A DNA stretch of 64,000 bases from Dehalococcoidia bacterium. GTDB lineage: Bacteria > Chloroflexota > Dehalococcoidia > Tepidiformales > Tepidiformaceae. Both the position numbers and the translations under genes were made by a program. Shown here piece by piece: positions 1 through 64,000 of this stretch. Positions within the stretch are counted from its first letter, which is position 1, and every line of letters starts with the position of its first letter. The DNA is taken from contig VXLW01000045.1 of NCBI GenBank assembly GCA_009841435.1, forward strand, positions 1 to 64,000, written 5' to 3'. Below the pieces are notes generated by a model that saw nothing but the letters and a program-made list of their open reading frames with translations, made no database searches and had not been told where the DNA came from.

Positions 1-1332
<1,332 letters not shown>

Positions 1333-1340
<8 letters not shown>

Positions 1341-1998
1341 GGCTGACTCCCGCGGGCGTCCGCGCGAGGTACGTCTCGCGGACCTCGTTGCCCTCCGTCT
1401 GAAAGTCGGCGAACGCGACCTCCGGGTCGGGGCTCGACGGCTGCGGCGGCTCCCGCTGCCACAGCGCCGCCTCGCGACAGAGCGCAATCATGACGCTGCA
1501 CGGCTCCGGGCAGGGAGTCGCGTCGTCCGAAGCTGCTTGCTCGGCCCAGACAGGCGTCCGCACGCATTGCCCGCAGAGCGCGTCACGCGCCCGCTCCTGC
1601 CCCTCCGCAGCGAGCTCGCCCGCGACGCGGTACCGCCCCCGCTGCCGCGCCACCACCTCGTCGAGTGTCTTCACCCGTAGCGTTCGCTGCGCCGCCTGTC
1701 GCTGATGCAGGAGCGCCTGCGGGTAGATGGTGTCGATTGCCGCTTCGGTTAGGTTTTCGGGCAACGAGATGCGCCAATTGCCGGGCAGCGTCCGCGCCCC
1801 GCTGAGCGGGCGGTAGCGACCGTGGGCGTCGGTGCGTACATGCTCACGTAGCGCCTCGACCGTGCCTTCAAGTTCGTGTGCGTCCGGTCCCAGGTGCGGC
1901 CCCGAGAGCTCCACCCGCCCGCCCCGAAACACCACCGCTACCTCTCCAAACGTGAAGTCCCGCCGGGCTGCGATGGCCTCTATCGCCAGGTCGTGCAC
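1333..1998 (-). CDS. DR2241-like 4Fe-4S domain protein coupled to hemL
   Basis: Protein of 221 aa. Its C-terminal half carries Cys142-X2-Cys145 followed by Cys163-X3-Cys167 and Cys174, in a context (CGQCVRTP, then PCPEPCS) that resembles the iron-sulfur domain of the Deinococcus DR2241/CbiX-associated family as I recall it. No CbiX chelatase domain is present, so this would be the accessory part alone. The GTG start lies six bases after a TAGAAT box (2010 to 2005 on the minus strand) and has no Shine-Dalgarno, so the transcript may be leaderless. The stop overlaps the hemL start, pointing to a role in or near haem synthesis. The family match rests on the cysteine pattern; the function is not known. 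Confidence 0.6.
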
Positions 1999-2094
1999 GC
2001 GGCCATTCTAGCGGTCGGGCGGGTGTAGATAGACGCGAGGCGCCGGCCCGTCACATACTGCCCGCGCCCGTTACGGAGTCCCAGGAGGACCGAG

Positions 2095-2937
2095 ATGGGG
2101 AAGTTCCAGCGCCACCAGGTTGGTAACGCCGAGATCATCGCGCTCCAGGACAGCTGGACGGCGATGCCTCCTTCCATGTTCTATCCCGACGTCCCCGCCG
2201 ACGCCTGGGCCGATTACGGCGAGTTCCTCGACGGCGACGGCAACCTGACGCTCAATCTCGGCGCCTGGCTCGTCGCCAGCGAGGGGGACACGATCCTCGT
2301 CGATACGGGCCTCGGAGGACGGCCCGCGCCTATGCCCCTGAAGGAAGATACCGCTCTCCCCTCCGTGATGGAGGAGGCCGGTGTAATGCCTGAAGAGGTC
2401 GACACGGTCGTCTACACCCACCTCCACTTCGACCACACCGGCTGGACCACCATCGACGACAACGGCGCTGCCGTCCCCCTCTTCCCCAACGCCCGCCACG
2501 TCGTGCAGCAGACGGAGTGGGACTACTGGACCGGTAGCGACGAGCTGCGCGCCGCTGCCCAGTACGACAACGTCCTTGGCCCGATCGAGTCCGGCGGGCT
2601 GCTCGACCTCGTCGAGGGCGAGCACGCCGTCACCGGCGAGCTCGTGACCGTCCCCACCCCCGGCCACACCCCCGGGCACGTCTCCTTCGTCCTGTCCAGC
2701 GCCGGCGAGCGCGCCTACCTCATCGGCGATGCCGCCCACCAGCCCGTGCAGGTGTGCGAGGACGGGTGGTGCGCCGGTGCCGACGTCGACAAGGTGGCAT
2801 CGGCGGCCAGCCGCAAAATCCTCATGGCGCGGATCGAGGAGGAGGGGGCGCTTATCGCGAGCGGTCACTTCCCCTTCCCCGGCCTCGGCCATGCCGTCGC
2901 CGGCGCCGGCGGCCGCACCTACCGCCCCCTCGATTGA
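2095..2937 (+). CDS. MBL-fold metallo-hydrolase
   Basis: Metallo-beta-lactamase-fold hydrolase of 280 aa. The metal site is visible as THLHFDHTGW (HxHxDH) near residue 105, with further ligands in TPGHTPGHVSF and the aspartate of LIGDAAHQP. Length and motif spacing fit the lactonase/quorum-quenching-like branch (AttM/AiiA-like), but many members act on other esters or thioesters, so the substrate is unassigned. The ATG follows AGGAGG at 8-bp spacing. A VOC gene follows five bases after its stop, so the two are probably co-transcribed. No signal peptide is seen, so it should be cytoplasmic. Confidence 0.85.
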   Translation: MGKFQRHQVGNAEIIALQDSWTAMPPSMFYPDVPADAWADYGEFLDGDGNLTLNLGAWLVASEGDTILVDTGLGGRPAPMPLKEDTALPSVMEEAGVMPEEVDTVVYTHLHFDHTGWTTIDDNGAAVPLFPNARHVVQQTEWDYWTGSDELRAAAQYDNVLGPIESGGLLDLVEGEHAVTGELVTVPTPGHTPGHVSFVLSSAGERAYLIGDAAHQPVQVCEDGWCAGADVDKVASAASRKILMARIEEEGALIASGHFPFPGLGHAVAGAGGRTYRPLD

Positions 2938-2942
2938 CGCGC

Positions 2943-3320
2943 ATGGCCGGTGCGGACGGGGACATCGAGGGCGTTGCCGGGGTCATCATCTGGACCGACC
3001 GGTACCCCGACATGCTCGCCTTCTATCGCGACGTGCTTGGCCTGACACCCCGCAGCGAGCGGTCCACCTTCGCGAACTTCGAGTGGGACGGCTTCCGCCT
3101 TAGCGTCGCCGCCCACGACGAGGTCCACGGCCCCGCCCGCGACCCCCTGCGCATCATGGTCCACTTCGCCGTCCCTGATATCGCCGCGACGCACGAGCGG
3201 CTGGTGGAGCAGGGCGTCGAATTCTCGCGTCCGCCCGAGCAGGAGCGCTGGGGCGGCTGGGTCGCGACGTTCGCCGACCCTGATGGCAACACCCTGCAGC
3301 TGCTCCAGCTTCCCGACTAG
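2943..3320 (+). CDS. VOC-family (glyoxalase/bleomycin-resistance fold) protein
   Basis: Protein of 125 aa with the paired beta-alpha-beta-beta-beta units of the vicinal oxygen chelate fold. Seen are VIIWTDRYPDMLAFYRDVLGL at the N-terminus and VATFADPDGNTLQLLQ at the C-terminus, the latter with the usual DPDGN turn and metal-ligand region. The ATG at 2943 is chosen because homology begins about ten residues later; longer in-frame starts lie inside the upstream MBL gene. Members of this family are dioxygenases, isomerases or resistance proteins, and the substrate cannot be told. It lies directly behind the MBL hydrolase and converges on the SCO1664 gene with a 4-bp gap. Confidence 0.8.
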   Translation: MAGADGDIEGVAGVIIWTDRYPDMLAFYRDVLGLTPRSERSTFANFEWDGFRLSVAAHDEVHGPARDPLRIMVHFAVPDIAATHERLVEQGVEFSRPPEQERWGGWVATFADPDGNTLQLLQLPD

Positions 3321-3324
3321 CGAC

Positions 3325-4059
3325 TCAGACCAGCGGCCAGGGATAGCTTCGGTGGGGACCCGGAGTCGGCATCGCTCGTGTCCGCAGGAGCCGGTCGGCC
3401 CGGCCCAGGAACGCCCCGATCTCGTCCGGTGAGAGGAGCGCGTTAAACGCTTCGGCTTCCTCGTCGTCCCCCGCCACCGCCGTCGCCGCCCGCTCCACGT
3501 CCCCCAGCCACTCGTCCGAGATGGGCTGCTCCGCCCAGTCCCAGATCACCGTGCGCAGCTTGTACTCGCGGTGGAAGCAGAGCCCGTGGTCGATGCCCCA
3601 GACACGGCCCTGCTCGTCCAGCAGGCAGTGCCCGCCTTTGCGGTCGGCGTTGTTGGCCACGAAGTCGAACACCGCCATCCGCTGCAGCTGTGGCACGAGC
3701 TCCGGGTCGTCGCGCTGCTCGAAGAAGTGCGAGGACTGGTCGTGCGGCACGTACAGCTGCAGCGACCCCACCCCCTGCGGTCCGTCCCGCACGACCGTCG
3801 GCGGGACGAACGACCAGCCAAGCAGCTGCGCGAGCTGGTAGGCCGCCACCTCCCGCGCGTACAGCGTCCCGGTGGGGAAATCCCACAGCGGCGTCTCGCC
3901 GGACTCGGGCTTGTAGACCGCCGCGATCTCCTGTCCATCGCCCGCACAGAGCCGCGCCAGGTAGACGTAGTTGCTGGAGGACCAGAGCAGCTTCAGATCC
4001 TCGAACTCCGCCTCCAGCAGCAATGCTTCGGCCCCGGCCATGTCGACGGTGCGGGTCAT
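3325..4059 (-). CDS. SCO1664-family kinase-like protein
   Basis: Protein of 244 aa matching the conserved SCO1664 family, which shares a core with PI3/4-kinase-like and HipA-like proteins. The putative catalytic loop is FDFVANNADRKGGHCL and the metal-binding DFG-equivalent is WGIDHGLCFH; AVYKPESGE near the N-terminus is the likely ATP-binding lysine segment. In Actinobacteria the family sits near mycothiol or F420 genes, but its activity is not established. Here the neighbours are a PhzF protein and a VOC protein. The ATG has no Shine-Dalgarno; a TAACCT box lies seven bases upstream (4072 to 4067), suggesting a leaderless message. Confidence 0.8.
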   Translation of the reverse strand: MTRTVDMAGAEALLLEAEFEDLKLLWSSSNYVYLARLCAGDGQEIAAVYKPESGETPLWDFPTGTLYAREVAAYQLAQLLGWSFVPPTVVRDGPQGVGSLQLYVPHDQSSHFFEQRDDPELVPQLQRMAVFDFVANNADRKGGHCLLDEQGRVWGIDHGLCFHREYKLRTVIWDWAEQPISDEWLGDVERAATAVAGDDEEAEAFNALLSPDEIGAFLGRADRLLRTRAMPTPGPHRSYPWPLV

Positions 4060-4099
4060 GGCGCGCAGGTTAGCAGAGCGCCCAGCGGGTAGCGGTCGG

Positions 4100-4990
4100 C
4101 TAGACCGTGATGGTCCCCCGCAGAACCGTGACGGCCGTTCCCGCGATGCGCACGGTCGTGGGCGTGTCCCCCTCGCCCTCCATCTCCACCTCGACCAGCC
4201 CCGGCCGCCCCATGATGTGCCCCTGCTCGACCGTATAGGCAGCCTCCCGCACGAGACCGTGCCGCCAGAGGTAGGCCGCCATCCCGCCGCTGGCGCTCCC
4301 CGTCACCGGGTCTTCCTGCACCCCGGAGGATGGGCCGAAGTGCCGCGCGTGCGCCCGGTTCGCGGGGTCGTAGGCCTCCGGAGTGAACACGTGCGTGCTG
4401 AAGTAGCCGTCCTCGCTCTCCAGATCGGCCAGGCGTTGCAGGTCGGGGCGAACCCGCTCGAGCACCGCCAGCGACGCCACCGGGATCATCGCCTGCGGCG
4501 TGCCCGTGCTGACCACCTGCGCGGGGTATCCCTCCAGCAGGTCCGAGGCAGCGATGCCGAGCACGCGCGCGTACACGTCCCGGTCGAGAGTGTTCCGGAA
4601 CTCCGGTGTCGCCTGCGTCATCGCGATGCGCACCCGGCCGTCGTCCCTGCGCGAGAGGTCGACCGGCAGAACCCCCACGTTCAGCTCCTGCGTCACGCGA
4701 TGCGGAGCGTCACCGAGCTCGATGAGCCCGTCCTCCACGAGCGCGTGCATCGTCGCGATCGTGGGGTGGCCCGCCAGCGGGATCTCCTTCCGTGGCGTGA
4801 AGAATCGCACGCGAAAATCCGCCACCTCCGAGGGCATGGCGAACGCCGTCTCGCTCAGGTTCAGCTCGCGCGCGATCGCCTGCATCTGCTCGGGCGAAAG
4901 CCCTGCCGCGCGGGTGACCACGCCGCATGGGTTGCCGGCATACCGCTCGGTGGTGAAGGAATCGACGATCGTGATCTCGTACTCGGCCAT
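4100..4990 (-). CDS. PhzF-family isomerase/epimerase
   Basis: Protein of 296 aa with the diaminopimelate-epimerase-like double hot-dog fold of the PhzF family. The start YEITIVDSFTTERYAGNPCGVV, the glutamate in LNLSETAF (the catalytic general acid/base of PhzF is such a glutamate) and the glycine-rich stretch EDPVTGSASGGMAAYL near the C-terminus are all present. In phenazine producers PhzF isomerises DHHA, but no other phenazine genes are here, so it is a stand-alone member of unknown substrate. I chose the ATG at 4990 because an in-frame start 30 bp earlier would overlap the divergent pncC gene. A TACGCT box lies six bases upstream. Confidence 0.85.
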   Translation of the reverse strand: MAEYEITIVDSFTTERYAGNPCGVVTRAAGLSPEQMQAIARELNLSETAFAMPSEVADFRVRFFTPRKEIPLAGHPTIATMHALVEDGLIELGDAPHRVTQELNVGVLPVDLSRRDDGRVRIAMTQATPEFRNTLDRDVYARVLGIAASDLLEGYPAQVVSTGTPQAMIPVASLAVLERVRPDLQRLADLESEDGYFSTHVFTPEAYDPANRAHARHFGPSSGVQEDPVTGSASGGMAAYLWRHGLVREAAYTVEQGHIMGRPGLVEVEMEGEGDTPTTVRIAGTAVTVLRGTITV

Positions 4991-4996
4991 CGCGGG

Positions 4997-5006
4997 AGCG
5001 TAGCAT
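4997..5006. promoter_or_regulatory. overlapping divergent -10 elements of PhzF gene and pncC
   Basis: Only 22 bp separate the two divergent start codons. On the plus strand TAGCAT (5001-5006) lies six bases before the pncC ATG; on the minus strand TACGCT (5002-4997) lies six bases before the PhzF ATG. The hexamers share two bases. Neither gene has a Shine-Dalgarno, so both messages are predicted to be leaderless, and RNA polymerase could occupy only one direction at a time. This is inferred from sequence alone. Confidence 0.5.
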
Positions 5007-5012
5007 CGCCCC

Positions 5013-5507
5013 ATGTCCATTCAAGAGAACGATCCGCTCGCCGCGCGCGTCGGCGAGCTCCTGCTGGCCCGCGAGGCGCGTGTCTCCGTCGCCGAAAGCA
5101 CCGCCGGTGGCCTCATATCCGCCCGGCTCATCAGCGTGTCCGGCGCCTCGAAGTGGTTCGACCGTGGGCTCGTCGCCTATACCGTGCCCTCGAAGCCGGA
5201 CACCCTCGGCGTCAGCATCGACTTCCTCCGTGAGCACGGCACCGTCAGTCCCGTTGCCGTCGCCGCCATTGCCGAGTCCGTACTTGATCGCAGCGCCGCC
5301 GACTACGTCGTCGCCGAGAGCGGCATGGCCGGGCCCATCAAGGGACGGTCGTCGAAGCCCATCGGGGGCGTCTCCTTCGCCGTCGCCGGGCCCGACGGCA
5401 CCGTCAGCGAGGAGGTGCACTTCGAGGGCTCGCGCGTCGCCATCATGGAGCAAATCGCCGAGCACGCCCTGCAAATGCTGGTCGCCGCGCTCGATTCTGG
5501 CGCCTAA
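5013..5507 (+). CDS. pncC: CinA C-terminal domain protein, NMN amidohydrolase
   Basis: Protein of 164 aa equal to the stand-alone CinA C-terminal domain, which in Escherichia coli (PncC) deamidates nicotinamide mononucleotide to nicotinic acid mononucleotide in NAD recycling. Motifs seen are VAESTAGGLISARLISVSGAS, which holds the active-site serine and threonine, YVVAESGMAGP and KPIGGVSFAVAGPDG. The N-terminal MoaB-like pyrophosphatase domain of full CinA is absent. It is divergent from the PhzF gene with overlapping -10 boxes and followed by glyQS 63 bp downstream. The enzyme assignment follows from family knowledge. Confidence 0.85.
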   Translation: MSIQENDPLAARVGELLLAREARVSVAESTAGGLISARLISVSGASKWFDRGLVAYTVPSKPDTLGVSIDFLREHGTVSPVAVAAIAESVLDRSAADYVVAESGMAGPIKGRSSKPIGGVSFAVAGPDGTVSEEVHFEGSRVAIMEQIAEHALQMLVAALDSGA

Positions 5508-5570
5508 CTCCCCGTTGGGCGAAGGTGAAGCCTCCCACGCCGCGCAGCCAGCGCGAGATTGGAGCCACCC

Positions 5571-6923
5571 GTGCCCGCACCCGACCTCGACACCATCGTC
5601 TCCCTGGCCAAGCGCCGGGGTTTCGTCTTCCCCTCCTCCGAGATCTACGGCGGTTTCGCCAACACCTACGACTACGGTCCGCTCGGCGTTGAGCTGAAGC
5701 GCAACATCCGCGATGCCTGGTGGCGCGCCATGGTGCGCGAGCGCGATGACGTCGTCGGCATCGACGCGGCCATGATGACGAACCCCCAGGTGTGGGTCGC
5801 CAGCGGCCACACCGAGACCTTCAACGACCCCCTCGTCGACTGCAAAACCTGCCGCCAGCGGTTCCGTCCCGACCACATCGAGGAAGGGCAGTACGGCGAG
5901 GTCGAGCGTGACGCGGAAGGGAACTTCCGCTGTCCCAGCTGCGGAGGGGAGCTGACCGAGCCGCGCCTCTTCAACCTCATGTTCAGCACCCAGGTGGGGA
6001 CGGTCGTCGATGAGGGCTCCGTCGCCTACCTGCCTCCTGAGACCGCCCAGGGCATGTTCGTGAACTTCGAGAACGTGCGCAGCTCCATGCGCCGCAAGCT
6101 GCCCTTCGGCATCGCCCAGACGCGCGTCAGCTTCCGAAACGAGATCACCCCGGGGCGCTTCATCTTCCGCACGCTCGAGTTCGAGCAGATGGAGATGGAG
6201 TACTTCTGCCGCCCCGCCGACGCGGCCGAGTGGCACCGCTACTGGATCGACGAGCGCCAGCGTTGGTACGCCGAGACCATCGGCATCGATCCCGTCCGCA
6301 TGCGCATTCGCGACCACGAGCCCGAGGAGCTCTCCCACTACAGTGCCGGCACCAGCGACATCGAGTACGACTTCCCCTGGGGCTGGGGCGAACTCGAAGG
6401 CATCGCCAACCGCACAGACTTCGACCTGAAGGCGCACAGCGGCCACAGCGGCCAGGACCTCTCGTACTTCGACGAGGAGACGCGCGAGCGCTTCACGCCC
6501 TACGTCATAGAGCCCGCCGCCGGCCTCACGCGCACCCTCGCGGTCGCGCTGCTCGAGGCCTACACGGTCGAGCCCGACGAGAAGGGCGACGAGCGGGTCG
6601 TGCTGAAGCTGCCCGCCGCCATTGCCCCCATCAAGGTGGCGGTGCTGCCCCTCTCCAAGAAGAACACCCTCACGCCCACCGCGAAGCGCGTCCACGCGCT
6701 CATCCGCTCGCACTGGATGACCCAGTACGACGAGACGCAGTCGATCGGTCGCCGTTACCGTCGCCAGGACGAGATCGGCACGCCCCTCTGCGTCACCGTC
6801 GACTTCGACACGCTCGAGGACGAGGCCGTCACCATCCGCGAGCGCGACACGCAGGAGCAGGTGCGCGTCCCCATCGCCGGCCTCGTCGCTGCCCTCGCCG
6901 AACGCCTCCCGGGAGTCCGCTAG
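5571..6923 (+). CDS. glyQS: glycyl-tRNA synthetase, single-chain dimeric type
   Basis: Class II synthetase of 450 aa that charges tRNA-Gly. It is the alpha2 form found in Actinobacteria, Chloroflexota, archaea and eukaryotes rather than the GlyQ/GlyS tetramer. Seen are the opening SLAKRRGFVFPSSEIYGG, a zinc-finger-like CKTCRQRF...CPSC pair near residues 95-130, motif 2 (FRNEITPGRFIFRTLEFEQMEME), AHSGHSGQDLSYF, and motif 3 (GLTRTLAVALLEAY), followed by the anticodon-binding domain (IAPIKVAVLPL). I prefer the GTG at 5571, seven bases behind GGAG, over an in-frame TTG at 5559. No T-box leader is visible in the 60 bp upstream. Confidence 0.95.
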   Translation: MPAPDLDTIVSLAKRRGFVFPSSEIYGGFANTYDYGPLGVELKRNIRDAWWRAMVRERDDVVGIDAAMMTNPQVWVASGHTETFNDPLVDCKTCRQRFRPDHIEEGQYGEVERDAEGNFRCPSCGGELTEPRLFNLMFSTQVGTVVDEGSVAYLPPETAQGMFVNFENVRSSMRRKLPFGIAQTRVSFRNEITPGRFIFRTLEFEQMEMEYFCRPADAAEWHRYWIDERQRWYAETIGIDPVRMRIRDHEPEELSHYSAGTSDIEYDFPWGWGELEGIANRTDFDLKAHSGHSGQDLSYFDEETRERFTPYVIEPAAGLTRTLAVALLEAYTVEPDEKGDERVVLKLPAAIAPIKVAVLPLSKKNTLTPTAKRVHALIRSHWMTQYDETQSIGRRYRRQDEIGTPLCVTVDFDTLEDEAVTIRERDTQEQVRVPIAGLVAALAERLPGVR

Positions 6924-6951
6924 ACTCCCGCGCCGGAAGGCAGGTCCGTTT

Positions 6952-7410
6952 GTGAAGAGCGATGCAACGACCGTCGGGGAGTACCTGGCAGGATTGCCGG
7001 AAGACCGGCGGCAGGCGATACAAGCCGTGCGCCGCGTTGTGCTGGAGAACCTGCCGGACGGGTACGAGGAGTGCATGTCCCACGGGATGATCGCCTGGGT
7101 CGTGCCCCTCAGCCGTTATCCCGATACCTACAACAGCCTGCCCCTCCAGCTGGCCGCTCTCGCCTCGCAGAAACGCCACATGGCGATCTATCTGAACAAC
7201 GTCTACAGCGACGAGGAGACGCGGGAGTGGTTCACGGCCGCCTACGAGGCCAGCGGCAAGCGGATGGACATGGGGAAGTCGTGCGTGCGCTTCAGGCGCC
7301 TCGACAACCTGCCGCTCGACGTGATCGGACAGGCGATCGCGCGCACGAGTGTCCACGACTTCCTCTCGTTCTACGAGGCTGCGCGCAGCAAGACGAAGCG
7401 GGGCCGCTAG
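6952..7410 (+). CDS. DUF1801 (YdhG-like) protein
   Basis: Protein of 152 aa of the DUF1801/YdhG family, recognised by the N-terminal SVGEYLAGLPEDRR-type segment, ECMSHGMIAWVVPL, and SQKRHMAIYLNN. Some relatives are called iron chaperones by analogy with the frataxin-like fold, but this is weak evidence for a role. The start is a GTG at 6952 behind GGAAGGCAGG, with a TAGACT box at 6922-6927. It is cytoplasmic, with no signal or membrane segment. Its TAG stop shares the palindrome CTAG with the stop of the convergent pepN gene. Confidence 0.75.
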   Translation: MKSDATTVGEYLAGLPEDRRQAIQAVRRVVLENLPDGYEECMSHGMIAWVVPLSRYPDTYNSLPLQLAALASQKRHMAIYLNNVYSDEETREWFTAAYEASGKRMDMGKSCVRFRRLDNLPLDVIGQAIARTSVHDFLSFYEAARSKTKRGR

Positions 7411-9953
7411 CTCGCCGCGAACGCTCGGCAGGCGATCGCGCGCCCAAGGTCGTCGATCGACTCCCGCAGCATGCGCTGCAGCACTGCCTGCTCCTCTGGC
7501 GTCTCGTCGAGGAGCGCCTGCGCCCGGTCGAGCGTGTCCTGCTCGACGCGATAGCTCGGGAAGAGCCCGCCGTAGAACACCGTCGCGAACTCGCGGTCGC
7601 GCTCCACGAAGATGTCCCCGACCTGTTCGAAGAACGCGTCGACGAACGGCGCCAGCAGATCGGCCTGGTGCGTCCAGTTGAACCCGCTCATCGCCGCCTG
7701 GTTCAGGTAGCGCGAGCCGTAGCCTTCGTCCGCGAAGCGCTCCCACGCCTCCGCCTTCACGTCCGCCGAGGGAACGGAGGTCTCGCAGCGAAGCTGCGCC
7801 CGCTGGCCCCGGTCCGAGGGGTCGCGCTCCGCTTCGGCGGCCACCCGCTCGGGCGCCCCCGGCAGCCCAAAGGCGATGTGCCGCGCGGCCACGCCCCAGC
7901 GCATGTCCTGGTCGAGCTCGAATCCCTCGACGACCTCCTCCCCGTCCGCTAGCCGGCCGACGTAGGCGAGGTCGTCCGCGTTCACGGCAAGGCCCACGAG
8001 CGCCCGCCCCCAGATGATGCGTGTGTCGTCATCTGAGGCGGCCAGCAGCCCCTTCTTTGCCGTCTCGAACAACAGGTGCGCCTCGGCGTCCCGCTGCTCG
8101 GCGGGCACGTACCGGTTCTGTGAGCTAGCGGCGTGCCCGAGCACCGAGTCGACCAGCTCGATGTTGCGCTCGAACCCGATCTTCTCCCGCACGATCGCGA
8201 GGAAGTCCGTCGACTTGAGCTGCTGGTCCCGAACCATGCTCCAGAGCGTCGACCACAGCTGCTGCCGTAGCAGGTCGTCGTCGACGCGCTCGATGTTCTC
8301 GCGCGCCCAGGCCACCGACTCGTCGTCGAGCGCGATCTTGGCGTAGGCGTGGTCGTTGAAGTTCGGGTACACGAGCGCCGGTCGCGGGCGGCCCCGTGCC
8401 GCCTCGATCTCCGTGCTTTCGCCCTCGAGCACCGCCGGCACGGCCTCCACGGCGGTTGAAGCGCCGTCGTCCGTGAGCAGCCCCGTCTCGAGCGTGTGCG
8501 GGCGGATGGTGGGGTAGTCCGCGGGTGCCGTCTGGCTCAGCTCCAGCCGCGTCACGCGCTCGCCGTCGCTCTCCCAGTCCGCCCGGATCGTGTTCAGCGA
8601 CGATGTCTCCAGCCAGAGCCGGGACCACTCGCCCAGCTCGCTGCCGCTCCCTTCCTCCAGCGCCCCGAGGAAGTCGTGCAGCGAGGCGTTGCCGTAGTCG
8701 TACGTCCGGAAATAGTGCCGCATCCCCTCCCGGAACCCATCGATGCCGATCGTCGCCACGAGCTGCTTCAGTACCGAGGCGCCCTTGCCGTAGGTGATCC
8801 CGTCGAAGTTCAGGAACGTCTCGTCCGTGTCCCGGACGGTCCCCGCGATCGGGTGCGTCGTGATGAGCTGGTCCTGCCGGTAGGCCCAGTTCTTGATGCC
8901 GTTGTTGAAGTCCTGCCAGCCCGACTGGAAGCGCGTCGCTCCCTCCATCGCGAGGTACGACATGTAGGTCGCGAAGCTCTCGTTCAGCCACAGGTCGTTC
9001 CACCAGCGCATCGTCACGAGGTTCCCGAACCACATGTGCGCCATCTCGTGGAGGATCACTTCCGCCCGGCGCCGGCGCTGGTTCTCCGTGGGCGGGTCGC
9101 GGTACACCATCGACTCGTTGAAGGTCACGGCGCCTACGTTCTCCATTGCCCCGTGGTTGAACTCCGGCACGAAGATCTGGTCGTACTTGCCGAAGGCGTA
9201 GGCGTAGTCGAAGAACTCCCCGAAGAAATCCAGCCCCTGCTGCGTGATCGTGAACAGCTCGTCCGTGTCGAGGTACTGCGCCATCGACTTCCGGCAGAGC
9301 AGCCCCAGCGGGATCCCGGCGTGCTCGTCCGTGGCGACGTGGTACGGCCCCGCGATCAGTGCGAACAGGTAGGTGCTGAACGGCGGCGTCTCCGCGTACT
9401 CCCGCCGGATGCGCCCGTCCGCCAGCGTCTCCGCCGAGACCTCCTGCGAGTTCGCCGTCAGCGTCCACTCCGCCGGCGCCGTCACCGTCAGCTGGTAACG
9501 CGCCTTGATGTCGGGCTGGTCGAAGCAGGGGAACAGCCGGTGCGCGTCGAACGGCTCGAAGTTCGTGTACAGGTACTCCTCGCCGTCCTCGGGGTCGACG
9601 AACTGGTGGAGTCCGTCGCCGCCGTGGTCGTAGTCGTTCTCGTACTCGATGCGCAGCGTGTTCGAGCCCGCGAGCGCAGCCCCGGGCAGCGTCAGCTCGC
9701 GCCCTCGCCACTGGAAGTCGACCGTCTCGCCGTTCAGTTCCAGCAGGTCGATGCGCTTCCCCCGGAAGTTCAGCATCAGGTCATCGCTGCCGCTCTGGTC
9801 GAACGTGATGGTGACGGCACCGCCGTAGGTGGGGGCGCCCTTGGTCAGGTCGAGCGCGAGCTCGTAGTGGCAGTTGGAGACACGCTCTGCCCTCGCCGAG
9901 GCGTCGCTCTCGGTGAGGATGTCGCGTTCCTGGGTGAGGACAGGCTCGGTCAC
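7407..9953 (-). CDS. pepN: M1-family aminopeptidase N
   Basis: Zinc aminopeptidase of 848 aa, similar in length to the actinobacterial PepN/lysyl aminopeptidases. The gluzincin site HEMAH is at residues 302-306 with the third ligand glutamate in LWLNESFATYMSY about 18 residues later; the GAMEN exopeptidase motif appears as HGAMENVGAVTF about 35 residues before the zinc site. It removes N-terminal residues from peptides in the cytoplasm; no signal peptide is seen. The GTG at 9953 is chosen because GAGGAA lies at the right spacing and the next residues match the family N-terminus; an in-frame ATG 186 bp earlier runs through the divergent gene. Stop overlaps that of the DUF1801 gene. Confidence 0.93.
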   Translation of the reverse strand: MTEPVLTQERDILTESDASARAERVSNCHYELALDLTKGAPTYGGAVTITFDQSGSDDLMLNFRGKRIDLLELNGETVDFQWRGRELTLPGAALAGSNTLRIEYENDYDHGGDGLHQFVDPEDGEEYLYTNFEPFDAHRLFPCFDQPDIKARYQLTVTAPAEWTLTANSQEVSAETLADGRIRREYAETPPFSTYLFALIAGPYHVATDEHAGIPLGLLCRKSMAQYLDTDELFTITQQGLDFFGEFFDYAYAFGKYDQIFVPEFNHGAMENVGAVTFNESMVYRDPPTENQRRRRAEVILHEMAHMWFGNLVTMRWWNDLWLNESFATYMSYLAMEGATRFQSGWQDFNNGIKNWAYRQDQLITTHPIAGTVRDTDETFLNFDGITYGKGASVLKQLVATIGIDGFREGMRHYFRTYDYGNASLHDFLGALEEGSGSELGEWSRLWLETSSLNTIRADWESDGERVTRLELSQTAPADYPTIRPHTLETGLLTDDGASTAVEAVPAVLEGESTEIEAARGRPRPALVYPNFNDHAYAKIALDDESVAWARENIERVDDDLLRQQLWSTLWSMVRDQQLKSTDFLAIVREKIGFERNIELVDSVLGHAASSQNRYVPAEQRDAEAHLLFETAKKGLLAASDDDTRIIWGRALVGLAVNADDLAYVGRLADGEEVVEGFELDQDMRWGVAARHIAFGLPGAPERVAAEAERDPSDRGQRAQLRCETSVPSADVKAEAWERFADEGYGSRYLNQAAMSGFNWTHQADLLAPFVDAFFEQVGDIFVERDREFATVFYGGLFPSYRVEQDTLDRAQALLDETPEEQAVLQRMLRESIDDLGRAIACRAFAAS

Positions 9954-10095
9954 GGGGTTCCTCGCTTCTCTATCGACGGTGGGTGGCCCGCAAAGGCTAC
10001 CGCCCCTTGCCCTCGGCGTCAGGCCGGGCGCTCCTGTCCCGCGTTCGTGACGCGGGGTACAATCGGCCAAGCTCAGCCTGAGGTGTCCCGCTTCC

Positions 10096-10902
10096 ATGCC
10101 CAACAGTGACGTTGTCGAGGCGCTCGTCACCGCCATCAACTACGACCGCTTCGAAGACATCCAGGCGTTGCACGCCCCGGGCGTCGTGTTCCACTCGTTC
10201 CGCAGTCCGATGCTGCGTGACAGCGTAGCGGTCCGCGACTTCCACCACGAGTTGCTCGAGCGCTACGCCGACTGCACCTACACGGAAGTCGAGGCCGTCG
10301 AGGACGGCGGCGCCGTTGCCGTCCGCGCCACCATCGAGGCCAAGGGCTACGACTGGCGCGCCTTCCAGCAGCGCGTGCTCGACGTCAGCCGCGTCGAGGA
10401 CGACCTCATCGTCGACCGCCGCCTCTACGGCATGATGCGGGACATCGAGCTCGACAAACCCGCCCTCGCCGCAATGGACGCCGCCAACGCCTTCCGCGGC
10501 GGCTCCGCCCGCTCCACCCGCAGGCTTGTGCGCGGCCTCTACGAGAAGCTCATTGCCTCCGAGCGCGACGAGGCGTCCGAGTCCCTCGACGAGAAGGTCA
10601 CCCTCATTGATTCCGTCTACGGGATCGTTTCCGGGGTCGATGCAGTCCTCGACCTGCTCGAGGCGACACCCCGACCCGCCTTCGGCTACCCCCGTCTGAC
10701 GGCCGTCGTCGCCGGCGAGAAGGATGCCGCCGTCGAGATCGCGATCGACCCCGCCCGCCCCCGCATCGCCGACTGGGTGCGGGTCGTCGAGGGCAAGGTG
10801 CTGGTCATCGAACGGCACTGGATGCTGCGCGAGATCGGTATCAACCCCTTCGTCGAATACGCTCGCGACCGGCACCGCCGCCAGGTGATCCTGCCGAAGT
10901 AG
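10096..10902 (+). CDS. tandem SnoaL/NTF2-like protein
   Basis: Protein of 268 aa that reads as two NTF2-like cone-barrel units. The first covers about residues 1-125 (VVEALVTAINYDRFEDIQAL, FHSFRSP, VRDFHHELLERY) and the second about 155-255 (SLDEKVTLIDSVYGIVSGVD, VVEGKVLVIERHWMLREIG). No catalytic residues can be assigned; members bind small hydrophobic ligands or act as isomerases or hydrolases. A GAGGTG Shine-Dalgarno precedes the ATG and a TACAAT box lies about 30 bp upstream. It is divergent from pepN and 54 bp ahead of ilvC, so it may share that operon, although a metabolic link to branched-chain amino acid synthesis is not evident. Confidence 0.6.
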   Translation: MPNSDVVEALVTAINYDRFEDIQALHAPGVVFHSFRSPMLRDSVAVRDFHHELLERYADCTYTEVEAVEDGGAVAVRATIEAKGYDWRAFQQRVLDVSRVEDDLIVDRRLYGMMRDIELDKPALAAMDAANAFRGGSARSTRRLVRGLYEKLIASERDEASESLDEKVTLIDSVYGIVSGVDAVLDLLEATPRPAFGYPRLTAVVAGEKDAAVEIAIDPARPRIADWVRVVEGKVLVIERHWMLREIGINPFVEYARDRHRRQVILPK

Positions 10903-10956
10903 ACCACCCGACCGCCGCGCTCTCCGCCGCGGCCCACCATCACAAGGAGTGCCCGC

Positions 10957-11955
10957 ATGGCCACGATGTACTACGACGACGACGCCGATCTGGGGCTGCT
11001 GAAGGACCGCAAGATTGCGGTCATCGGGTTCGGCTCCCAGGGCCACGCCCACGCCCTCAACCTGCACGACTCCGGACTCGACGTGCGCGTCGGCCTCTAC
11101 CCGGGGTCACGCTCCTGGAGCTCGGTCGAGGAGTCGGGTCTGCGCGTTGGCACGGTCGAGGACGTCTCCCGTGAGGCCGACGTGATCATGGTGCTCATCC
11201 CCGACCACCTGCAGCGCGACGTCTACGAGAAAGCCATCGAGCCCGGCCTGGCCGAAGGCAAGATGCTGATGTTCGCCCACGGCTTCAACATCCACTTCCA
11301 GCAGATCGACCCGCCCGACTTCGTCGATGTGACGATGATCGCCCCCAAGGGCCCCGGCCACCTCGTGCGCCGCGTGTTCACCGAGGGCGGCGGCGTGCCC
11401 TGCCTGCTGGCCGTGCACCAGGACGCCAGCGAGGTCGCCTCGCAGCTCGCGCTCGCCTATGCCAAGGGCATCGGCGGCACGCGCGGCGGCGTCCTTGAGA
11501 CCACCTTCCTTGAGGAGACGGAGACCGACCTCTTCGGCGAGCAGGTCATCCTCTGCGGGGGCCTCTCTTCGCTCATCAAGGCCTCCTTCGAGACGCTGGT
11601 CGAGGCCGGCTACCAGCCCGAGAGCGCCTTCTTTGAGACCATGCACGAGCTCAAGCTCATCGTGGACCTCATCTACGAGGGCGGCCTCGCGAACATGCGC
11701 TACTCCATCAGCGACACCGCTGAGTACGGCGACTACAGCCGCGGCCCCCGCATCATCACCGACGAGACCCGCGCCGAAATGCGCCGCATCCTCGAGGAGA
11801 TCCAGACCGGCAAGTTCGCCAAGGAGTTCATCCTGGAGAACATGTCCGGCCGCGGCAGCTTCCTCGCCATGCGCCGCCGCGATGCCAACCACCAGGTGGA
11901 GCAGGTGGGTGCGGAGATGCGCGGCATGATGTCCTGGCTCAACGAGGGCAACTAG
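10957..11955 (+). CDS. ilvC: ketol-acid reductoisomerase, class I
   Basis: Enzyme of 332 aa that isomerises and reduces acetolactate or acetohydroxybutyrate in valine, leucine and isoleucine synthesis, using NAD(P)H and Mg. The Rossmann motif is [18 protein letters not shown] near residue 20, and the C-terminal knotted domain contains the metal-ligand segments [16 protein letters not shown] and [19 protein letters not shown]. Length fits the short class I form. AAGGAG lies seven bases before the ATG. The partner genes ilvB, ilvN and ilvD are not in the window. A strong hairpin follows the stop. Confidence 0.96.
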
Positions 11956-12005
11956 CCCCCACCGGCTCCTGCCGGTCCGCTAACGTCCGGTCTTTACGCA
12001 ACAAG

Positions 12006-12030
12006 AAGGGGTGGCCTCAGGCCACCCCTT
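12006..12030. terminator. bidirectional terminator between ilvC and dppF-like gene
   Basis: A perfect 11-bp stem (AAGGGGTGGCC with GGCCACCCCTT) around a 3-nt loop lies 50 bp after the ilvC stop and 26 bp after the stop of the convergent ABC ATPase gene. Because the stem begins with AA and ends with TT, it can act on both strands, though the U-tract is short. Confidence 0.8.
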
Positions 12031-12055
12031 CCGTTTCGGTTCCGTGAGCCGCGCG

Positions 12056-13090
12056 CTAGACGCGGTGGCACCAGACCCAGTGTTCCTTGCCGCCGGTGCC
12101 GACGTTGCGCCACTCGGGGATTTCCTCCCGGCACTGGTCGACGGCGATCGGGCAGCGCGTGTTGAACACGCAGCCGGGCGGCGGCGACAGTGGGCTGGGC
12201 ACGTCGCCAAGGAGAATGATGCGTTCCCGCTCGCGCTCCACATCGGGGTCCGGAATCGGAACCGCCGAGAGTAGCGCCTTCGTGTAAGGGTGCAGCGGGT
12301 CGTCGAAAATCGTGTCGCGGTCGGTCAGCTCCATGATGTGCCCGAGGTACATCACGGCCACGCGATCGCTGATGTGGCGCACGACCGAGAGGTCGTGCGC
12401 GATGAACAGGTACGTAAGGTTGAACTCCTCCTGCAGGTCCTGCAGGAGGTTGATGATCTGCGCCTGGATCGACACGTCGAGCGCCGAGACGGGCTCGTCG
12501 CAGACGATAAACTCCGGCTCCACCGCGAGCGCCCGGGCGATGCCGATGCGCTGCCGCTGGCCGCCCGAGAACTCGTGCGGGTAGCGGCTGGCGAAGTACG
12601 GGTTCAGGCCCACCGTCTGCAGCAGGCTGTGAACGCGGTCGCGCTTCTCCTGCCCCCGCGCCAGGTTGTGGATGGTGATCGGCTCCGAGACGATCGACCC
12701 CACCGACATGCGCGGGTTCAGGCTCGCGTACGGGTCCTGGAAGATCATCTGCATGCGGCGCCGGTAGTTCCGCAAGGAACGACCCCGCACTTGCGTCAGG
12801 TCCGTACCCCCGAAGTTGACGCTGCCGGCGGTAGGCCGGTTCAGCTGGAGGATGGCCTTGCCGGTTGTGCTCTTACCGCACCCCGACTCGCCCACGAGAC
12901 CCAGGGTCTCGCCGCGCTTCACGTTGAAGGTGACGCCATCGACCGCCTTCACATCGGCTACGCGCCGCTGGAAGATCAGGCCCGCTGTTACAGGGAAGTA
13001 GACCTCCAGGTCCTCGACCTCAAGGAGGGCGTCTCCCGCCCCGTTGCTCATACCGGGTGCGGCCTCGGCGGTGCTAGCTTGTTGCGACAA
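12056..13090 (-). CDS. oligopeptide/dipeptide ABC transporter ATPase, DppF/OppF type
   Basis: ATP-binding subunit of 344 aa. Walker A is [14 protein letters not shown], the signature [14 protein letters not shown], Walker [13 protein letters not shown], and the H-loop [14 protein letters not shown]. The C-terminal oligopeptide-transporter extension carries four cysteines ([15 protein letters not shown] and a final WCHR), which in characterised DppD/DppF proteins can bind a 4Fe-4S cluster. The start is probably TTG at 13090, seven bases behind GGGAGAGG, overlapping the upstream ATPase gene by 17 bp. No permease or solute-binding protein gene is adjacent, so these ATPases must serve components encoded elsewhere. 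Confidence 0.92.
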
Positions 13091-14075
13091 TTGGCCTCTC
13101 CCTTCCGACGTTCTGCCACTCCCAGCAGGCGGCCTGATGCTCGCCTTCGACCTGGGCCGTGTCAGGATACTGCGTGAGGCACTGGTCCGTGCGCCAATCG
13201 CACCGCGGATAGAAGCTGCAGCCCTCCGGCAGGTGCGCCAGATCGGGGGGCAGGCCCTCGATGGGGATCAGCTTCTCCTGCCGGTGCTCGTCGAGCCGCG
13301 GCACCGAATTCAGCAGCCCCACGGTGTAGGGGTGCTTCGGATTCGCGTACAGCTCGGCCGCATCCGCCCGCTCGATCACCTTGCCGGCGTACATCACGTT
13401 CACCCGGTCGGCGTAGCGGGCGACCACGCCCAGGTTGTGCGTGATGATGATGACCGCGGTTCCGAACTCGCGACTGAGCCGGGCCATAACCTCGAGGATC
13501 TGGGCCTGGATCGTCACGTCGAGCGCGGTCGTGGGCTCGTCTGCCAGCAGAATCTTCGGGTTGCAGCTCATCGCCATCGCGATCATCACGCGCTGGCGCA
13601 TACCCCCCGAGAACTGGTGCGGGTAGTCGTCGATGCGGCTGCGGGCGGCAGGAATACCCACCAGCTCCAGCAGCTCGACGGCCCGCTCCCGGGCGGCACG
13701 GCCGCGAAGGTCCTGGTGCAACTCCAGCGACTCCGTGATCTGCCGCCCGATCGTGAGCACGGGATTGAGCGACGTCATCGGCTCCTGGAACACCATGGCG
13801 ATGTCGTTGCCGCGGATGCGCCGCATCTCGTTCTCGTCGAGCTTCAGCAAGTCACGTCCCTGGAACATGATCTCGCCGGAGACAATCTTGCCTGGGGGCG
13901 AAGGGATCAGGCGGAGGATCGAAAGCGCCGAGACGCTCTTCCCGCAACCCGACTCACCCACAAGCCCCAGCGTCTCGCCCTCCTCCACTGAGTAGGACGT
14001 ACCGTCAACTGCTTTAACGACGCCCTCCTGCGTGTAGAAGTACGTCCGGAGGTCATTTACCTCAAGAAGCGCCAT
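13074..14075 (-). CDS. oligopeptide/dipeptide ABC transporter ATPase, DppD/OppD type
   Basis: ATP-binding subunit of 333 aa, partner of the following DppF-like protein. Walker A is [15 protein letters not shown], the signature [14 protein letters not shown], Walker [13 protein letters not shown], and the switch histidine is in [11 protein letters not shown]. The C-terminal extension has the four-cysteine pattern ([15 protein letters not shown] and then AACWEW). The ATG at 14075 is chosen because the family begins at [11 protein letters not shown] and an AAGGGGG site precedes it; longer frames run into the tRNA-Leu gene. The window holds only this ATPase pair of the importer. Confidence 0.92.
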
Positions 14076-14147
14076 GACGCCCCCTTTCGCCTGACTCGGA
14101 TTTGCCTGCGCCACCCATTGACGAGAAACGGGCTCCCCATGCGGCCA

Positions 14148-14229
14148 TGGGGAAGAGGAGATTCGAACTCCTACGCCTTGCGGCACATGATCCTAAATCA
14201 TGCTCGTCTGCCAATTCCGACACTTCCCC
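14148..14229 (-). tRNA. tRNA-Leu (UAG)
   Basis: The reverse strand folds as a class II tRNA of 82 nt: acceptor GGGGAAG pairs with CTTCCCC, the anticodon stem CATGA/TCATG encloses loop TTTAGGA with anticodon UAG, there is a short variable arm around GCCGCAAGGC, and the T-arm has GTTCGAATC. The discriminator is A, as expected for leucine. CCA is not encoded. Confidence 0.93.
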
Positions 14230-14275
14230 GGCCCAATCCGGTTGGCGAACCATACCGGGAAGACCTTTCCGAAAG

Positions 14276-14351
14276 TGGTGAGCCGCGAAGGACTCGAACC
14301 TTCAACCTAGTGATTAAGAGTCACTTGCTCTGCCAATTGAGCTAGCGGCCC
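14276..14351 (-). tRNA. tRNA-Lys (CUU)
   Basis: A 76-nt reverse-strand cloverleaf: acceptor GGGCCGC with GCGGCTC (one G-U pair), D-arm GCTCAATTGGCAGAGC, anticodon stem AGTGA/TCACT around loop CTCTTAA (anticodon CUU), T-arm with GGTTCGAGTCC, discriminator A and an encoded CCA. It lies 46 bp upstream of the tRNA-Leu gene in the same direction, so both may be one transcript. Confidence 0.94.
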
Positions 14352-14429
14352 CGAGGTCGCGCGGAGTATACCCAAGCGCCTTCACGCGCGACAACAACTC
14401 GGAAACGTTTTGGAAACCCGGACCAGCCC

Positions 14430-15068
14430 TCAGACCGCGCCCTGCAGCAGCTCGATCACCTCGTCCACGGCCGCCACGCGCCAGTTCGCCCACGTCTCGC
14501 TCGTCCGCTGCCACTCCAGGTAGCGCTCGCGGCCTTCCGCCCGCGCCTGCTGGATCTCTTCCTCGCTCGGTTCATGCCCAAGGCGTTGCGCGATTGCCTC
14601 TGGACGCATGTCCCCCAGCACTTCGTAGAGCTGATCCATCTGCTCGTTCGCGAGGGCCGGCCGCTCGATGAAGTGGCCCAGCTCGACATGCTCGGCGTTG
14701 TAGAAGATGTACACGGGGATGGACTCGAACTCCCCGTCCTTCAGGTACTCGGCGATCATGTCCTTGTTCAGATCACGCTCGAAGATGCGCACTTCGATGC
14801 CCAGCGCCTCGGCGATACGAACCCCTACCGGCATTCCCCGGTAGACATCCGGGCACCAGTCCTCGCCGATGATCACCATGTGATCCGGCCCGTTCGGCTG
14901 CCCGGCCAGGTCACTCAAGGCGGCCTGCTGCTCCCCGCTGATTGCGAGGCTCCCGTAGTTGTCGTCGAACTGCTCCCGGTTGCGGATGCCCGACTCGATG
15001 TATTCCTGGTAGGTCTTGCCCGTCGCAAAGCGCTCGCGCGTGATGACGGATTCCGTTGCCTGAGCCAC
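14430..15068 (-). CDS. thioredoxin-fold protein with single active-site cysteine
   Basis: Protein of 212 aa. A thioredoxin-like core is seen at about residues 60-145: MVIIGEDWCPDVYRGMPVGVRIAE, then VRIFERDLNKDMIAEYL and ESIPVYIFYNAEHVELGHFIERP, the last with the conserved cis-proline. The CxxC pair is replaced by CPDV, leaving one cysteine, so a dithiol redox role is unlikely without a partner. The C-terminal 60 residues are helical and charged. The GTG at 15068 follows GGGGAGG. Proteins of this type are common in Chloroflexota and Actinobacteria as uncharacterised thioredoxin-family members. Confidence 0.7.
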   Translation of the reverse strand: MAQATESVITRERFATGKTYQEYIESGIRNREQFDDNYGSLAISGEQQAALSDLAGQPNGPDHMVIIGEDWCPDVYRGMPVGVRIAEALGIEVRIFERDLNKDMIAEYLKDGEFESIPVYIFYNAEHVELGHFIERPALANEQMDQLYEVLGDMRPEAIAQRLGHEPSEEEIQQARAEGRERYLEWQRTSETWANWRVAAVDEVIELLQGAV

Positions 15069-15124
15069 TGCGGCCTCCCCGGTCCTGTATCGCTTGCAGT
15101 CAGCCTATCGGCGGCGCGCTGACG

Positions 15125-15931
15125 CTACAACTCGCCCCGCTCGGACGCCTTCGCCCGTTCCCACAGCTCGTCCCGCGTGTCCATGTCCATCTCGTTCAGG
15201 TCCGGCGACTCCTGTGCGGCCAGGCGCTCCACGAGCCCGAAGCGGCGGCGGAACTTTCCGTTCGCGCGCCGCAGGGCCTGTTCCCCGTCGACGCCCATCG
15301 TCGCCGCGATGTGGGCGATCACGAAAAGCACGTCCCCGAACTCCTCCTCGCGGTCCTTCTCCGTCTCCGCCAGCGCCAGCTCCGCGATCTCCTCGGAGAG
15401 CTTCTCCAGCGGTCCGTGGATGTCCGGCCAGTCGAACCCCGCCCGGCGCGCCCGTCCCTGGATCGTCTGCGACTCCGCCAGCGCGGGCAGCGTCGCCGGC
15501 ACGCCTTCGAGGCGGGGCTTGTCGGGTCGTTCCTTCTGCTTCAGGACTTCCCAGCTCTCGCGCACGTCCTCCGCCGTCTCCGCCGTGGCGTCCGCGAACA
15601 CGTGCGGGTGCCGTGCGACCAGCTTCGCCGCGATGCGCGAATAGACATCGCCGAACTCGAATTCCCCCAGCCGCTCGGCCACCGCCGCGTGCATGAGCAC
15701 CTGCAGGAGCACGTCGCCGAGCTCCTCGGCGATAGCGTCCGCTTCCCCGGCGTCGATCGCCTCCAGCAGCTCGTAGGCCTCCTCCAGCAGGTGCGGCCGC
15801 AGCGATTCGTGCGTCTGCTCCCGGTCCCAGGGGCACCCCTCGGGCCCGTGAAGGCGGCGGATGATCGCTTCCAATGCCTCGAACTGGCGCAGGTCGTCGG
15901 GGATGGGGGACGGCTCCGGATCGGTGGCCAT
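15125..15931 (-). CDS. mazG: nucleoside triphosphate pyrophosphohydrolase MazG
   Basis: Protein of 268 aa with two MazG helical domains. The first has LHGPEGCPWDREQTHESLRP and the metal motif EEAYELLEAIDAGEADAIAEELGD (EExxE plus ExxD); the second has EEIAELALAETEKDREEEFGDVLF. It hydrolyses NTPs to NMP and pyrophosphate; in Escherichia coli MazG also lowers ppGpp. The ATG has no Shine-Dalgarno, but TAGACT lies six bases before it on the minus strand (15943-15938), so the message may be leaderless. The gene is divergent from argH with an 82-bp gap. Confidence 0.92.
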   Translation of the reverse strand: MATDPEPSPIPDDLRQFEALEAIIRRLHGPEGCPWDREQTHESLRPHLLEEAYELLEAIDAGEADAIAEELGDVLLQVLMHAAVAERLGEFEFGDVYSRIAAKLVARHPHVFADATAETAEDVRESWEVLKQKERPDKPRLEGVPATLPALAESQTIQGRARRAGFDWPDIHGPLEKLSEEIAELALAETEKDREEEFGDVLFVIAHIAATMGVDGEQALRRANGKFRRRFGLVERLAAQESPDLNEMDMDTRDELWERAKASERGEL

Positions 15932-16013
15932 GGGCGCAGTCTACGCGTCGCCGTTTCCCCGTCTGCGGGAGCCGCGGTAGGACAAAGCGCGTTCGCGTTG
16001 GACAATTGGATGC

Positions 16014-17390
16014 ATGAGCGAGGAACAGCGCACCTGGGGCGGTCGCTTCGAAGGGTCGATGGACGACCTCACGCGCGACTACACCGCTGGCGTCGACCGT
16101 GACCTCTACGAGCACGACATCGCCGGTTCGGTCGCGCACGCGCGCATGCTCGGCGCCACCGGCATCATCCCCGAGGGTGAGGCGGCAGCGATCGTCGCCG
16201 GGCTCGGCGCCGTGCTCGAACGCTTCCGCGCCGGCGAGGTCGAGTGGCGCCCCGACCTCGAGGACATCCACACCCACGTCGAGGTCTTCCTGCGTGACGA
16301 GATCGGCGCCGCCGCGGGGCGGCTGCACACCGCACGCTCACGCAACGACCAGGTTTCGCTGCTCAATCGCATGCTCGTGCGCCAGCAGTGCGACCTCGCC
16401 GCCGCCGGCGCCGAGGCGCTCATCGCCGCGCTCAGCGATCTGGCGCTGACCCATGCCGCCGACCCGATGCCCGGCTACACGCACCTCCAGCGCGCACAGC
16501 CGGTCACGCTCGGCCACCACCTGCTGGCCTACGGCGAGATGCTGCTGCGCGACCGCGACCGCTTCCGCGACTGCCGGGCCCGCGCGAACGTGATCCCGCT
16601 CGGTTCGGGCGCCCTTGCCGGCTCCCCCTACCCCCTCGACCGCGAGATGGTCGCCCGCGAGCTTGGCTTCGACAGCGTCTCGCGCAACAGCCTCGATGCC
16701 GTCGCCGACCGGGACTACGCCATCGAGTTCCTTGCCGCCTGCGCGATCACCCAGGTGCATCTCTCGCGGCTCGCTGAGGAGATCGTGCTCTGGTCGAGCG
16801 CCGAGTTCGCCTTCGTGCGCCTCCCCGACGCGTTCGCCACGGGGTCGAGCATGATGCCCCAGAAGAAGAACGCCGATGTCGCCGAGCTGGCCCGGGGCCG
16901 CTCCGGGCGCGTTCTCGGCGAGCTGGTGAACCTGTTGGCCAACCTGAAGGGCCAGCCCCTCGCCTACAACCGCGACCTGCAAGAGGACAAGGCCGCCATC
17001 CTCAACGCTGCCGCCGTCGTGGTCCCCACGCTGCACATCTTCGCGGCCATGGCGCCTGCCCTCGAATTCGATCTGGAGCGCATGCGCGAGGCTGCCTCCG
17101 GAGGCTTCTCCCTCGCCACCGACGTGGCCGACTACCTCGTACGGAAGGGCATGCCCTTCCGCGACGCCCATGCCGTCACCGGTGGCCTCGTGCGCGAGGC
17201 CGAGGAGCGCGGCTGCGAGCTCCACGAGCTCCCGTTCGACCGCTATGCGGAGGCCAGCGACCTCTTCGAGCCCGATGTCCTCGAAATTGACGTCGATTCC
17301 GCCCTCGCCGCCCGTGACGCTATCGGCGGAACCGCTCCCGCCCGCGTCCGCGAGGCTGCCGAGGCGTTGCGAACCGAGGCCGGCTCCTAG
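16014..17390 (+). CDS. argH: argininosuccinate lyase
   Basis: Enzyme of 458 aa of the fumarase/aspartase superfamily that splits argininosuccinate into arginine and fumarate, the last step of arginine synthesis. Seen are WGGRFEGSMDDLTRDY, the substrate-binding TARSRNDQVSLL, PGYTHLQRAQPVTLGHH and the superfamily signature GSSMMPQKKNADVAEL with the catalytic serine loop. The ATG is preceded by GACAAT at seven bases and no Shine-Dalgarno. The C-terminal stop shares CTAG with the stop of convergent mdh. argG and other arginine genes are not in the window. Confidence 0.97.
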   Translation: MSEEQRTWGGRFEGSMDDLTRDYTAGVDRDLYEHDIAGSVAHARMLGATGIIPEGEAAAIVAGLGAVLERFRAGEVEWRPDLEDIHTHVEVFLRDEIGAAAGRLHTARSRNDQVSLLNRMLVRQQCDLAAAGAEALIAALSDLALTHAADPMPGYTHLQRAQPVTLGHHLLAYGEMLLRDRDRFRDCRARANVIPLGSGALAGSPYPLDREMVARELGFDSVSRNSLDAVADRDYAIEFLAACAITQVHLSRLAEEIVLWSSAEFAFVRLPDAFATGSSMMPQKKNADVAELARGRSGRVLGELVNLLANLKGQPLAYNRDLQEDKAAILNAAAVVVPTLHIFAAMAPALEFDLERMREAASGGFSLATDVADYLVRKGMPFRDAHAVTGGLVREAEERGCELHELPFDRYAEASDLFEPDVLEIDVDSALAARDAIGGTAPARVREAAEALRTEAGS

Positions 17391-18325
17391 TCCAGCTGCG
17401 CGACCAGCCCCTTCGTCGCCTCCGCCGCCGCTACCACGCGCTCGCGCTCGTCGTCCGACAGCTCCAGCTCGAAGGTGCGCTGGATACCGCCCTCGCCGAG
17501 TTGCACCACCGTGCCCGAGAACACGCCCTCGATGCCGTACTCCCCCTGGTGCAGGGTCGAGCAAGGCAGCAGGCGCCGCTGGTCGAGCAGGATCGCCGTG
17601 ACCATCGCGATCGTCCCCGCCGAGGGGGCGTAGAAGGCGCTGCCGACCCGCATCAGCTCCGCGATCTCGGCCCCACCTCGCATCGTGCGAGCTACTACCT
17701 CGTCGACCTTGTCCGCCGGAAGCAGCTGTGTGAGCGGAACGCCCCCGACGCGGGTCTGTGAGACGACCGGGACCATCGTCGTGTCGGTGTGGCCGCCGAT
17801 GACGTAGCCGTGCACGTCCTGCGGCGAGACGCCGCAGGCGTCGGCGACGAAGTGCCGGTAGCGGGCGCTGTCGAGCGCGCCGCCCTGGCCGATCACCCGT
17901 TCGCGTGGGAAGCCGCTCGCCTCCAGGGCGACGTGGCACATGGCGTCCATCGGGTTCGAGAAAATGACGAGCACCGCGTCCGGCGAGGCCTTTGCCGCGT
18001 CCGCGACCTTGGCCCGCACGATCGCGGCGTTGCTGTTCAGCAGCTCCTCGCGGCTCATGCCCGGCTTGCGCGGGGCGCCCGCGGTCACGATCACTACGTC
18101 CGAACCGGCCGTCTCGTCCCAGCCGTCGGTGGCGCTGATAGAGGCGCTGAAACCGCTCCAGGCGGCCGCCTGCGACTCGTCCAGCGCCTTGCCGAAGTGC
18201 ATGGTGCCGGCGAACTGCGGATCGTCCTGCAGGACGACGTCGCAGATGTCGCGCTCGATGAGCCGCTGCGCCATGGCGCCGCCCGTCATGCCGGCGCCAA
18301 CGATCGTGACTTTCTTCCGTGCCAT
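17387..18325 (-). CDS. mdh: malate dehydrogenase, LDH-like
   Basis: NAD-dependent dehydrogenase of 312 aa that interconverts malate and oxaloacetate in the TCA cycle. The nucleotide loop is IVGAGMTGGAMAQRL. The active-site loop reads AGAPRKPGMSREELL, where arginine at the substrate-specificity position marks malate rather than lactate dehydrogenase; the catalytic pair is seen in ALDSARYRHF (Asp, Arg) and IGGHTDTTMVP (His). The ATG at 18325 follows AGAGGAAC; an in-frame start 102 bp earlier overlaps the lepA promoter. Together with the sdh operon at 33.6-37 kb it supplies two TCA enzymes. Confidence 0.94.
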   Translation of the reverse strand: MARKKVTIVGAGMTGGAMAQRLIERDICDVVLQDDPQFAGTMHFGKALDESQAAAWSGFSASISATDGWDETAGSDVVIVTAGAPRKPGMSREELLNSNAAIVRAKVADAAKASPDAVLVIFSNPMDAMCHVALEASGFPRERVIGQGGALDSARYRHFVADACGVSPQDVHGYVIGGHTDTTMVPVVSQTRVGGVPLTQLLPADKVDEVVARTMRGGAEIAELMRVGSAFYAPSAGTIAMVTAILLDQRRLLPCSTLHQGEYGIEGVFSGTVVQLGEGGIQRTFELELSDDERERVVAAAEATKGLVAQLD

Positions 18326-18438
18326 CGTGTTCCTCTCGAGGGTGCGAATTTGTGCCGGGAGACTAGCACGGGCCTTCCCTAAGGACCGCCGTCGCCGCGC
18401 GGCAAGCTCGCAATACCGGCAGCCCATACACTGAGGCT

Positions 18439-20265
18439 GTGGATCAGTCCCGCATCCGCAACTTCTGCATCATTGCCCACATCGACCACGGCAAGTCGAC
18501 GCTCGCCGATCGCTTCCTGGAGGTGACGGGCACGGTTGCCGTGCGTGCCATGGCCGACCAGGTGCTCGACACCATGGACCTGGAGCGCGAGCGAGGCATC
18601 ACCATCAAGGCCGCGGCTGCGCGCATGGCCTATCGCGGGACCGACGGCGAGGAATACCAGTACAACCTCATCGACACGCCCGGCCACGTCGACTTCACCT
18701 ACGAGGTCTCCCGCTCCCTGGCCGCCTGCGAGGGCGCCATCTTGGTGGTCGATGCCTCCCAGGGGATCGAGGCGCAGACGCTCGCGAACGTCTACCTCGC
18801 GCTCGACCAGGGCCTCACGCTCATCCCCGTCATCAACAAGATCGACCTGCCCCACGCTGAGACCGAACGCGTCGTCCACGAGCTCGAACGCGTCGTCGGT
18901 TTCTCCGAGGACGAGATCGTCCTCGCCAGCGCCAAGGAGGGCAGCGGCATCGCCGAGATCCTTGAGGCAATCCGCGAGCGCATCCCGCCCCCCGAAGGGG
19001 ATCGCTCGGGTGAGGTGAAGGCGCTCATCTTCGACTCCAAGTACGACGCCTATAAGGGCGTGCTCGCGCACGTGCGCGTCGTCGACGGCGGGATGCAAGG
19101 CCGCTCGGACCTGCGCCTGATGCAGACCGGCAAGACCTTCGAGCCGCTCGAATACGGCATCTTCGCCCCCGGCATGCAGCCGCTTGAGGGACTGGCGGCG
19201 GGCGAGGTCGGCTACATCGCGACCGGCCTCAAGGAGGTCGCCGACTGCCGTGTGGGCGATACCGTCACGCTTGCCGAGACGCCCGCGGCTGAGCCCCTCC
19301 CCGGCTACCGCCAGGCCAAGCCCATGGTCTTCGCCGGCATCTACCCCACCGATTCCGACCAGTACCAGGAGCTGCGCGAAGCGCTGGAGCGCCTCGCCCT
19401 CAACGACGCCTCGCTGGTATACGAGCCGGAGTCGTCGGCAGCGCTCGGGTTCGGGTTCCGCTGCGGCTTCCTCGGGCTGCTGCACCTCGAGATCGTGGTC
19501 GAGCGCCTTGAGCGCGAGTACGACCTCGGTCTCCTCACGACCGCCCCCAGCGTCGAGTACGAGGTCGAGTTGCGCTCCGGCGAGGTCGTCGCCATCGAGA
19601 ACCCCTCCCTCCTGCCCAACCCCTCGAATATCGAGGAGATCCGCGAACCCTGGGCCACCATCGACGTCGTCATCCCCAGCCGCCACATCGGCCAGGTGAT
19701 GGACCTCGTGACCAGCCGGCGCGGGCAGTTCCTGCGCATGGAGTACCTCGAACCGGAGAGCGACCTCGCCCCCGGCGAGGCGCGCGTCCTCCTCGCCTAC
19801 GAGATCCCGATGGCCGAGATCCTCGTCGACTTCTACGACACCCTGAAGGGCTCCACGAGCGGCTATGCCAGCCTCGATTACCAGCCAGCCGGCTACCGCG
19901 CCGCCTCGCTGGTCAAGGTCGATGTGCTCGTCAACGGCCAGGTCGTCGACGCCCTCTCTATCATCACCCATCGTGAAAATGCTTCCCGCGAGGGCCGCTC
20001 GCTCGTGCTGAAGCTGCGCAGTCTCATCCCCCGCCAGATGTTCGATGTGCCCCTGCAGGCCGCGATCGGTGGCCGTATCATTGCCCGCGAGACGGTTCGC
20101 GCGCTGCGCAAGAACGTCCTCGCCAAGTGCTACGGTGGCGACATAACGCGAAAGCGGAAGCTGCTTGAGAAGCAGGCCGAGGGCAAGAAGCGCATGAAGC
20201 GCGTCGGCAACGTGGAAATTCCGCAGGAGGCCTTCATGGCCGTCCTGCAGCTACGCGAGGACTAG
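18439..20265 (+). CDS. lepA: elongation factor 4 (LepA)
   Basis: Translational GTPase of 608 aa, the normal size for EF4, which rebinds post-translocation ribosomes and back-translocates or remodels them. The G1 loop is [10 protein letters not shown]3 DTPGHVDF, G4 NKIDLP; later come the EF-G-like domains ([16 protein letters not shown]) and the LepA-specific C-terminal domain ending in [16 protein letters not shown]. The GTG start lies six bases after TACACT (18427-18432) and has no Shine-Dalgarno, suggesting a leaderless message. A small RAM-domain gene follows after 9 bp. Confidence 0.97.
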
Positions 20266-20274
20266 GAGCGAAAG

Positions 20275-20511
20275 ATGATCAAGGCATTCGTGCTCATCGT
20301 GGTGGACCCGGCCGAGACCCAGAGCGTGTTCGATTCCCTCCAGGGAGTGGACGGCATCTCCGAGGTCTACCAGGTGATGGGACCCTACGACATCGTGGCG
20401 GTGATCGAGGCGCCCAGCATCACGCAGGTGCCCGCCCTCATCAGCCAGCATATCCGTGTGGTCGAGGGAATCGAGAGCACGACCACCTGCGTCACCTTCC
20501 CCGACTCCTAG
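20275..20511 (+). CDS. stand-alone Lrp/AsnC ligand-binding (RAM) domain protein
   Basis: Protein of 78 aa made only of the alpha-beta sandwich RAM domain of Lrp/AsnC regulators: IKAFVLIVVDPAETQSVFDSL, GISEVYQVMGPYDIVAVIEA, and a final strand STTTCVTF. The DNA-binding helix-turn-helix is absent. Such solo domains form amino-acid-binding oligomers and may modulate partner Lrp proteins or enzymes. It is 9 bp behind lepA with a GGAG-like site, so it is likely co-transcribed. Its ligand is not known. Confidence 0.85.
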   Translation: MIKAFVLIVVDPAETQSVFDSLQGVDGISEVYQVMGPYDIVAVIEAPSITQVPALISQHIRVVEGIESTTTCVTFPDS

Positions 20512-20527
20512 GAAGCCAGAGGCTTCC
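20511..20527. terminator. bidirectional hairpin after RAM gene
   Basis: GGAAGCC and GGCTTCC form a 7-bp stem with a 3-nt AGA loop, beginning in the stop codon of the RAM gene and ending ten bases before the stop of the convergent gene. It probably ends transcription from both sides. Confidence 0.6.
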
Positions 20528-20536
20528 CCCGGCCGC

Positions 20537-21892
20537 CTAGAAGATGCTGGCGTCGCTCTCCTCTTCCGCCTCGCCGACCGCCTGCTCCGTCGTGACCAGG
20601 CCCCGGCCGAAGAGAATGCGCCGTCCCGCAGCCTCGAAGGGCGTGGCGCCCTCGGCGTCGGTCCCCAGCGCGCGCTGCACGAGCGCGAAGAGCGTCTCGC
20701 CCGTGACGAGCGCGTACCCGTAGTTCTCGCAGGCGATGCGCAGGGCGTCGGTGAGTTGCCCGCGTCGCGCCGACGGCGTGATGTTGCGCTTGCCGTTCGC
20801 CACGATGATGCCGCGGAGCTGCTCGCCCTCGTCCAGCAGGTGCCGCTCCAGGCGGCGCTGCAGGCGCACGTACGGCCACTCCGCAACGTCTTCGCGCGAG
20901 CTTTCGACTTCGACGAGGGCGGTGTGCTCCCCCTCCGTGACCGCGAGACCGCTATCGGCATCTGTCGCGTTCAGTCCCAGGAGCGCAAGCGCCTCCTCCA
21001 CGGCGGTCGCGAACGCCGGACCTGTGGCCCACAGCAGCCGGCGGTGGGACGTGAGGGCGTTGAGCCGTTCCCGCACCGCTGCCGCTCTCGAAGCGGCCGC
21101 CGACTCCGCTTCGGCCGCTTCCTCCAGCTCCGCCTCGATCTGCTCCGAGCCGGGAAGGGCGTGGGTGCGCGACCACCCGGGCGCATCCTCCGACACGGCG
21201 CCCGAGGCCACTTCCGTCATTGCGTCGACGAGCGACTGGGCAAGCTTGGTGCGCGCGGTGCCCGTCACGGTGGCGAACGTGGGCGTCACCACGACACGCC
21301 CCGCCAGCACCGGGAACTCGGCGGCGATGGGCATGTTCGATCCGCCGGTGGCGATCACGTGCCCCTCGTGACCCCTCGTTCCGATGGCCGGGTCGAGCAC
21401 GGCCCGGTAGGAGAGATGGCGACGATGCTCGCGCAGCACCGGGCTGAGCGGATGGCGATCGTCGGTGATGCGGACGGTCTTCCCCTCTCCGGCCCGGATG
21501 TGGGGTGGGTTCCAGCTCGCGCCCTTGGGCGCGGGCAGCCAGCTGTAGCGGTCGAACCCCTCGAAGCCGACAACTCCGGGCAACACCGCGTTCGGGCGCC
21601 CGATGACGAAGAGCGTGCCCCCTTGTTCAAGGAAGCGTCTGGCTTCCTCGGCGCGCCGCGTGAGCTGGTCGGCGGCCGAGATCTGCGTTGCCGTCGTCGC
21701 CCCGTTCACCACCGGACGCCCGTCCTGTGCGTTGAAGGGGCGCTCCCCGTCGAGCAGCTGCTGGACAGCCGTCGTGATCGCCTCCGGGTCGATGAAGACC
21801 GCGTCGTAATCCGTAAACGAGGGGGCGTTCAGGATCGTGTGGTTGTCCACGACCTGGTTCGGCAGGGAGTACCCGATGGTCAGGATGCGCAT
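20537..21892 (-). CDS. unknown two-domain protein, galU-coupled, nuclease-fold-like C-terminus
   Basis: Protein of 451 aa that I cannot place in a named family. Residues 1-130 look like a Rossmann or amidotransferase-like domain (RILTIGYSLPNQVVDNHTIL, YDAVFIDPEAI, ARRFLEQGGTLFVIGRP). A charged coiled-coil stretch rich in Ala and Glu covers about 255-290. The last 150 residues (FATAVEEALALLGL, HTALVEVESSRED, GIIVANGKRNITPSARRG, LVTGETLFALV) resemble the PD-(D/E)XK-like domains seen at the ends of some actinobacterial and Chloroflexota proteins, but the ExK motif reads EVE. The ATG is 2 bp after the galU stop, so the two are translated together. Confidence 0.6.
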   Translation of the reverse strand: MRILTIGYSLPNQVVDNHTILNAPSFTDYDAVFIDPEAITTAVQQLLDGERPFNAQDGRPVVNGATTATQISAADQLTRRAEEARRFLEQGGTLFVIGRPNAVLPGVVGFEGFDRYSWLPAPKGASWNPPHIRAGEGKTVRITDDRHPLSPVLREHRRHLSYRAVLDPAIGTRGHEGHVIATGGSNMPIAAEFPVLAGRVVVTPTFATVTGTARTKLAQSLVDAMTEVASGAVSEDAPGWSRTHALPGSEQIEAELEEAAEAESAAASRAAAVRERLNALTSHRRLLWATGPAFATAVEEALALLGLNATDADSGLAVTEGEHTALVEVESSREDVAEWPYVRLQRRLERHLLDEGEQLRGIIVANGKRNITPSARRGQLTDALRIACENYGYALVTGETLFALVQRALGTDAEGATPFEAAGRRILFGRGLVTTEQAVGEAEEESDASIF

Positions 21893-21894
21893 GG

Positions 21895-22773
21895 CTACTG
21901 CTCCGTTCGCATGAGGGCGCTGAGGTGGGCGAGAAGGTCCGGACGGATCTCCTCACGGTCGATGGCGGCGGCGACTGCGGCGGCGATTGCCCCCGCGGGA
22001 CGGCCGGCGTCGTAGCGACGGCCTTCGAAGCGGCAGGCGCACACGGGCTCGCCTGCCGCGATCTGCCCGGCGATCGCGTCGGTGAGCTGCAGCTCGCCTC
22101 CCGCGCCCGGCTCCAGCGTCTCAAGTTGGTCGAAGATGGAGGGGCCGAGCACGTAACGTCCCACCACGCCGAGGCCGGACGGCGCCTCGCTCGCCGACGG
22201 CTTTTCTACGATGCCGCGCAGGCGGGCCGGGTTGCCGGGGCCGTCCGGGTCGACTATGCCGTACTGCGGAATCTGCTCCGGTGTGACCTGCTGCACCGCG
22301 ATCACGGTCGCGGCTCCGCAGCCCTCGTAGGCCGCCGCGAGCTGCGCCGTGCACGGCGTCGCCCCCAGGATGATGTCGTCCGGGAACAGCAGCGCGAACG
22401 GCTCGCCTGCGAGGTACGGCTGCGCCTGCTGGACGGCGTGACCCGTCCCCAGCGGCTCCCGCTGCTCGACGAACGTGAACGTCGCCAGTTGCTCCGGCGC
22501 CAGCACTCGCTCGGCGAGGGCGGTGTCGCCCCGCTTGCGGGCGATCATCTCGATGCGCGACCCGCCCCCGAAGTGTTCGCGGATGGCGACGCGGTCGGGC
22601 GCGAGCACCATCACGATCTCCTCGACGCCCGCCGCCACCGCCTCCTCCACCGCGTACTGGATGATGGGCCGGTCGACGACCGGCAGCATCTCCTTGGGCA
22701 CCGACTTTGTGGCCGGCAGCATTCGCGTGCCGAGCCCGGCCGCGAGGATGACCGCTCGTCGCACGGACGCCAT
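21895..22773 (-). CDS. galU: UTP-glucose-1-phosphate uridylyltransferase
   Basis: Enzyme of 292 aa that makes UDP-glucose from UTP and glucose-1-phosphate for envelope polysaccharides and glycolipids. The nucleotidyltransferase signature is VILAAGLGTRMLPATKSVPKEM, followed by VDRPIIQYAVEEAVAAGVEEI, PLGTGHAVQQA and LFPDDIILG. The start is set at ATG 22773 because a TACCAT box lies seven bases upstream (22786-22781), fitting the leaderless pattern of this genome, and because the family begins here; a frame-open extension would cross into infC control sequence. It is coupled to the unknown 451-aa protein. Confidence 0.93.
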   Translation of the reverse strand: MASVRRAVILAAGLGTRMLPATKSVPKEMLPVVDRPIIQYAVEEAVAAGVEEIVMVLAPDRVAIREHFGGGSRIEMIARKRGDTALAERVLAPEQLATFTFVEQREPLGTGHAVQQAQPYLAGEPFALLFPDDIILGATPCTAQLAAAYEGCGAATVIAVQQVTPEQIPQYGIVDPDGPGNPARLRGIVEKPSASEAPSGLGVVGRYVLGPSIFDQLETLEPGAGGELQLTDAIAGQIAAGEPVCACRFEGRRYDAGRPAGAIAAAVAAAIDREEIRPDLLAHLSALMRTEQ

Positions 22774-22861
22774 AAGAGGCATGGTAGAGCGCCAGGGCGT
22801 TCCGATATACAGCGCGATAGGGGGGGTGCTATCATCCACCGCACGTCTGACGGGGAGCAGC

Positions 22862-23533
22862 TTGAGAAAACGACGCTCGAAGGTTCCGCCTAAGCCACCA
22901 CCGCCGCAGCCGCGCATTAACGAGCGCATCCGCGTTCCCGAAGTGCGGGTTATCGACGAAGAGGGTCAGCAGGTAGGCGTGCTACCAACCGCAGACGCAA
23001 TCGCCATGGCCCGCGAGCGTGACGTCGACCTCGTCGAGGTCTCCGGCCAGGCCACCCCGCCCGTCGCCCGCCTCATGGACTTCGGCCGCTTCAAGTACGA
23101 GCAGTCGAAGAAGGAGAGCGAGGCGCGCAAGCACCAGGCCAAGACCCGCCTGCGTGAAGTGCGCATGAAGCCGAAGATCGACGTGCACGACATCGACTTC
23201 AAGACGCGCACCGTCGAGAAGCTGCTGCGCCAGGGCGACAAGGTGAAGGTGACGGTCATGTTCCGGGGCCGGGAGATCACCCATCCCCAGATCGGCAAGA
23301 ACCTCCTCGATCGTATCTTCGACAACCTCGAAGATGTAGCGACGAAGGAGAAGGACGCAGCGCTCGAAGGCCGGCACATGTCGATGATCCTGATCCCGGA
23401 CAAGCGCGGGATCGCGGCTCGGGACCGTGCCGCCCAGGCCGAAGCGGAAGCCCAGAACGGGGCCGCTCCGGCCGCGGAAGAGCCGGAGGGCGAGAGCGGA
23501 GAACCGGTAACCGCCGGCGCGTCCGGGGACTAG
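22862..23533 (+). CDS. infC: translation initiation factor IF-3
   Basis: Factor of 223 aa that keeps 30S and 50S subunits apart and checks initiator tRNA. The N-terminal domain is seen as RINERIRVPEVRVIDEEGQQ and the C-terminal domain as KHQAKTRLREVRMKPKIDVHD and VTVMFRGREITH. A 40-residue tail rich in Ala, Glu and Gly follows, beyond the usual end. The start is TTG at 22862 behind GGGGAG; IF-3 genes often use rare starts as part of autoregulation, and the inverted repeat GATAG/CTATC around 22816-22833 with TATCAT at 22830 may be the promoter. It heads the infC-rpmI-rplT operon. Confidence 0.95.
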   Translation: MRKRRSKVPPKPPPPQPRINERIRVPEVRVIDEEGQQVGVLPTADAIAMARERDVDLVEVSGQATPPVARLMDFGRFKYEQSKKESEARKHQAKTRLREVRMKPKIDVHDIDFKTRTVEKLLRQGDKVKVTVMFRGREITHPQIGKNLLDRIFDNLEDVATKEKDAALEGRHMSMILIPDKRGIAARDRAAQAEAEAQNGAAPAAEEPEGESGEPVTAGASGD

Positions 23534-23536
23534 CCA

Positions 23537-23731
23537 GTGCCAAAGATCAAAACCCACAAGGGCGCCGCCTCGCGCTTTCGCGTAACCGGCGGTGGGAAGA
23601 TCATGCGGATGTACGGCAACCGCCAGAAGTTTCGCCGGAAGAAGCGCAAGCCCGTCCGCGTGAAGTACGGCCGAACCGTTCCCGTCTCCGCGTCGCAGTC
23701 GCGGACTATCCGCGAGATGCTCGCGAAATAG
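23537..23731 (+). CDS. rpmI: 50S ribosomal protein L35
   Basis: Protein of 64 aa, the normal length of L35. It begins [20 protein letters not shown] and is very basic ([13 protein letters not shown]), as expected for an rRNA-binding large-subunit protein. The start is a GTG four bases after the infC stop. It lies between infC and rplT in the conserved order. Confidence 0.96.
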
Positions 23732-23742
23732 CGAACCTGCTC

Positions 23743-23763
23743 ACCCGGCCAAGAGGGTCGGGT
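23743..23763 (+). terminator. hairpin between rpmI and rplT
   Basis: ACCCGGCC pairs with GGGTCGGGT-type sequence in an 8-bp stem (one G-U pair) around AAGAG, 11 bp after the rpmI stop and 20 bp before the rplT start. It could be a weak attenuator, an RNA-processing site or part of an L20 control element; the sequence alone does not decide. Confidence 0.4.
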
Positions 23764-23783
23764 TTCACGAAGGAGCCCACCGA

Positions 23784-24143
23784 ATGAGTCGAGTGAAGCG
23801 CGGTGTCACCTCGCACCGCCGCCACAAGAAGATCATCGCGCTGGCAAGGGGCCACCATGGCCAGCGCCATCGCGTCTTCCGCCGCGCCAACGAGAGCGTC
23901 ATGCACGCGCTCCGCTACAGCTACGAGGACCGCCGCACTCGCAAGGGCGACTTCCGCCGCCTCTGGATCATCCGCATCAACGCCGCCGCCCGCCGCGAGG
24001 GCCTCAGCTACTCGCGCCTCATGAACGGCCTGAAGCGGGCCGGCATCGAGCTCGACCGCAAGATGCTCGCGCATCTCGCTGTCACGCGGCCCGATGCGTT
24101 CGCCAGGGTTGCCGAGCGCGCCAAGGAAGCCATCGCCGCCTGA
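23784..24143 (+). CDS. rplT: 50S ribosomal protein L20
   Basis: Protein of 119 aa, typical for L20, needed early in large-subunit assembly. It starts [20 protein letters not shown] with the long basic N-terminal helix, and the globular part has [43 protein letters not shown] precedes the ATG at good spacing. In other bacteria L20 represses its own operon; no clear mimic of its rRNA site was identified here. Confidence 0.97.
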
Positions 24144-24151
24144 ACCGACCC

Positions 24152-24415
24152 CTAGCCGATTTCCGAGAGCCTGATCACCATCTGCTGCAGCACGATCAGC
24201 ACCAGGATCGCTGCGAGCGGGCTCAGGTCCAGCATCCCCGTGCTCGGCAGCACCCGCCGGATCGGGTCGATCACCGGCTCCGTGATCCGGAACAGCACCT
24301 GGTAGATCGTGCTGCCCTGGTCGATCGGCAGGAAGCTGATGAGCGCCCGCGCCACGATCGACCACGTCAGGATCGTGAGAAACGTAAGCGTGAACTGCGC
24401 GACGTAGGGGTGCAC
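24152..24415 (-). CDS. YggT-family small membrane protein
   Basis: Protein of 87 aa with two membrane spans (about residues 5-28 and 60-82) and the family segment WSIVARALISFLPIDQGS with ITEPVIDPIRRVLP between them. YggT proteins are linked by genetics to osmotic stress, cell division or cofactor insertion in membrane complexes, but no activity is settled. It converges on rplT with an 8-bp gap. The gene stands alone here, without the sepF/yggS partners often found in Gram-positives. Confidence 0.85.
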   Translation of the reverse strand: MHPYVAQFTLTFLTILTWSIVARALISFLPIDQGSTIYQVLFRITEPVIDPIRRVLPSTGMLDLSPLAAILVLIVLQQMVIRLSEIG

Positions 24416-24478
24416 GGCCTGTGGCCTCGTCCCTCAAGGATACCGCAGCACCGCCCTATCCTCGCGTAAAGCCCATCG

Positions 24479-25600
24479 ATGCCGAATACTCAATCGATGG
24501 AAGCCATCCCCGAACTCCGCACCGAACGCCTCCTCCTCCGCCCCTTCCGCAGCGGCGACGTCGACGACATATTCGCCTATGCCTCGAACCCGGAGTGGTC
24601 CCGCTACCTGCCGGTCCCCGACCCCTACACCCGGCGCCACGCGGAGGAGTTCGTGGCGGGGTGCATCCTCGTCGATGGCGAGAAGCGCTTCGAGTGGGCC
24701 GTCGTTCACGACGGGCAAGTCTCGGGTGGCCTCAGCCTGACCGTTCAGCGCCCCGGTGTCGCCGAGCTGGGGTACAGCATCGCTCGCCCGCTCTGGGGGC
24801 AGGGCCTGACGACCGAGGCAGCGCGGGCCGTCATCGCACACGCCTTCGAGGAGCTCGGCCTTGTCCGCATCCAGGCCTTCGCCGACATCCGCAACGCCGC
24901 TTCGTGGCGTGTTATGGAGAAGCTGGGCATGGAGCGCATCGGCGTGGCCCACCGGGACCGCCTCGTCCGTGGAGAGCGCGTCGACTCCGTGTTCTACGAA
25001 CTCCTGCGGGACGGCTGGTCGCCACCAGACGAGCAGGCTGCCCGGCAGCCCGCGGAAGCAGGCCCGCCCGAGCTCCGCACGCCCCGCCTGTTGCTCCGTC
25101 CCTTCCGGATGGCCGATGTCGACGACGTGTTCGCCAACGCCTCGGACCCGGAGTGGGGCCGCTACATCCAGGTCCCGGCCCCCTACACCCCGCGCGACGC
25201 CGAGGAGTTCGTGGCTCGCGTGGTCCTCACCGATCCGGAGGACAACCTGCGCTGGGCGCTTGTCCACGACGGGCGCGTAGCGGGGAATGTCGACCTCACT
25301 CCCGGGCCTGAGGGTGTAGCCGAGTTGGGCTTTGCCATTGCTCGGCCGCTCTGGGGGCAGGGACTGATAACGGAGGCTGCGAGGGCGGTCCTTGCCTACG
25401 GCTTCGAGTCTCTGAACCTCGTCCGCGTTTTCGCCTATGCGGTCTCGACCAATGCGGCCTCGCTGCGCGTCATGGAGAAACTCGGCATGCGGCGTGAGGG
25501 CGTCCTGCGCCGCCATCGTTTGATTCGCGGGGAGTACGTGGACGACGTCTTCAACTCCATCCTCCGCGAGGAATGGTCGCCGCCGGAGACTGGCGAGTGA
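24479..25600 (+). CDS. double-domain GNAT acetyltransferase (RimJ-like)
   Basis: Protein of 373 aa with two complete GNAT domains of about 175 residues. Each has LRTxRLLLRPFR at its start, the acetyl-CoA loop RPLWGQGLxTEAARAV, and NAASxRVMEKLGM in the last third. The first domain ends in the RxRVDSVxYELLRDGWSPP form (type A), the second in the RGEYVDDVFNSILREEWSPP form (type B). RimJ/RimL-type enzymes acetylate N-terminal amines or small amines, but the substrate here is unknown. The start could be ATG 24479 or ATG 24497. A second double-GNAT gene follows after 7 bp. Confidence 0.85.
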   Translation: MPNTQSMEAIPELRTERLLLRPFRSGDVDDIFAYASNPEWSRYLPVPDPYTRRHAEEFVAGCILVDGEKRFEWAVVHDGQVSGGLSLTVQRPGVAELGYSIARPLWGQGLTTEAARAVIAHAFEELGLVRIQAFADIRNAASWRVMEKLGMERIGVAHRDRLVRGERVDSVFYELLRDGWSPPDEQAARQPAEAGPPELRTPRLLLRPFRMADVDDVFANASDPEWGRYIQVPAPYTPRDAEEFVARVVLTDPEDNLRWALVHDGRVAGNVDLTPGPEGVAELGFAIARPLWGQGLITEAARAVLAYGFESLNLVRVFAYAVSTNAASLRVMEKLGMRREGVLRRHRLIRGEYVDDVFNSILREEWSPPETGE

Positions 25601-25607
25601 TGCAGTC

Positions 25608-26705
25608 GTGACCGAACGCCCCCCCGAGATCCGCACCGAACGTCTCCTCCTGCGCCGCTTCCGCGCGGACGACGTCGACGATGTGTTCTCGTTCTCCTCC
25701 GACCCGGAGTGGGGACGCTACCTTGAGGTTCCCAGCCCCTATTCGAGACGCGACGCCGAAGAGTTTGTTGCTGGTGCAGTCCTCCTCCCCGCGGGAGAGA
25801 AGCTGAGGTGGGCGATCGTCCACGAGGGTCACGTCTCGGGTTTCGTCAACCTCATGCCTGCGGCGGCAGGCGCAGCTGAACTCGGCTACGGGATCGCCCG
25901 GCCTCTCTGGGGGCAGGGTCTGGTGACCGAGGCTGCCAACGCCGTCCTACAGTATGGATTCGACTCGCTGGGCCTGGCTCGGATCTACGCCTACGCAGTC
26001 GTCGACAACGAGGCTTCCTGGCGCGTCATGGAGAAGCTGGGGATGCGGCGAGAGGGCTTCCTCCGCCGTCATCGCATGATCCGCGGTGAGTACGTCGATG
26101 ACGTGCTCTACTCGATCGTCCGGGACGACTGGTCACCGCCAGACGAGGGGACCACCGCCGCACCAGCCGCCGAAGGCCCGCCCCAGCTCCGCACCGACCG
26201 CCTCCTCCTCCGCCCCTACCGCATGGCCGATGTCGACGCGGTCTTCGAGTACGGGAAGGATCCCGAGTGGGGCCGCTATCTCGACGTCCCCCAGCCCTAC
26301 ACCCTCCGCAGCGCCGAAGCCGACGTGGCAAGGGCGGTCCTCGCCGATCCCGACACGGCCCCGATCTGGGCCATCGTCCACGAGGACCGCGTGGTCGGCG
26401 GCATCAGCCTGACCGTTCAAGGGCCGGGTGCCGCCGAGATGGGGTACAGCCTGACTCGATCCCTCTGGGGCCGGGGCCTAATGACCGAGGCCGCCATCGC
26501 AGCCCTCGCTTTTGGCTTCGAGAAGGCTGGCCTCGCTCGCATCCAGGCTTCGACCGACGTCCGCAACGCCGCCTCCTGGCGGGTCATGGAGAAGATGGGG
26601 ATGACCCGCACCGGAATCGCCCGCCAGAACCGCCTCCACCGCGGCACCCGGGTCGACGATGTCCTCTACGAAGCCCTTCGCGAGGAGTGGTCGCCGCCCG
26701 CGTAG
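25608..26705 (+). CDS. double-domain GNAT acetyltransferase (RimJ-like), paralogue
   Basis: Protein of 365 aa, again two GNAT domains. The first (EIRTERLLLRRFRADDVDDVF, RPLWGQGLVTEAANAV, RGEYVDDVLYSIVRDDWSPP) is of the same type B as the second domain of the upstream gene; the second (QLRTDRLLLRPYRMADVDAVF, RSLWGRGLMTEAAIAA, DVRNAASWRVMEKMGM) is of type A. The start is a GTG at 25608, only 7 bp after the upstream stop. The pair was clearly made by local duplication. Both acetyl-CoA loops look intact, so all four domains could be active. Confidence 0.85.
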   Translation: MTERPPEIRTERLLLRRFRADDVDDVFSFSSDPEWGRYLEVPSPYSRRDAEEFVAGAVLLPAGEKLRWAIVHEGHVSGFVNLMPAAAGAAELGYGIARPLWGQGLVTEAANAVLQYGFDSLGLARIYAYAVVDNEASWRVMEKLGMRREGFLRRHRMIRGEYVDDVLYSIVRDDWSPPDEGTTAAPAAEGPPQLRTDRLLLRPYRMADVDAVFEYGKDPEWGRYLDVPQPYTLRSAEADVARAVLADPDTAPIWAIVHEDRVVGGISLTVQGPGAAEMGYSLTRSLWGRGLMTEAAIAALAFGFEKAGLARIQASTDVRNAASWRVMEKMGMTRTGIARQNRLHRGTRVDDVLYEALREEWSPPA

Positions 26706-26771
26706 TCCCAGTATCCACGGCTGCACCTGTTCTCTACGCCTGATCGTGCTGTGGCCTGAACGCTGCCGTCC

Positions 26772-27377
26772 TCAGACAAATTCGTAGAGGCGGGCGGGGC
26801 GGTGGGCGCCTTCCTTGCGCGTCTCGTTGGTCGCCTGGACGATGCCGAGCCCGACCATCCGACGGCGGAAGTTCCGCTTGTCGACCGGCTCCTCGAGGAT
26901 CGCTTCGTAGACCCCCTGCAGCTCCCGCAGCGTGAAGCGGCGCGGCAGGAAGCTGTAGGCCACGTTCGTGTAGGCGAGCTTGTTCCGCAGCCGCTCCCGT
27001 GCGTATTCGAGGATGCTCTCGTTCTCGAACGCCAGCGAGTCGAGGTCGCGCAGGGCGTGCCAGGCCGGACGCCACTCCAGCTCCCTCCGCAGCCGCGCCT
27101 GCGCCGCCGGCAGCAGTGCGAAGTAGGCCACCACGATGCCCGCGTCCCCCTCGTCCGTAGCGTCGAAGCTGTAGAGCTGCTCGAGGAACACGTCCGTGAG
27201 GCCCGTCTCGTCCTGGAGCTTGCGGCTCGCTGCCCCGTCGAGCGTCTCGTTCGGCTGCAGCAGGCCCCCGGGCAGCGCCCACTCGCCCTGGCAGGGCTCC
27301 GCTGCGCGCTCGATCAGGAGCACGGAGAGCCGTCCCTCCAACACGGTGAAGATGACCACGACCACCGCGGGCGCCAT
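26772..27377 (-). CDS. NrtR-like Nudix-winged-helix regulator
   Basis: Protein of 201 aa: a Nudix domain (about 1-135) followed by a winged helix (about 140-201; NFRRRMVGLGIVQATNETRKEGAHRPARLYEFV), the plan of NrtR, the ADP-ribose-sensing repressor of NAD genes. The Nudix box reads GGLLQPNETLDGAASRKLQDETGL, where the glutamate after the key arginine is lysine and one of the EE pair is aspartate, so hydrolysis is probably lost, as in many NrtR sensors. No NAD biosynthesis operon is adjacent. TACACT lies six bases before the ATG (27389-27384), suggesting a leaderless message. Confidence 0.8.
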   Translation of the reverse strand: MAPAVVVVIFTVLEGRLSVLLIERAAEPCQGEWALPGGLLQPNETLDGAASRKLQDETGLTDVFLEQLYSFDATDEGDAGIVVAYFALLPAAQARLRRELEWRPAWHALRDLDSLAFENESILEYARERLRNKLAYTNVAYSFLPRRFTLRELQGVYEAILEEPVDKRNFRRRMVGLGIVQATNETRKEGAHRPARLYEFV

Positions 27378-27464
27378 GCCGCAAGTGTAGGACCTGCCGC
27401 CGGTCCCGGGGCGAACGAATCGCGCGGGATGTGGCGCAAGCAATCCCGTGCCTACAATGCCTGC

Positions 27465-27556
27465 GGAGGGGTCGCATAGTGGCCTAGTGCGGGCGCCTGC
27501 TAAGCGCTTACCGGTGGAAACGTCGGTCGAGGGTTCGAATCCCTCCCCCTCCGCCA
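27465..27556 (+). tRNA. tRNA-Ser (GCU)
   Basis: A 92-nt class II tRNA. Acceptor GGAGGGG pairs with CCCCTCC, the anticodon stem GGCGC/GCGCT encloses loop CTGCTAA with anticodon GCU, a long variable arm follows (CTTACCGGTGGAAACGTCGGTCGAG), and the T-arm has GGTTCGAATCC. The discriminator is G, expected for serine, and CCA is encoded. A TACAAT box at 27453-27458 is a likely -10 element. Confidence 0.95.
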
Positions 27557-27576
27557 CTAGAGACCCGAGAGCATTC

Positions 27577-28875
27577 ATGATCGAGCGTTACTTCCTCTGG
27601 ACGGTCGGCTGCCAGATGAACGTCGCGGACAGCGAGAAGCTGGCCGCTGGCTTCACGCGCCTCGGCATGGAGCCCGTCCCCGAGGCCGCCGGCGCCGACA
27701 TCGTCGTCATCAACACCTGCAGCGTGCGCCAGCACGCCGAAGACCGCGCCTATTCCCAGCTTGGCCGCGTGCGCCTCATCAAGGAGGAGCGCCCCGACCT
27801 CAAGATCGCTGTCATGGGCTGCATGGTCGGTCAACGCACCCGCGACCTCGAGAAGCGCTTCCCCTTCGTCGACGTGTTCGCCCGGCCGCAGCAGTTCGAA
27901 CCCATCATGGAGCTGGTTGAAGGCCCCGCCGAGGACCTCGGCGGCGAGTTCTGGCCCTCCACCTTCGCCGTCCCCGACGGCCCCACCGCCTACGTCCCCA
28001 TCGTCCACGGCTGCGACAAGTTCTGCACCTACTGCATCGTGCCGTACCGCCGAGGACGCGAGCGCAGCCGCCCCGTCGACGAGATCGTGCGGGAGGTCGC
28101 CTACCTGGCCGCCAACGACGTCCGCGAGGTGACCCTGCTCGGCCAGACGGTCGAGGCCTACGGCCACGACCTCGACGACACGCCGGATCTCGGCGACCTG
28201 ATGCGCGAGCTCTCCGCCATCGAGCGCCTCGCCCGTATCCGCTTTCTCACCTCCTACCCGAAGGACATGACGCACCGCATCCTCGAGGCGGTCGCGGAAC
28301 TGCCGAAGGTCATGGAGTGCTTCTCACTGCCCGTGCAGTCCGGCAGTGACGCCGTCCTCGACTCGATGCGCCGCGGCTACACGAAGGCCGAATATTTGGA
28401 GAAAGTGGCCGAGGTGCGTGCCCTCATGCCCGGTGCCGGCATCACCACCGACGTGATCGTCGGCTACCCCGGCGAGACCGAAGCCGACTACGAGGAGACC
28501 CTCGAACTAGTCGAGGATTTGCGCTTCGATAAGGTTCACACGGCTGCGTACTCGCCCCGCCCCGGCACCATCGCCTGGCGCAAGATGCCCGACGACGTCC
28601 CCGCCGAGGTGAAGTCAGAACGCCTCCAGCGCTTGAACGCCCTGGAGGAGCGCATCTCCCGCGAGATCAACGAGACCCTCCTCGGCACAACCGAGACCAT
28701 TCTCGTCGAGGGTGTCAGCAAGAAGGGTCAGCACTACGGGCGAACTCGCACCGGCAAGCTCGTCCACCTGGCCGCCCCCGCCCGCGCCGGCGCCCTCGTC
28801 GACGTCCACATCGACCACGCCGGCCCGTTCGCCCTCCGCGGCGCCGCCCTAGACGCCCTGGCGGTGGTGGACTAG
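27577..28875 (+). CDS. miaB: tRNA-2-methylthio-N6-dimethylallyladenosine synthase
   Basis: Radical-SAM methylthiotransferase of 432 aa that adds the 2-methylthio group to i6A37 of tRNAs reading U-starting codons. The N-terminal domain has its three cluster cysteines in TVGCQMN, INTCSVR and MGCMVGQ; the radical-SAM cluster motif is CDKFCTYCIVPYRRGRERSRP, whose RSRP ending is typical of MiaB rather than RimO; a TRAM domain ends the protein (TILVEGVSKKGQHYGRT). The ATG at 27577 lies 21 bp after the tRNA-Ser gene; a longer open frame would read through that tRNA and is rejected. Confidence 0.94.
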   Translation: MIERYFLWTVGCQMNVADSEKLAAGFTRLGMEPVPEAAGADIVVINTCSVRQHAEDRAYSQLGRVRLIKEERPDLKIAVMGCMVGQRTRDLEKRFPFVDVFARPQQFEPIMELVEGPAEDLGGEFWPSTFAVPDGPTAYVPIVHGCDKFCTYCIVPYRRGRERSRPVDEIVREVAYLAANDVREVTLLGQTVEAYGHDLDDTPDLGDLMRELSAIERLARIRFLTSYPKDMTHRILEAVAELPKVMECFSLPVQSGSDAVLDSMRRGYTKAEYLEKVAEVRALMPGAGITTDVIVGYPGETEADYEETLELVEDLRFDKVHTAAYSPRPGTIAWRKMPDDVPAEVKSERLQRLNALEERISREINETLLGTTETILVEGVSKKGQHYGRTRTGKLVHLAAPARAGALVDVHIDHAGPFALRGAALDALAVVD

Positions 28876-28926
28876 TTCACGGGGCACCCCAGCCCGGTCC
28901 GTACGGGGACGGTCGTCCGGCCTCGA

Positions 28927-29232
28927 TCAGGAATCGGCGTCCGGGTTGTACCCCTCGACCACCATCGTCTTCGAGTGCATGCATCGATCGCGAAGGCCCT
29001 GCAGCGCCGTGTACTCGGGAGATCGGACAAAGCCGCGTGCCCGCTCGAAGCTATCGAACTCCATGATCACGACGCGCTGAAACTCCCAGTCCCCTTCGGT
29101 GACGTCGACCGTGCCGCCGCGAACCAGGAACCGGCCCCCGTGAGCCTTCATGGCCTCCGCGATCTTCGGGCGGAACTCAGCGAATACGTCCGGGTCAAAG
29201 ACCTCTGTGTTGATGATCATGTAGCCGTTCAT
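28927..29232 (-). CDS. DUF1330 family protein
   Basis: Protein of 101 aa with the dimeric alpha-beta barrel (EthD/ABM-like) fold of DUF1330: GYMIINTEVFDPDVFAEFR, GGRFLVRGGTVDVTEGDWE, RVVIMEFDSFERARGFVRSPEYTALQGLR. Function is unknown; members are thought to bind small molecules. AGAGGAG precedes the ATG at good spacing. It converges on miaB with a 51-bp gap and stands alone. Confidence 0.85.
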   Translation of the reverse strand: MNGYMIINTEVFDPDVFAEFRPKIAEAMKAHGGRFLVRGGTVDVTEGDWEFQRVVIMEFDSFERARGFVRSPEYTALQGLRDRCMHSKTMVVEGYNPDADS

Positions 29233-29304
29233 GTGAGTAACTCCTCTTTTCGGAACCTGTAGGACATCCCGCGCATTCTGCCACGCTGTTCCCCGCGGGC
29301 GGGC

Positions 29305-31035
29305 TCATTGCCGAGAGCCCTCGACCTCGACCGTGACGATGTCGAGGCCATGGTATTTGCGGTGGCGGACGGAGGAGGCGTAGTGGCGGAGCAGGCGGAA
29401 GGAGATATCGCTCACGTCCGGCGCCTCGGCTTGCTCACTGAGGTAGGCGAGGCGGTCCTCGATGTTCTCCTCTGAGAACACCGCCAGGAACTCCAGCTCG
29501 ACCGTCTCCGTTGCGGGACGTGCGAGCACGACGAGTCGTGGAGGCTTGTCCGACTCGTAGTCGTCGCGCAGCTGCAGCATCGCCGACACGGTCTCCTCGC
29601 CCGCTGCGCACAGCCGATCCGTTGCGGCCTCGCCCCACCCTGCACCGGCGCCGAGTTCGCGGAGGAACGCCTCCACATTGGGGAAGGCCGAGCCGTCCAA
29701 CTCCGTCTCGAGGCGCCTGCGGCGGGTGCCCGTCACGTCGAGCACCACGGTCAGCAGCACCGCGACGAACACGCCGAGCACTACGCCGTTCCCGAGGGCC
29801 ACGTCCCACGGACTGGCGATTACACCCGCGAGGACGTTCTGGGTCTGCAGTCCCACCGCGATCGAGAGCGAAACGCCGACAATGAAGGCCCGCTGGCGGC
29901 TGAGGCCCTCCCGGAAGACGCTTCGCGTTCCCTCGACGAAGAACAGCCCCATGATGATCAACAGCAGTGCGCCCGTTACGGGTCGGGGGATCGTGTGCAA
30001 GACGGCGACAATCTTCGGAAGCAGGGCCAGCACGATCACCATCGCGCCCATAACCACGGCGGCTCGCCGCGCTGCCACCCCGGTGAAGTCGATGAGCGAG
30101 ATGGTGGTGGGCAGATAGATGATGGTCGGTGGTGTGCCCGCCATTCCCGAGAGAAAGATGGCGATTCCGCTTGCATTCAGGGTTCCCTGCACGCTCCGGA
30201 AGTCGATGGTGCGGGGGTTTCGCCGGGAGACCTGCTGAATCACGGCCCCCTCGTTGCTGGCTCTCACGGCAACCACCAGGCTCACGACCAGGAACACGAG
30301 CAGCAGCGCCCAGAAGTCTTCGCTCAGGATCGAAGCGAAGCCGGGCCAGCTGGAACCACTCGGGAGGTAGAACCACGGTGTGTCGAGCGCCCGCTGCGCG
30401 TCGTAGACGCCGAGCGGCGCGGCGACGGCGCAGCCCGCCACGATGGCGATCGGCAGGGCCCACAGCCGCCACAGGCCCCTGCCCCGAAGCATCAGGAGCG
30501 CCGCCACGCCCAGCGTGACCGCCGCAACCGCCACACCCGCCCCCGGGGAGGTGCCGGCAGGTACGTCGTTGAGTCGCTCCATGGCGATGGGCATGGCCGA
30601 GACGGCGATCATCATGAACGCCACCCCGGCCACGACGGGGGTGATCAGCCGGCGCAGCTGCGCAAGCCAGGCCCCCACCGCGAACTGGACCAGCGATGAG
30701 GCGACGACGAGGCTCGACATAAGAGCCAGTCCGCCCTCGTGCACGGCCAACACGCATACCGCCAGGAAAGGCACGCCGGGGCCCATCAGCAGCACGTACC
30801 CGGATCCCAGCCGTCCGTACCGGGTCGCCTGGAGCGCTACGACCGCACCGGCAACGATGAGGCTCGCGAAGAGCGCCCACTCCAGGTAGCTCCCGTCGTC
30901 GTCGAACGCGGCCGCGAAGATGCTCGTGATCATGACCGTGTTCGACACGACCAAGGCCGTTCCCTGGAACGCCACGACGAGCGTCGTCAGAGGAGGGGAC
31001 TTCTCCTCTGGCTCGTAACGGATGTGGTCCGCCAT
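29305..31035 (-). CDS. NCS2-type nucleobase permease with C-terminal ATPase-like domain
   Basis: Protein of about 576 aa. Residues 20-440 hold 12-14 hydrophobic segments of the xanthine/uracil (NCS2, SLC23) fold, with RYEPEEKSPPLTTLVVAFQGTALV at the N-terminus and ISLIDFTGVAARRAAVVMGAM in the substrate region. The last 135 residues are soluble and read like an RsbW-type histidine-kinase ATPase remnant: ATDRLCAAGEETVSAML in place of the N-box and ISFRLLRHYASSVRHRKYHG near the end, but without a DxGxG box. The start is set at 31035 because GGAG lies eight bases before it. Substrate is predicted to be a purine or pyrimidine base; the role of the tail is open. Confidence 0.75.
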   Translation of the reverse strand: MADHIRYEPEEKSPPLTTLVVAFQGTALVVSNTVMITSIFAAAFDDDGSYLEWALFASLIVAGAVVALQATRYGRLGSGYVLLMGPGVPFLAVCVLAVHEGGLALMSSLVVASSLVQFAVGAWLAQLRRLITPVVAGVAFMMIAVSAMPIAMERLNDVPAGTSPGAGVAVAAVTLGVAALLMLRGRGLWRLWALPIAIVAGCAVAAPLGVYDAQRALDTPWFYLPSGSSWPGFASILSEDFWALLLVFLVVSLVVAVRASNEGAVIQQVSRRNPRTIDFRSVQGTLNASGIAIFLSGMAGTPPTIIYLPTTISLIDFTGVAARRAAVVMGAMVIVLALLPKIVAVLHTIPRPVTGALLLIIMGLFFVEGTRSVFREGLSRQRAFIVGVSLSIAVGLQTQNVLAGVIASPWDVALGNGVVLGVFVAVLLTVVLDVTGTRRRRLETELDGSAFPNVEAFLRELGAGAGWGEAATDRLCAAGEETVSAMLQLRDDYESDKPPRLVVLARPATETVELEFLAVFSEENIEDRLAYLSEQAEAPDVSDISFRLLRHYASSVRHRKYHGLDIVTVEVEGSRQ

Positions 31036-31227
31036 CTGTGGACTCCGCGGCCGGGCCCGACCAGAGGCCATGGCCTACGTGTATTCCGGACCGCCATCCT
31101 AAGGAACTGCGGTGGGCTGGGGACGGGTGCGGACACAACTGGCGTGCGTCCCCGCCTGCAGGATCGGCGCCGCCTGCCCGCCCCCTTCCCTACGCCGGTG
31201 CGAACTCCAGGCACGGCCGTGCAGGCT

Positions 31228-31548
31228 CTATTCCTCCTGCAGCCACGAGGCGATGTCGCTTGCCGCGTGCAGGACCCTCCAGACGTCGACGACGGCCTCC
31301 TCCTCGACGGCGAAGACGAGGTAAGGGAACCCTGTCACGTTCCAGGACCGCAGGCCCGGGATGCCCAGAACGCTCGCGTACCGTGGCGAACCGCTGGCGG
31401 GGTGCTCCGCCATGCGCTCGAAGGCAAGTTCAAGGGCGGCAAGGAACCTCAGGGCTACTGCTGCAGAGGCTTCAGACAGGCAGCGCCCCTTGGCCTCATC
31501 GATGTCGCGTCTCGCCCGTTGGCGGTAGACGACAGGCTTCGGGTTCAC
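31228..31548 (-). CDS. parE: ParE/RelE-type toxin
   Basis: Protein of 106 aa with the RelE/ParE fold: VVYRQRARRDIDEAKGRCL, then RFLAALELAFERMAEHPASGSPRYASVLGIPGLRSWNVTGFPYLVFA, and VDVWRVLHAASDIASWL. The RSWNVTGFPYLVFA strand is characteristic of ParE, which poisons DNA gyrase. The GTG start overlaps the TGA stop of the upstream antitoxin gene (GTGA), so translation is coupled. The nucleotide composition does not differ obviously from its neighbours. Confidence 0.88.
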   Translation of the reverse strand: MNPKPVVYRQRARRDIDEAKGRCLSEASAAVALRFLAALELAFERMAEHPASGSPRYASVLGIPGLRSWNVTGFPYLVFAVEEEAVVDVWRVLHAASDIASWLQEE

Positions 31549-31784
31549 TCTTCCTTGGCTTCCCGTATCTCCTCACGGAGGCTCTCGAAGAAGGCCTTGT
31601 CGGCGACACCCTCCACTGGCGACGCGGCCCCCTCAAGGAGCAGGTCGCGCAGGTGCTGGATGTCCTGTTCTTTGCGGATCAACTCGCGTACGTACTCGCT
31701 CGACGAGCCGTAGCCGCGGGTCCTGACCTGTCGGTCCACGAAGGACTTCAGGGCCTCGGGCAGCGAGATGTTCATCGTGCTCAT
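31545..31784 (-). CDS. parD: ParD-type antitoxin
   Basis: Protein of 79 aa: an N-terminal ribbon-helix-helix (MNISLPEALKSFVDRQVRTRGYGSSSEYVRELIR) that should bind DNA as a dimer, and an acidic C-terminal tail (EEIREAKEE) that would wrap the ParE toxin. The start may be the first ATG or the one nine bases on; neither has a clear Shine-Dalgarno. Two direct repeats 17 bp upstream are the likely autoregulatory operator. Confidence 0.88.
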   Translation of the reverse strand: MSTMNISLPEALKSFVDRQVRTRGYGSSSEYVRELIRKEQDIQHLRDLLLEGAASPVEGVADKAFFESLREEIREAKEE

Positions 31785-31800
31785 GCGACAACGCTAGGGA

Positions 31801-31820
31801 GTTTGGCAAAGTTTGGCAAC
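31801..31820. promoter_or_regulatory. tandem 10-bp repeat, candidate ParD operator
   Basis: GTTTGGCAAA is followed at once by GTTTGGCAAC, 17 bp upstream of the parD start. Tandem 10-bp repeats place two ribbon-helix-helix dimers on one face of the helix, the usual design of such operators. Function is inferred. Confidence 0.5.
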
Positions 31821-31849
31821 AGGTTGCCGCCCCTCGCCCGGTCGTGCTC

Positions 31850-33076
31850 CTACGCCTTGTCGAACTCCAGCCAGAGCTCCCGGAAGCCGCGCAGGACGTG
31901 GTTCGGGCCGTGTTGGAAGTCGTTCTTGCCCGGGCTGTAGCGGATGTTGTCGAGGCGCGTCAGGAGGCGCTCGAAGGCGATGCGACCCTCCATCCGCGCC
32001 AGCGGCGCCCCGATGCAGTAGTGCACTCCCGCCCCGAAACCGAGGTGCCGCTTCGCCTCCTCCCGGTGGATGTCGAACGCTTCCGGGGCGTCCCAGTGAT
32101 CGGGGTCGCGGTTGGCGGCCGCGTAGAAGATGGAGATGCGCGCGCCCGCCGGTACCGCCACGCCCCCGATCTCGGTGTCGACGATCGCGTGCCGCCCGAG
32201 CTGCTGCACCGGCGACTCGATCCGCAGCGCTTCCTCCACGAAGTTCGGGATGAGCGAGTGGTCGGCGCGGAGCTCCGCCAGCGTCTCCGGATGCTCCAGC
32301 AGCAGCCACATGCCGCTGTCGACCATGTTCAGGGTCGTCTCCGTGCCGCCCATCAGCAGCGTCACGAGCATGCCCTGCAACTCCTGCTCATGGAGGGTCC
32401 TCCCTCCGAACCCTTTCATGGGGCCGGTCACAAGGTCCGTGAGCATGTCGCCGCGGGGGTTCCGGCGGCGCTCCTCGGCCAGGTCCAGCAGGTAGCGGCG
32501 GAACTCGGCGCCGCTCGCCATCAGCTCCGCCAGCCGCTCGCGCTCGACAAGCCCGAAGCCCGCGCCCATCGCCTCGATCGTGTCGTTCACCCAGCTCGTT
32601 ACCCGGGGAATGTCCTCGTCGAGGATGCCCATCAGCTCGACGAACACGAGCACCGTCAGCGGCGTCGAGAACTGGCTGGCCAGCTCGACCTCCCCGTCGT
32701 CGATGAAGCGGTCGATGAGCCCGTCGATCACCCGGTACACGTTCGGCTCGAACGATTCGATGCCGCGCTTCGAGAGCCACGGGCCGGCGAGGCGGCGGTA
32801 GTGCGTGTGCTCCGGCGGATCGCTGCCCGGCAGCGCTCCCGTCTCCCGTGCGAGCCGCGCCTGCTCCGCGGGGATGCTGTGGGGGTCTACCTGCGGCAGG
32901 TTCGAGAACAGGTCCGACCGCTTCAGGACGAACTGCACGTCCTCCCAGCGCGTCACGATCCAGGTGTCCGCCGATTCGAGGTAGTACACCCCCTGCTCGC
33001 GCATCCGCTCGTACATCGGGTAGGGACACTCGATCACGTCGGCGTGGTAGGGATTGAGGTCGGCGGTTGCGGTCAT
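31850..33076 (-). CDS. cytochrome P450
   Basis: Haem monooxygenase of 408 aa of the soluble bacterial class. The I-helix motif is LMGGTETTLN (oxygen-activating threonine), the ExxR of helix K is EALRIES, and the haem loop is FGAGVHYCIGAPLARME with the axial Cys near residue 354. No signal peptide or membrane anchor is present, so it is cytoplasmic and needs an external ferredoxin or flavoprotein reductase, not found nearby. Sequence features fit the CYP107/CYP142-like broad group, but the substrate is unknown. Its ATG overlaps the stop of an upstream VOC gene (ATGA). Confidence 0.93.
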   Translation of the reverse strand: MTATADLNPYHADVIECPYPMYERMREQGVYYLESADTWIVTRWEDVQFVLKRSDLFSNLPQVDPHSIPAEQARLARETGALPGSDPPEHTHYRRLAGPWLSKRGIESFEPNVYRVIDGLIDRFIDDGEVELASQFSTPLTVLVFVELMGILDEDIPRVTSWVNDTIEAMGAGFGLVERERLAELMASGAEFRRYLLDLAEERRRNPRGDMLTDLVTGPMKGFGGRTLHEQELQGMLVTLLMGGTETTLNMVDSGMWLLLEHPETLAELRADHSLIPNFVEEALRIESPVQQLGRHAIVDTEIGGVAVPAGARISIFYAAANRDPDHWDAPEAFDIHREEAKRHLGFGAGVHYCIGAPLARMEGRIAFERLLTRLDNIRYSPGKNDFQHGPNHVLRGFRELWLEFDKA

Positions 33077-33450
33077 GCGAATGCCTCGGTCAGCGAGAGC
33101 GTGTTCCCGTCCGGGTCCCGGAACCAGGCGATGCGGGGCCCGCCGGGCGCCTGCCAGAGGCCGCGGTCGTCCTGCTCCATGCCCGGATACCGCTCGAACC
33201 GGACGCCCCGCTCACCGAGGGCGTCCACGGCGCCCTCGATGTCGGCCACCGACCAGCCCAGCACCGCGAACGGCTGGGGGGTCAGCTCCTCGACCTTCGA
33301 GAGGCGCAGCGTGGTGCCGTGCGCATCGAAGACGGCGGCGAAGGGGTCCTCGGAGACCAGCGGAAGCCCCAGCGTCTCCGCATAGAAGGCGCGCGCCTCG
33401 TCGAAGCGGGCGGTCCCCACGAGCACGGTCAGGTCACTCGATCCCAGCAC
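33073..33450 (-). CDS. VOC-family protein coupled to P450
   Basis: Protein of 125 aa of the vicinal oxygen chelate fold: SDLTVLVGTARFDEARAFYAETLGL, LGWSVADIEGAVDALGERGVRFE, and IAWFRDPDGNTLSLTE. The fold is paired beta-alpha-beta-beta-beta, as in extradiol dioxygenases and glyoxalase. The 4-bp overlap with the P450 start implies joint translation, so it may act on the same substrate or its product. The start is GTG at 33450 behind AGGAGT. Confidence 0.8.
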   Translation of the reverse strand: MLGSSDLTVLVGTARFDEARAFYAETLGLPLVSEDPFAAVFDAHGTTLRLSKVEELTPQPFAVLGWSVADIEGAVDALGERGVRFERYPGMEQDDRGLWQAPGGPRIAWFRDPDGNTLSLTEAFA

Positions 33451-33509
33451 AAGTCACTCCTGCTGCGGCTTGGTAGCACGCCATCACAAACACCGTCAAC
33501 GCGCCTCGG

Positions 33510-33543
33510 CCACCAACCACCGACCACCGATCACCGACCACCG
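33510..33543. repeat. short ACCACCG-type repeat
   Basis: Five imperfect copies of a 7-8-bp unit (ACCACCGA/ATCACCGA) stand in a row in the 174-bp spacer between the VOC gene and the sdh operon. No open frame or hairpin was seen in it. It may be slippage-generated or a protein-binding array upstream of the sdh promoter region. Confidence 0.5.
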
Positions 33544-33624
33544 TCCCACAATTGCCCGCTATTGGGGCCGACGGTAGGATGCCGGAGGCCCTGTTTCGCA
33601 GGCCTGATACTTCCGAGGGTAACC

Positions 33625-34425
33625 ATGGCTCAGGCTGTCGCCGCGCCCCTCCGACGCGGATTTCTGACCACGCTCCGGGAAGACCGGTGGTGGGTCGAAC
33701 CGGCACTCGTTTTCGCCAGCATGTCGCTTTTCTTCGGCTGGCTCACAATCTCCATCTTCATGGACTTCGGCCCGATGGGGCACTACGAGGTTGAGGGCAC
33801 CTACCTCCTCACGCCCGTCTTCGAACCCACCTGGCTCACCATGATCAACGCCGACTGGGAGGGCGCCTGGTACCTCTCCCCGGCCTTCATCATCCTCCTC
33901 GGACCGGTCGCCTTCCGCGCCACCTGCTACTACTACCGGCGCGCCTACTACCGCTCCTATTTCCTCAGCCCGCCCGCCTGTGCTGTCGGGGACGTGGGAC
34001 CCACCTACAAAGGCGAGTCACGCTTCCCCCTGATCATTCAGAATTTGCACCGCTTCACGATGTACCTCGCGCTGTTGTGGGTGGTGCTTCTCTGGATCGG
34101 CGCCACGCGCAGCTTCTACGTTCCCGGCGAGGGCTGGGGTTTCGGAATCGGCTCGGCGCTCTTCGTGCTCACTGCCTTCTTTCTCATGATGTACACCTTC
34201 TCCTGCCACTCCCTGCGCCACTTCGTCGGTGGGGGACTGAACTGTTTTAGCTGCTCCCGCTGGACGCGCACCCGCAAGCGTGTCTGGGACTACGTCACCA
34301 TCTGGAACGCCAACCACCGCTTCTGGGCCTGGTCGAGTCTCCTCATCATCGTCCTCGCCGACGTCTACATCCGGCTCGTGGCGAACGGGCACATGACCGA
34401 CCCCAACACCTGGAGCCACTTCTAG
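33625..34425 (+). CDS. sdhC: succinate dehydrogenase membrane anchor subunit
   Basis: Integral membrane protein of 266 aa with five hydrophobic spans (for example ALVFASMSLFFGWLTISIF, AFIILLGPVAFRATCYYY, RFTMYLALLWVVLLWIG, ALFVLTAFFLMMYTFS, SSLLIIVLADVYIRL). Histidines in ENLHRF-like, CHSLRHF and NANHRFW positions could ligate haem. It lies 3 bp before the flavoprotein gene. Size, topology and order match the mycobacterial Sdh1 cluster (Rv0249c-Rv0247c) rather than the SdhC/SdhD pair of proteobacteria. It anchors the complex and passes electrons to quinone. The ATG follows GAGGGT. Confidence 0.85.
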   Translation: MAQAVAAPLRRGFLTTLREDRWWVEPALVFASMSLFFGWLTISIFMDFGPMGHYEVEGTYLLTPVFEPTWLTMINADWEGAWYLSPAFIILLGPVAFRATCYYYRRAYYRSYFLSPPACAVGDVGPTYKGESRFPLIIQNLHRFTMYLALLWVVLLWIGATRSFYVPGEGWGFGIGSALFVLTAFFLMMYTFSCHSLRHFVGGGLNCFSCSRWTRTRKRVWDYVTIWNANHRFWAWSSLLIIVLADVYIRLVANGHMTDPNTWSHF

Positions 34426-34428
34426 ACG

Positions 34429-36225
34429 ATGGTTGAGTACGAGCGCCACGACTACGACGTCATCGTCATCGGGGCCGGCGGGGCCGGCCTGCGCGCCGCC
34501 ATTGAGGCGTCTGCCCGGGGCGCCCGCACCGCCCTCATCTGCAAGTCGCTCCTGGGTAAGGCCCACACGGTCATGGCCGAGGGCGGCATCGCCGCTGCAC
34601 TCGGCAACGTCTGGCCCCAGGACAACTGGCGCGTGCACTTCCGCGACACCATGCGCGGCGGCAAGATGCTCAACAACTGGCGCATGGCCCAACTCCACGC
34701 CCAGGAAGCCCCCGACCGCGTGAACGAGCTCGAGGAGTGGGGCGCCCTCTTCGACCGCACCGACGACGGACGCATCCTCCAGCGCGACTTCGGCGGCCAT
34801 CGCTATGCCCGCCTCGCCCACGTCGGCGACCGCACGGGCCTCGAGCTCATCCGTACGCTCCAGCAGCACGCCGTTCACAACGGCATCGACGTGTTCATGG
34901 AGTGCACCGTCTCCCGCCTGCTGAAGGACGGCGACCGTGTCTCCGGCGCCGTCGCCTACTGGCGCGAGAGCGGCAACCTCCTCGTCTTCAACGCGAAGTC
35001 CACCGTCCTCGCCACCGGCGGCACGGGCAAGGCCTTCGCCGTCACCTCGAACTCCTGGGAGTACACCGGCGACGGCCATGCCCTCGCCTACTGGGCCGGA
35101 GCCGAGCTCATCGACATGGAGTGCGTCCAGTTCCACCCTACCGGGATGGTCTGGCCCCCCAGCGTGCGCGGCATCCTCGTCACCGAGGGCGTCCGCGGCG
35201 ACGGCGGCACGCTGCGCAACAGCGACAGCGAGCGCTTCATGTTCAACTACATTCCCGACTTCTTCGCCGCTGAGACCGCGGACACGATCGAGGAAGCCGA
35301 CGCCTGGTACGAGGACAAGGTCAACAACCGCCGCACCCCCGACCTCCTCCCCCGCGACGAGGTGGCCCGCGCCATCAACTCCGAGGTGAAGGCCGGCCGC
35401 GGTAGCCCCCACGGCGGTGTCTTCCTCGATATCGCCTCGCGGCGCTCTACCGAGTACATCCGCCGCCGCCTGCCGAGCATGTACCACCAGTTCAAGCAGC
35501 TCGCCGACGTCGACATCACCGCCCAGCCGATGGAAGTCGGCCCCACGATGCACTACATCATGGGCGGTATCCGCGTCGACGCCGACACCGCCGCCACGAC
35601 CGTCCCGGGGCTCTACGCCGCGGGCGAGTGCGCCGGCGGCATGCACGGCGCCAACCGCCTCGGCGGCAACTCCCTCTCCGACCTCGTGGTGTTCGGACGC
35701 CGCGCCGGTCTCGGCGCCGCCGAGGACGCCGCCGCCCAGACATCCGCCCCCGAGGCCGACGATGCGCAGGTGGAGGAGATCGTCGCGGACATGCGCGCCC
35801 CCTTCGAGCGCGACGGCGCCGAGGGGCCGTACGACATCCAGCGCGACCTGCAGGAGACGATGCATAACCTCGTCGGCATCATCCGCACCGAGTCGGAGCT
35901 GCTCGAGGCGCGTGAGCGCATCGACGGCTTCAAGGGCCGCGCCGCCAACGTCGGCGTCTACGGGCACCAGCAGTACAACCCCGGCTGGCACCTGGCTATG
36001 GACCTGCAGGCCCTCCTGACCGTCTCCGAGGCCACGGCCCGCGCCGCCAACGTCCGCCAGGAGAGCCGTGGCGGCCATACCCGCGACGACTACCCCGGGC
36101 CGAACGATGCCGAGTGGGGCACGAAGAACGTCGTCATCCGCCAGGGCGCGGACGGGGAGATGGAGGTCACCACCTCGCCCCTTCCCGAGATGCCCGCCGA
36201 CCTGCAGGAGCTGTTCGAGGAGTAA
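34429..36225 (+). CDS. sdhA: succinate dehydrogenase/fumarate reductase flavoprotein subunit
   Basis: FAD-linked catalytic subunit of 598 aa. The dinucleotide motif is VIGAGGAGLRAAIEA, the covalent-FAD histidine segment is GKAHTVMAEGGIAAALGN, and the active-site region shows FHPTGM, TEGVRGDGG and the substrate loop PTMHYIMGGI. It oxidises succinate to fumarate (or the reverse) on the cytoplasmic face of the membrane. It is translated between the anchor and iron-sulfur genes with 3-bp gaps, so the three form one operon. The direction in vivo cannot be read from sequence. Confidence 0.96.
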   Translation: MVEYERHDYDVIVIGAGGAGLRAAIEASARGARTALICKSLLGKAHTVMAEGGIAAALGNVWPQDNWRVHFRDTMRGGKMLNNWRMAQLHAQEAPDRVNELEEWGALFDRTDDGRILQRDFGGHRYARLAHVGDRTGLELIRTLQQHAVHNGIDVFMECTVSRLLKDGDRVSGAVAYWRESGNLLVFNAKSTVLATGGTGKAFAVTSNSWEYTGDGHALAYWAGAELIDMECVQFHPTGMVWPPSVRGILVTEGVRGDGGTLRNSDSERFMFNYIPDFFAAETADTIEEADAWYEDKVNNRRTPDLLPRDEVARAINSEVKAGRGSPHGGVFLDIASRRSTEYIRRRLPSMYHQFKQLADVDITAQPMEVGPTMHYIMGGIRVDADTAATTVPGLYAAGECAGGMHGANRLGGNSLSDLVVFGRRAGLGAAEDAAAQTSAPEADDAQVEEIVADMRAPFERDGAEGPYDIQRDLQETMHNLVGIIRTESELLEARERIDGFKGRAANVGVYGHQQYNPGWHLAMDLQALLTVSEATARAANVRQESRGGHTRDDYPGPNDAEWGTKNVVIRQGADGEMEVTTSPLPEMPADLQELFEE

Positions 36226-36228
36226 CCC

Positions 36229-36975
36229 ATGAGCGAAACAGCGAACATGCGCGTGTTCCGTGGCGATGCCGAGAGTGGCGACTGGCAGGACTACTCTGTC
36301 GAGATGGAGGAGGGCCAGGTCGTCCTCGACGTCATTCATCGCATCCAGGCCACGCAGGCCCCCGACCTCGCGGTCCGCTGGAACTGCAAGGCCGGCAAGT
36401 GCGGCTCCTGCAGCGCCGAGATCAACGGCGAACCCCGCCTCATGTGCATGACGCGCATGAACCTGTTCGAGCCCGGCGAGCAGATAACCGTCGCCCCCAT
36501 GAAGACGTGGCCCCTCATCCGCGACCTCGTCACCGATGTTTCCTTCAACTACGAGGTTGCGAAGACCATCCCTGCCTTCAAGCCGCGCGCCCCCGAGGCC
36601 GACGGGACCTACCGGATGATGCAAGAGGACATCGAGCGCGGGCAGGAGTTCCGCAAGTGCATCGAGTGCTTCCTCTGCCAGAACGTCTGCCACGTCATCC
36701 GCGACCACCCGGAGAACAAGCCCGAGTTCGCCGGACCGCGCTTCTTCGTCCGCCTCGCCGAGCTCGAGATGCACCCCCTCGATACCGAGGACCGGCTCGA
36801 GCTGGCCCGCAAGGATGCGGGCGTCGGCTACTGCAACATCACCAAGTGCTGCACCGAGGTCTGTCCGGAAGAGATCCACATCACGGACAACGCCATCATC
36901 CCCCTGAAGGAGCGCGTCGCCGACCGCTACTTCGACCCCATCCGCTGGCTCGGCTCCAAGATCTTCGGCCGCTAG
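36229..36975 (+). CDS. sdhB: succinate dehydrogenase/fumarate reductase iron-sulfur subunit
   Basis: Electron-transfer subunit of 248 aa. The N-terminal plant-ferredoxin-like domain has the 2Fe-2S ligands in WNCKAGKCGSCSAEING and a later Cys in RLMCMTR. The C-terminal domain has CIECFLCQNVC for the 4Fe-4S cluster and CNITKCCTEVCPE for the 3Fe-4S and remaining ligands. It carries electrons from FAD in SdhA to quinone at SdhC. It ends the operon; a weak AGCCGGC/GCCGGCT inverted repeat spans the 34-bp gap to the convergent gene. Confidence 0.95.
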   Translation: MSETANMRVFRGDAESGDWQDYSVEMEEGQVVLDVIHRIQATQAPDLAVRWNCKAGKCGSCSAEINGEPRLMCMTRMNLFEPGEQITVAPMKTWPLIRDLVTDVSFNYEVAKTIPAFKPRAPEADGTYRMMQEDIERGQEFRKCIECFLCQNVCHVIRDHPENKPEFAGPRFFVRLAELEMHPLDTEDRLELARKDAGVGYCNITKCCTEVCPEEIHITDNAIIPLKERVADRYFDPIRWLGSKIFGR

Positions 36976-37009
36976 CCGGCGGCTCTCGCCATTCCCGTTT
37001 TCTGTTGCT

Positions 37010-37771
37010 CTAGGCCGGCTGTGGCTGGGGTAGCCGCTCGACCGCCTTCAGCGGGTCCCGGTCCGGGTGGACGAGGTAGCGAAGGCGCGGCAGCGTCATG
37101 TCGACCGTCGTCAGCGAGGCGGAGATGGGGTGGGCGCCGCTCGCGCCGGGCAGGTTCCACGCCTCCGCATCGAACGCCGTAAGCCGCGGAACGCCGCGCT
37201 GGGCCCGGTCGAAGGTGTAGTCCGGATCGACCTGGATCAGCAGCGTCTCCTCGCCGTCCCGTGCCACGCGCGCAAGGGCGAGCGTTGCCATGTACTGCAC
37301 GTCCGCGCCCGTGATCGGCTGCGGGTCGACGAGCTCCCCCGCGAGGATCGTGGCGCCATCGAGCGTGACGCTCGTCGTCGCCCGCGCGTAGCTCGGATCG
37401 AGGTGCACATCGGCGAGGTCGACGGGAAAGCCCCAGCGCTCGCGCAGGACGCTTGTCGCCGATGCGGAGTCGCAGTAGCCGCGCACGAGCAGCCCTCGCG
37501 GACGCGCCCCCGCACGGCACCCGACCCGTACCGTCGCCAGCGTGAACGCCCCCACCTCGCTGTCCGGCGCGTGCGTCACGTTCACGAGCAGCGTCGGGGG
37601 GATGCTCGGGTGCAGGGCGGGTGGCAGGAGGGCCTGGCGGTCGCCGCCGAGCTCGTAGTGGAGCTGCAGGTGCTGCGCGCCCTTCAGCTCCCAGGGCTCG
37701 GTCTCGAGGCTGGTGAGGAGCGGAGCACTGTCGGCGATCGTGGAGAGGTCGCGCGTTCCCGTCAGTGGCAT
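37010..37771 (-). CDS. acetoacetate decarboxylase-fold protein without Schiff-base lysine
   Basis: Protein of 253 aa with the ADC-like beta-barrel: LPPALHPSIPPTLLVNVTHAPDSEVGAFTLATVRVGC, then RERWGFPVDLADVHLDP and a later strand LLIQVDPDYTF. In true acetoacetate decarboxylase the FGFPK segment holds the lysine that forms the Schiff base; here the segment reads WGFPVDL, with no lysine. It is therefore probably not a decarboxylase; ADC-fold relatives can be hydratase-aldolases or binding proteins. Its ATG shares one base with the stop of the upstream LLM gene (TGATG), so the two work together. Confidence 0.7.
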   Translation of the reverse strand: MPLTGTRDLSTIADSAPLLTSLETEPWELKGAQHLQLHYELGGDRQALLPPALHPSIPPTLLVNVTHAPDSEVGAFTLATVRVGCRAGARPRGLLVRGYCDSASATSVLRERWGFPVDLADVHLDPSYARATTSVTLDGATILAGELVDPQPITGADVQYMATLALARVARDGEETLLIQVDPDYTFDRAQRGVPRLTAFDAEAWNLPGASGAHPISASLTTVDMTLPRLRYLVHPDRDPLKAVERLPQPQPA

Positions 37772-38889
37772 CAGGCGCCGCCCGCCGCCGTCGCGCCGGC
37801 AGGCTCGGGCGTCTCGTCGCGCTGGAACTGCGGCATCACTTCCTTCGCGAATAGCCGCATCGATGCAAGCACGTCCTCCTGCGGGACCATCTCGTGGACG
37901 TTCAGCAGGAAGTTGATGCGGTCCACTCCCGCCTCTTCCCAGCGCGCCACCGCCTGCGCCACGCGGTGCGGGTCACCGATCGTGAGCCCCTCGGGCACGC
38001 GACCCTCGGGTCCGCTCGTCGATTCCTGGCGCAGTTGGTAGAGCAGCCCGGGCGACAGGTACGAGGGCGTCGGGTACGCCTGGCGCGTCGCCAGCGTCTG
38101 CTCCGAGAGGTAGTTGAACGTGCCCGCCATGCGCTGTCCTGTCGTGATCCCCTTCTCGTCGTCCTCGTGGCAGTAGAGGAAGCTGACCGTGTTCACCTGC
38201 TCGTTCACGAATTCGCCCACGGGGTCGCACGACTGGATGCGCTTGCGATAGCCGGCGATCTTCTGCGCCTGCTCCCCCACGCCCCCGAAGGAGAGGCCGA
38301 GGCTTCCGAGGCCGCGCGCCGCCGCATCGATCTCGGTGCCCACGCTCGTCACCGCCACCCACATCGGCGGATGCGGCTTCTGGTAGGGCTTCGGCAGGAT
38401 GCTGCGCTCCGGCATCGAGAACGCCCGCCCCTGCCAGCTGAAGCGCTCCTGCGTCCACATCTTCGGGATGACGCGCACGTACTCGTCCCACGTCTTCTTC
38501 GTCTCGTCCGGATTCGCGCCGAAGCCGCCGAGCTCGGTCCATGTCGCCGAGCGCCCGGTGCCGAACTCCAGCCGTCCCCCCGACACGAGATCGAGGACGG
38601 CCGCCCGCTCGGCCGAGCGGATCGGGTTGTTCAATTCGGGAACGCACGTCACGATGCCGTGCCCCACCCGGATCTGCTTGGTCTGCATCGCGATCGCCGT
38701 CAGGAAGATCTCCGGAGCCGAGCAGTGCGAGTACTCCTCCAGGAAGTGGTGCTCCACCGCCCACGCCTGGTCGAACCCCAGCTCGTCCGCGAGCCGCGCC
38801 TGCTCCAGGCAGTTCTGGTAGACCGTGTACTCGGTCTCCGGGCCCCACGGACGTGGCACCGATATCTCGAAGAAGACTCCGAACTTCAT
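37771..38889 (-). CDS. LLM-class flavin-dependent oxidoreductase
   Basis: Luciferase-like monooxygenase of 372 aa with the TIM-barrel flavin site. The N-terminus FGVFFEISVPRPWGPE, the segment ELGFDQAWAVEHHFLEEY, and VSGGRLEFGTGRSATWTE are typical of the group; a final region contains DRINFLLNVHEMVPQEDVLASMRLF. Such enzymes use reduced FMN or F420 to oxidise aldehydes, sulfonates or xenobiotics, and are greatly expanded in some Chloroflexota. A cognate flavin reductase is not nearby. It is coupled to the ADC-like gene and divergent from a HAD dehalogenase gene. Confidence 0.9.
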   Translation of the reverse strand: MKFGVFFEISVPRPWGPETEYTVYQNCLEQARLADELGFDQAWAVEHHFLEEYSHCSAPEIFLTAIAMQTKQIRVGHGIVTCVPELNNPIRSAERAAVLDLVSGGRLEFGTGRSATWTELGGFGANPDETKKTWDEYVRVIPKMWTQERFSWQGRAFSMPERSILPKPYQKPHPPMWVAVTSVGTEIDAAARGLGSLGLSFGGVGEQAQKIAGYRKRIQSCDPVGEFVNEQVNTVSFLYCHEDDEKGITTGQRMAGTFNYLSEQTLATRQAYPTPSYLSPGLLYQLRQESTSGPEGRVPEGLTIGDPHRVAQAVARWEEAGVDRINFLLNVHEMVPQEDVLASMRLFAKEVMPQFQRDETPEPAGATAAGGA

Positions 38890-39006
38890 ACGTAGCTCCC
38901 CCCGCAGACCCTGTGGTCGCGGGTCACCGGCAATCGTGGGCGTTTTCGCCGTTGTTGTCGAACCCTCGCGGACCAGCAGGTCGCGAACCGGCTATCCTCC
39001 CGCCCC

Positions 39007-39702
39007 ATGACCGGATTCGACGGCGTCCGTGCCCTCACGTTCGACCTGTTCGGCACGGTGCTCGACCTTGGCGGCAGCCTTGAGCCGCCACTTGGGCGCT
39101 GGTTCGCCGAACGCGGGATCGACGCCGATCCCGCGGAGTTCTGGGCGCAGTGGCGAGCCCGCCAGCGCATCGAGCAGTACCAGGACAACATCCTGCTGCT
39201 CGGCCACAGTGGCTACCTCGAAACCTGCCGCCGCGCCCTCCGCTACGTTCTCCGCCTCAACCGCATCGACTTCGACGACGGCGCCGACGACGAGGTCATG
39301 GCCTTCTGGCAGAACCTGCACCCATACTCCGAGGTGCTCGATGCCCTCCAACGGCTCACGGAGCGCTACGACCTCGTCGCCCTCTCCAACGGCGAACCGC
39401 ACTTCCTTGAGCACCTCGCCACGAACCGCATCGGCTGGGACTTCGACGCCATCATCTCCGTCGCCGAGGTCGGGGCGTTCAAGCCCCACCCCGGCGTCTA
39501 CCGTCACGCCGCCATGAGGCTGGGACTGGAGCCGGCGGAATGTCTCATGGTCTCCGCCAACTCCTTCGATGTCCTCGGTGCCCGCGCCTGCGGCTTCCGC
39601 GCTGCCTTCGTCAACCGGCTGGACGCCCCCTACGAGGACTCGCCCCTCCAACCCGACCTCACCGTCCCCTCCTTCACCGAGCTCGCCGATGCCCTCCTCT
39701 GA
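39007..39702 (+). CDS. HAD-superfamily hydrolase, haloacid-dehalogenase type II-like
   Basis: Protein of 231 aa. Motif I is LTFDLFGTVLDLGG with the nucleophile Asp; motif II is LVALSNGEPHFLEHLA; the motif III/IV region reads VGAFKPHPGVYRHAAMRLGL and MVSANSFDVLGARACGFRAAFV. The FDLFGT form and SxNSFDVxGAR fit L-2-haloacid dehalogenase rather than a phosphatase, but experimental confirmation is lacking. A TATCCT box at 38993-38998 ends eight bases before the ATG with no Shine-Dalgarno, suggesting a leaderless message. Confidence 0.85.
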   Translation: MTGFDGVRALTFDLFGTVLDLGGSLEPPLGRWFAERGIDADPAEFWAQWRARQRIEQYQDNILLLGHSGYLETCRRALRYVLRLNRIDFDDGADDEVMAFWQNLHPYSEVLDALQRLTERYDLVALSNGEPHFLEHLATNRIGWDFDAIISVAEVGAFKPHPGVYRHAAMRLGLEPAECLMVSANSFDVLGARACGFRAAFVNRLDAPYEDSPLQPDLTVPSFTELADALL

Positions 39703-39741
39703 TTCTCGCCGGGCTCGCGGTTCCCTTCCCCAGGGCGTACG

Positions 39742-41082
39742 GTGCGCGCCGTGAGCGTTCCCCTCCCCCTCGAAGGCGTGCGCGTCATCGACCTCACCGG
39801 CGTGTGGGCGGGGTCCTTCTCGACGGCCATCCTCGGCGACCTCGGCGCCGAAGTGCTCAAGGCCGAGAACCAGTACGTTTGGCAGCCGCTCACGCGCGGG
39901 TCGCGTGCGCGCCCCAGTCGCGCCGAGGTGAAGGCCTACCCCAGCACGATCTGCTTTCCCAATAACGACCCTGGCGAACGCTCCTGGAACTACTGCTCCC
40001 TCTTCGTCGGCATGTTCCGCAACAAGCGCAGCTTCACCGTCGACCTGCGGCGGCCCGAGGGTCGCGAGATCCTCGGACGCGTCATCGCACAGTCGGATGT
40101 GGTCATCGAGAACAGCCTCGCCGGCACGATGGAGAAGCTCGGCATCACCTACGAGTGGCTGCGTGAACAGCGCGACGACATCATCTTCGTGCGCGCCTCC
40201 GGCTACGGCCTGAGCGGCGATTACGCCGATGCCCGCGTCCTCGGCATTCACCTCGAGAGCGTCATGGGGCACCAGATGCTGCGCGGCTACGAAGGCGACG
40301 ACCCGATCATCGGCGTCTTCGCCGCCGACTACGTGAGCGGCACCCAGATTGCGCTCTCCGTCCTTTTCGCCCTGTGGCATCGGAACAACACTGGCGAGGG
40401 GCAGCTCATCGAGCTGGCCCAGTCCGAAAACGCCGTCGCCATGTTCTCCCATGCGTACCTCGACTACTCCCTCACCGGCAACGTGCAGAGGGCCATCGGC
40501 AACCGATCGGTGTACGCCGCCGACGGTGTCGCCCCGTATGGCGTCTATCCCTGCCTCCCCGCCGACGGCGATGGCGAAGGCGACGATTGCTGGATTGCCC
40601 TCACCGTCACCACGGATGAGGAGTGGGAGGCCCTCCGAACCGTCATGGGCGACCCCGACTGGGCGGCGGACCCCGAGCTCGCAACCGGCAAGGGCCGTGC
40701 CGCCAGGCAGGACTTCCTCGACGAACACCTCGCCCGGTGGACGTCCGGCTTCGAGGACGAGGCGCTCTTCCACCGACTGCAGGCGGCCGGCGTCCCCGCC
40801 GCCCCCGTCCTCCACTCCTGGCGCGTGCTCGATGACCCCCACGTGCGCGCTCACGGGCTCTATGAGCCCTGCGAGATCGAGGACGACATCGGCGTGTACG
40901 TCTACCCCGGACCGCTCTATGCACTGCCCGCTTCCGAGGGCGGTATCCGCCGCCCTCCTGTCGCCCTGGGCCAGGACAATGACTACGTCTATCGGGAGGT
41001 GCTGGGCGTTTCCGACGAGGAGTACGACCGCCTCGTCGCCGAGGGCCACATTGCCACCGAGTACGACCGGTCAGTCCGCTGA
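39742..41082 (+). CDS. CaiB/BaiF (family III) CoA-transferase-like protein
   Basis: Protein of 446 aa with the interlocked-ring CoA-transferase III fold: LPLEGVRVIDLTGVWAGSFSTAILGDLGAEVLKAE, RNKRSFTVDLRRPEGREIL, and RASGYGLSGDYADARVLGIHLESVMGHQM. In characterised members an aspartate in the segment after GPYAD forms the CoA-aspartyl intermediate; here the aligned position seems to be glycine (RVLGIHLE). The C-terminal part (VPAAPVLHSWRVLDDPHVRA) is normal. The start may be GTG 39742 or GTG 39751. It probably acts on an acyl-CoA in degradation of an unknown substrate. Confidence 0.85.
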   Translation: MRAVSVPLPLEGVRVIDLTGVWAGSFSTAILGDLGAEVLKAENQYVWQPLTRGSRARPSRAEVKAYPSTICFPNNDPGERSWNYCSLFVGMFRNKRSFTVDLRRPEGREILGRVIAQSDVVIENSLAGTMEKLGITYEWLREQRDDIIFVRASGYGLSGDYADARVLGIHLESVMGHQMLRGYEGDDPIIGVFAADYVSGTQIALSVLFALWHRNNTGEGQLIELAQSENAVAMFSHAYLDYSLTGNVQRAIGNRSVYAADGVAPYGVYPCLPADGDGEGDDCWIALTVTTDEEWEALRTVMGDPDWAADPELATGKGRAARQDFLDEHLARWTSGFEDEALFHRLQAAGVPAAPVLHSWRVLDDPHVRAHGLYEPCEIEDDIGVYVYPGPLYALPASEGGIRRPPVALGQDNDYVYREVLGVSDEEYDRLVAEGHIATEYDRSVR

Positions 41083-41145
41083 CCCTCGATCCGCGCGATC
41101 ACATCCCGCCCGTATACTCCGCCGCCGCGGTGGAGGTGCCTGATC

Positions 41146-41898
41146 GTGACCCAGGCCGAGAACCCGCTCTGGAAAACTCTGACGGGCTCTGACATCGACG
41201 CCCCCTGGCTCGCTGACCGCCGGAGCATCGCCGCGACCTGCATTTCCGAGGTGCTCGGAACCTTCGCCCTCGTCTTCTTTAGCGCCGGCGCGGTGGCGGT
41301 TGACGCCGCCAGCGACGGCGCTGTCACACCCGTTGGGATGGGCCTCGCGGCCGGGCTGGTTGTGGTCGCCGTCATCTTCGGTCTCGGCCACGTCTCGGGC
41401 GCTCACATCAACCCCGTCGTAACGCTCGCCTTCCGCCTCTCGGGCCGCATCGGCTCGCTGCGGGCGCTCGTCTATGTGATCGCGCAGCTTGCCGGCAGCG
41501 TGCTCGCGGGGCTCGCCATCGTCGCGATCGTCGGGGATGCCGGCGATGCCGGGGCTACTGCGCCCCGCATCGGCGGCGTGGAGGCCGCGCTCCTCGCCGA
41601 GATTGTCCTCGCGTTCTTCCTTGTCCTCGTGCTCTTGGGGGTGGCCACCGACGAGCGCGCCCAGGGCAGCTTCGCCGCGATCGCCGTCGGCTCCTACGTG
41701 GGCCTTGCCATCCTCGCCTGGGGACCCATCGGGAACGCCTCCATGAATCCCGCCCGCTCCCTCGGCCCGGCGATCTTCGGAGCGGAGTGGAGCGCCCACT
41801 GGATCTACTGGGTCGGACCCATCGTCGGTTCCGCGCTCGCCGTGTTCATCTACGCCTTCCTGCGGGCCCGCCGCTCCCCGGACGCCGACTCGTCATAA
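41146..41898 (+). CDS. MIP-family channel (aquaporin/glyceroporin)
   Basis: Membrane channel of 250 aa with six spans and two half-helices. The first NPA box reads GAHINPVVTLAFRLSG (NPV variant) and the second GNASMNPARSLGPAIFG. SEVLGTFALVFFSAGAVAV is the first span. The residues around the second NPA (ARS) fit a water-selective pore, but glycerol, ammonia or CO2 cannot be excluded. The GTG at 41146 lies behind GGAGGTG, and TATACT at 41113-41118 is a likely -10 element. It belongs in the inner membrane. Confidence 0.88.
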   Translation: MTQAENPLWKTLTGSDIDAPWLADRRSIAATCISEVLGTFALVFFSAGAVAVDAASDGAVTPVGMGLAAGLVVVAVIFGLGHVSGAHINPVVTLAFRLSGRIGSLRALVYVIAQLAGSVLAGLAIVAIVGDAGDAGATAPRIGGVEAALLAEIVLAFFLVLVLLGVATDERAQGSFAAIAVGSYVGLAILAWGPIGNASMNPARSLGPAIFGAEWSAHWIYWVGPIVGSALAVFIYAFLRARRSPDADSS

Positions 41899-41937
41899 CG
41901 CGTACCAGATGCTGCTCGAACGGCTATCCTGCGCGCC

Positions 41938-42780
41938 ATGACTGCCCTCGACGCCTACCAGGCCCGGATCGATGCGGTGAACGCCCAGCGCCGCGACCTC
42001 GCCTTGGTCGCCAACGACTCCGATCGCTGGAGCAAGTGGGCGGAGGCCTTCCGCTTCAACCCCCGTCGCGAGCTGGACGCGAACGAAGCGGCCATCGCCG
42101 CGCTCGTCCGCCCCGACGACCACGTCGTCGATGTCGGGGGTGGCGCCGGACGCGTCGGATTGCCGCTCGCGCTGCGCTGCCGCGCCCTCACGAACGCCGA
42201 GCCATCCCCCGGCATGGGTGACGAGTTCCTCGCCTCCGCCCGCGAAGCTGGCATCACGAACGCCACACTTGAACGCGCCTCCTGGCTCGATGCTGAAGCC
42301 GAGGGCGACTTCGTCCTCAGCGTCGATGTCGTCTACTTCGTGCGCGAGATCGATGAGTTCGTCCTGAAGCTGGACCGTAGCGCCTCGCGCCGCGCCGCCA
42401 TCTGGATCTGGAGCCCCACGCCCCCCGCTCGCAACGCCCGCCTCTTCGAGATTGCGCACGGCGTCCCGCTGGAGCGCGCTCCCGACCACCGTGAGCTCCT
42501 CCCCGTGATGTGGGAGGCCGGTCTCCTGCCCGAGGTGCGCCTCCTGCCGGAACCGTTCACATGGCCCGAGCGTGCGGAGTTCCCCACGACCGAGGAGGAT
42601 GCAGTGGCGTTTGGTCTGGATGATGTCGAGGCGGGCGACGTGGCCGGAGCCGCGGGCCGCGTCGCCGCCGACCTCGGCGAGCTCTTCTCGCGCGACGGAG
42701 GCGAGTGGCGCCCGAACTGGCGCCCGCCCTTGCAGGGACTGCTGATCACCTGGGAGACCGGTGGTGCTGACGCCCGCTGA
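41938..42780 (+). CDS. class I SAM-dependent methyltransferase
   Basis: Protein of 280 aa. The SAM-binding motif I is VVDVGGGAGRVGLPLALR at about residue 62, motif II NAEPSPGM, and VLSVDVVYFVREIDEF follows in the acidic loop region. The N-terminal helical part and the C-terminal tail (WRPPLQGLLITWE) give no substrate clue. TATCCT at 41925-41930 ends seven bases before the ATG and no Shine-Dalgarno is present. It overlaps the next gene by 20 bp and heads a three-gene operon with an isomerase and a cupin. Confidence 0.85.
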   Translation: MTALDAYQARIDAVNAQRRDLALVANDSDRWSKWAEAFRFNPRRELDANEAAIAALVRPDDHVVDVGGGAGRVGLPLALRCRALTNAEPSPGMGDEFLASAREAGITNATLERASWLDAEAEGDFVLSVDVVYFVREIDEFVLKLDRSASRRAAIWIWSPTPPARNARLFEIAHGVPLERAPDHRELLPVMWEAGLLPEVRLLPEPFTWPERAEFPTTEEDAVAFGLDDVEAGDVAGAAGRVAADLGELFSRDGGEWRPNWRPPLQGLLITWETGGADAR

Positions 42781-43585
42781 CCTCGTCCTCTGCCTCGGCG
42801 CGGTGGGAACCGCGACCTTCGCCGAGCGTGCTCGCGCCGCCCGGGCCAACGGCTTCGCGGGCCTCTCCATGTGGATGTCGCACTACGACGAGGCCCGCGC
42901 CGAGGGCCTCTCGAACGCGGAGATGCGCGCAATCCTCGACCGCGAGGGTGTGGTCCTGGCGATGCTGGAGTACATCACCGCCTGGGCCGAGGGCCCGGCC
43001 AACCGCGACGCCATCGAAGAGGAGACGGCGCGCATCTGCGGCATCGCCGAGGAGCTTGGCTCGGACACCGTGCTGGCAGTCACGATGGAGCGGTCCACCG
43101 ACCCCGCCGCCGCTGCGGAGGGGCTCGCCATCGCCTGCGATGTGGCCGCCCGCCACGGACAGCGCCTAGGCGTCGAGTTCCTGCCCTGGACGGGCATCCC
43201 CAACCTCGCCACCGCCTGGCCCATCGTTCGCGACGCCGATCGCCCCAACGCCGGCCTCGTGCTCGACGCCTGGCACTGGTTCCGCTCCGGCCCCGACCCC
43301 GACCTGCTCCGCAGCATCCCTGGCGAGAACGTCATCCACCTCCAGATCAGCGACGCCCCCGCCGACCCCGATCCGGACGTCGTCGCGGAGACCATCGGGC
43401 ACCGCCTCCTCCCGGGTCAGGGCGACATCGACCTCCTCGGTCTCCTCCGCATCCTAGACGACATCGGCCGGCAGGGTCCCACCGCCGTCGAGGTCTTCAG
43501 CGATTGGCTGCGCGGCCACCCCATCGAAGAGGGCGCCCGCCTCGCCTCGGAGGCCGCGCGCACCGTGCTTGCAGCCGCCCGATGA
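42761..43585 (+). CDS. sugar-phosphate isomerase/epimerase-like TIM barrel
   Basis: Protein of 274 aa of the xylose-isomerase-like TIM-barrel superfamily. The metal-ligand segments are LGVEFLPWTGIPN (Glu), NAGLVLDAWHWFRSG (Asp and His), and VIHLQISDAP (His), in the usual spacing; GQGDIDLLGLLRIL and PTAVEVFSDWL end the barrel with the last Glu. Enzymes of this type epimerise or isomerise sugars, inosose or hydroxypyruvate. The GTG start lies inside the end of the methyltransferase gene, so it is translationally coupled. Confidence 0.85.
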   Translation: MVLTPADLVLCLGAVGTATFAERARAARANGFAGLSMWMSHYDEARAEGLSNAEMRAILDREGVVLAMLEYITAWAEGPANRDAIEEETARICGIAEELGSDTVLAVTMERSTDPAAAAEGLAIACDVAARHGQRLGVEFLPWTGIPNLATAWPIVRDADRPNAGLVLDAWHWFRSGPDPDLLRSIPGENVIHLQISDAPADPDPDVVAETIGHRLLPGQGDIDLLGLLRILDDIGRQGPTAVEVFSDWLRGHPIEEGARLASEAARTVLAAAR

Positions 43586-43899
43586 CCGGCGACAACCTCC
43601 TCCGCGACCTCCCCGACGACCTTCCGGAGGAGTTGGTAGAGACGCTGCTGGAAAGCACCTCCGTCCGCATCGAGCGCATCGTCTCGACGGGACACGCCTC
43701 CCCCGAGGGCTTCTGGTACGACCAGCCCCAACACGAGTTCGTGCTGGTCGTGAGAGGACGTGCCCATCTCGAATTCGACGACGGCGGGTCGCTGGATCTG
43801 GAGCCGGGAGGTTGGGCCGACATCCCCGCGCACTGCCGCCACCGCGTCGCCTGGACCTCCCCGGACGAGCCCACCGTCTGGCTCGCTATCCACTTCTGA
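43582..43899 (+). CDS. small cupin protein
   Basis: Single-cupin protein of 105 aa. Cupin motif 1 is seen as QHEFVLVVRGRAHLEFDDG, where the usual HxH is reduced to a single His/Glu pair, and motif 2 as GGWADIPAHCRHRVAW with its His ligands. It could be a metal-dependent isomerase or dioxygenase. ATGA overlap with the upstream isomerase gene makes it the third member of that operon. Confidence 0.85.
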   Translation: MTGDNLLRDLPDDLPEELVETLLESTSVRIERIVSTGHASPEGFWYDQPQHEFVLVVRGRAHLEFDDGGSLDLEPGGWADIPAHCRHRVAWTSPDEPTVWLAIHF

Positions 43900-43959
43900 C
43901 CCTCTGTGCCGCCGGCCCCTTGCCTCTTGGGCGGCAACCTGAAACGCTGGATGTACAGC

Positions 43960-44082
43960 TTCTGCTGTCGCCAAATCCCCTCCGGGGGAGCGGGGGAACC
44001 GCCACATATGGGGCGTACCGCGAAAGCGGACGGCACCTCCAGTCGTAGCCCGACAGCTAACCCCGCCGGCGTAGGAGGGACC
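43960..44082 (+). promoter_or_regulatory. cyclic di-AMP riboswitch (ydaO/yuaA type)
   Basis: The 335-bp gap after the cupin gene holds a clear ydaO-type aptamer. Matches to the known fold include TCGCC at 43968-43972 pairing with GGCG at 44068-44071 (P1), the core GGGGGAACCGCC (about 43992), GGGGCGTACC, hairpin CCGC-GAAA-GCGG, hairpin GTC-GTAGCCC-GAC, the invariant CCGACAGCTAAC at 44050-44061, and ACCTCC pairing with GGAGGGA. The pseudoknot pair CGGGG/CCCCG replaces CGGAG/CTCCG of the Thermoanaerobacter aptamer, a compensated change. A stem CGCTTCG/CGAAGCG at about 44102-44130 may be the expression platform. The next gene is the 62-aa orphan below. Confidence 0.9.
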
Positions 44083-44234
44083 TCACGTGGGGGTCTCTCG
44101 ATCGCTTCGACTCGGTTCGCAGCGAAGCGCCCAGACCCGAAACGACCGTATGCAGTCGTGTGACCCCGACGACGACACCTGGCGATGTTCCCGTGGCGGG
44201 AACGCCGCCGCCCTTGCTCATCGGAGGTGTTTCT

Positions 44235-44423
44235 GTGATTGAGCATGAACTGGTTCGGTCGGTCCTTCTGGAGCGCGTCATCAAGGCAAACTCGCCCGAG
44301 GCACGCTTCCGCAAGGAGTGGCAGGCCCTGCGCGCCGATGAGGCGCGCGACCGCGACGTCGAAGCGGGCGAGCATCCCGTCGACCTCTTCCTCCAGGGGA
44401 AGGATCTCGAGCGGGCGGCCTAA
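44235..44423 (+). CDS. 62-aa orphan protein downstream of c-di-AMP riboswitch
   Basis: Small charged protein, MIEHELVRSVLLERVIKANS at the start and EHPVDLFLQGKDLERAA at the end, predicted mostly helical and soluble. I do not recognise the family. The GTG at 44235 is chosen because GGAGGTG lies five bases upstream; an in-frame GTG 75 bp earlier has no ribosome site. It is the only gene between the c-di-AMP riboswitch and two terminator hairpins, so it should be the riboswitch's sole target. Usual targets are potassium transporters, osmolyte systems and cell-wall hydrolases, none of which it resembles. Confidence 0.65.
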   Translation: MIEHELVRSVLLERVIKANSPEARFRKEWQALRADEARDRDVEAGEHPVDLFLQGKDLERAA

Positions 44424-44440
44424 CCGCCTCTCCGCGGGAC

Positions 44441-44506
44441 CCCGCCTCCGGGCGGGGCTCCGGTCTGGGTAGAAACGCAAGGCGGGAGCCATTCGGCTCC
44501 CGCCTT
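44441..44506 (+). terminator. double hairpin terminator before dnaX
   Basis: Two hairpins lie in series: CCCCGCC/GGCGGGG (44441-44458, 4-nt loop) and a perfect 12-bp stem AAGGCGGGAGCC/GGCTCCCGCCTT around ATTC (44479-44506). The second starts with AA and ends in TT. They separate the riboswitch gene from dnaX. Confidence 0.85.
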
Positions 44507-44572
44507 CGTGATCCCGCGGGCGAAAATCCGTTCTATACTTGCGGACACCCGATCCGTGGTCCGGGAGGGACG

Positions 44573-46063
44573 GTGCTTTACGGGAAGTGGCGCCCACGTG
44601 GCTTCGAGGAGGTGGTCGGCCAGGACCACGTCGTCGAGACGCTTCGCAACGCCCTCGCCACCGACAAGGTCGCCCACGCCTACCTCTTCGCCGGCCCCCG
44701 TGGCACCGGCAAGACCACCACCGCCCGCATCCTCGCCAAGGCCGTCAACTGCCCTGAACTCGCCCGAGGCGAGCCCTGCAATGACTGCGGTCCCTGCGAC
44801 GCCATCGACCGCGGCGCTGCCCTCGACCTGATCGAGATGGACGCCGCCAGCAACCGCGGCATCGACGACGTCCGCGAGTTGCGCGACAAGATCGCCTTCG
44901 CCCCCAGTGACCTCGAGCGGAAGGTATACCTCCTCGACGAGGTCCACATGCTCACGACGGGCGCCTTCAACGCCCTCCTCAAGACCCTCGAAGAGCCGCC
45001 GCCGCACGCCATCTTCATCCTCGCCACCACCGAGCTCCACGAGATCCCGGCGACCATCACCTCGCGCTGCCAGCGCTTCGACTTCCGCCGCATCCCCATC
45101 GAGGCAATGGTCGAGCGTCTGCGGTTTGTCGCCGAACAGGAGGGGTTCAGCGTCCCCGACGAGGGCCTCCTGGCCATCGCCCGCGAGGCCCGCGGCGCCC
45201 TCCGCGACGCCATCACCCTGCTCGAGCAGATCGCCTCGATGTACGGGCCTTCCCCCAGCACCGACGACGTGCTCGAATCGCTCGGCCTTGTGCGCGACGA
45301 GCGCACGGACAAGCTCGCCGGCGCCCTTGCCGAGCGCGATCTCGGCGCCGCGCTCGAGATCGCCCGCGAGGTAGCCGGCGACGGGCTCGACATCGCCCGC
45401 TTCACACGTGAGACCATCGACACCCTGCGCGAGCGCCTGCTCGTCGCCGCGCGCGACCGCACCCCCGACGTCGGCGTCCTGACGACCGCCGTCGCCGAGC
45501 TTGCCGGCGCAGACTTCCGCCGCGACCCCGGCAGCCCCGTCCCCCTCGAGGTCGCCTGCGCGGCCGCCGTGCTCGGCCCCGCCCAGCCCGCCGCCGCTCC
45601 AGCGGGCGCCGCTGCCGGCGCGAACGGACAACCGGCGCGGGGCGGCCAGAGGCCCCAGCGCCGCCAACAGGGTCGCCGCCGCGACCAGCGTGACGAGAGC
45701 CGCGAGGAGCGCTTCCTCCGGGAACTGTACGAGCGCTGCCGGATGACGCAGCCCGCGCTTGCCGCCTGGCTCAACGGCTCCTGCGAGGTGCTCGCCATGG
45801 ATGGTGACGAGCTGAAGCTCGGCTTCTACCATCCCATCCACATGCAGAAGATCGCGAACGACGGCCGCACGCTCGTGGAGCAGAAGGCGGAGGAACTGCT
45901 GAAGCGCCCCGTGTCGCTTGCGGTCGAGCGGATCGAGCGCAGCGCACCCGCCAGCCGTCCGGCCCGGGGCGGACACTTGGCGGCGGCGGCGCGCGAGATG
46001 GGCGCGAAACCCGTCGAATCCGGGCCGCCCCCGCGCCCAAGGCCCCCCGAGGAGGAGTTCTGA
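44573..46063 (+). CDS. dnaX: DNA polymerase III subunit gamma/tau
   Basis: Clamp-loader ATPase of 496 aa. Family start LYGKWRPRGFEEVVGQDHVVETL; Walker A FAGPRGTGKTTTARIL; zinc module CPELARGEPCNDCGPC; DEVHMLTTGAFNALLKTLEEPP and SRCQRFDFRRI follow in the AAA+ core. The tail contains a Pro/Ala/Arg-rich linker (about 340-380) and a short C-terminal domain. The GTG at 44573 lies behind GGGAGGGACG; TATACT at 44534-44539 is a likely -10 element. The linker has no slippery A-run, so a frameshifted gamma form is not evident. It leads the dnaX-ebfC-recR-recO operon. Confidence 0.95.
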   Translation: MLYGKWRPRGFEEVVGQDHVVETLRNALATDKVAHAYLFAGPRGTGKTTTARILAKAVNCPELARGEPCNDCGPCDAIDRGAALDLIEMDAASNRGIDDVRELRDKIAFAPSDLERKVYLLDEVHMLTTGAFNALLKTLEEPPPHAIFILATTELHEIPATITSRCQRFDFRRIPIEAMVERLRFVAEQEGFSVPDEGLLAIAREARGALRDAITLLEQIASMYGPSPSTDDVLESLGLVRDERTDKLAGALAERDLGAALEIAREVAGDGLDIARFTRETIDTLRERLLVAARDRTPDVGVLTTAVAELAGADFRRDPGSPVPLEVACAAAVLGPAQPAAAPAGAAAGANGQPARGGQRPQRRQQGRRRDQRDESREERFLRELYERCRMTQPALAAWLNGSCEVLAMDGDELKLGFYHPIHMQKIANDGRTLVEQKAEELLKRPVSLAVERIERSAPASRPARGGHLAAAAREMGAKPVESGPPPRPRPPEEEF

Positions 46064-46434
46064 TGGCGAAGAGCAGCGGTCGAAATCGCTACATGCGGCG
46101 CGGCGGAGGCGGTGGCCAGCGTGGCCGCGGCGGCGCCCAGACCGGGCAGCTCGCCGAGGCCCAGGCGATGCTCCAGCGTGCCCAGGAGGAGCTTGCCACC
46201 AAGACCGTCGAGGGTACTTCCGGTGGTGGCGCCGTCCGGGTCACCATGAACGGCGAGCAGAAGGTCCAGGCCATCGCCATCGAACCCGACGTCGTCGACC
46301 CCGAGGACGTGGAGATGCTGGAAGACCTCGTTCTCGCCGCTATCCACGACGCCTCGGAACGGGCCAACGCCCTCCAGGCCGACTCCCTCGGGATGCTCAC
46401 CGGCGGGCTCGACCTGCCGGGGCTCGGCGGCTGA
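46063..46434 (+). CDS. ebfC: YbaB/EbfC nucleoid-associated protein
   Basis: DNA-binding protein of 123 aa. The YbaB core (GQLAEAQAMLQRAQEELATKTVEGTSGGGAVRVTMNGEQKVQAIAIEPDVVDPEDVEMLEDLVLAAIHDA) is normal; it is preceded by a 25-residue Gly/Arg-rich tail (GGGGGQRGRGG) that is unusual for the family and may add nucleic-acid contacts. The ATG shares a base with the dnaX stop (TGATG). Placement between dnaX and recR is conserved in many bacteria. Confidence 0.92.
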   Translation: MAKSSGRNRYMRRGGGGGQRGRGGAQTGQLAEAQAMLQRAQEELATKTVEGTSGGGAVRVTMNGEQKVQAIAIEPDVVDPEDVEMLEDLVLAAIHDASERANALQADSLGMLTGGLDLPGLGG

Positions 46435-46440
46435 GCGGGC

Positions 46441-47046
46441 GTGCCCGCGGCAGGCGCGCCCGAGCCGATCGCCCGCCTGATCCAGGAGTTCTCCAAGCTC
46501 CCCGGGATCGGACCCAAGTCCGCCCAGCGACTCGCCTACCACGTGCTTCGCACCCCCGAGGACGACGCCCGCGCCCTCGCCGGGGCGCTCATCGACGTGA
46601 AGGAGCACGTCGTTTTCTGCGACACCTGCTTCAACATCACCGTCCGTAACCCCTGCACTCTCTGCGACGACGAGCAGCGTGACCGCTCGCTCGTCTGCGT
46701 CGTCGAGCAGCCCCTCGACGTGCTCGTCGTCGAACGCACGGGCGGCTTCCGCGGCGTCTACCACGTCCTCCACGGCTCCCTGAACCCGATCGATGGCGTT
46801 GGTCCCGAGCAGCTGCGAATCCAGGAGCTACTCAGGCGCGTCGAGGGAGGAGGGGTCGTTGAGGTGATCATGGCGACGAACCCCAGCCTCGAAGGCGAAG
46901 CCACGTCGATGTACGTTCAGCGCCTCCTGCAACCGCTCGGGATTCGCGTCACCCGCCTCGCCCGCGGCCTCCCCAGCGGCGCCGACATCGAGTACATGGA
47001 CGACCTGACCCTCTCCCGCGCGCTCGAAGGGCGGCAGGAGCTGTAG
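46441..47046 (+). CDS. recR: recombination protein RecR
   Basis: Protein of 201 aa of the RecFOR pathway, which loads RecA at gaps. It shows the helix-hairpin-helix KLPGIGPKSAQRLAYHVL, the C4 zinc finger CDTCFNITVRNPCTLC, and the Toprim domain VCVVEQPLDVLVVERTGGFRGVYHVLHG. It starts with GTG 6 bp after ebfC. RecO follows at once. Confidence 0.96.
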   Translation: MPAAGAPEPIARLIQEFSKLPGIGPKSAQRLAYHVLRTPEDDARALAGALIDVKEHVVFCDTCFNITVRNPCTLCDDEQRDRSLVCVVEQPLDVLVVERTGGFRGVYHVLHGSLNPIDGVGPEQLRIQELLRRVEGGGVVEVIMATNPSLEGEATSMYVQRLLQPLGIRVTRLARGLPSGADIEYMDDLTLSRALEGRQEL

Positions 47047-47047
47047 C

Positions 47048-47818
47048 GTGGCGGCGCGGCCCCGCGTCTACCGCGCCGAAGGGGTCATCCTGCGCCGCCG
47101 CAACCTCGGCGAGGCCGACAGCATCCTCACGGTGTTTAGCGGCAACGAGGGCAAGTTCGAGGCGATCGCGCGAGGCGTGCGCAAGGCCCGCAGCCGCATG
47201 CGCGGCCATCTCGAGCCGCTAACCCGCAGCCGCGTGCTCGTCGCCCAGGGACGCAACCTCGACGTCTTCACCCAGGCCGAGACGGTCGACGCCTACCGCC
47301 GCCTGCGTGAGGACCTCGACGCGAGCGCCGAGGCCCTCTACTGCCTCGAGCTCGTCGACCGCTTCACCGAGGAGCGCGAGCCGCTCCCCGAGCTGTACGC
47401 CCTCCTTCTGGAGGCGCTGAGTCTGCTGGAAGAGGGGAACGGCCCCGCCGTGACCCGCCACTTCGAGCTGCGCCTGCTCGCCCTCCTCGGCTACGAGCCC
47501 CACATCGATGGCTGCGTCCTCTGCGGCGATCGCTTGCCGGAGGAGGAGACGCTGCTCTCGCCGAGCGCCGGCGGGCTCGTCTGCCGCGGGTGCCGGGCCG
47601 AGACGGGTGGGGGACGCATCGTGTCGGTGCCGGTCGTCAAGCTGATGCGCTTCGCGAGGCGCGCAACGATGGCGGAGTTCGTTGCCCTTGACGCCCGGCC
47701 CGCGGTCGAGCAGGAGCTGCGCGCCGCCGTCGCCGAGCTGGTCCGCTACCACCTCGATCGTGACCCCAACGCGCGCCGCTTCGTCGAAGGCGTAAGCGCG
47801 CTTCACCCGAAGGATTAG
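47048..47818 (+). CDS. recO: DNA repair protein RecO
   Basis: Protein of 256 aa. The N-terminal OB fold begins RVYRAEGVILRRRNLGEADSILTVFSGNEGKFEAIARGVRK; the C-terminal helical part contains the zinc-binding CVLCGDRLPEEETLLSPSAGGLVCRGC. RecO anneals SSB-coated DNA and acts with RecR. The GTG is one base after the recR stop, so translation is coupled. A hairpin at its end closes the operon. Confidence 0.93.
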   Translation: MAARPRVYRAEGVILRRRNLGEADSILTVFSGNEGKFEAIARGVRKARSRMRGHLEPLTRSRVLVAQGRNLDVFTQAETVDAYRRLREDLDASAEALYCLELVDRFTEEREPLPELYALLLEALSLLEEGNGPAVTRHFELRLLALLGYEPHIDGCVLCGDRLPEEETLLSPSAGGLVCRGCRAETGGGRIVSVPVVKLMRFARRATMAEFVALDARPAVEQELRAAVAELVRYHLDRDPNARRFVEGVSALHPKD

Positions 47819-47836
47819 CAGGGAAGCGTTCCCTGC
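47818..47836 (+). terminator. terminator after recO
   Basis: GCAGGGAA and TTCCCTGC form a perfect 8-bp stem with loop GCG, starting at the recO stop and followed by TTTG. A TAGAAT box (47851-47856) just downstream probably serves the next gene. Confidence 0.7.
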
Positions 47837-47898
47837 TTTGACGAACGCGGTAGAATCTTTGGTACGAAGAGTCGCTCCAAAGCGAGCGGAGGTTCTCC

Positions 47899-48366
47899 AT
47901 GCCCCTCTACGAGTACTACTGCCAGCCCTGTCACGGGGTCTTCGAAGAGCTGCGTCCGATGCGGGAAGCCGGCGAGGCCGTCCCCTGCCCCGAGTGCTAC
48001 GAGGACGCGGACCGCATCATGCCCACGTCATTCGCGGCGTTCACCTTCCGCGATGGCTACCCCCGCAAGATTCCCGACGACGGCACCTACTGGCACCTGG
48101 GCCAGAAGGTCAGCAAGCGCGTCACCGGTGGCCGCCCGAACGAGCACCCCGAGATTAACAAGCCCAAGCCGAAGCCCCGCCTCACCCGTGGCGAGCGCGC
48201 CGCTCTGAACGACATGCGCGAAGTCGCCGCCAAGGGCGACCTCGTCGACCTGTACAACAACCCCATCTCCCCCCGGGAGGTGAAGCAGGCCTACGACCGG
48301 CGCGACGTCATCAAGAAGGGTGTGCCCGCGCGCATCCACAAGGACATGAAGAAGAAGTTCCGCTAG
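47899..48366 (+). CDS. FmdB-type zinc-ribbon protein with long tail
   Basis: Protein of 155 aa. The first 45 residues are an FmdB/CxxC_CxxC_SSSS zinc ribbon: MPLYEYYCQPCHGVFEELRPM and VPCPECYEDADRIMP. The rest is basic, with KPKPKPRLTRGER and a conserved-looking end HKDMKKKF, and longer than in simple FmdB proteins (about 70-110 aa). The function is unknown; related ribbons were linked to formamidase regulation. GGAGG precedes the ATG. Its stop shares CTAG with the convergent prenyl synthase gene. Confidence 0.8.
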   Translation: MPLYEYYCQPCHGVFEELRPMREAGEAVPCPECYEDADRIMPTSFAAFTFRDGYPRKIPDDGTYWHLGQKVSKRVTGGRPNEHPEINKPKPKPRLTRGERAALNDMREVAAKGDLVDLYNNPISPREVKQAYDRRDVIKKGVPARIHKDMKKKFR

Positions 48367-49340
48367 CTTCGGCGGGTCAGCACGTAGCCGCTCAGCTCTT
48401 CAAGCGTGCGGCGAGCGTCGGTTGCCTCAAGGGTCGAGAGGCCCTCGAGCGCGCGGTCCACGAATTCCTGCGCCATTCCCTGCGCGCGTCCGATCGCGTC
48501 TGACGCGACCACCGCCGCCAGTGCTTCCGGAAGGAACGCGGCCCGGTCGCCGTCCGCTGCCAGGAAGTTGCGCACCGGGTTCTTGCCGGGCGCCGTTTCC
48601 AGGTAGAACAGTGCCGGCAGGGTGATCGTCCCTTCCAGAAGGTCGCCCCCCGCCGGCTTCCCCATCTCCGCCTCGTCCCCGGTGAAGTCGAGGATGTCGT
48701 CGACGATCTGGAAAGCCATCCCGAGGTTGTAGCCGTAGCTACGCAGCGCCTCCACCTGCCCCTCGCTACACCCCGCCAGCAAAGCGCCGCCCTGGGTCGA
48801 GTGCCCGAACAGCGCCGCCGTCTTGCCGCCGATGCGCCACAGGTAGTGCTGCACGTCGCGGCCCACGTCGAAGGCCGCGGAGTCCTGGTCGAGCTCCCCG
48901 TTCGTCATCTTCATCAGCGCCAGCGCGAACAGCCGCGTGACGGGCAGGCTGCCCGTGCGCGTCACCATCTCCGCCGCGTTGGCGAACATGAAGTCGCCGA
49001 GCAGCACGGTCAGGGCGTTGTCGAAAACGGCGTTCGCCGTCGGCCGGCCGCGCCGGCTCGTTGCCCCGTCGACCACGTCGTCGTGGACGAGGCTGGCCGT
49101 GTGCAGCAGCTCGATCGCGGTGCCAAGCGGCACGAGCCGGTTCAGGTTGTAGTCGCCGAATGTGCCCGCCAGCAGCACCAGCGCGGGCCGCAGCCGCTTG
49201 CCTCGCGGCGCAAGGGCGTGGTCCAGCATCAGACGCAGGGGCGCCAGGTCGACCCGCTTCACCGATTCCAGCAGGTCCTCGACGAGGATCAGGTCCTCGG
49301 CGACCGGGCCGTAGAGCGCCTGTGGCTGCGTCTGTGTCAT
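48363..49340 (-). CDS. trans-polyprenyl diphosphate synthase
   Basis: Isoprenyl synthase of 325 aa that extends farnesyl or geranylgeranyl diphosphate for quinone or carotenoid side chains. The first Asp-rich motif is LVHDDVVDGATSRRGRPT, the second FQIVDDILDFTGD; KRLRPALVLLAG precedes them. The residues before the first Asp motif (LLHTAS) suggest a long-chain product, but the chain length is not certain. The ATG at 49340 overlaps the tatD stop (ATGA); a longer open frame upstream lies inside tatD and is rejected. The tatD and metG genes lie upstream in the same operon. Confidence 0.92.
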   Translation of the reverse strand: MTQTQPQALYGPVAEDLILVEDLLESVKRVDLAPLRLMLDHALAPRGKRLRPALVLLAGTFGDYNLNRLVPLGTAIELLHTASLVHDDVVDGATSRRGRPTANAVFDNALTVLLGDFMFANAAEMVTRTGSLPVTRLFALALMKMTNGELDQDSAAFDVGRDVQHYLWRIGGKTAALFGHSTQGGALLAGCSEGQVEALRSYGYNLGMAFQIVDDILDFTGDEAEMGKPAGGDLLEGTITLPALFYLETAPGKNPVRNFLAADGDRAAFLPEALAAVVASDAIGRAQGMAQEFVDRALEGLSTLEATDARRTLEELSGYVLTRRS

Positions 49341-50155
49341 GCGCCCGCCTCCACGGCCGATGGCACGCCGAAGAGCGCTTCCGCGTTGGCCGTCGTGGCC
49401 TCGGCCACGGTCTCGACGCTCAGGCCGCGCGCTTCCGCCACCACCTCGGCCGTCACCCGCACGTTCGCCGGCTCGTTGCGCGTTCCCCGCCGCGACTGCG
49501 GCGGGAGCGCGGGACTGTCCGTCTCGATCAGGAGCGAGGCCAGCGGTAGCCCCGCCGCCACGTTGCGCGCTTCGTCGTTGCGCGGGTAGCCCGCCGAGCA
49601 CGTCAGCGAGACCAGGAAACCCAGCTCGGCATACCGCTGCGCCTGCCGAAGTGTCCCGCCGAATGCGTGCAGCACGCCCGGCGGCCGTCCCTGGGCCGCC
49701 AGCGGTGATTCTGCGGCGTAGCGCGCGAGGTGCGGCGCCAGTTCCTCCTCCGCATCCCGCGAGTGGACCGACACCGGCAACCCGAGCCGGGCTGCGATTG
49801 CGAGCTGCGCGTCGAAGACGCAGCGCTGTACGTCACGGGGGGACAGGTCGCGGTAGAAGTCGAGCCCGATCTCGCCGATCGCGGCTACGTTGCCATCGGC
49901 GGCTAGCTCTTCGATGCGGTCGAGCGCATCCTCGCTGGCCTGCGAGGCCTCGTGCGGGTGGAAGCCCGCCGTCGCGAGCAGCCGTGGTGAGCTGGTGTCC
50001 GCCGCGAGCGCTATTGCTGCCTCGCTCGACGCCACGTCCTCGCCGCACACGACGACGGTGGCCACGCCGGCCGCCGCCGCTCGTTCGAGCACGGACTCGC
50101 GGTCCTCGTCAAAGCGTTCGTCCTGGAGGTGGCTGTGGGAGTCGAAGAGGCGCAT
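49337..50155 (-). CDS. tatD: TatD-family DNase
   Basis: Metal-dependent hydrolase of 272 aa with the TIM-barrel motifs DSHSHLQDERFDED, IGEIGLDFYRDLSP (Glu ligand), LPVSVHSRDAEEE, GVLHAFGG and LIETDSPALPPQSRRGTRNEP. TatD nucleases act as 3'-5' exonucleases in DNA repair and fragmentation. It starts within the stop of metG (TGATG) and overlaps the prenyl synthase start. The metG-tatD link is common in bacteria. Confidence 0.94.
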   Translation of the reverse strand: MRLFDSHSHLQDERFDEDRESVLERAAAAGVATVVVCGEDVASSEAAIALAADTSSPRLLATAGFHPHEASQASEDALDRIEELAADGNVAAIGEIGLDFYRDLSPRDVQRCVFDAQLAIAARLGLPVSVHSRDAEEELAPHLARYAAESPLAAQGRPPGVLHAFGGTLRQAQRYAELGFLVSLTCSAGYPRNDEARNVAAGLPLASLLIETDSPALPPQSRRGTRNEPANVRVTAEVVAEARGLSVETVAEATTANAEALFGVPSAVEAGA

Positions 50156-51804
50156 CAGGTTGCGACCGGTTCGGGCACGTCCAGCTTGCGGTAGAGCGCG
50201 CCCCCTTCGCCGAGTGAGCGCCCGGCCGGCACGCCCGTGAGCATCCAGCCGGCCGACTCGGGCGTGCCCTCGTGCCCGAGCGTGGTGTGCAGCTTGCTCG
50301 TGGAGAACGGGAGGATGGGGTGCAGCAGCGCCGTCAGGGCGGAAATGGCCTGCAGCGCCGTGTAGAGGGTCTCGGCGGCGTGGTCGCGGTCTTCCTTGAC
50401 CGCCCGCCAGGGAGCGCGTTCGTCCAGGTACTTGTTGGCGGCCTGGGCCACGGCCAGCGCTTCACGCAGCGCCCCCCGGAACTGGCAGCCGGCGTATTCC
50501 GCCCCCGCCCGCTCGAACCCGTCGCGAACGGTCGCGAGCAGCGCTTCGCTCTCCGCTCCTAATGTCCCCGGCTCCGGCACGACGCCGTCGAAGTTGCGCC
50601 GGATCATTGCGAGCACGCGGTTCGCCAGGTTCCCCCAGGTCGCGATCAGGACCTCGTTGTTCGCGCGGATCAGCTCCTCCTCGCGAAACTCCGAGTCGCT
50701 CGTCTCCGGCATGATCTGCGTCAGGTAGAAGCGCACGACGTCGGCGTCATACGTATCGAGCAGGTCGAGCAGCCAGGTTGCCGTGCCCTTCGACTTGCTC
50801 TGTTTCTGCCCCGCCGAGAAGTTCACGTACTGGTTCGCGGGAACGTCGTGCGGCAGGTTCAGGCCGCCGTACCCCAGCAGCATCGCCGGCCAGATGAGCG
50901 TGTGGAAGACGATGTTGTCCTTGCCGATGAAGTAGTAGGCCTTCGTGTTCTCGTCTTCCCAGTACAGGCGCCAGGCCTCGGGGTCGCCGCTCTGCCTGGC
51001 CCACTCCTTCGCCGCCGAGAGATACCCGATGACGGCGTCGAACCAGACATAAATGCGCTTGTCCTCGTACCCCTCGACCGGCAGGGGCACGCCCCAGTTG
51101 ATGTCCCGCGTGATCGCGCGGTCCTTCAGCCCCTCCTCGAGGATGCCGAGGGTGAAGTTGGCGACGTTCCGCCGCCAGTGCGGCTGCGCGCTCACCCACT
51201 CCCGTAGTTGCTCGTTGAATGCCGAGAGCCTCAGCATGAAGTGCTCCGACTCGCGAACCTCCGGCGTCGCCCCGCTCACCTTGCTGCGCGGCTCGATCAG
51301 GTCGATGGCGTCGAGCTGCGAGCCGCACTGGTCGCACTGGTCGCCGCGCGCCTCCTTGTAGCCACAGAGCGGGCATATGCCCTCCACGTACCGGTCCGGC
51401 AGGAAACGCCTCGCCTCGGGGTCGTAGAGCTGGTCCTGCGTCCCTGTATAGAGCAGGTCCTTCTCCAGCAGTCGCGTGAAGAGGTCCTGCGTCGTCTCGT
51501 AGTGGTTGTCGGTCAGGGTCGTCGTGAACAGGTCGAACGAGATGCCGAAGCGCTCCCACGCCTCGAGGATCTTCGGGTGGTAGCGGTCGATCACCTCTTG
51601 CGGGGTGATGCCCTCGCTGTCGGCGGCGACGGTGATGGGCGTCCCGTGGCAGTCGGAGCCCGACACCATCAGCACGTCGTTGCCGCACATGCGGTGGTAG
51701 CGGGCGAAGATATCGGCGGGAAGGTATGCGCCTGCCGCCTGGCCGGCGTGCAGAAGGTAGTTCGCATACGGCCAGGCGACGGCCACGAAGATGCGTTCTG
51801 CCAC
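50155..51804 (-). CDS. metG: methionyl-tRNA synthetase
   Basis: Class I synthetase of 549 aa. The HIGH-like motif is WPYANYLLHAGQAAGA; the zinc knuckle is CPLCGYKEARGDQCDQCG; the KMSKS loop reads KQSKSKGTATW. The anticodon-binding helical bundle follows, and the protein ends without the extra EMAP-like tRNA-binding domain, so it is of the shorter type. The start is GTG 51804 behind AAGGGGA, which gives the family N-terminus AERIFVAVAWPYAN. It heads the metG-tatD-prenyl synthase operon. Confidence 0.95.
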   Translation of the reverse strand: MAERIFVAVAWPYANYLLHAGQAAGAYLPADIFARYHRMCGNDVLMVSGSDCHGTPITVAADSEGITPQEVIDRYHPKILEAWERFGISFDLFTTTLTDNHYETTQDLFTRLLEKDLLYTGTQDQLYDPEARRFLPDRYVEGICPLCGYKEARGDQCDQCGSQLDAIDLIEPRSKVSGATPEVRESEHFMLRLSAFNEQLREWVSAQPHWRRNVANFTLGILEEGLKDRAITRDINWGVPLPVEGYEDKRIYVWFDAVIGYLSAAKEWARQSGDPEAWRLYWEDENTKAYYFIGKDNIVFHTLIWPAMLLGYGGLNLPHDVPANQYVNFSAGQKQSKSKGTATWLLDLLDTYDADVVRFYLTQIMPETSDSEFREEELIRANNEVLIATWGNLANRVLAMIRRNFDGVVPEPGTLGAESEALLATVRDGFERAGAEYAGCQFRGALREALAVAQAANKYLDERAPWRAVKEDRDHAAETLYTALQAISALTALLHPILPFSTSKLHTTLGHEGTPESAGWMLTGVPAGRSLGEGGALYRKLDVPEPVAT

Positions 51805-51884
51805 GGAATCCCCTTTGGGAAGGCGCTCACGCGAGTCTAGCACCGTGTCGCTTTAGGGCTTAGGCCGGGTAAAGGAGCCCCTTC

Positions 51885-52712
51885 CTATTCCTTGTCGTCC
51901 GGCCAGGCCTCGTACGCCTCCGCCCGCGACACCCCGAACCGTCGCGCCGCTGCGCTCGCGGCTGCGCTGCGCTGGGCGCCCGCCTCGCGCATCTCCCCGA
52001 GGTAGGCGCGAAGCTCACGCTCATCGCTCCCCGCCGCCCAGCCCCGCACGTCGACCACCACCGTGCACTCCCCTCGCGTCTCCCGGAACCGTTCCGCCAT
52101 CGCCGAGGCTGCCCCGCGCACCGCCTCCTCGTGGACCTTCGTCAGTTCCCGGCAGACCACCACCGTTGGGTCGTCGAGCGCATCCGCCACGTCAGCCAGC
52201 GCCGCCCCCACCCGCCGCGGGCTCTCGAAGAACACGAGCGTCTCCGAAGCCTCCGCCGCCCCCACCAGCCGCCGTCGCCGCTCCCCCTGCCCCCGGGGCA
52301 GGAATCCGAGGAAGTGCACGTCGCTCCCTGCGAACCCCGCCACCGACACCGCCGCCGCCAGCGCCGATGGTCCCGGCACCGTAAACACGGGGATCCCGGC
52401 GTCGTGGGCCGCCTCCACCGCCCTCGCCCCCGGGTCCGCGATAAGCGGTGTGCCCGCGTCCGAGGTCAGCGCCACGACCCCCTCCCGCGCCGCCTCCAGC
52501 AGCCGCGGGATGCGCCCCTCGACGTTGTGCTCGGTCAGGCTCAGCGCCGTCGCGCTCGTCGCGACGCGCGTCGCCAGCGTCCGCAGCACGCGCGTGTCCT
52601 CCGCCGCGATGAGCGAGGCCGCTTGCAGGACCGCCGCCGCGCGCTCGCTCAGGTCGCCGAGGTTCCCGATGGGCGTGGCGACCACGTAGAGGCCTGGCGC
52701 GAGTTCATTCAT
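51885..52712 (-). CDS. rsmI: 16S rRNA 2'-O-methyltransferase RsmI
   Basis: Tetrapyrrole-methylase-fold enzyme of 275 aa that methylates the ribose of C1402 in 16S rRNA. Family motifs are GLYVVATPIGNLGDLSERA, AAEDTRVLRTL, LTSDAGTPLIADPGARAVEAA, VPGPSALAAAVSVAG, and FLGFLPRG. The ATG at 52712 gives the expected start; upstream open frame is divergent promoter sequence for guaB3. It is divergent from guaB3 with a gap of 232 bp. Confidence 0.95.
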   Translation of the reverse strand: MNELAPGLYVVATPIGNLGDLSERAAAVLQAASLIAAEDTRVLRTLATRVATSATALSLTEHNVEGRIPRLLEAAREGVVALTSDAGTPLIADPGARAVEAAHDAGIPVFTVPGPSALAAAVSVAGFAGSDVHFLGFLPRGQGERRRRLVGAAEASETLVFFESPRRVGAALADVADALDDPTVVVCRELTKVHEEAVRGAASAMAERFRETRGECTVVVDVRGWAAGSDERELRAYLGEMREAGAQRSAAASAAARRFGVSRAEAYEAWPDDKE

Positions 52713-52944
52713 GCTTCGGTCAGCTTCACAGAACCGCGCGGGGAGCGCGAATTCTGGCGCCCGATTCATTGACCCTACGAGGGCCCGCGCGATACGCTTT
52801 CTGCATAGCCGTGACACTCCCATTCGAGTCATCCACCACCGAACGGAAGTGGCTTCGGTGAGCCCCGACGCCGCATCCGCAACACTCGCCGCGCCTGATT
52901 CGCCAGAGCGCGGCGTTTTGCATACCCAGGAGGAGGGTTCGTCC

Positions 52945-54090
52945 GTGCCCGCACCACGTTTCAAGCAGCTCAAGCACGCCTACGGGTTCGACGATGTCGC
53001 CATCGTTCCCGGCGAGGTCACGATCAACCCCGAGCTCGTCGAGATCGGCCTGGACATTGGCCCCTATCACTTCGGGCTCCCCTTCATCGCCTCCGCCATG
53101 GACGCGGTTGTTGACCCCGACTTCGCCCTGCTCATGCACGAGGCGGGTGGCCTCGGCGTCCTCAACCTCGAGGGCATCTGGACCCGCTACGACGATCCCC
53201 GCCCCATCCTCGACGAGGTCGCCTCGGTCAACCGGGACGAGGCCACGGCCATCCTCCAGTCCGCCTTCCAGCAGCCCATTCGCGACGACCTTATCGCCCA
53301 GCGCATCAAGGAGATGAAGGCGGGCGGCGCCGTCTCCTCCGTCTCCGTGACCCCCAAGAGCACCAAGCAGTACGCGCCGCTCGTACAGGAGGCCGGCGCC
53401 GACATCCTCGTCGTCCAGAGCACCGTCACCACGGCTCGGCACGAGTCCAGCAGCATTGAAGGTTTGCGCTTCGAGAAGCTTTTCGAGCACATCCACATCC
53501 CCGTCGTCGTCGGGAACACCGTTGGCTTCAGCGCCACCCTCGAGGTGATGCGCTCCGGCGTCGCCGGCGTGCTCGTGGGCGTGGGGCCGGGCGCCGGCTG
53601 CACCAGCCGCGAGGTCCTCGGCATCGGCGTCCCGCAGGTCACCGCCACCATCGACTGCGCCGCCGCCCGCGAGGCCTACCTCGCCGAGACCGGCAACTAC
53701 GTGCCCATCATCACCGACGGCGGCATCCGCACCGGCGGCGATGTCTGCAAGTGCTTCGCCGCCGGCGCCGACGGCGTCATGATGGGCTCGCCCTTCGCCG
53801 CCACCACCGAGGCGCCCGGTCGCGGCTACCACTGGGGCATGGCCACCTCCCACGCCGACCTCCCCCGCGGCACTCGCGTCTTCGTCGGCGTCAACACGAC
53901 CCTCCAGAAGACGCTCTTCGGCCCCACCAGCCGCACCGACGGCACGGAGAACCTCGCCGGTGCCCTCAAGACCGCGATGGGCATGTGCGGTGCGCACACC
54001 ATCCGTGAGTTCCAGGACGCCGAGATGGTGATCGCGCCCTCCATCAAGACCGAAGGCAAGATCTACCAGTTCGCGCAGGCCGAATCGTAG
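52945..54090 (+). CDS. guaB3: GuaB3-type IMP dehydrogenase family protein
   Basis: TIM-barrel protein of 381 aa of the GuaB3 group (IMPDH-related, without CBS domains) found mainly in Actinobacteria, Cyanobacteria and Chloroflexota. The catalytic Cys219 is in GVGPGAGCTSREVLGIG; the active-site loop has DGGIRTGGDVCKCFAAGADGVMMGSPFA; IASAMDAVVD and HEAGGLGVLNLEGI are at the barrel start. A purine-nucleotide oxidoreductase role is accepted for the group, with recent evidence for IMPDH activity. GTG 52945 follows AGGAGGAGGG. The long upstream gap holds the divergent rsmI promoter region and no recognised purine riboswitch. Confidence 0.9.
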   Translation: MPAPRFKQLKHAYGFDDVAIVPGEVTINPELVEIGLDIGPYHFGLPFIASAMDAVVDPDFALLMHEAGGLGVLNLEGIWTRYDDPRPILDEVASVNRDEATAILQSAFQQPIRDDLIAQRIKEMKAGGAVSSVSVTPKSTKQYAPLVQEAGADILVVQSTVTTARHESSSIEGLRFEKLFEHIHIPVVVGNTVGFSATLEVMRSGVAGVLVGVGPGAGCTSREVLGIGVPQVTATIDCAAAREAYLAETGNYVPIITDGGIRTGGDVCKCFAAGADGVMMGSPFAATTEAPGRGYHWGMATSHADLPRGTRVFVGVNTTLQKTLFGPTSRTDGTENLAGALKTAMGMCGAHTIREFQDAEMVIAPSIKTEGKIYQFAQAES

Positions 54091-54134
54091 GCCACACGAC
54101 GCGGCCGTTCGTTCGTCCCCGAGTCGTTTTCGCG

Positions 54135-54719
54135 GTGCTCCTGGCGCTGGGAACGCTTGCGTTGCTGTCCTCGCTCGGCACCGCCCCAGCCGCCCGCGCC
54201 CACGACGACTGCCCCCACTTCGACCTCGACGACCTGTTCGCCTCGATCGAGGACGTCGACGTCATCGTCGTTGGCGAACTCGTGACCGAAGCCGGAGCGC
54301 CCGCCATCGCCCCCGAGGCGTACCTGAAAGGCCCCGCCATCGCCGAGGCCCTCCCTCTGTCCGACCGCCCTACCGACTGTGACCGCGCCGCCCTGCCCGC
54401 CGAGGGTGCCCGCGTGCTCGCGGCGCTCCGCCGCGAGGGTGGCGGCTTCCAGTGGCCCGTTCCGGCCGCCCTCTTCGTGATCGAGGAGGGCGTCGCCACG
54501 AACGGCGACGACGCCCCGGTCTCCCTCTCCGAGGACGACCTCGTAACGCGCATCCGCGAGATCTCCGGCCAGTACGCCGTGCTCGCCACAGACGAGTCCG
54601 AGGGCGCGTCTATCGACTGGCTCCGCGTCGTCCTGCCCGTCACGCTCGCAGCGATCGTCATTCTCGCGATCGCGCTCGTGCTGCTGCGCATCTGGCACCG
54701 GATCGACCCGGAGGGCTAG
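54135..54719 (+). CDS. secreted, C-terminally anchored hypothetical protein
   Basis: Protein of 194 aa that I do not recognise. An N-terminal signal peptide (LLALGTLALLSSLGTAPAARA, cleavage likely after ARA) is followed by an extracytoplasmic domain starting HDDCPHFDLDDLFASIEDVDVIVVGELV, where two cysteines (DDCPH and TDCDR) may pair, and one membrane span near the end (VVLPVTLAAIVILAIALVLL). The opening GELVTEAGAP...YLKGP resembles the OB-like lead of some metal-chaperone or TIMP-like proteins, but this is not secure. The GTG is 44 bp behind guaB3; its stop shares CTAG with the convergent HAD gene. Confidence 0.7.
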   Translation: MLLALGTLALLSSLGTAPAARAHDDCPHFDLDDLFASIEDVDVIVVGELVTEAGAPAIAPEAYLKGPAIAEALPLSDRPTDCDRAALPAEGARVLAALRREGGGFQWPVPAALFVIEEGVATNGDDAPVSLSEDDLVTRIREISGQYAVLATDESEGASIDWLRVVLPVTLAAIVILAIALVLLRIWHRIDPEG

Positions 54720-55501
54720 AGCAGCTCCTCAAGCACTCGCGCGACGGAATCTTCCTCGTCCGGAAGCGACTCGTCGGCGGCTTCCCGCGCGTAGCGGTCG
54801 GCCTTCGCCGTGGCGATGCCCCGCCCGGCCCACGCCAGCATTGACGCGTCGTTCACGCTGTCTCCGATGGCCAGCGTTTCGGTACGCGAAATGCCGAGGC
54901 CCTTTGCGACCAATGCGACCCCCTTCGCCTTCGTCGCCTCCGGGGCCAGCGCTACCGTCACGAACGGGAAGTCGAGCACGTGGAGCGTTTCCCCGAAGTG
55001 CTCGACCAGTTCATCGTGCACCTCCGACGATGCCTCGCGGTCGCTCAGAATGCCGACGCCGCTCGGGTCGATGCCGAGCGTCTCCGGCTCCGGGTGGTAC
55101 TCGGCTTCGATATTGCCGAGGCTGGCGTAGTAGTCCGTGGCGGGTGACTGCTCCGTGGCCGCGTACCGTTCCGCGCTGAACCACTCGTACTGGTAACCGG
55201 CCTCGCGCGCATAGGCCGTCACGGCCAGCGCCAGATCCCGGTCCAGCTTGATCTCGCGCAGCAGCGTCCCGTCCGCGTTCGCGATCAGGCAGCCTTCCTG
55301 TGCGATGAACGGCGTGTCGAGCCCCAGCTCGCGCGCGATGCTCATCACACCCTCGCGCATCCGTCCGCTGGCCAGCACCACCGTCCGTCCGTCCTCGACC
55401 AGCGCCCTGACAGCTGCCCGCACGCGCGGCGAAAGCTCGCCTTTGTACGTGCCTTCGTACGGCAGGAGGGTGCCGTCGATGTCCAGCGCGATCAGTCTCA
55501 C
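54716..55501 (-). CDS. Cof-type HAD-superfamily phosphatase
   Basis: Protein of 261 aa. Motif I is [13 protein letters not shown], motif II VVLASGRMREGV, and motif III/IV KGVALVAKGLGI with ETLAIGDSVNDASMLAWAG; the cap between II and III is of the IIB (Cof) type. These enzymes dephosphorylate sugar phosphates or cofactors such as FMN or PLP; the substrate is not defined. The GTG start at 55501 overlaps the prmC stop (GTGA), placing it in the prfA-prmC operon. The start gives the usual N-terminus of the family. Confidence 0.88.
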   Translation of the reverse strand: MRLIALDIDGTLLPYEGTYKGELSPRVRAAVRALVEDGRTVVLASGRMREGVMSIARELGLDTPFIAQEGCLIANADGTLLREIKLDRDLALAVTAYAREAGYQYEWFSAERYAATEQSPATDYYASLGNIEAEYHPEPETLGIDPSGVGILSDREASSEVHDELVEHFGETLHVLDFPFVTVALAPEATKAKGVALVAKGLGISRTETLAIGDSVNDASMLAWAGRGIATAKADRYAREAADESLPDEEDSVARVLEELL

Positions 55502-56319
55502 TCCCACCGCGCGGTGACCACCCGTTCCCAACCCGCCAGGTCGTGCACGATGCCGGCCTCCGCGCCAAGCCCCTCCGCCGCCTCCGCGACGCGCCCCGCC
55601 TGCCCCATCCCCACCTCGAATGCCGCCAGCCGTGGCCGCAGGCGCGACGCGCAGTCGGCCAGCAGCGCCCGCACGAGGTCGAGCCCGTCCGCTCCCCCGT
55701 CCAGCGCGACCCGCGGCTCCCACTGCCGCACCTCCGGTTGCAACCCCTCGATGTCGTGTTCCGGCACATAGGGCAGGTTCGCAAGGATGATGTCCGCGCT
55801 GCCGACAGCCTTGGCCAGGTCGCTCTGGACGAGCGAAACGGCCACGCCGTGCCGCTCGATGTTCAGGGCTGCGATCCGCAGCGCGTCCGCGCTCACGTCC
55901 GCCGCGATGACGTTGGTCCCCGGGGATGCGCTTGCTACGGCGATCGCGATCGCCCCGCAGCCAGTGCCCACATCCAGCACGGTCGCGCCGGGACAGCGCG
56001 CAAGCTCCGTGACGCCAATCTCGACCAGCAACTCCGTCTCGGGCCGGGGGATGAGCGTGCCTGGCCCCACCAGGAACTCCAGCCCGTGAAACTCGCGGAC
56101 GCCCGTCAGGTACGGGGCGGGCTCGCGCCGCAGCCGGCGCGCCACAAGCGCATCGAGCTCCGCGCAGGCGCCCTCCGCGACCGGTTCGTCGGCGAAGTAG
56201 GCGCTGCGGCTGAGGCCGCTCGCGTGGCGGGTGAGCACCTCCGCCTCCAGCGCCGCGTCGGGGATGCCCGCGGCTTCCAGCTCGGCGCGGACGCGGGCTG
56301 CGACCGCCCGCGCCTTCAC
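55498..56319 (-). CDS. prmC: peptide chain release factor glutamine methyltransferase
   Basis: SAM methyltransferase of 273 aa that methylates the GGQ glutamine of release factors. The helical N-terminal domain ends at [33 protein letters not shown] motif I is [16 protein letters not shown]; the NPPY catalytic motif appears as NLPYVPEHD, a change also seen in other phyla. It overlaps prfA by GTGA, the classic prfA-prmC pair. The start is the GTG at 56319. Confidence 0.94.
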
Positions 56320-57392
56320 GCCGTCGCCTGCAGCTTGGCCGCCTCTTCCGCCGCCGCCACCGCGTCGATGATGTCGTCGATGTTCCCGTCGAGCCGGTCC
56401 GGGATGTTGTGCACCGTCAGCCCGATGCGATGGTCGGTGATGCGGTCCTGCGGGAAGTTGTACGTCCGGATCTTCTCGCTGCGGTCGCCGCTGCCCACCT
56501 GCGTGCGCCGGTCGGCCGCCAGCTCGGCCTCCTGCTTCTCCTGCTCCATCGCCAGCAGTCGCGAGCGCAGGACCGTCATCGCCTTCGCCCGGTTCTTCAG
56601 CTGCGAACGCTCGTCCTGGCAGACCACGACCTGCCCCGTCGGGAGGTGCGTCAGCCGCACCGCCGTCGCCACCTTGTTCACATTCTGCCCGCCCGCGCCG
56701 GAGGCATGGAAGATGTCGACCCGCAGGTCCTTGTCGTTGACCTCGACGTCCACGTCTTCCGCTTCGGGCAGGACGGCGACGGTGGCGGTCGAGGTGTGGA
56801 TGCGGCCCTGCGCCTCCGTTTCCGGGACGCGCTGCACGCGGTGGACGCCGCTCTCGTACTTCAGCCGTGAGAACGCGCCCTCGCCCGTCACGCTGAAGAT
56901 GGCTTCCTTGTAGCCGCCGATGCCCGTCTCCGAGACGCTCAGCATCTGCGTGCGCCACCCGTGACGCTCGCCGTAGCGGTAGTAGGCGCGGTACAGCTCC
57001 TGCGCGAAGAGCGCTGCTTCCTCGCCGCCTGCGCCCGCGCGAATCTCCATGATGACGTTGCGGCTGTCGCGCTCGTCCTTGGGCAGGAGCGCCCGCAGGA
57101 TCGCCTCGTCGAGAGCCTCAAGCCGCTCCTCGGCCCCGCGCAGCTCCGCCTCGGCAAGCTCCCGCAGCTCGTCGTCGCCTTCGTCCAGGAGCTCCTGGGC
57201 GTCCGCCCGCGCCGTCTCCGCTTCCGTGTAGTCGGCGAGGAGCTGGACGACCGGTGCGAACTCGGCGCGCTCACGGTTGAGCTGGGCTACCTTGTCATAA
57301 TCTGCCGCGACCTCGGGCTGCCCCATCTCCTCCGTAACCGCGTCGAAGCGGACCCGGATGTCGTTGAGCCTCTGCCGAACGGCCTCGTCCAT
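56316..57392 (-). CDS. prfA: peptide chain release factor 1
   Basis: Release factor of 358 aa that decodes UAA and UAG. The universal GGQ is in [12 protein letters not shown], followed by [18 protein letters not shown]; the RF1-type central domain shows [34 protein letters not shown] lies six bases before the ATG on the minus strand (57404-57399) and no Shine-Dalgarno is seen, so it may be leaderless. prmC, its modifying enzyme, is translated next. Confidence 0.96.
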
Positions 57393-57429
57393 CGTTCTAT
57401 TCTGCGGGCGGAACGAGCTTCGCGCTCGG

Positions 57430-58704
57430 TTAGCGCAGCTGCTGCCCGAGCCGGGCAGCGATCTCCCCGAGCGGCACGTCCACCTGGTCGCCTTCCTCGC
57501 GCAGGTCCTTCAGCGCCGCCACGCCCCGCGCCGCCTCATCCTCCCCGATGATCACGGCGAATCGCGCCCCGCTCCCGTTCGCCCGGCGCATCTGCGCCTT
57601 GAACGAACGCCCCGACTCCCCCAGCAGCGCGACGAACCCCGCCCCGCGCAGTTCCGCGCCCGCCCGCACCGCGGCCCGTCCCCCTTCCGCCCCCGCATGG
57701 ACAACGAAGGCGTCAGGCGCGCCCGCATCGCCCAGGGGTAGCTCTTGCCGCTTCATTTCGATGATCACGCGCTCCAGCCCCGTCGCGAACCCGCTCGCCG
57801 GCGTTGGCTTCCCGCCAATCGTCTCGATCAGCCCGTCGTACCGTCCGCCTGCCCCGATCGAGCTCTGCTGGCGTCCGTCGCCCTTCGGCACGATCTCCCA
57901 GACGGTGCGGTTGTAGTAGTCGAGTCCGCGCACCAGCAGCGGGTCGACCACGAAGGGCACGCCCGCGGCCGTCAGGCCGTCCTTCACGCCCTCGAAGTGT
58001 TCCGCCGCCTCCGTGCTCAGGTCGTCGATCATCGTCGGGGCGCCCTCGCGAAGCTCCTGGTCGCGCGGGTCGTTGCTGTCCAGCAGCCGCAGCGGATTCC
58101 GGTCGAGGCGCCGTTGGCTGTCCTCGGAGAGCTGGTCGCGCAGGGGCAGGTAGTACTCCCGCAGCCGTTCGAGATAGGCGCGCCGCGCCTCGATGTCGTC
58201 GATGCTCCCCAGCCGTATCTCCAGGTCCTGCAGCCCGAGTTGCTCGTAGAACCGCCAGTGCAGCTCGATCAGCTCCGCATCGACCAGCGCCGTGCCGGAG
58301 CCGAGCACCTCGCAGTCGAACTGGTTGAACTGGCGCAGCCTGCCCAGTTGCGGGCGGTTGTAGCGGAACATGCGCGCGATCGTGAACAGGCGGACGGGCT
58401 GCGGCCGGCTCGCCAGACCGTGCTCCAGGTACGCCCGGCAGATCGCCGGCGTCGCCTCTGGGATGAGCGAGAGCGCCTCGCCCCCCTGGTCCTGGAAGCT
58501 GTACATCTCTTTCTCGACGATGTCCGTCGTGTCGCCAGTGCCCTTCTCGAACAGGGCCGCATCCTCGAAGGTTGGCGTGTCCAGGCGTTCGTAGCCGAAC
58601 AGCCGCGTCACCTCTTCGGCGGCGTCGTGAATCGCGCGCCAGTACGGCTGCTCCTCGGGGAGGATGTCCTCGGTGCCTCGCGGCGTCTGGAAGCGTCCGC
58701 TCAT
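57430..58704 (-). CDS. hisS: histidyl-tRNA synthetase
   Basis: Class II synthetase of 424 aa. Motif 1 is in [15 protein letters not shown] to [31 protein letters not shown]; motif 2 includes [20 protein letters not shown]; the histidine loops show [15 protein letters not shown] and [32 protein letters not shown]. The anticodon-binding domain follows ([12 protein letters not shown], and near the end AAALKD-type segment). Divergent from rel with a 69-bp gap. Confidence 0.95.
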
Positions 58705-58773
58705 GCCCGTCCCGTCAGGTTTGATGGGGTTGCCTGCTAAGATACTGGCAGAAACGGGGCAACGAGAAAGCGT

Positions 58774-60969
58774 GTGAGCGTCCTGGAGCGTTCTCCCGAA
58801 TCCCCGGCCGTCGCCGACCTGCTTGAGCGTGTCCGCACCTACCTCCCCGAGGACCGCATCGAGCTAATCGCCGATGCATACGAGTTCGCCGAGTCCAGCC
58901 ACGACGGCCAGATGCGCCGCACCGGCGATCCCTACATCTCCCACCCGCTCGAAGTAACCAAGCTCGTCGCCGGGCTCGAGCTCGACCAGCCCTCCCTCAT
59001 CGCCGCCCTCCTCCACGACGTGCAGGAGGACTGCGACGTCCCCAACGAGGAGATCGCCGAGCGCTTCGGCAAGGAGGCCGCTGAGCTTGTCGAGGGACTG
59101 ACCAAGCTCGGCAGCCTCCCCCTGCGCGTCACCGAAGAGGAGGGAGGCGGCGTCCAGGCCCAGAACCTGCGCAAGATGCTGCTGGCCATGGCCGCCGACG
59201 TGCGCGTCGTGCTCATCAAGCTCTGCGACCGCCTCCACAACATGCGCACGCTCTACGCCCTCTCCGATGACAAGCAGCGCCGCATCGCCCGCGAAACGAT
59301 GGAGATCTTCGCCCCCCTCGCCACGCGCCTGGGCATCTGGCAGATCAAGTGGGAACTCGAGGACCTTGCCTTCCGCTACCTCGAGCCCGAGCGCTACCAG
59401 GAGATCGCGACCCGTCTCGACGCCACGCGCCTTGCCCGCGAGCGCTACATCGAGGACGTCGCCGCCGGGCTCCGCGTCCAGCTCGACGATGCCCGCATCG
59501 AGGCCGAAGTCACGGGGCGTGCCAAGCACATCTACTCGATCCACCAGAAGGCCCGTCGCTACGGCCGCGAGGCGAAGTCGTTCGACCAGATTTACGACCT
59601 CCTCGCCCTCCGCATCCTCGTGAAGGACGTGGCCGGTTGCTACGCCGCCCTCGGCGTCGTGCATGCCACCTGGCGCCCCCTCCCCGGCCAGTTCGACGAC
59701 TACATCGCCAGTCCCAAGGCGAGCATGTACCAGTCGCTGCATACCACGGTTATCGGCCCCGGCGCCCGGCCCCTGGAGGTGCAGATCCGCACCTACGACA
59801 TGCACCGCGTGGCCGAGTACGGTGTCGCCGCCCACTGGCGCTACAAGGGGGCCTCCGACCGCTCCGCCCAGGACGAGGAACGCATCGCCTGGCTGCGCCA
59901 GCTCCTCGAGTGGCAGCGGGAGCTCTCCGGCGCCGAGGAGTTCGTCGAGAGCGTCAAGACCGACGTGTTCGACGACCAGGTGTTCGTGCTCTCACCCAAG
60001 GGCGACGTGCTCGACCTCCCTACCGGCGCCACCCCCCTCGACTTCGCCTATCGCATCCATACCGACCTCGGCCATCAGACCATCGGGGCCAAGGTCAACG
60101 GCAAGATGACGGCCCTCAACTCCTCCCTCCAGAACGGCGACGTCGTCGAGATCATGCGCAGCCGCTCCCGCAGCGGGCCCTCGCGGGACTGGCTCAGCGA
60201 GAACCTCGGCTACCTCCAGACCACCACCGGCCGCCAGAAGGTGCGCCAGTGGTTCCGCAAGCAGCGCCGCGCCGAGAGCATCGAGCGGGGCCGCGAGATG
60301 CTCGAGCGCGAGCTCCGTCGCCTCGCGTTCGACCTTGCCGACCATCAGGACGAGGTGCTCGCCCTCTTCCCCGGCAAGACCTGGAACGAGCTCATGGCCA
60401 ACATCGGCTACGGCGACATCAGCGTGGAGTCGGTCGTCCGCAAGGCGAGCACCCTGCTCCAGAAGCACCAGGAACCGGACGAGATCGACGAGATCCCGGT
60501 CGGCCGGCCTTCCCGGCGAAGCGCGGGCGCCGGCCTGCGCGCCCTCGGCGCTGGAGGCCTCGAGACGACACTGGCGCGCTGCTGCAACCCCGTCCCCGGC
60601 GACAGCGTCCGCGGCTACGTGACCCGCAGCCGCGGCGTCACCGTCCACCGCTCCGACTGTCACAACGTCCTCAACGAACGCGAGCGAGACCGCCTCATAG
60701 ACGTCGACTGGGGGCGGACGGACGAGCAGCGCTACCCCGCCACCGTCCAGATCGACGCCTGGGACCGGGTCGGGCTCCTGCGTGACATCAGTACCGTCGT
60801 GGCCGCCGAGGACGTGAACATGGTCAACGTGAACACGACCAAGAACGGCAACGGCACGGTTTCGGTGCTGGCGACCCTGGAGACGAGCGGGCTCTCACAG
60901 ATTTCGCGGCTGCTCACGCGCATCGAGACGATTCGCGGCGTGCGCAACTGCGCGCGGAAGTCCAGCTAG
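58774..60969 (+). CDS. rel: bifunctional (p)ppGpp synthetase/hydrolase Rel
   Basis: Stringent-response protein of 731 aa. The N-terminal HD hydrolase has HPLEVTKLVAGLELDQPSLIAALLHDVQEDCDV and later LCDRLHNMRTL; the synthetase domain has SFDQIYDLLALRIL and SPKASMYQSLHTTV; a TGS domain starts VFVLSPKGDVLDLPTGATPLDFAYRIHT; a zinc-finger/helical part has LARCCNPVPGDSVRGYVTRSRGVTVHRSDC; and an ACT domain ends the protein. Both catalytic domains look intact. The GTG start follows GAGAAAGCGT weakly. Its stop shares CTAG with the convergent membrane-protein gene. Confidence 0.95.
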   Translation: MSVLERSPESPAVADLLERVRTYLPEDRIELIADAYEFAESSHDGQMRRTGDPYISHPLEVTKLVAGLELDQPSLIAALLHDVQEDCDVPNEEIAERFGKEAAELVEGLTKLGSLPLRVTEEEGGGVQAQNLRKMLLAMAADVRVVLIKLCDRLHNMRTLYALSDDKQRRIARETMEIFAPLATRLGIWQIKWELEDLAFRYLEPERYQEIATRLDATRLARERYIEDVAAGLRVQLDDARIEAEVTGRAKHIYSIHQKARRYGREAKSFDQIYDLLALRILVKDVAGCYAALGVVHATWRPLPGQFDDYIASPKASMYQSLHTTVIGPGARPLEVQIRTYDMHRVAEYGVAAHWRYKGASDRSAQDEERIAWLRQLLEWQRELSGAEEFVESVKTDVFDDQVFVLSPKGDVLDLPTGATPLDFAYRIHTDLGHQTIGAKVNGKMTALNSSLQNGDVVEIMRSRSRSGPSRDWLSENLGYLQTTTGRQKVRQWFRKQRRAESIERGREMLERELRRLAFDLADHQDEVLALFPGKTWNELMANIGYGDISVESVVRKASTLLQKHQEPDEIDEIPVGRPSRRSAGAGLRALGAGGLETTLARCCNPVPGDSVRGYVTRSRGVTVHRSDCHNVLNERERDRLIDVDWGRTDEQRYPATVQIDAWDRVGLLRDISTVVAAEDVNMVNVNTTKNGNGTVSVLATLETSGLSQISRLLTRIETIRGVRNCARKSS

Positions 60970-61220
60970 GACGCGCGCCGCGCCAGCTCCTGGCGCCGCG
61001 TGGCGAGGGGTTCCACGCGGCCCAGGGCCGGACGCAACTCTCCTCGAACGGGCTCCCGTGGCTGCCACAGGGTCACGCGCGCGCCACTTTCGTGGCGCAG
61101 CCCACCCCGACGCAGCCGTCCGCGTCGCGGAAGCATGGAGCGAAGCGTCGCCCCAAGGAGCGCCACCGCGGCGCCGGCGAGCAGTACGTCGAAGATGATG
61201 GTGGGGATGGTGTTCACCAT
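60966..61220 (-). CDS. 84-aa single-span membrane protein under LexA-type promoter
   Basis: Small protein unknown to me: one hydrophobic span (about residues 4-26; NTIPTIIFDVLLAGAAVALLG) followed by a basic, probably cytoplasmic or DNA-near tail rich in Arg (PRRGRLRRGGLRHESGARVTLWQPREP). The ATG at 61220 lies 31 bp from a -10 box in a promoter whose spacer is a LexA box, so SOS induction is expected. Small single-span proteins under LexA in other bacteria (SidA, YneA, DivS) block cell division, which is a possible role here but inferred only from the plan. The stop overlaps rel (CTAG). Confidence 0.6.
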   Translation of the reverse strand: MVNTIPTIIFDVLLAGAAVALLGATLRSMLPRRGRLRRGGLRHESGARVTLWQPREPVRGELRPALGRVEPLATRRQELARRAS

Positions 61221-61250
61221 GGCTAGCACATCCGTTCGCAGGGTCCGCAA

Positions 61251-61279
61251 ACCATAGCGAACACCCGTTCGCCTGTCAA
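61251..61279 (-). promoter_or_regulatory. promoter with LexA (SOS) box as its 17-bp spacer
   Basis: On the minus strand TTGACA (61279-61274) is followed by a 17-bp spacer and TATGGT (61256-61251). The spacer holds CGAACGGGTGTTCG (61271-61258), a perfect CGAAC-N4-GTTCG palindrome of the Gram-positive LexA type. Two further CGAAC half-sites lie at 61291-61287 and 61238-61234. A repressor bound here would block the promoter of the 84-aa membrane protein and may also affect divergent hicB. Confidence 0.8.
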
Positions 61280-61322
61280 CACAAATGTTCGAAACGGGCC
61301 GTTGGTGGTGGCAAGGAGTATC

Positions 61323-61583
61323 ATGTCCCTGGCAGGAGTCTTGATGACCAGCGAGGCGAAACCGGGCAAGAACAGCGGCGTCGCATCCTTCACCGCGAGA
61401 GTGCACCGGGAAGGCTCCTGGTTTGTCGCCCAGGCCACCGAGATCGATATTGCCAGCCAGGGAGAGTCGGAAGGTGAGGCGCTAGCCAACCTCCGCGAGG
61501 CCCTGGAGCTCTACTTCATGCCAGATGGACCTAAATCTCCAGGTGATATTCCGGAGATTGAGGTCTCGGTTGCCGCCACTTAG
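61323..61583 (+). CDS. hicB: HicB-family antitoxin
   Basis: Protein of 86 aa with the partial RNase-H fold of HicB: SFTARVHREGSWFVAQATEIDIASQGESEGEALANLREALELYF, and a short acidic end. No DNA-binding domain is fused, so it depends on another regulator or on the complex for autoregulation. The ATG at 61323 follows AAGGAG; a second ATG at 61344 with AGGAG is also possible. It lies divergent from the SOS-type promoter and ahead of a frameshifted hicA. Confidence 0.85.
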   Translation: MSLAGVLMTSEAKPGKNSGVASFTARVHREGSWFVAQATEIDIASQGESEGEALANLREALELYFMPDGPKSPGDIPEIEVSVAAT

Positions 61584-61792
61584 GTCACTTCCGTACCGGC
61601 GAGTCGTACGCAAACTCAACGCAGCGGGCTACCGAGGTGGATCAGCACGGGAGCCATGTGAAATTCACCAAGATGACTGCCACAGGCGTGCGAACGGTGA
61701 TCGTGCCCCGGCACCGTGAGGTGCAGGCCGGCACGCTACGGAGCATCCTCCGGCAGGCTGGCCTGACGCGCGACGAGTTCGAGCGCCTCTAG
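61570..61792 (+). pseudogene. hicA: HicA toxin gene with internal frameshift
   Basis: The usual HicA mRNA-interferase sequence is present but split in two frames. The first part reads LPPLRSLPYRRVVRKLNAAGYR (from about 61570, TTG); after the codons for GY the frame shifts, and the second part reads EVDQHGSHVKFTKMTATGV to GTLRSILRQAGLTRDEFERL, stop at 61790-61792. The double-strand RNA-binding core with its catalytic His (GSHVKF) is in the second part. Alignment suggests loss of two bases (or gain of one) near 61635. It overlaps the end of hicB by 14 bp. It is either inactive or a sequencing error. Confidence 0.75.
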
Positions 61793-61797
61793 CGTAC

Positions 61798-63321
61798 CTA
61801 TTCCGCCCGCTCCCGGTACTGCAGGGCCTCCGCGACGTGCGTGCTGCCGATCGCGTCGCTGGCCTCGAAGTCGGCCACCGTGCGCGCGACCTTGAGGACG
61901 CGGTGGAAGGCTCGGGCCGAAAGCGCCATCTGCGCGGTCGCCTGGCTCAGGATGCGCTGCGCCTGCTCGTCCAGCTTCCACTGGGCGTGCTCGCGTACCT
62001 CCGTCGGCCCCATCTCCGCATTCAGACGCGGGCCCGTCCCGGCGAACCGTTCCCGCTGGATCTCTCGCACCGCTCGCACCCGCTCCGCCACCACCGACGA
62101 TGGCTCCCCCCGCGTGCCCGCCGCCAGCTTCTCATAGTCGACACGGGGCACGTCGATGAAGATGTCGATGCGGTCCAGCACCGGCCCCGAGACGCGCCGC
62201 TGGTAGCGGGCGGCCGCATTCGCGGGGCAGCGACATTCCCGAATCGGGTCGCCCAGGTACCCGCACGGACACGGATTCTGCGCCGCCACCAGCGCGAAGC
62301 TCGCCGGGAAGGTGGCCGATTGCCGCGCCCGGCTGATCGTCACGATGCGGTCTTCCAGCGGCTGGCGCAGCACCTCCAGCACCTGCGTGCCGAACTCCGG
62401 CAGCTCGTCGAGGAAGAGCACGCCGTGGTGGCTCAGCGTGATCTCCCCCGGACGTGGCACCGAGCCGCCCCCCACCAGCCCCGCGTGCGAGATCGTGTGG
62501 TGTGGCGCGCGGAACGGCCGCCCCCGCAGGAGTCCCGTTCCCGACGGCAGCAGCCCCGCGACGCTATAGATACGGGTCACCTCCAGCGCCTCGTCGTTCG
62601 TCATTGGCGGCAGGATCGAGGGGATGGCCCGCGCCAGCAGCGTCTTGCCGCTGCCCGGCGGGCCGCGCATCAGGAGGTTGTGGCCGCCTGCTGCTGCCAT
62701 CGCCAGCGCCCGCTTCGCGTGCTCCTGCCCGATCACGTCGGCGAGGTCGGGGCCTGCTGGCTCCGCATCCTCCGCGTCGTCCGGCCCCGAATACGGCGCG
62801 ATCGGCGCCTTCCCGAGCAGGTGCGCCGCGAGCTGCGTGAGCGACTCCACGGGGAACACCTCGAGACCCTCGACAAGCGCCGCCTCAGGCGCGTTCGGCA
62901 CGGGCACGAAGGCCCGCCGCGCCCCACGGTCGCGCGCGACCGCCACCATCGGCAGCGCCCCGCGCACGCCGCGCACCTCCCCGTCGAGCGCCAGCTCCCC
63001 CACGAACACCGCGTCCGCGAGGTCCGCCTCCACCTGCCCGCTCGCCACCATCACGCCGGCGGCGATGGGCAGGTCGTAAGCAGGCCCTTCCTTGCGCAGG
63101 TCGGCGGGCGCCAGGTTCACCACAATGCGGCTGTTGAACGGCCATGTGAGCGCGCTGTTGCGGATCGCCGCCCGCACCCGCTCCTTCGATTCCTGTACGG
63201 CCGCGTCGGGAAGCCCCACGATCGCCGTCGTTGGGTTCTGGGCGCGTGAGATATCGACCTCGACGTCCACCATGACCCCGTCGAGACCCACGACCGCGCT
63301 CGACTGCACTCGCGCAAGCAT
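61798..63321 (-). CDS. YifB/ComM-family Mg-chelatase-like AAA ATPase
   Basis: Protein of 507 aa. N-terminal Lon-like domain: VVGLDGVMVDVEVDISRAQNPTTAIVGLPDAAVQESKERVRAAI; AAA+ core: Walker A MRGPPGSGKTLLARAI and Walker B VLFLDELPEFGTQVLEVLRQPLEDR; a zinc-like cluster CPCGYLGDPIRECRC; C-terminal Mg-chelatase-type helical domain. ComM in Vibrio is a branch-migration helicase used in natural transformation. The ATG at 63321 has CAGACT six bases upstream and TTGCTA at 17-bp spacing, fitting a leaderless promoter. Confidence 0.93.
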   Translation of the reverse strand: MLARVQSSAVVGLDGVMVDVEVDISRAQNPTTAIVGLPDAAVQESKERVRAAIRNSALTWPFNSRIVVNLAPADLRKEGPAYDLPIAAGVMVASGQVEADLADAVFVGELALDGEVRGVRGALPMVAVARDRGARRAFVPVPNAPEAALVEGLEVFPVESLTQLAAHLLGKAPIAPYSGPDDAEDAEPAGPDLADVIGQEHAKRALAMAAAGGHNLLMRGPPGSGKTLLARAIPSILPPMTNDEALEVTRIYSVAGLLPSGTGLLRGRPFRAPHHTISHAGLVGGGSVPRPGEITLSHHGVLFLDELPEFGTQVLEVLRQPLEDRIVTISRARQSATFPASFALVAAQNPCPCGYLGDPIRECRCPANAAARYQRRVSGPVLDRIDIFIDVPRVDYEKLAAGTRGEPSSVVAERVRAVREIQRERFAGTGPRLNAEMGPTEVREHAQWKLDEQAQRILSQATAQMALSARAFHRVLKVARTVADFEASDAIGSTHVAEALQYRERAE

Positions 63322-63429
63322 TGCCGCAGTCTGACGTTCCTTGGCAAAGGTAGCAACTTCGAAAGGTTGCCGTTCCCGTTCCCGGCACGGCCCCTTCGCC
63401 AACATGCGGCCGGGGAGTCGCTGGCTCTA

Positions 63430-63457
63430 GAGGTTCGCCCTTCGAACCTCGTAGAAT
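63430..63457 (+). promoter_or_regulatory. inverted repeat overlapping the thuA-like promoter
   Basis: GAGGTTCG and CGAACCTC form a perfect 8-bp inverted repeat with a 5-bp spacer (63430-63450), directly followed by TAGAAT (63452-63457), a likely -10 element. A dimeric repressor bound here would cover the -35 region. The repressor is not identified. Confidence 0.5.
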
Positions 63458-63490
63458 GCCGCCCACTCTAGGTCAGTCGGAGGAGATAGC

Positions 63491-64000
63491 TATGAGCGCC
63501 CCCAATGTCCTGCTTGCCTCGAAGGGCCACCCCTTCCAGCGCGAACCCTTCTTCCAGATGTTCGACGCCTTCCAGCAAGAGGGCGAGATCTCGGCCTGGA
63601 CGCACGTCGAGCAGCCCGCCGCCCAGCTCTTCTTCCAGCCCGAGAACTCCCGCGACTACGACTGCATCGTCGACTACTCGATGCCGGGTGTCTTCGGCGT
63701 TGGCGGTCCGCCCGATCCCCCGGAGGCGCTGAAGGACGGCTATATGCGCCTCACCGAAGAGGGCAAGGGCCTCGTCATGATCCACCACAACATCTGCTCC
63801 TGGCCCGGCTGGGAGGAGTACGCCGAGATCATCGGCGGCCGCTTCTTCTACAACCCCGGCAGTCTGCGCGGCGTCGACTACCCCGACTCCGGCTACCTGC
63901 TCGCCGCCAACCACACCTGCGAGGTCGTGGCGGAAGAAGCCGACCACCCAGTCGTGCAGGGCGTTGACCTCTCGTTCGAGCTGCAGGACGAGATCTACCT
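63491..64000 (+). CDS. ThuA-like domain protein, 3' truncated by window end
   Basis: The first 170 residues of a ThuA-like (trehalose-utilisation, glutamine-amidotransferase-fold) protein: NVLLASKGHPFQREPFFQMFDAF, DYDCIVDYSMPG, EGKGLVMIHHNICSWPGWEEYAEIIGGRFFY, and EEADHPVVQGV, with the IHH segment in the place usually occupied by the putative active site. Such proteins are often linked to sugar or lipid catabolism and to secreted c-type or glycosidase partners. GGAGGAG precedes the ATG. The gene continues beyond the window. Confidence 0.85.

Follow-up and report, generated by a model that had tools for sequence, protein, structure and literature searches.

A c-di-AMP riboswitch aptamer paired with the gene of a 62-aa orphan protein in a family of Chloroflexota

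Results

Organization of the locus

The window analyzed herein, a stretch of 64,000 nucleotides, belongs to a draft genome (G000; 2.7 Mb in 127 contigs, approximately 90% complete) and carries on its + strand, in this order, a c-di-AMP riboswitch aptamer (43959-44086), a leader with several predicted hairpins, a short open reading frame (44235-44423), two further hairpins, and dnaX. The short frame, which begins with GTG 148 nt after the aptamer, ends with TAA, and encodes 62 aa representing a new orphan protein family, is preceded by the Shine-Dalgarno (SD) sequence GGAGGTG (44223-44229, + strand), and CGGAGG was present at this site in 9/9 relatives. A promoter scan found no sigma-70-type promoter for the riboswitch unit. 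Farther upstream lie a gene for a MIP-family channel (41146-41898), just under the curated cut-off, and one whose product shows weak similarity to the QuiC model (42761-43585), far under the cut-off.

The aptamer

Scanning the 64-kb window with RF00379 revealed a single c-di-AMP aptamer, on the + strand, which matched the full model (positions 1-134 of 134). Its score of 64.8 bits exceeds the gathering score of 38, with E = 9.3e-13 over the 64 kb and 9.9e-15 in a short scan. The original prediction of an RF00379 aptamer was thus borne out by the Infernal check that it had proposed, and the segments named there, GGGGGAACCGCC, CCGACAGCTAAC, ACCTCC, and GGAGGGA, were all found. The pseudoknot strands ACCUCC in the loop and GGAGGGA in the 3' flank were both present and invariant in 9/9 genomes of the window's genus, leaving no covariation to be read. 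The compensatory changes once claimed for the pseudoknot pairs CGGGG/CCCCG were not seen, these pairs being invariant within the genus. At the 5' edge of the aptamer, a short hairpin ACAGC-uucu-GCUGU (43955-43968, + strand; 43953-43973 in the folding scan) did vary on both sides in two of its five pairs (G-C/A-U/G-U, 4:3:2; C-G/U-A, 8:1), with the pairing kept in all nine relatives.

The genome G000 carries three RF00379 aptamers, and contig 60 encodes a predicted diadenylate cyclase matching PF02457 (DAC domain) with 142.2 bits (E = 1.1e-41); with this DAC domain protein, the genome appears to have a gene for making c-di-AMP.

Conservation of the 62-aa frame within the genus

The frame was found in 9 of the 60 genomes of the relatives search, namely in all nine of the window's genus, and each of these retained the aptamer, leader, SD, GTG start, and stop, in good agreement with the proposal of a single conserved orphan gene with its own GGAGGTG site behind the aptamer. 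Insertions and deletions within the frame comprised whole codons, and the variable columns of the genus alignment were more frequent at the third codon position (44 of 64) than at the others (34 and 33). The dN/dS ratio was below 1 in all 8 pairs computed of the 36 possible (0.26-0.96), the value of 0.96 arising from the closest pair computed, in which there are few changes. An independent pair outside the genus (G015/G033, described below) gave a ratio of approximately 0.49 with a small third-position excess (12, 12, and 15 of 54). The N-terminal half of the protein (MIEHELxRSVLLER...NSPExRFRKEW) is nearly fixed in the genus and the C-terminal half drifts, with the last two alanines remaining invariant.

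Relatives in other genera

Diverged relatives of 55-60 aa having a P..R...EW core were identified in four genomes (G013, G015, G017, and G033) of three more genera. A profile of the nine genus sequences gave weak matches in G013 (E = 9.8e-4) and G015 (0.05) over 38 genomes of the family. When 110 aptamer loci, most from the same bacterial family and some from the class, were read downstream, a motif scan showed G013 and G015, and a listing of open reading frames added G033 and G017; having been found by looking behind aptamers, the latter two are not independent of the aptamer association. Membership was assessed among the 1072 sense and antisense frames in the first 500 nt behind the 110 aptamers, with members left out of the profiles against circularity. 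The genus-only profile ranked G013 (E = 1.3e-5) and G015 (3.4e-4) first, and leave-out profiles recovered G033 at 1.6e-4 with both genomes of its genus omitted and G017 at 2.8e-5 with itself omitted, the best non-member frame reaching 0.19. A profile restricted to the window's genus gave non-significant values for both G033 (0.76) and G017 (0.85) among these frames, and thus both are linked to the family via intermediate relatives. The E-values of 1e-18 to 1e-22 obtained from a profile containing the members prove nothing about membership.

Taken as a whole, the protein occurs in 13 of the 38 family genomes and in 4 of 18 genera, and an aptamer lies directly upstream in 13/13 members, 11 of them above the gathering score and two below it. 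The homologue check suggested in the original prediction therefore came out in its favor, the relatives also following RF00379-type aptamers. Outside the genus, the aptamers stand 80 nt (G013, 63.4 bits), 93 nt (G017, 65.3 bits), 139 nt (G015, 33.1 bits), and 141 nt (G033, 30.7 bits) upstream of the relative. The two low-scoring aptamers, at loci L079 (1402-1535, - strand; 33.1 bits) and L080 (1485-1619, - strand; 30.7 bits), come before the small gene in one genus. G017, a 3.5-Mb genome, has 11 RF00379 matches over the cut-off, the highest number in any genome to which this model was applied. Considering its presence in nine of nine genus genomes plus four genomes of three further genera, the pairing of frame and aptamer goes beyond chance.

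No convincing copy lacking an aptamer was found by profile search of the family, class, and phylum genome samples. In the family, 15 of the 38 genomes gave a profile match with an E of 0.1 or below, comprising the nine of the genus, G013, G015, G011, G031, G034, and G060. In the last four, the fetched stretches contained no RF00379 match at the gathering score, nor, near the G011, G034, and G060 matches, any at E up to 1. A similar-looking 'RFREEY' frame of G034 and G060, which has no aptamer, was discarded, as it gave no match at 0.05 with a wider profile. In the class, 32 of the 393 genomes had a match with an E of 0.05 or below, and 13 of these were the known members (11 of them included in the profile); the other 19 had E-values no better than 6e-4, some of them for frames containing stops, and no RF00379 match at the gathering score was present at the 15 loci scanned of the 17 belonging to them (L179 and L181 were left out, as were three matches without a locus). 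The phylum search returned 2 of 400 genomes, the window's own and G455, and the latter was rejected because its match lies in a frame with a stop and shows no RF00379 at the gathering score. Neither the 393 class genomes nor the 400 phylum genomes, both of which are samples, thus contained a convincing further member.

The neighbors of the unit differ between genera, with dnaX in the window's genus, the large SRP RNA in G017, and, on the other strand, an enoyl-CoA-hydratase-like gene (named by reading) in G013. Since the pair persists while its neighbors change, aptamer and small gene appear to move together as one cassette. As judged from these genomes, the pairing is one that persists across four genera in different surroundings.

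Homology and predicted fold of the protein

Homology searches with 11 members of the family matched no NCBIfam family, no Pfam family by more than one member (four families were matched by one member each, with a best E of 0.031), and nothing in a PDB sequence search. The earlier idea of a small regulator hence found no support, as the protein showed no homology to anything named in NCBIfam, Pfam, or PDB. By these searches, it would belong to none of the known c-di-AMP target families, i.e., the K+, osmolyte, and amino-acid transporters and the cell-wall genes.

An AlphaFold model based on 11 sequences predicted helices at residues 2-18, 21-44, and 48-61, forming a helical hairpin with a poorly predicted tail. 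The confidence was moderate (mean pLDDT 79.5, pTM 0.42), with block means of 87, 93, 93, and 85 over residues 1-40 and of 55-63 beyond, and the model had no match in a Foldseek search of the PDB. The charge is not conserved, the pI being 5.3 in the window protein and 5.8-9.5 in the relatives. The model shows a helix-NSP-helix hairpin, no signal peptide or membrane segment is visible by eye, and no known catalytic fold was found; from this, our guess would be that the protein serves the osmotic/K+ response as a small adaptor that binds another protein.

Leader structure and direction of the switch

A terminator scan found no T-tailed terminator between the aptamer and the gene, and no terminator-like site in the whole of 43850-44620, against 0.5 expected from shuffled sequences. 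Blocking of the ribosome site is therefore the control that we propose. The candidate switching element is a 10-pair hairpin GAGGGACCUC/GGGGUCUCUC (44075-44099, + strand), which takes in part of the GGAGGG strand of the pseudoknot. Alone it folds with -15.3 kcal/mol (z -3.0), a stability reached by 0/200 shuffles. All 10 pairs were unchanged in 9/9 genomes, variation being confined to the loop, and the hairpin is thus beyond proof by covariation since the stem never varies. In folds of the full leader, its probability was 0.92-1.00 in three of the nine sequences and 0.00-0.37 in the other six. A second leader hairpin GUUCCCGUGGCGGGAAC (44178-44212, + strand; -20 kcal/mol, z -3.05), located upstream of the ribosome site, shows one both-side change (C-G/U-A, 5:4) with the pairing kept in 9/9; 4 of its 13 pairs are broken, each in one sequence.

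We lean slightly towards a translational OFF switch, which is favored by the precedent of Corynebacterium glutamicum nlpC more than by the folds. At high c-di-AMP (high K+, low osmolarity), the aptamer would capture GGAGGG, so that the 25-nt hairpin 44075-44099, which shares this strand, would open; the leader would then rearrange and the ribosome site be blocked. When c-di-AMP falls upon osmotic stress or K+ shortage, the 62-aa protein would be made. In constrained folds of the nine leaders, the ribosome site was 50-81% paired with the aptamer free and 50-79% with the aptamer held unavailable, and no SD-blocking structure common to the nine was found. A 9-pair complementarity between GGAGGGACC at the 3' end of the aptamer and GGUCCUUCU at codons 9-12 is, by reading, invariant in the genus. 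As a translational switch this pairing is only a lead, because codon invariance there is not unusual, the codon being kept at 8 of the 16 invariant residues other than Met and Trp in the genus alignment.

The opposite direction, in which bound c-di-AMP would free the ribosome site and the protein would be active when c-di-AMP is high, seems unlikely to us. It would accord with the consensus fold, where the SD finds its partner in the CCCC of a GACCCC segment, and with the folds of G002 and G007, and partly of G008, in which GGGGUCUC pairs the GACCCC segment instead when the aptamer is unavailable. However, this arrangement is favored in just two to three of the nine sequences, the SD pairing is nearly equal between the two aptamer states in the constrained folds, and the characterized members of the family are described as OFF switches in PMC9960051.

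Ligand of the cassette aptamers

It is improbable, in our estimation, that the cassette aptamers have drifted to another ligand and that the gene is no c-di-AMP target, a view for which the low cassette scores could be invoked (60.5-71.3 bits in the window's genus, 63.4 and 65.3 in two further genera, and 33.1 and 30.7 in the fourth). For comparison, we used a reference of 40 core columns conserved in 73 of 106 non-cassette aptamers. Drift would be consistent with the aptamers of G015 and G033, each of which departs at 11 of the 40 columns, the GUCAGCUAACC core included, and falls below the gathering score; degeneration or another specificity may underlie these two. Against it stands the window aptamer, which matched 38 of the 40 columns by program count and 39 by reading, one of its two departures being a matter of gap placement by reading, leaving one real departure. 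Likewise, G013 departs at three columns and G017 at two, and in each of them two departures represent a shared G-C to A-U exchange that keeps the model pair. On the basis of its sequence, the window aptamer is a canonical one of the ydaO type.

The end of the transcript and dnaX

Behind the gene, a first hairpin (44434-44466, + strand; -23.9 kcal/mol, z -2.5) shows a both-side change (C-G/U-A, 4:4) among the eight of nine genomes aligned and is decayed in G008. A second, with 12 pairs (44479-44508, + strand; -25.4 kcal/mol, z -6.4), likewise shows a both-side change (A-U/G-C, 4:4) among eight of nine genomes and is the probable transcript end. No T-run was found at either. Of the two terminator hairpins originally proposed, the stable and partly covarying structures were thus recovered, but not their character as T-tailed terminators, given the lack of T-runs and of predicted sites in this region. 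The gene dnaX, whose product passes at least two DnaX model cut-offs, starts at 44573 on the + strand, 149 nt past the small gene. Among the other eight genomes of the genus, seven likewise show its start behind the small gene, the sequence of the eighth, G004, being cut off. At 44529-44539, CGTTCTATACT stands before dnaX, is kept in 7/9 genus genomes, and is likely a dnaX promoter element. A TATACT box before dnaX occurs in 8/9 genus genomes and is absent in G004.

The position of dnaX on the same strand 149 nt downstream, the retention of this order in the genus, and the lack of T-runs at the intervening hairpins could suggest that the riboswitch controls the dnaX cluster, with the 62-aa frame as a mere leader peptide or filler. 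We consider this quite improbable, since both hairpins covary, the TATACT box precedes dnaX in 8/9 genomes, 20 of 22 dnaX loci from other genomes of the family have no RF00379 at the gathering score within 1.5-kb flanks, and G013, G015, G017, and G033 carry the relative on a different contig from dnaX (in draft assemblies). A scan of 29 dnaX loci likewise gave no small-protein motif ahead of the gene. As for transcripts running on into dnaX, which the original prediction named as refuting, the covarying hairpins and the TATACT box speak against them and the missing T-runs in their favor. A leader peptide for dnaX is accordingly disfavored by the hairpins, the promoter box, and the lack of dnaX linkage outside the genus.

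That 44235-44423 is untranslated and part of a riboswitch-controlled structured RNA is very improbable. In favor of this view, the DNA of its first half shows strong conservation and the rare codon CTT (19 of 250 Leu codons in eight window genes) is kept at codon 11 in 9/9. Against it stand the whole-codon indels, the SD and start in 9/9, the excess of changes at third positions, a dN/dS below 1 in each of two separate clades, and a similarity between the proteins that extends over four genera.

Other genes behind c-di-AMP aptamers

A census of targets within 600 nt of the 110 aptamers was made by simple sequence signatures, which miss members. A 72-aa zinc ribbon was the most frequent (22 aptamers), followed by a glycosyltransferase (19) and a second zinc ribbon, of about 60 aa (16). 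MFS-like proteins accounted for 8 aptamers, KamA-like radical SAM proteins for 3, and trehalose-phosphate-synthase-like proteins for 2, with 36 unclassified; the MFS, SulP, and trehalose names were given by reading. The 72-aa zinc ribbon (MPALQEAPP..CPKC..; L001 on contig 3 of G000 plus 21 loci) is nearly identical across genera and had weak Pfam matches to zinc ribbons and similar families, all below the cut-off. The second zinc-ribbon family (L016 plus 15 loci), of about 57-62 aa and ending in PEW(R/Q)(F/Y)G, stands directly behind aptamers. A single representative was used as query for each zinc-ribbon family, for the radical SAM proteins, and for the glycosyltransferases, and the glycosyltransferase alone passed a curated cut-off. 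The radical SAM protein L002 (contig 72 of G000) scored 120.9 bits with the KamA model, whose cut-off is 199.2, and stayed below the aminomutase cut-offs; an osmolyte role would fit this protein.

Discussion

A probable new type of c-di-AMP target

We moderately favor the interpretation that the locus constitutes a self-contained c-di-AMP-regulated unit of the OFF type, comprising the aptamer, a structured leader, one 62-aa protein gene, and hairpins before dnaX. Most likely, it is an ordinary c-di-AMP OFF switch, probably one of translation, whose monocistronic gene encodes a small cytosolic protein of the osmotic/K+ response, and this protein is likely to be a true addition to the targets of the c-di-AMP osmotic/potassium signal. 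The KamA-like, trehalose-phosphate-synthase-like, glycosyltransferase, and transporter-like genes behind other aptamers form the context of this unit.

The suggestion that the gene represents a new type of regulon member held in that the protein is unlike the known targets; the case is less singular than supposed, since in the same bacterial family c-di-AMP aptamers also precede small orphan genes of other kinds. From the census, small orphan targets appear to be common in this lineage, the 62-aa protein being one member of a wider pattern. It is conceivable, though we would not put it higher, that c-di-AMP signaling in this Chloroflexota family works largely via small orphan proteins, an undescribed arm of the osmotic/K+ response to which at least three families without mutual relation would belong (P..R...EW and the 72-aa and 60-aa zinc ribbons; about 55-72 aa), each with its own riboswitch. 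A soluble small protein that keeps a c-di-AMP aptamer across genera while its neighbors change points to an unrecognized effector of the messenger. Among the matches listed in a literature search, no paper on c-di-AMP riboswitches in Chloroflexota and none describing such small orphan targets was found, and no paper joining Tepidiforma with a riboswitch was found. The excerpted text of PMC11018627 names Chloroflexota for a split KdpD, not for riboswitches.

Comparison with known systems

According to PMC9960051, the known c-di-AMP riboswitches mostly control transporters of ions, osmoprotectants, or amino acids in Bacillales and Clostridia, and genes of the cell wall in Actinobacteria. Compared with the ydaO/yuaA-type riboswitches (RF00379), such as Bacillus subtilis ydaO/kimA, the window unit is alike in its match to the whole model, its pseudoknot strands, and the DAC gene in the genome; in contrast to ydaO/kimA, it has no T-tailed terminator between aptamer and gene, and its target is an orphan 62-aa protein rather than a K+ importer.

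The C. glutamicum nlpC riboswitch (PMC9960051), the closest published precedent, is without a canonical terminator and is read by its authors as translational and repressing; in their proposal, a CTCC segment that is exposed and the ribosome-site GGAG take part. The window unit also has no canonical terminator and carries GGAG/CCUC segments at the 3' end of its aptamer, whereas nlpC, as presented there, encodes a cell-wall peptidase heading a seven-gene operon and the window unit a single small gene. A parallel to a small target comes from the 72-aa and ~60-aa zinc-ribbon genes of the same bacterial family: although their products are cysteine-rich and bear no visible sequence relation to the 62-aa protein, they share with it the arrangement of a small orphan gene placed directly after a c-di-AMP aptamer.
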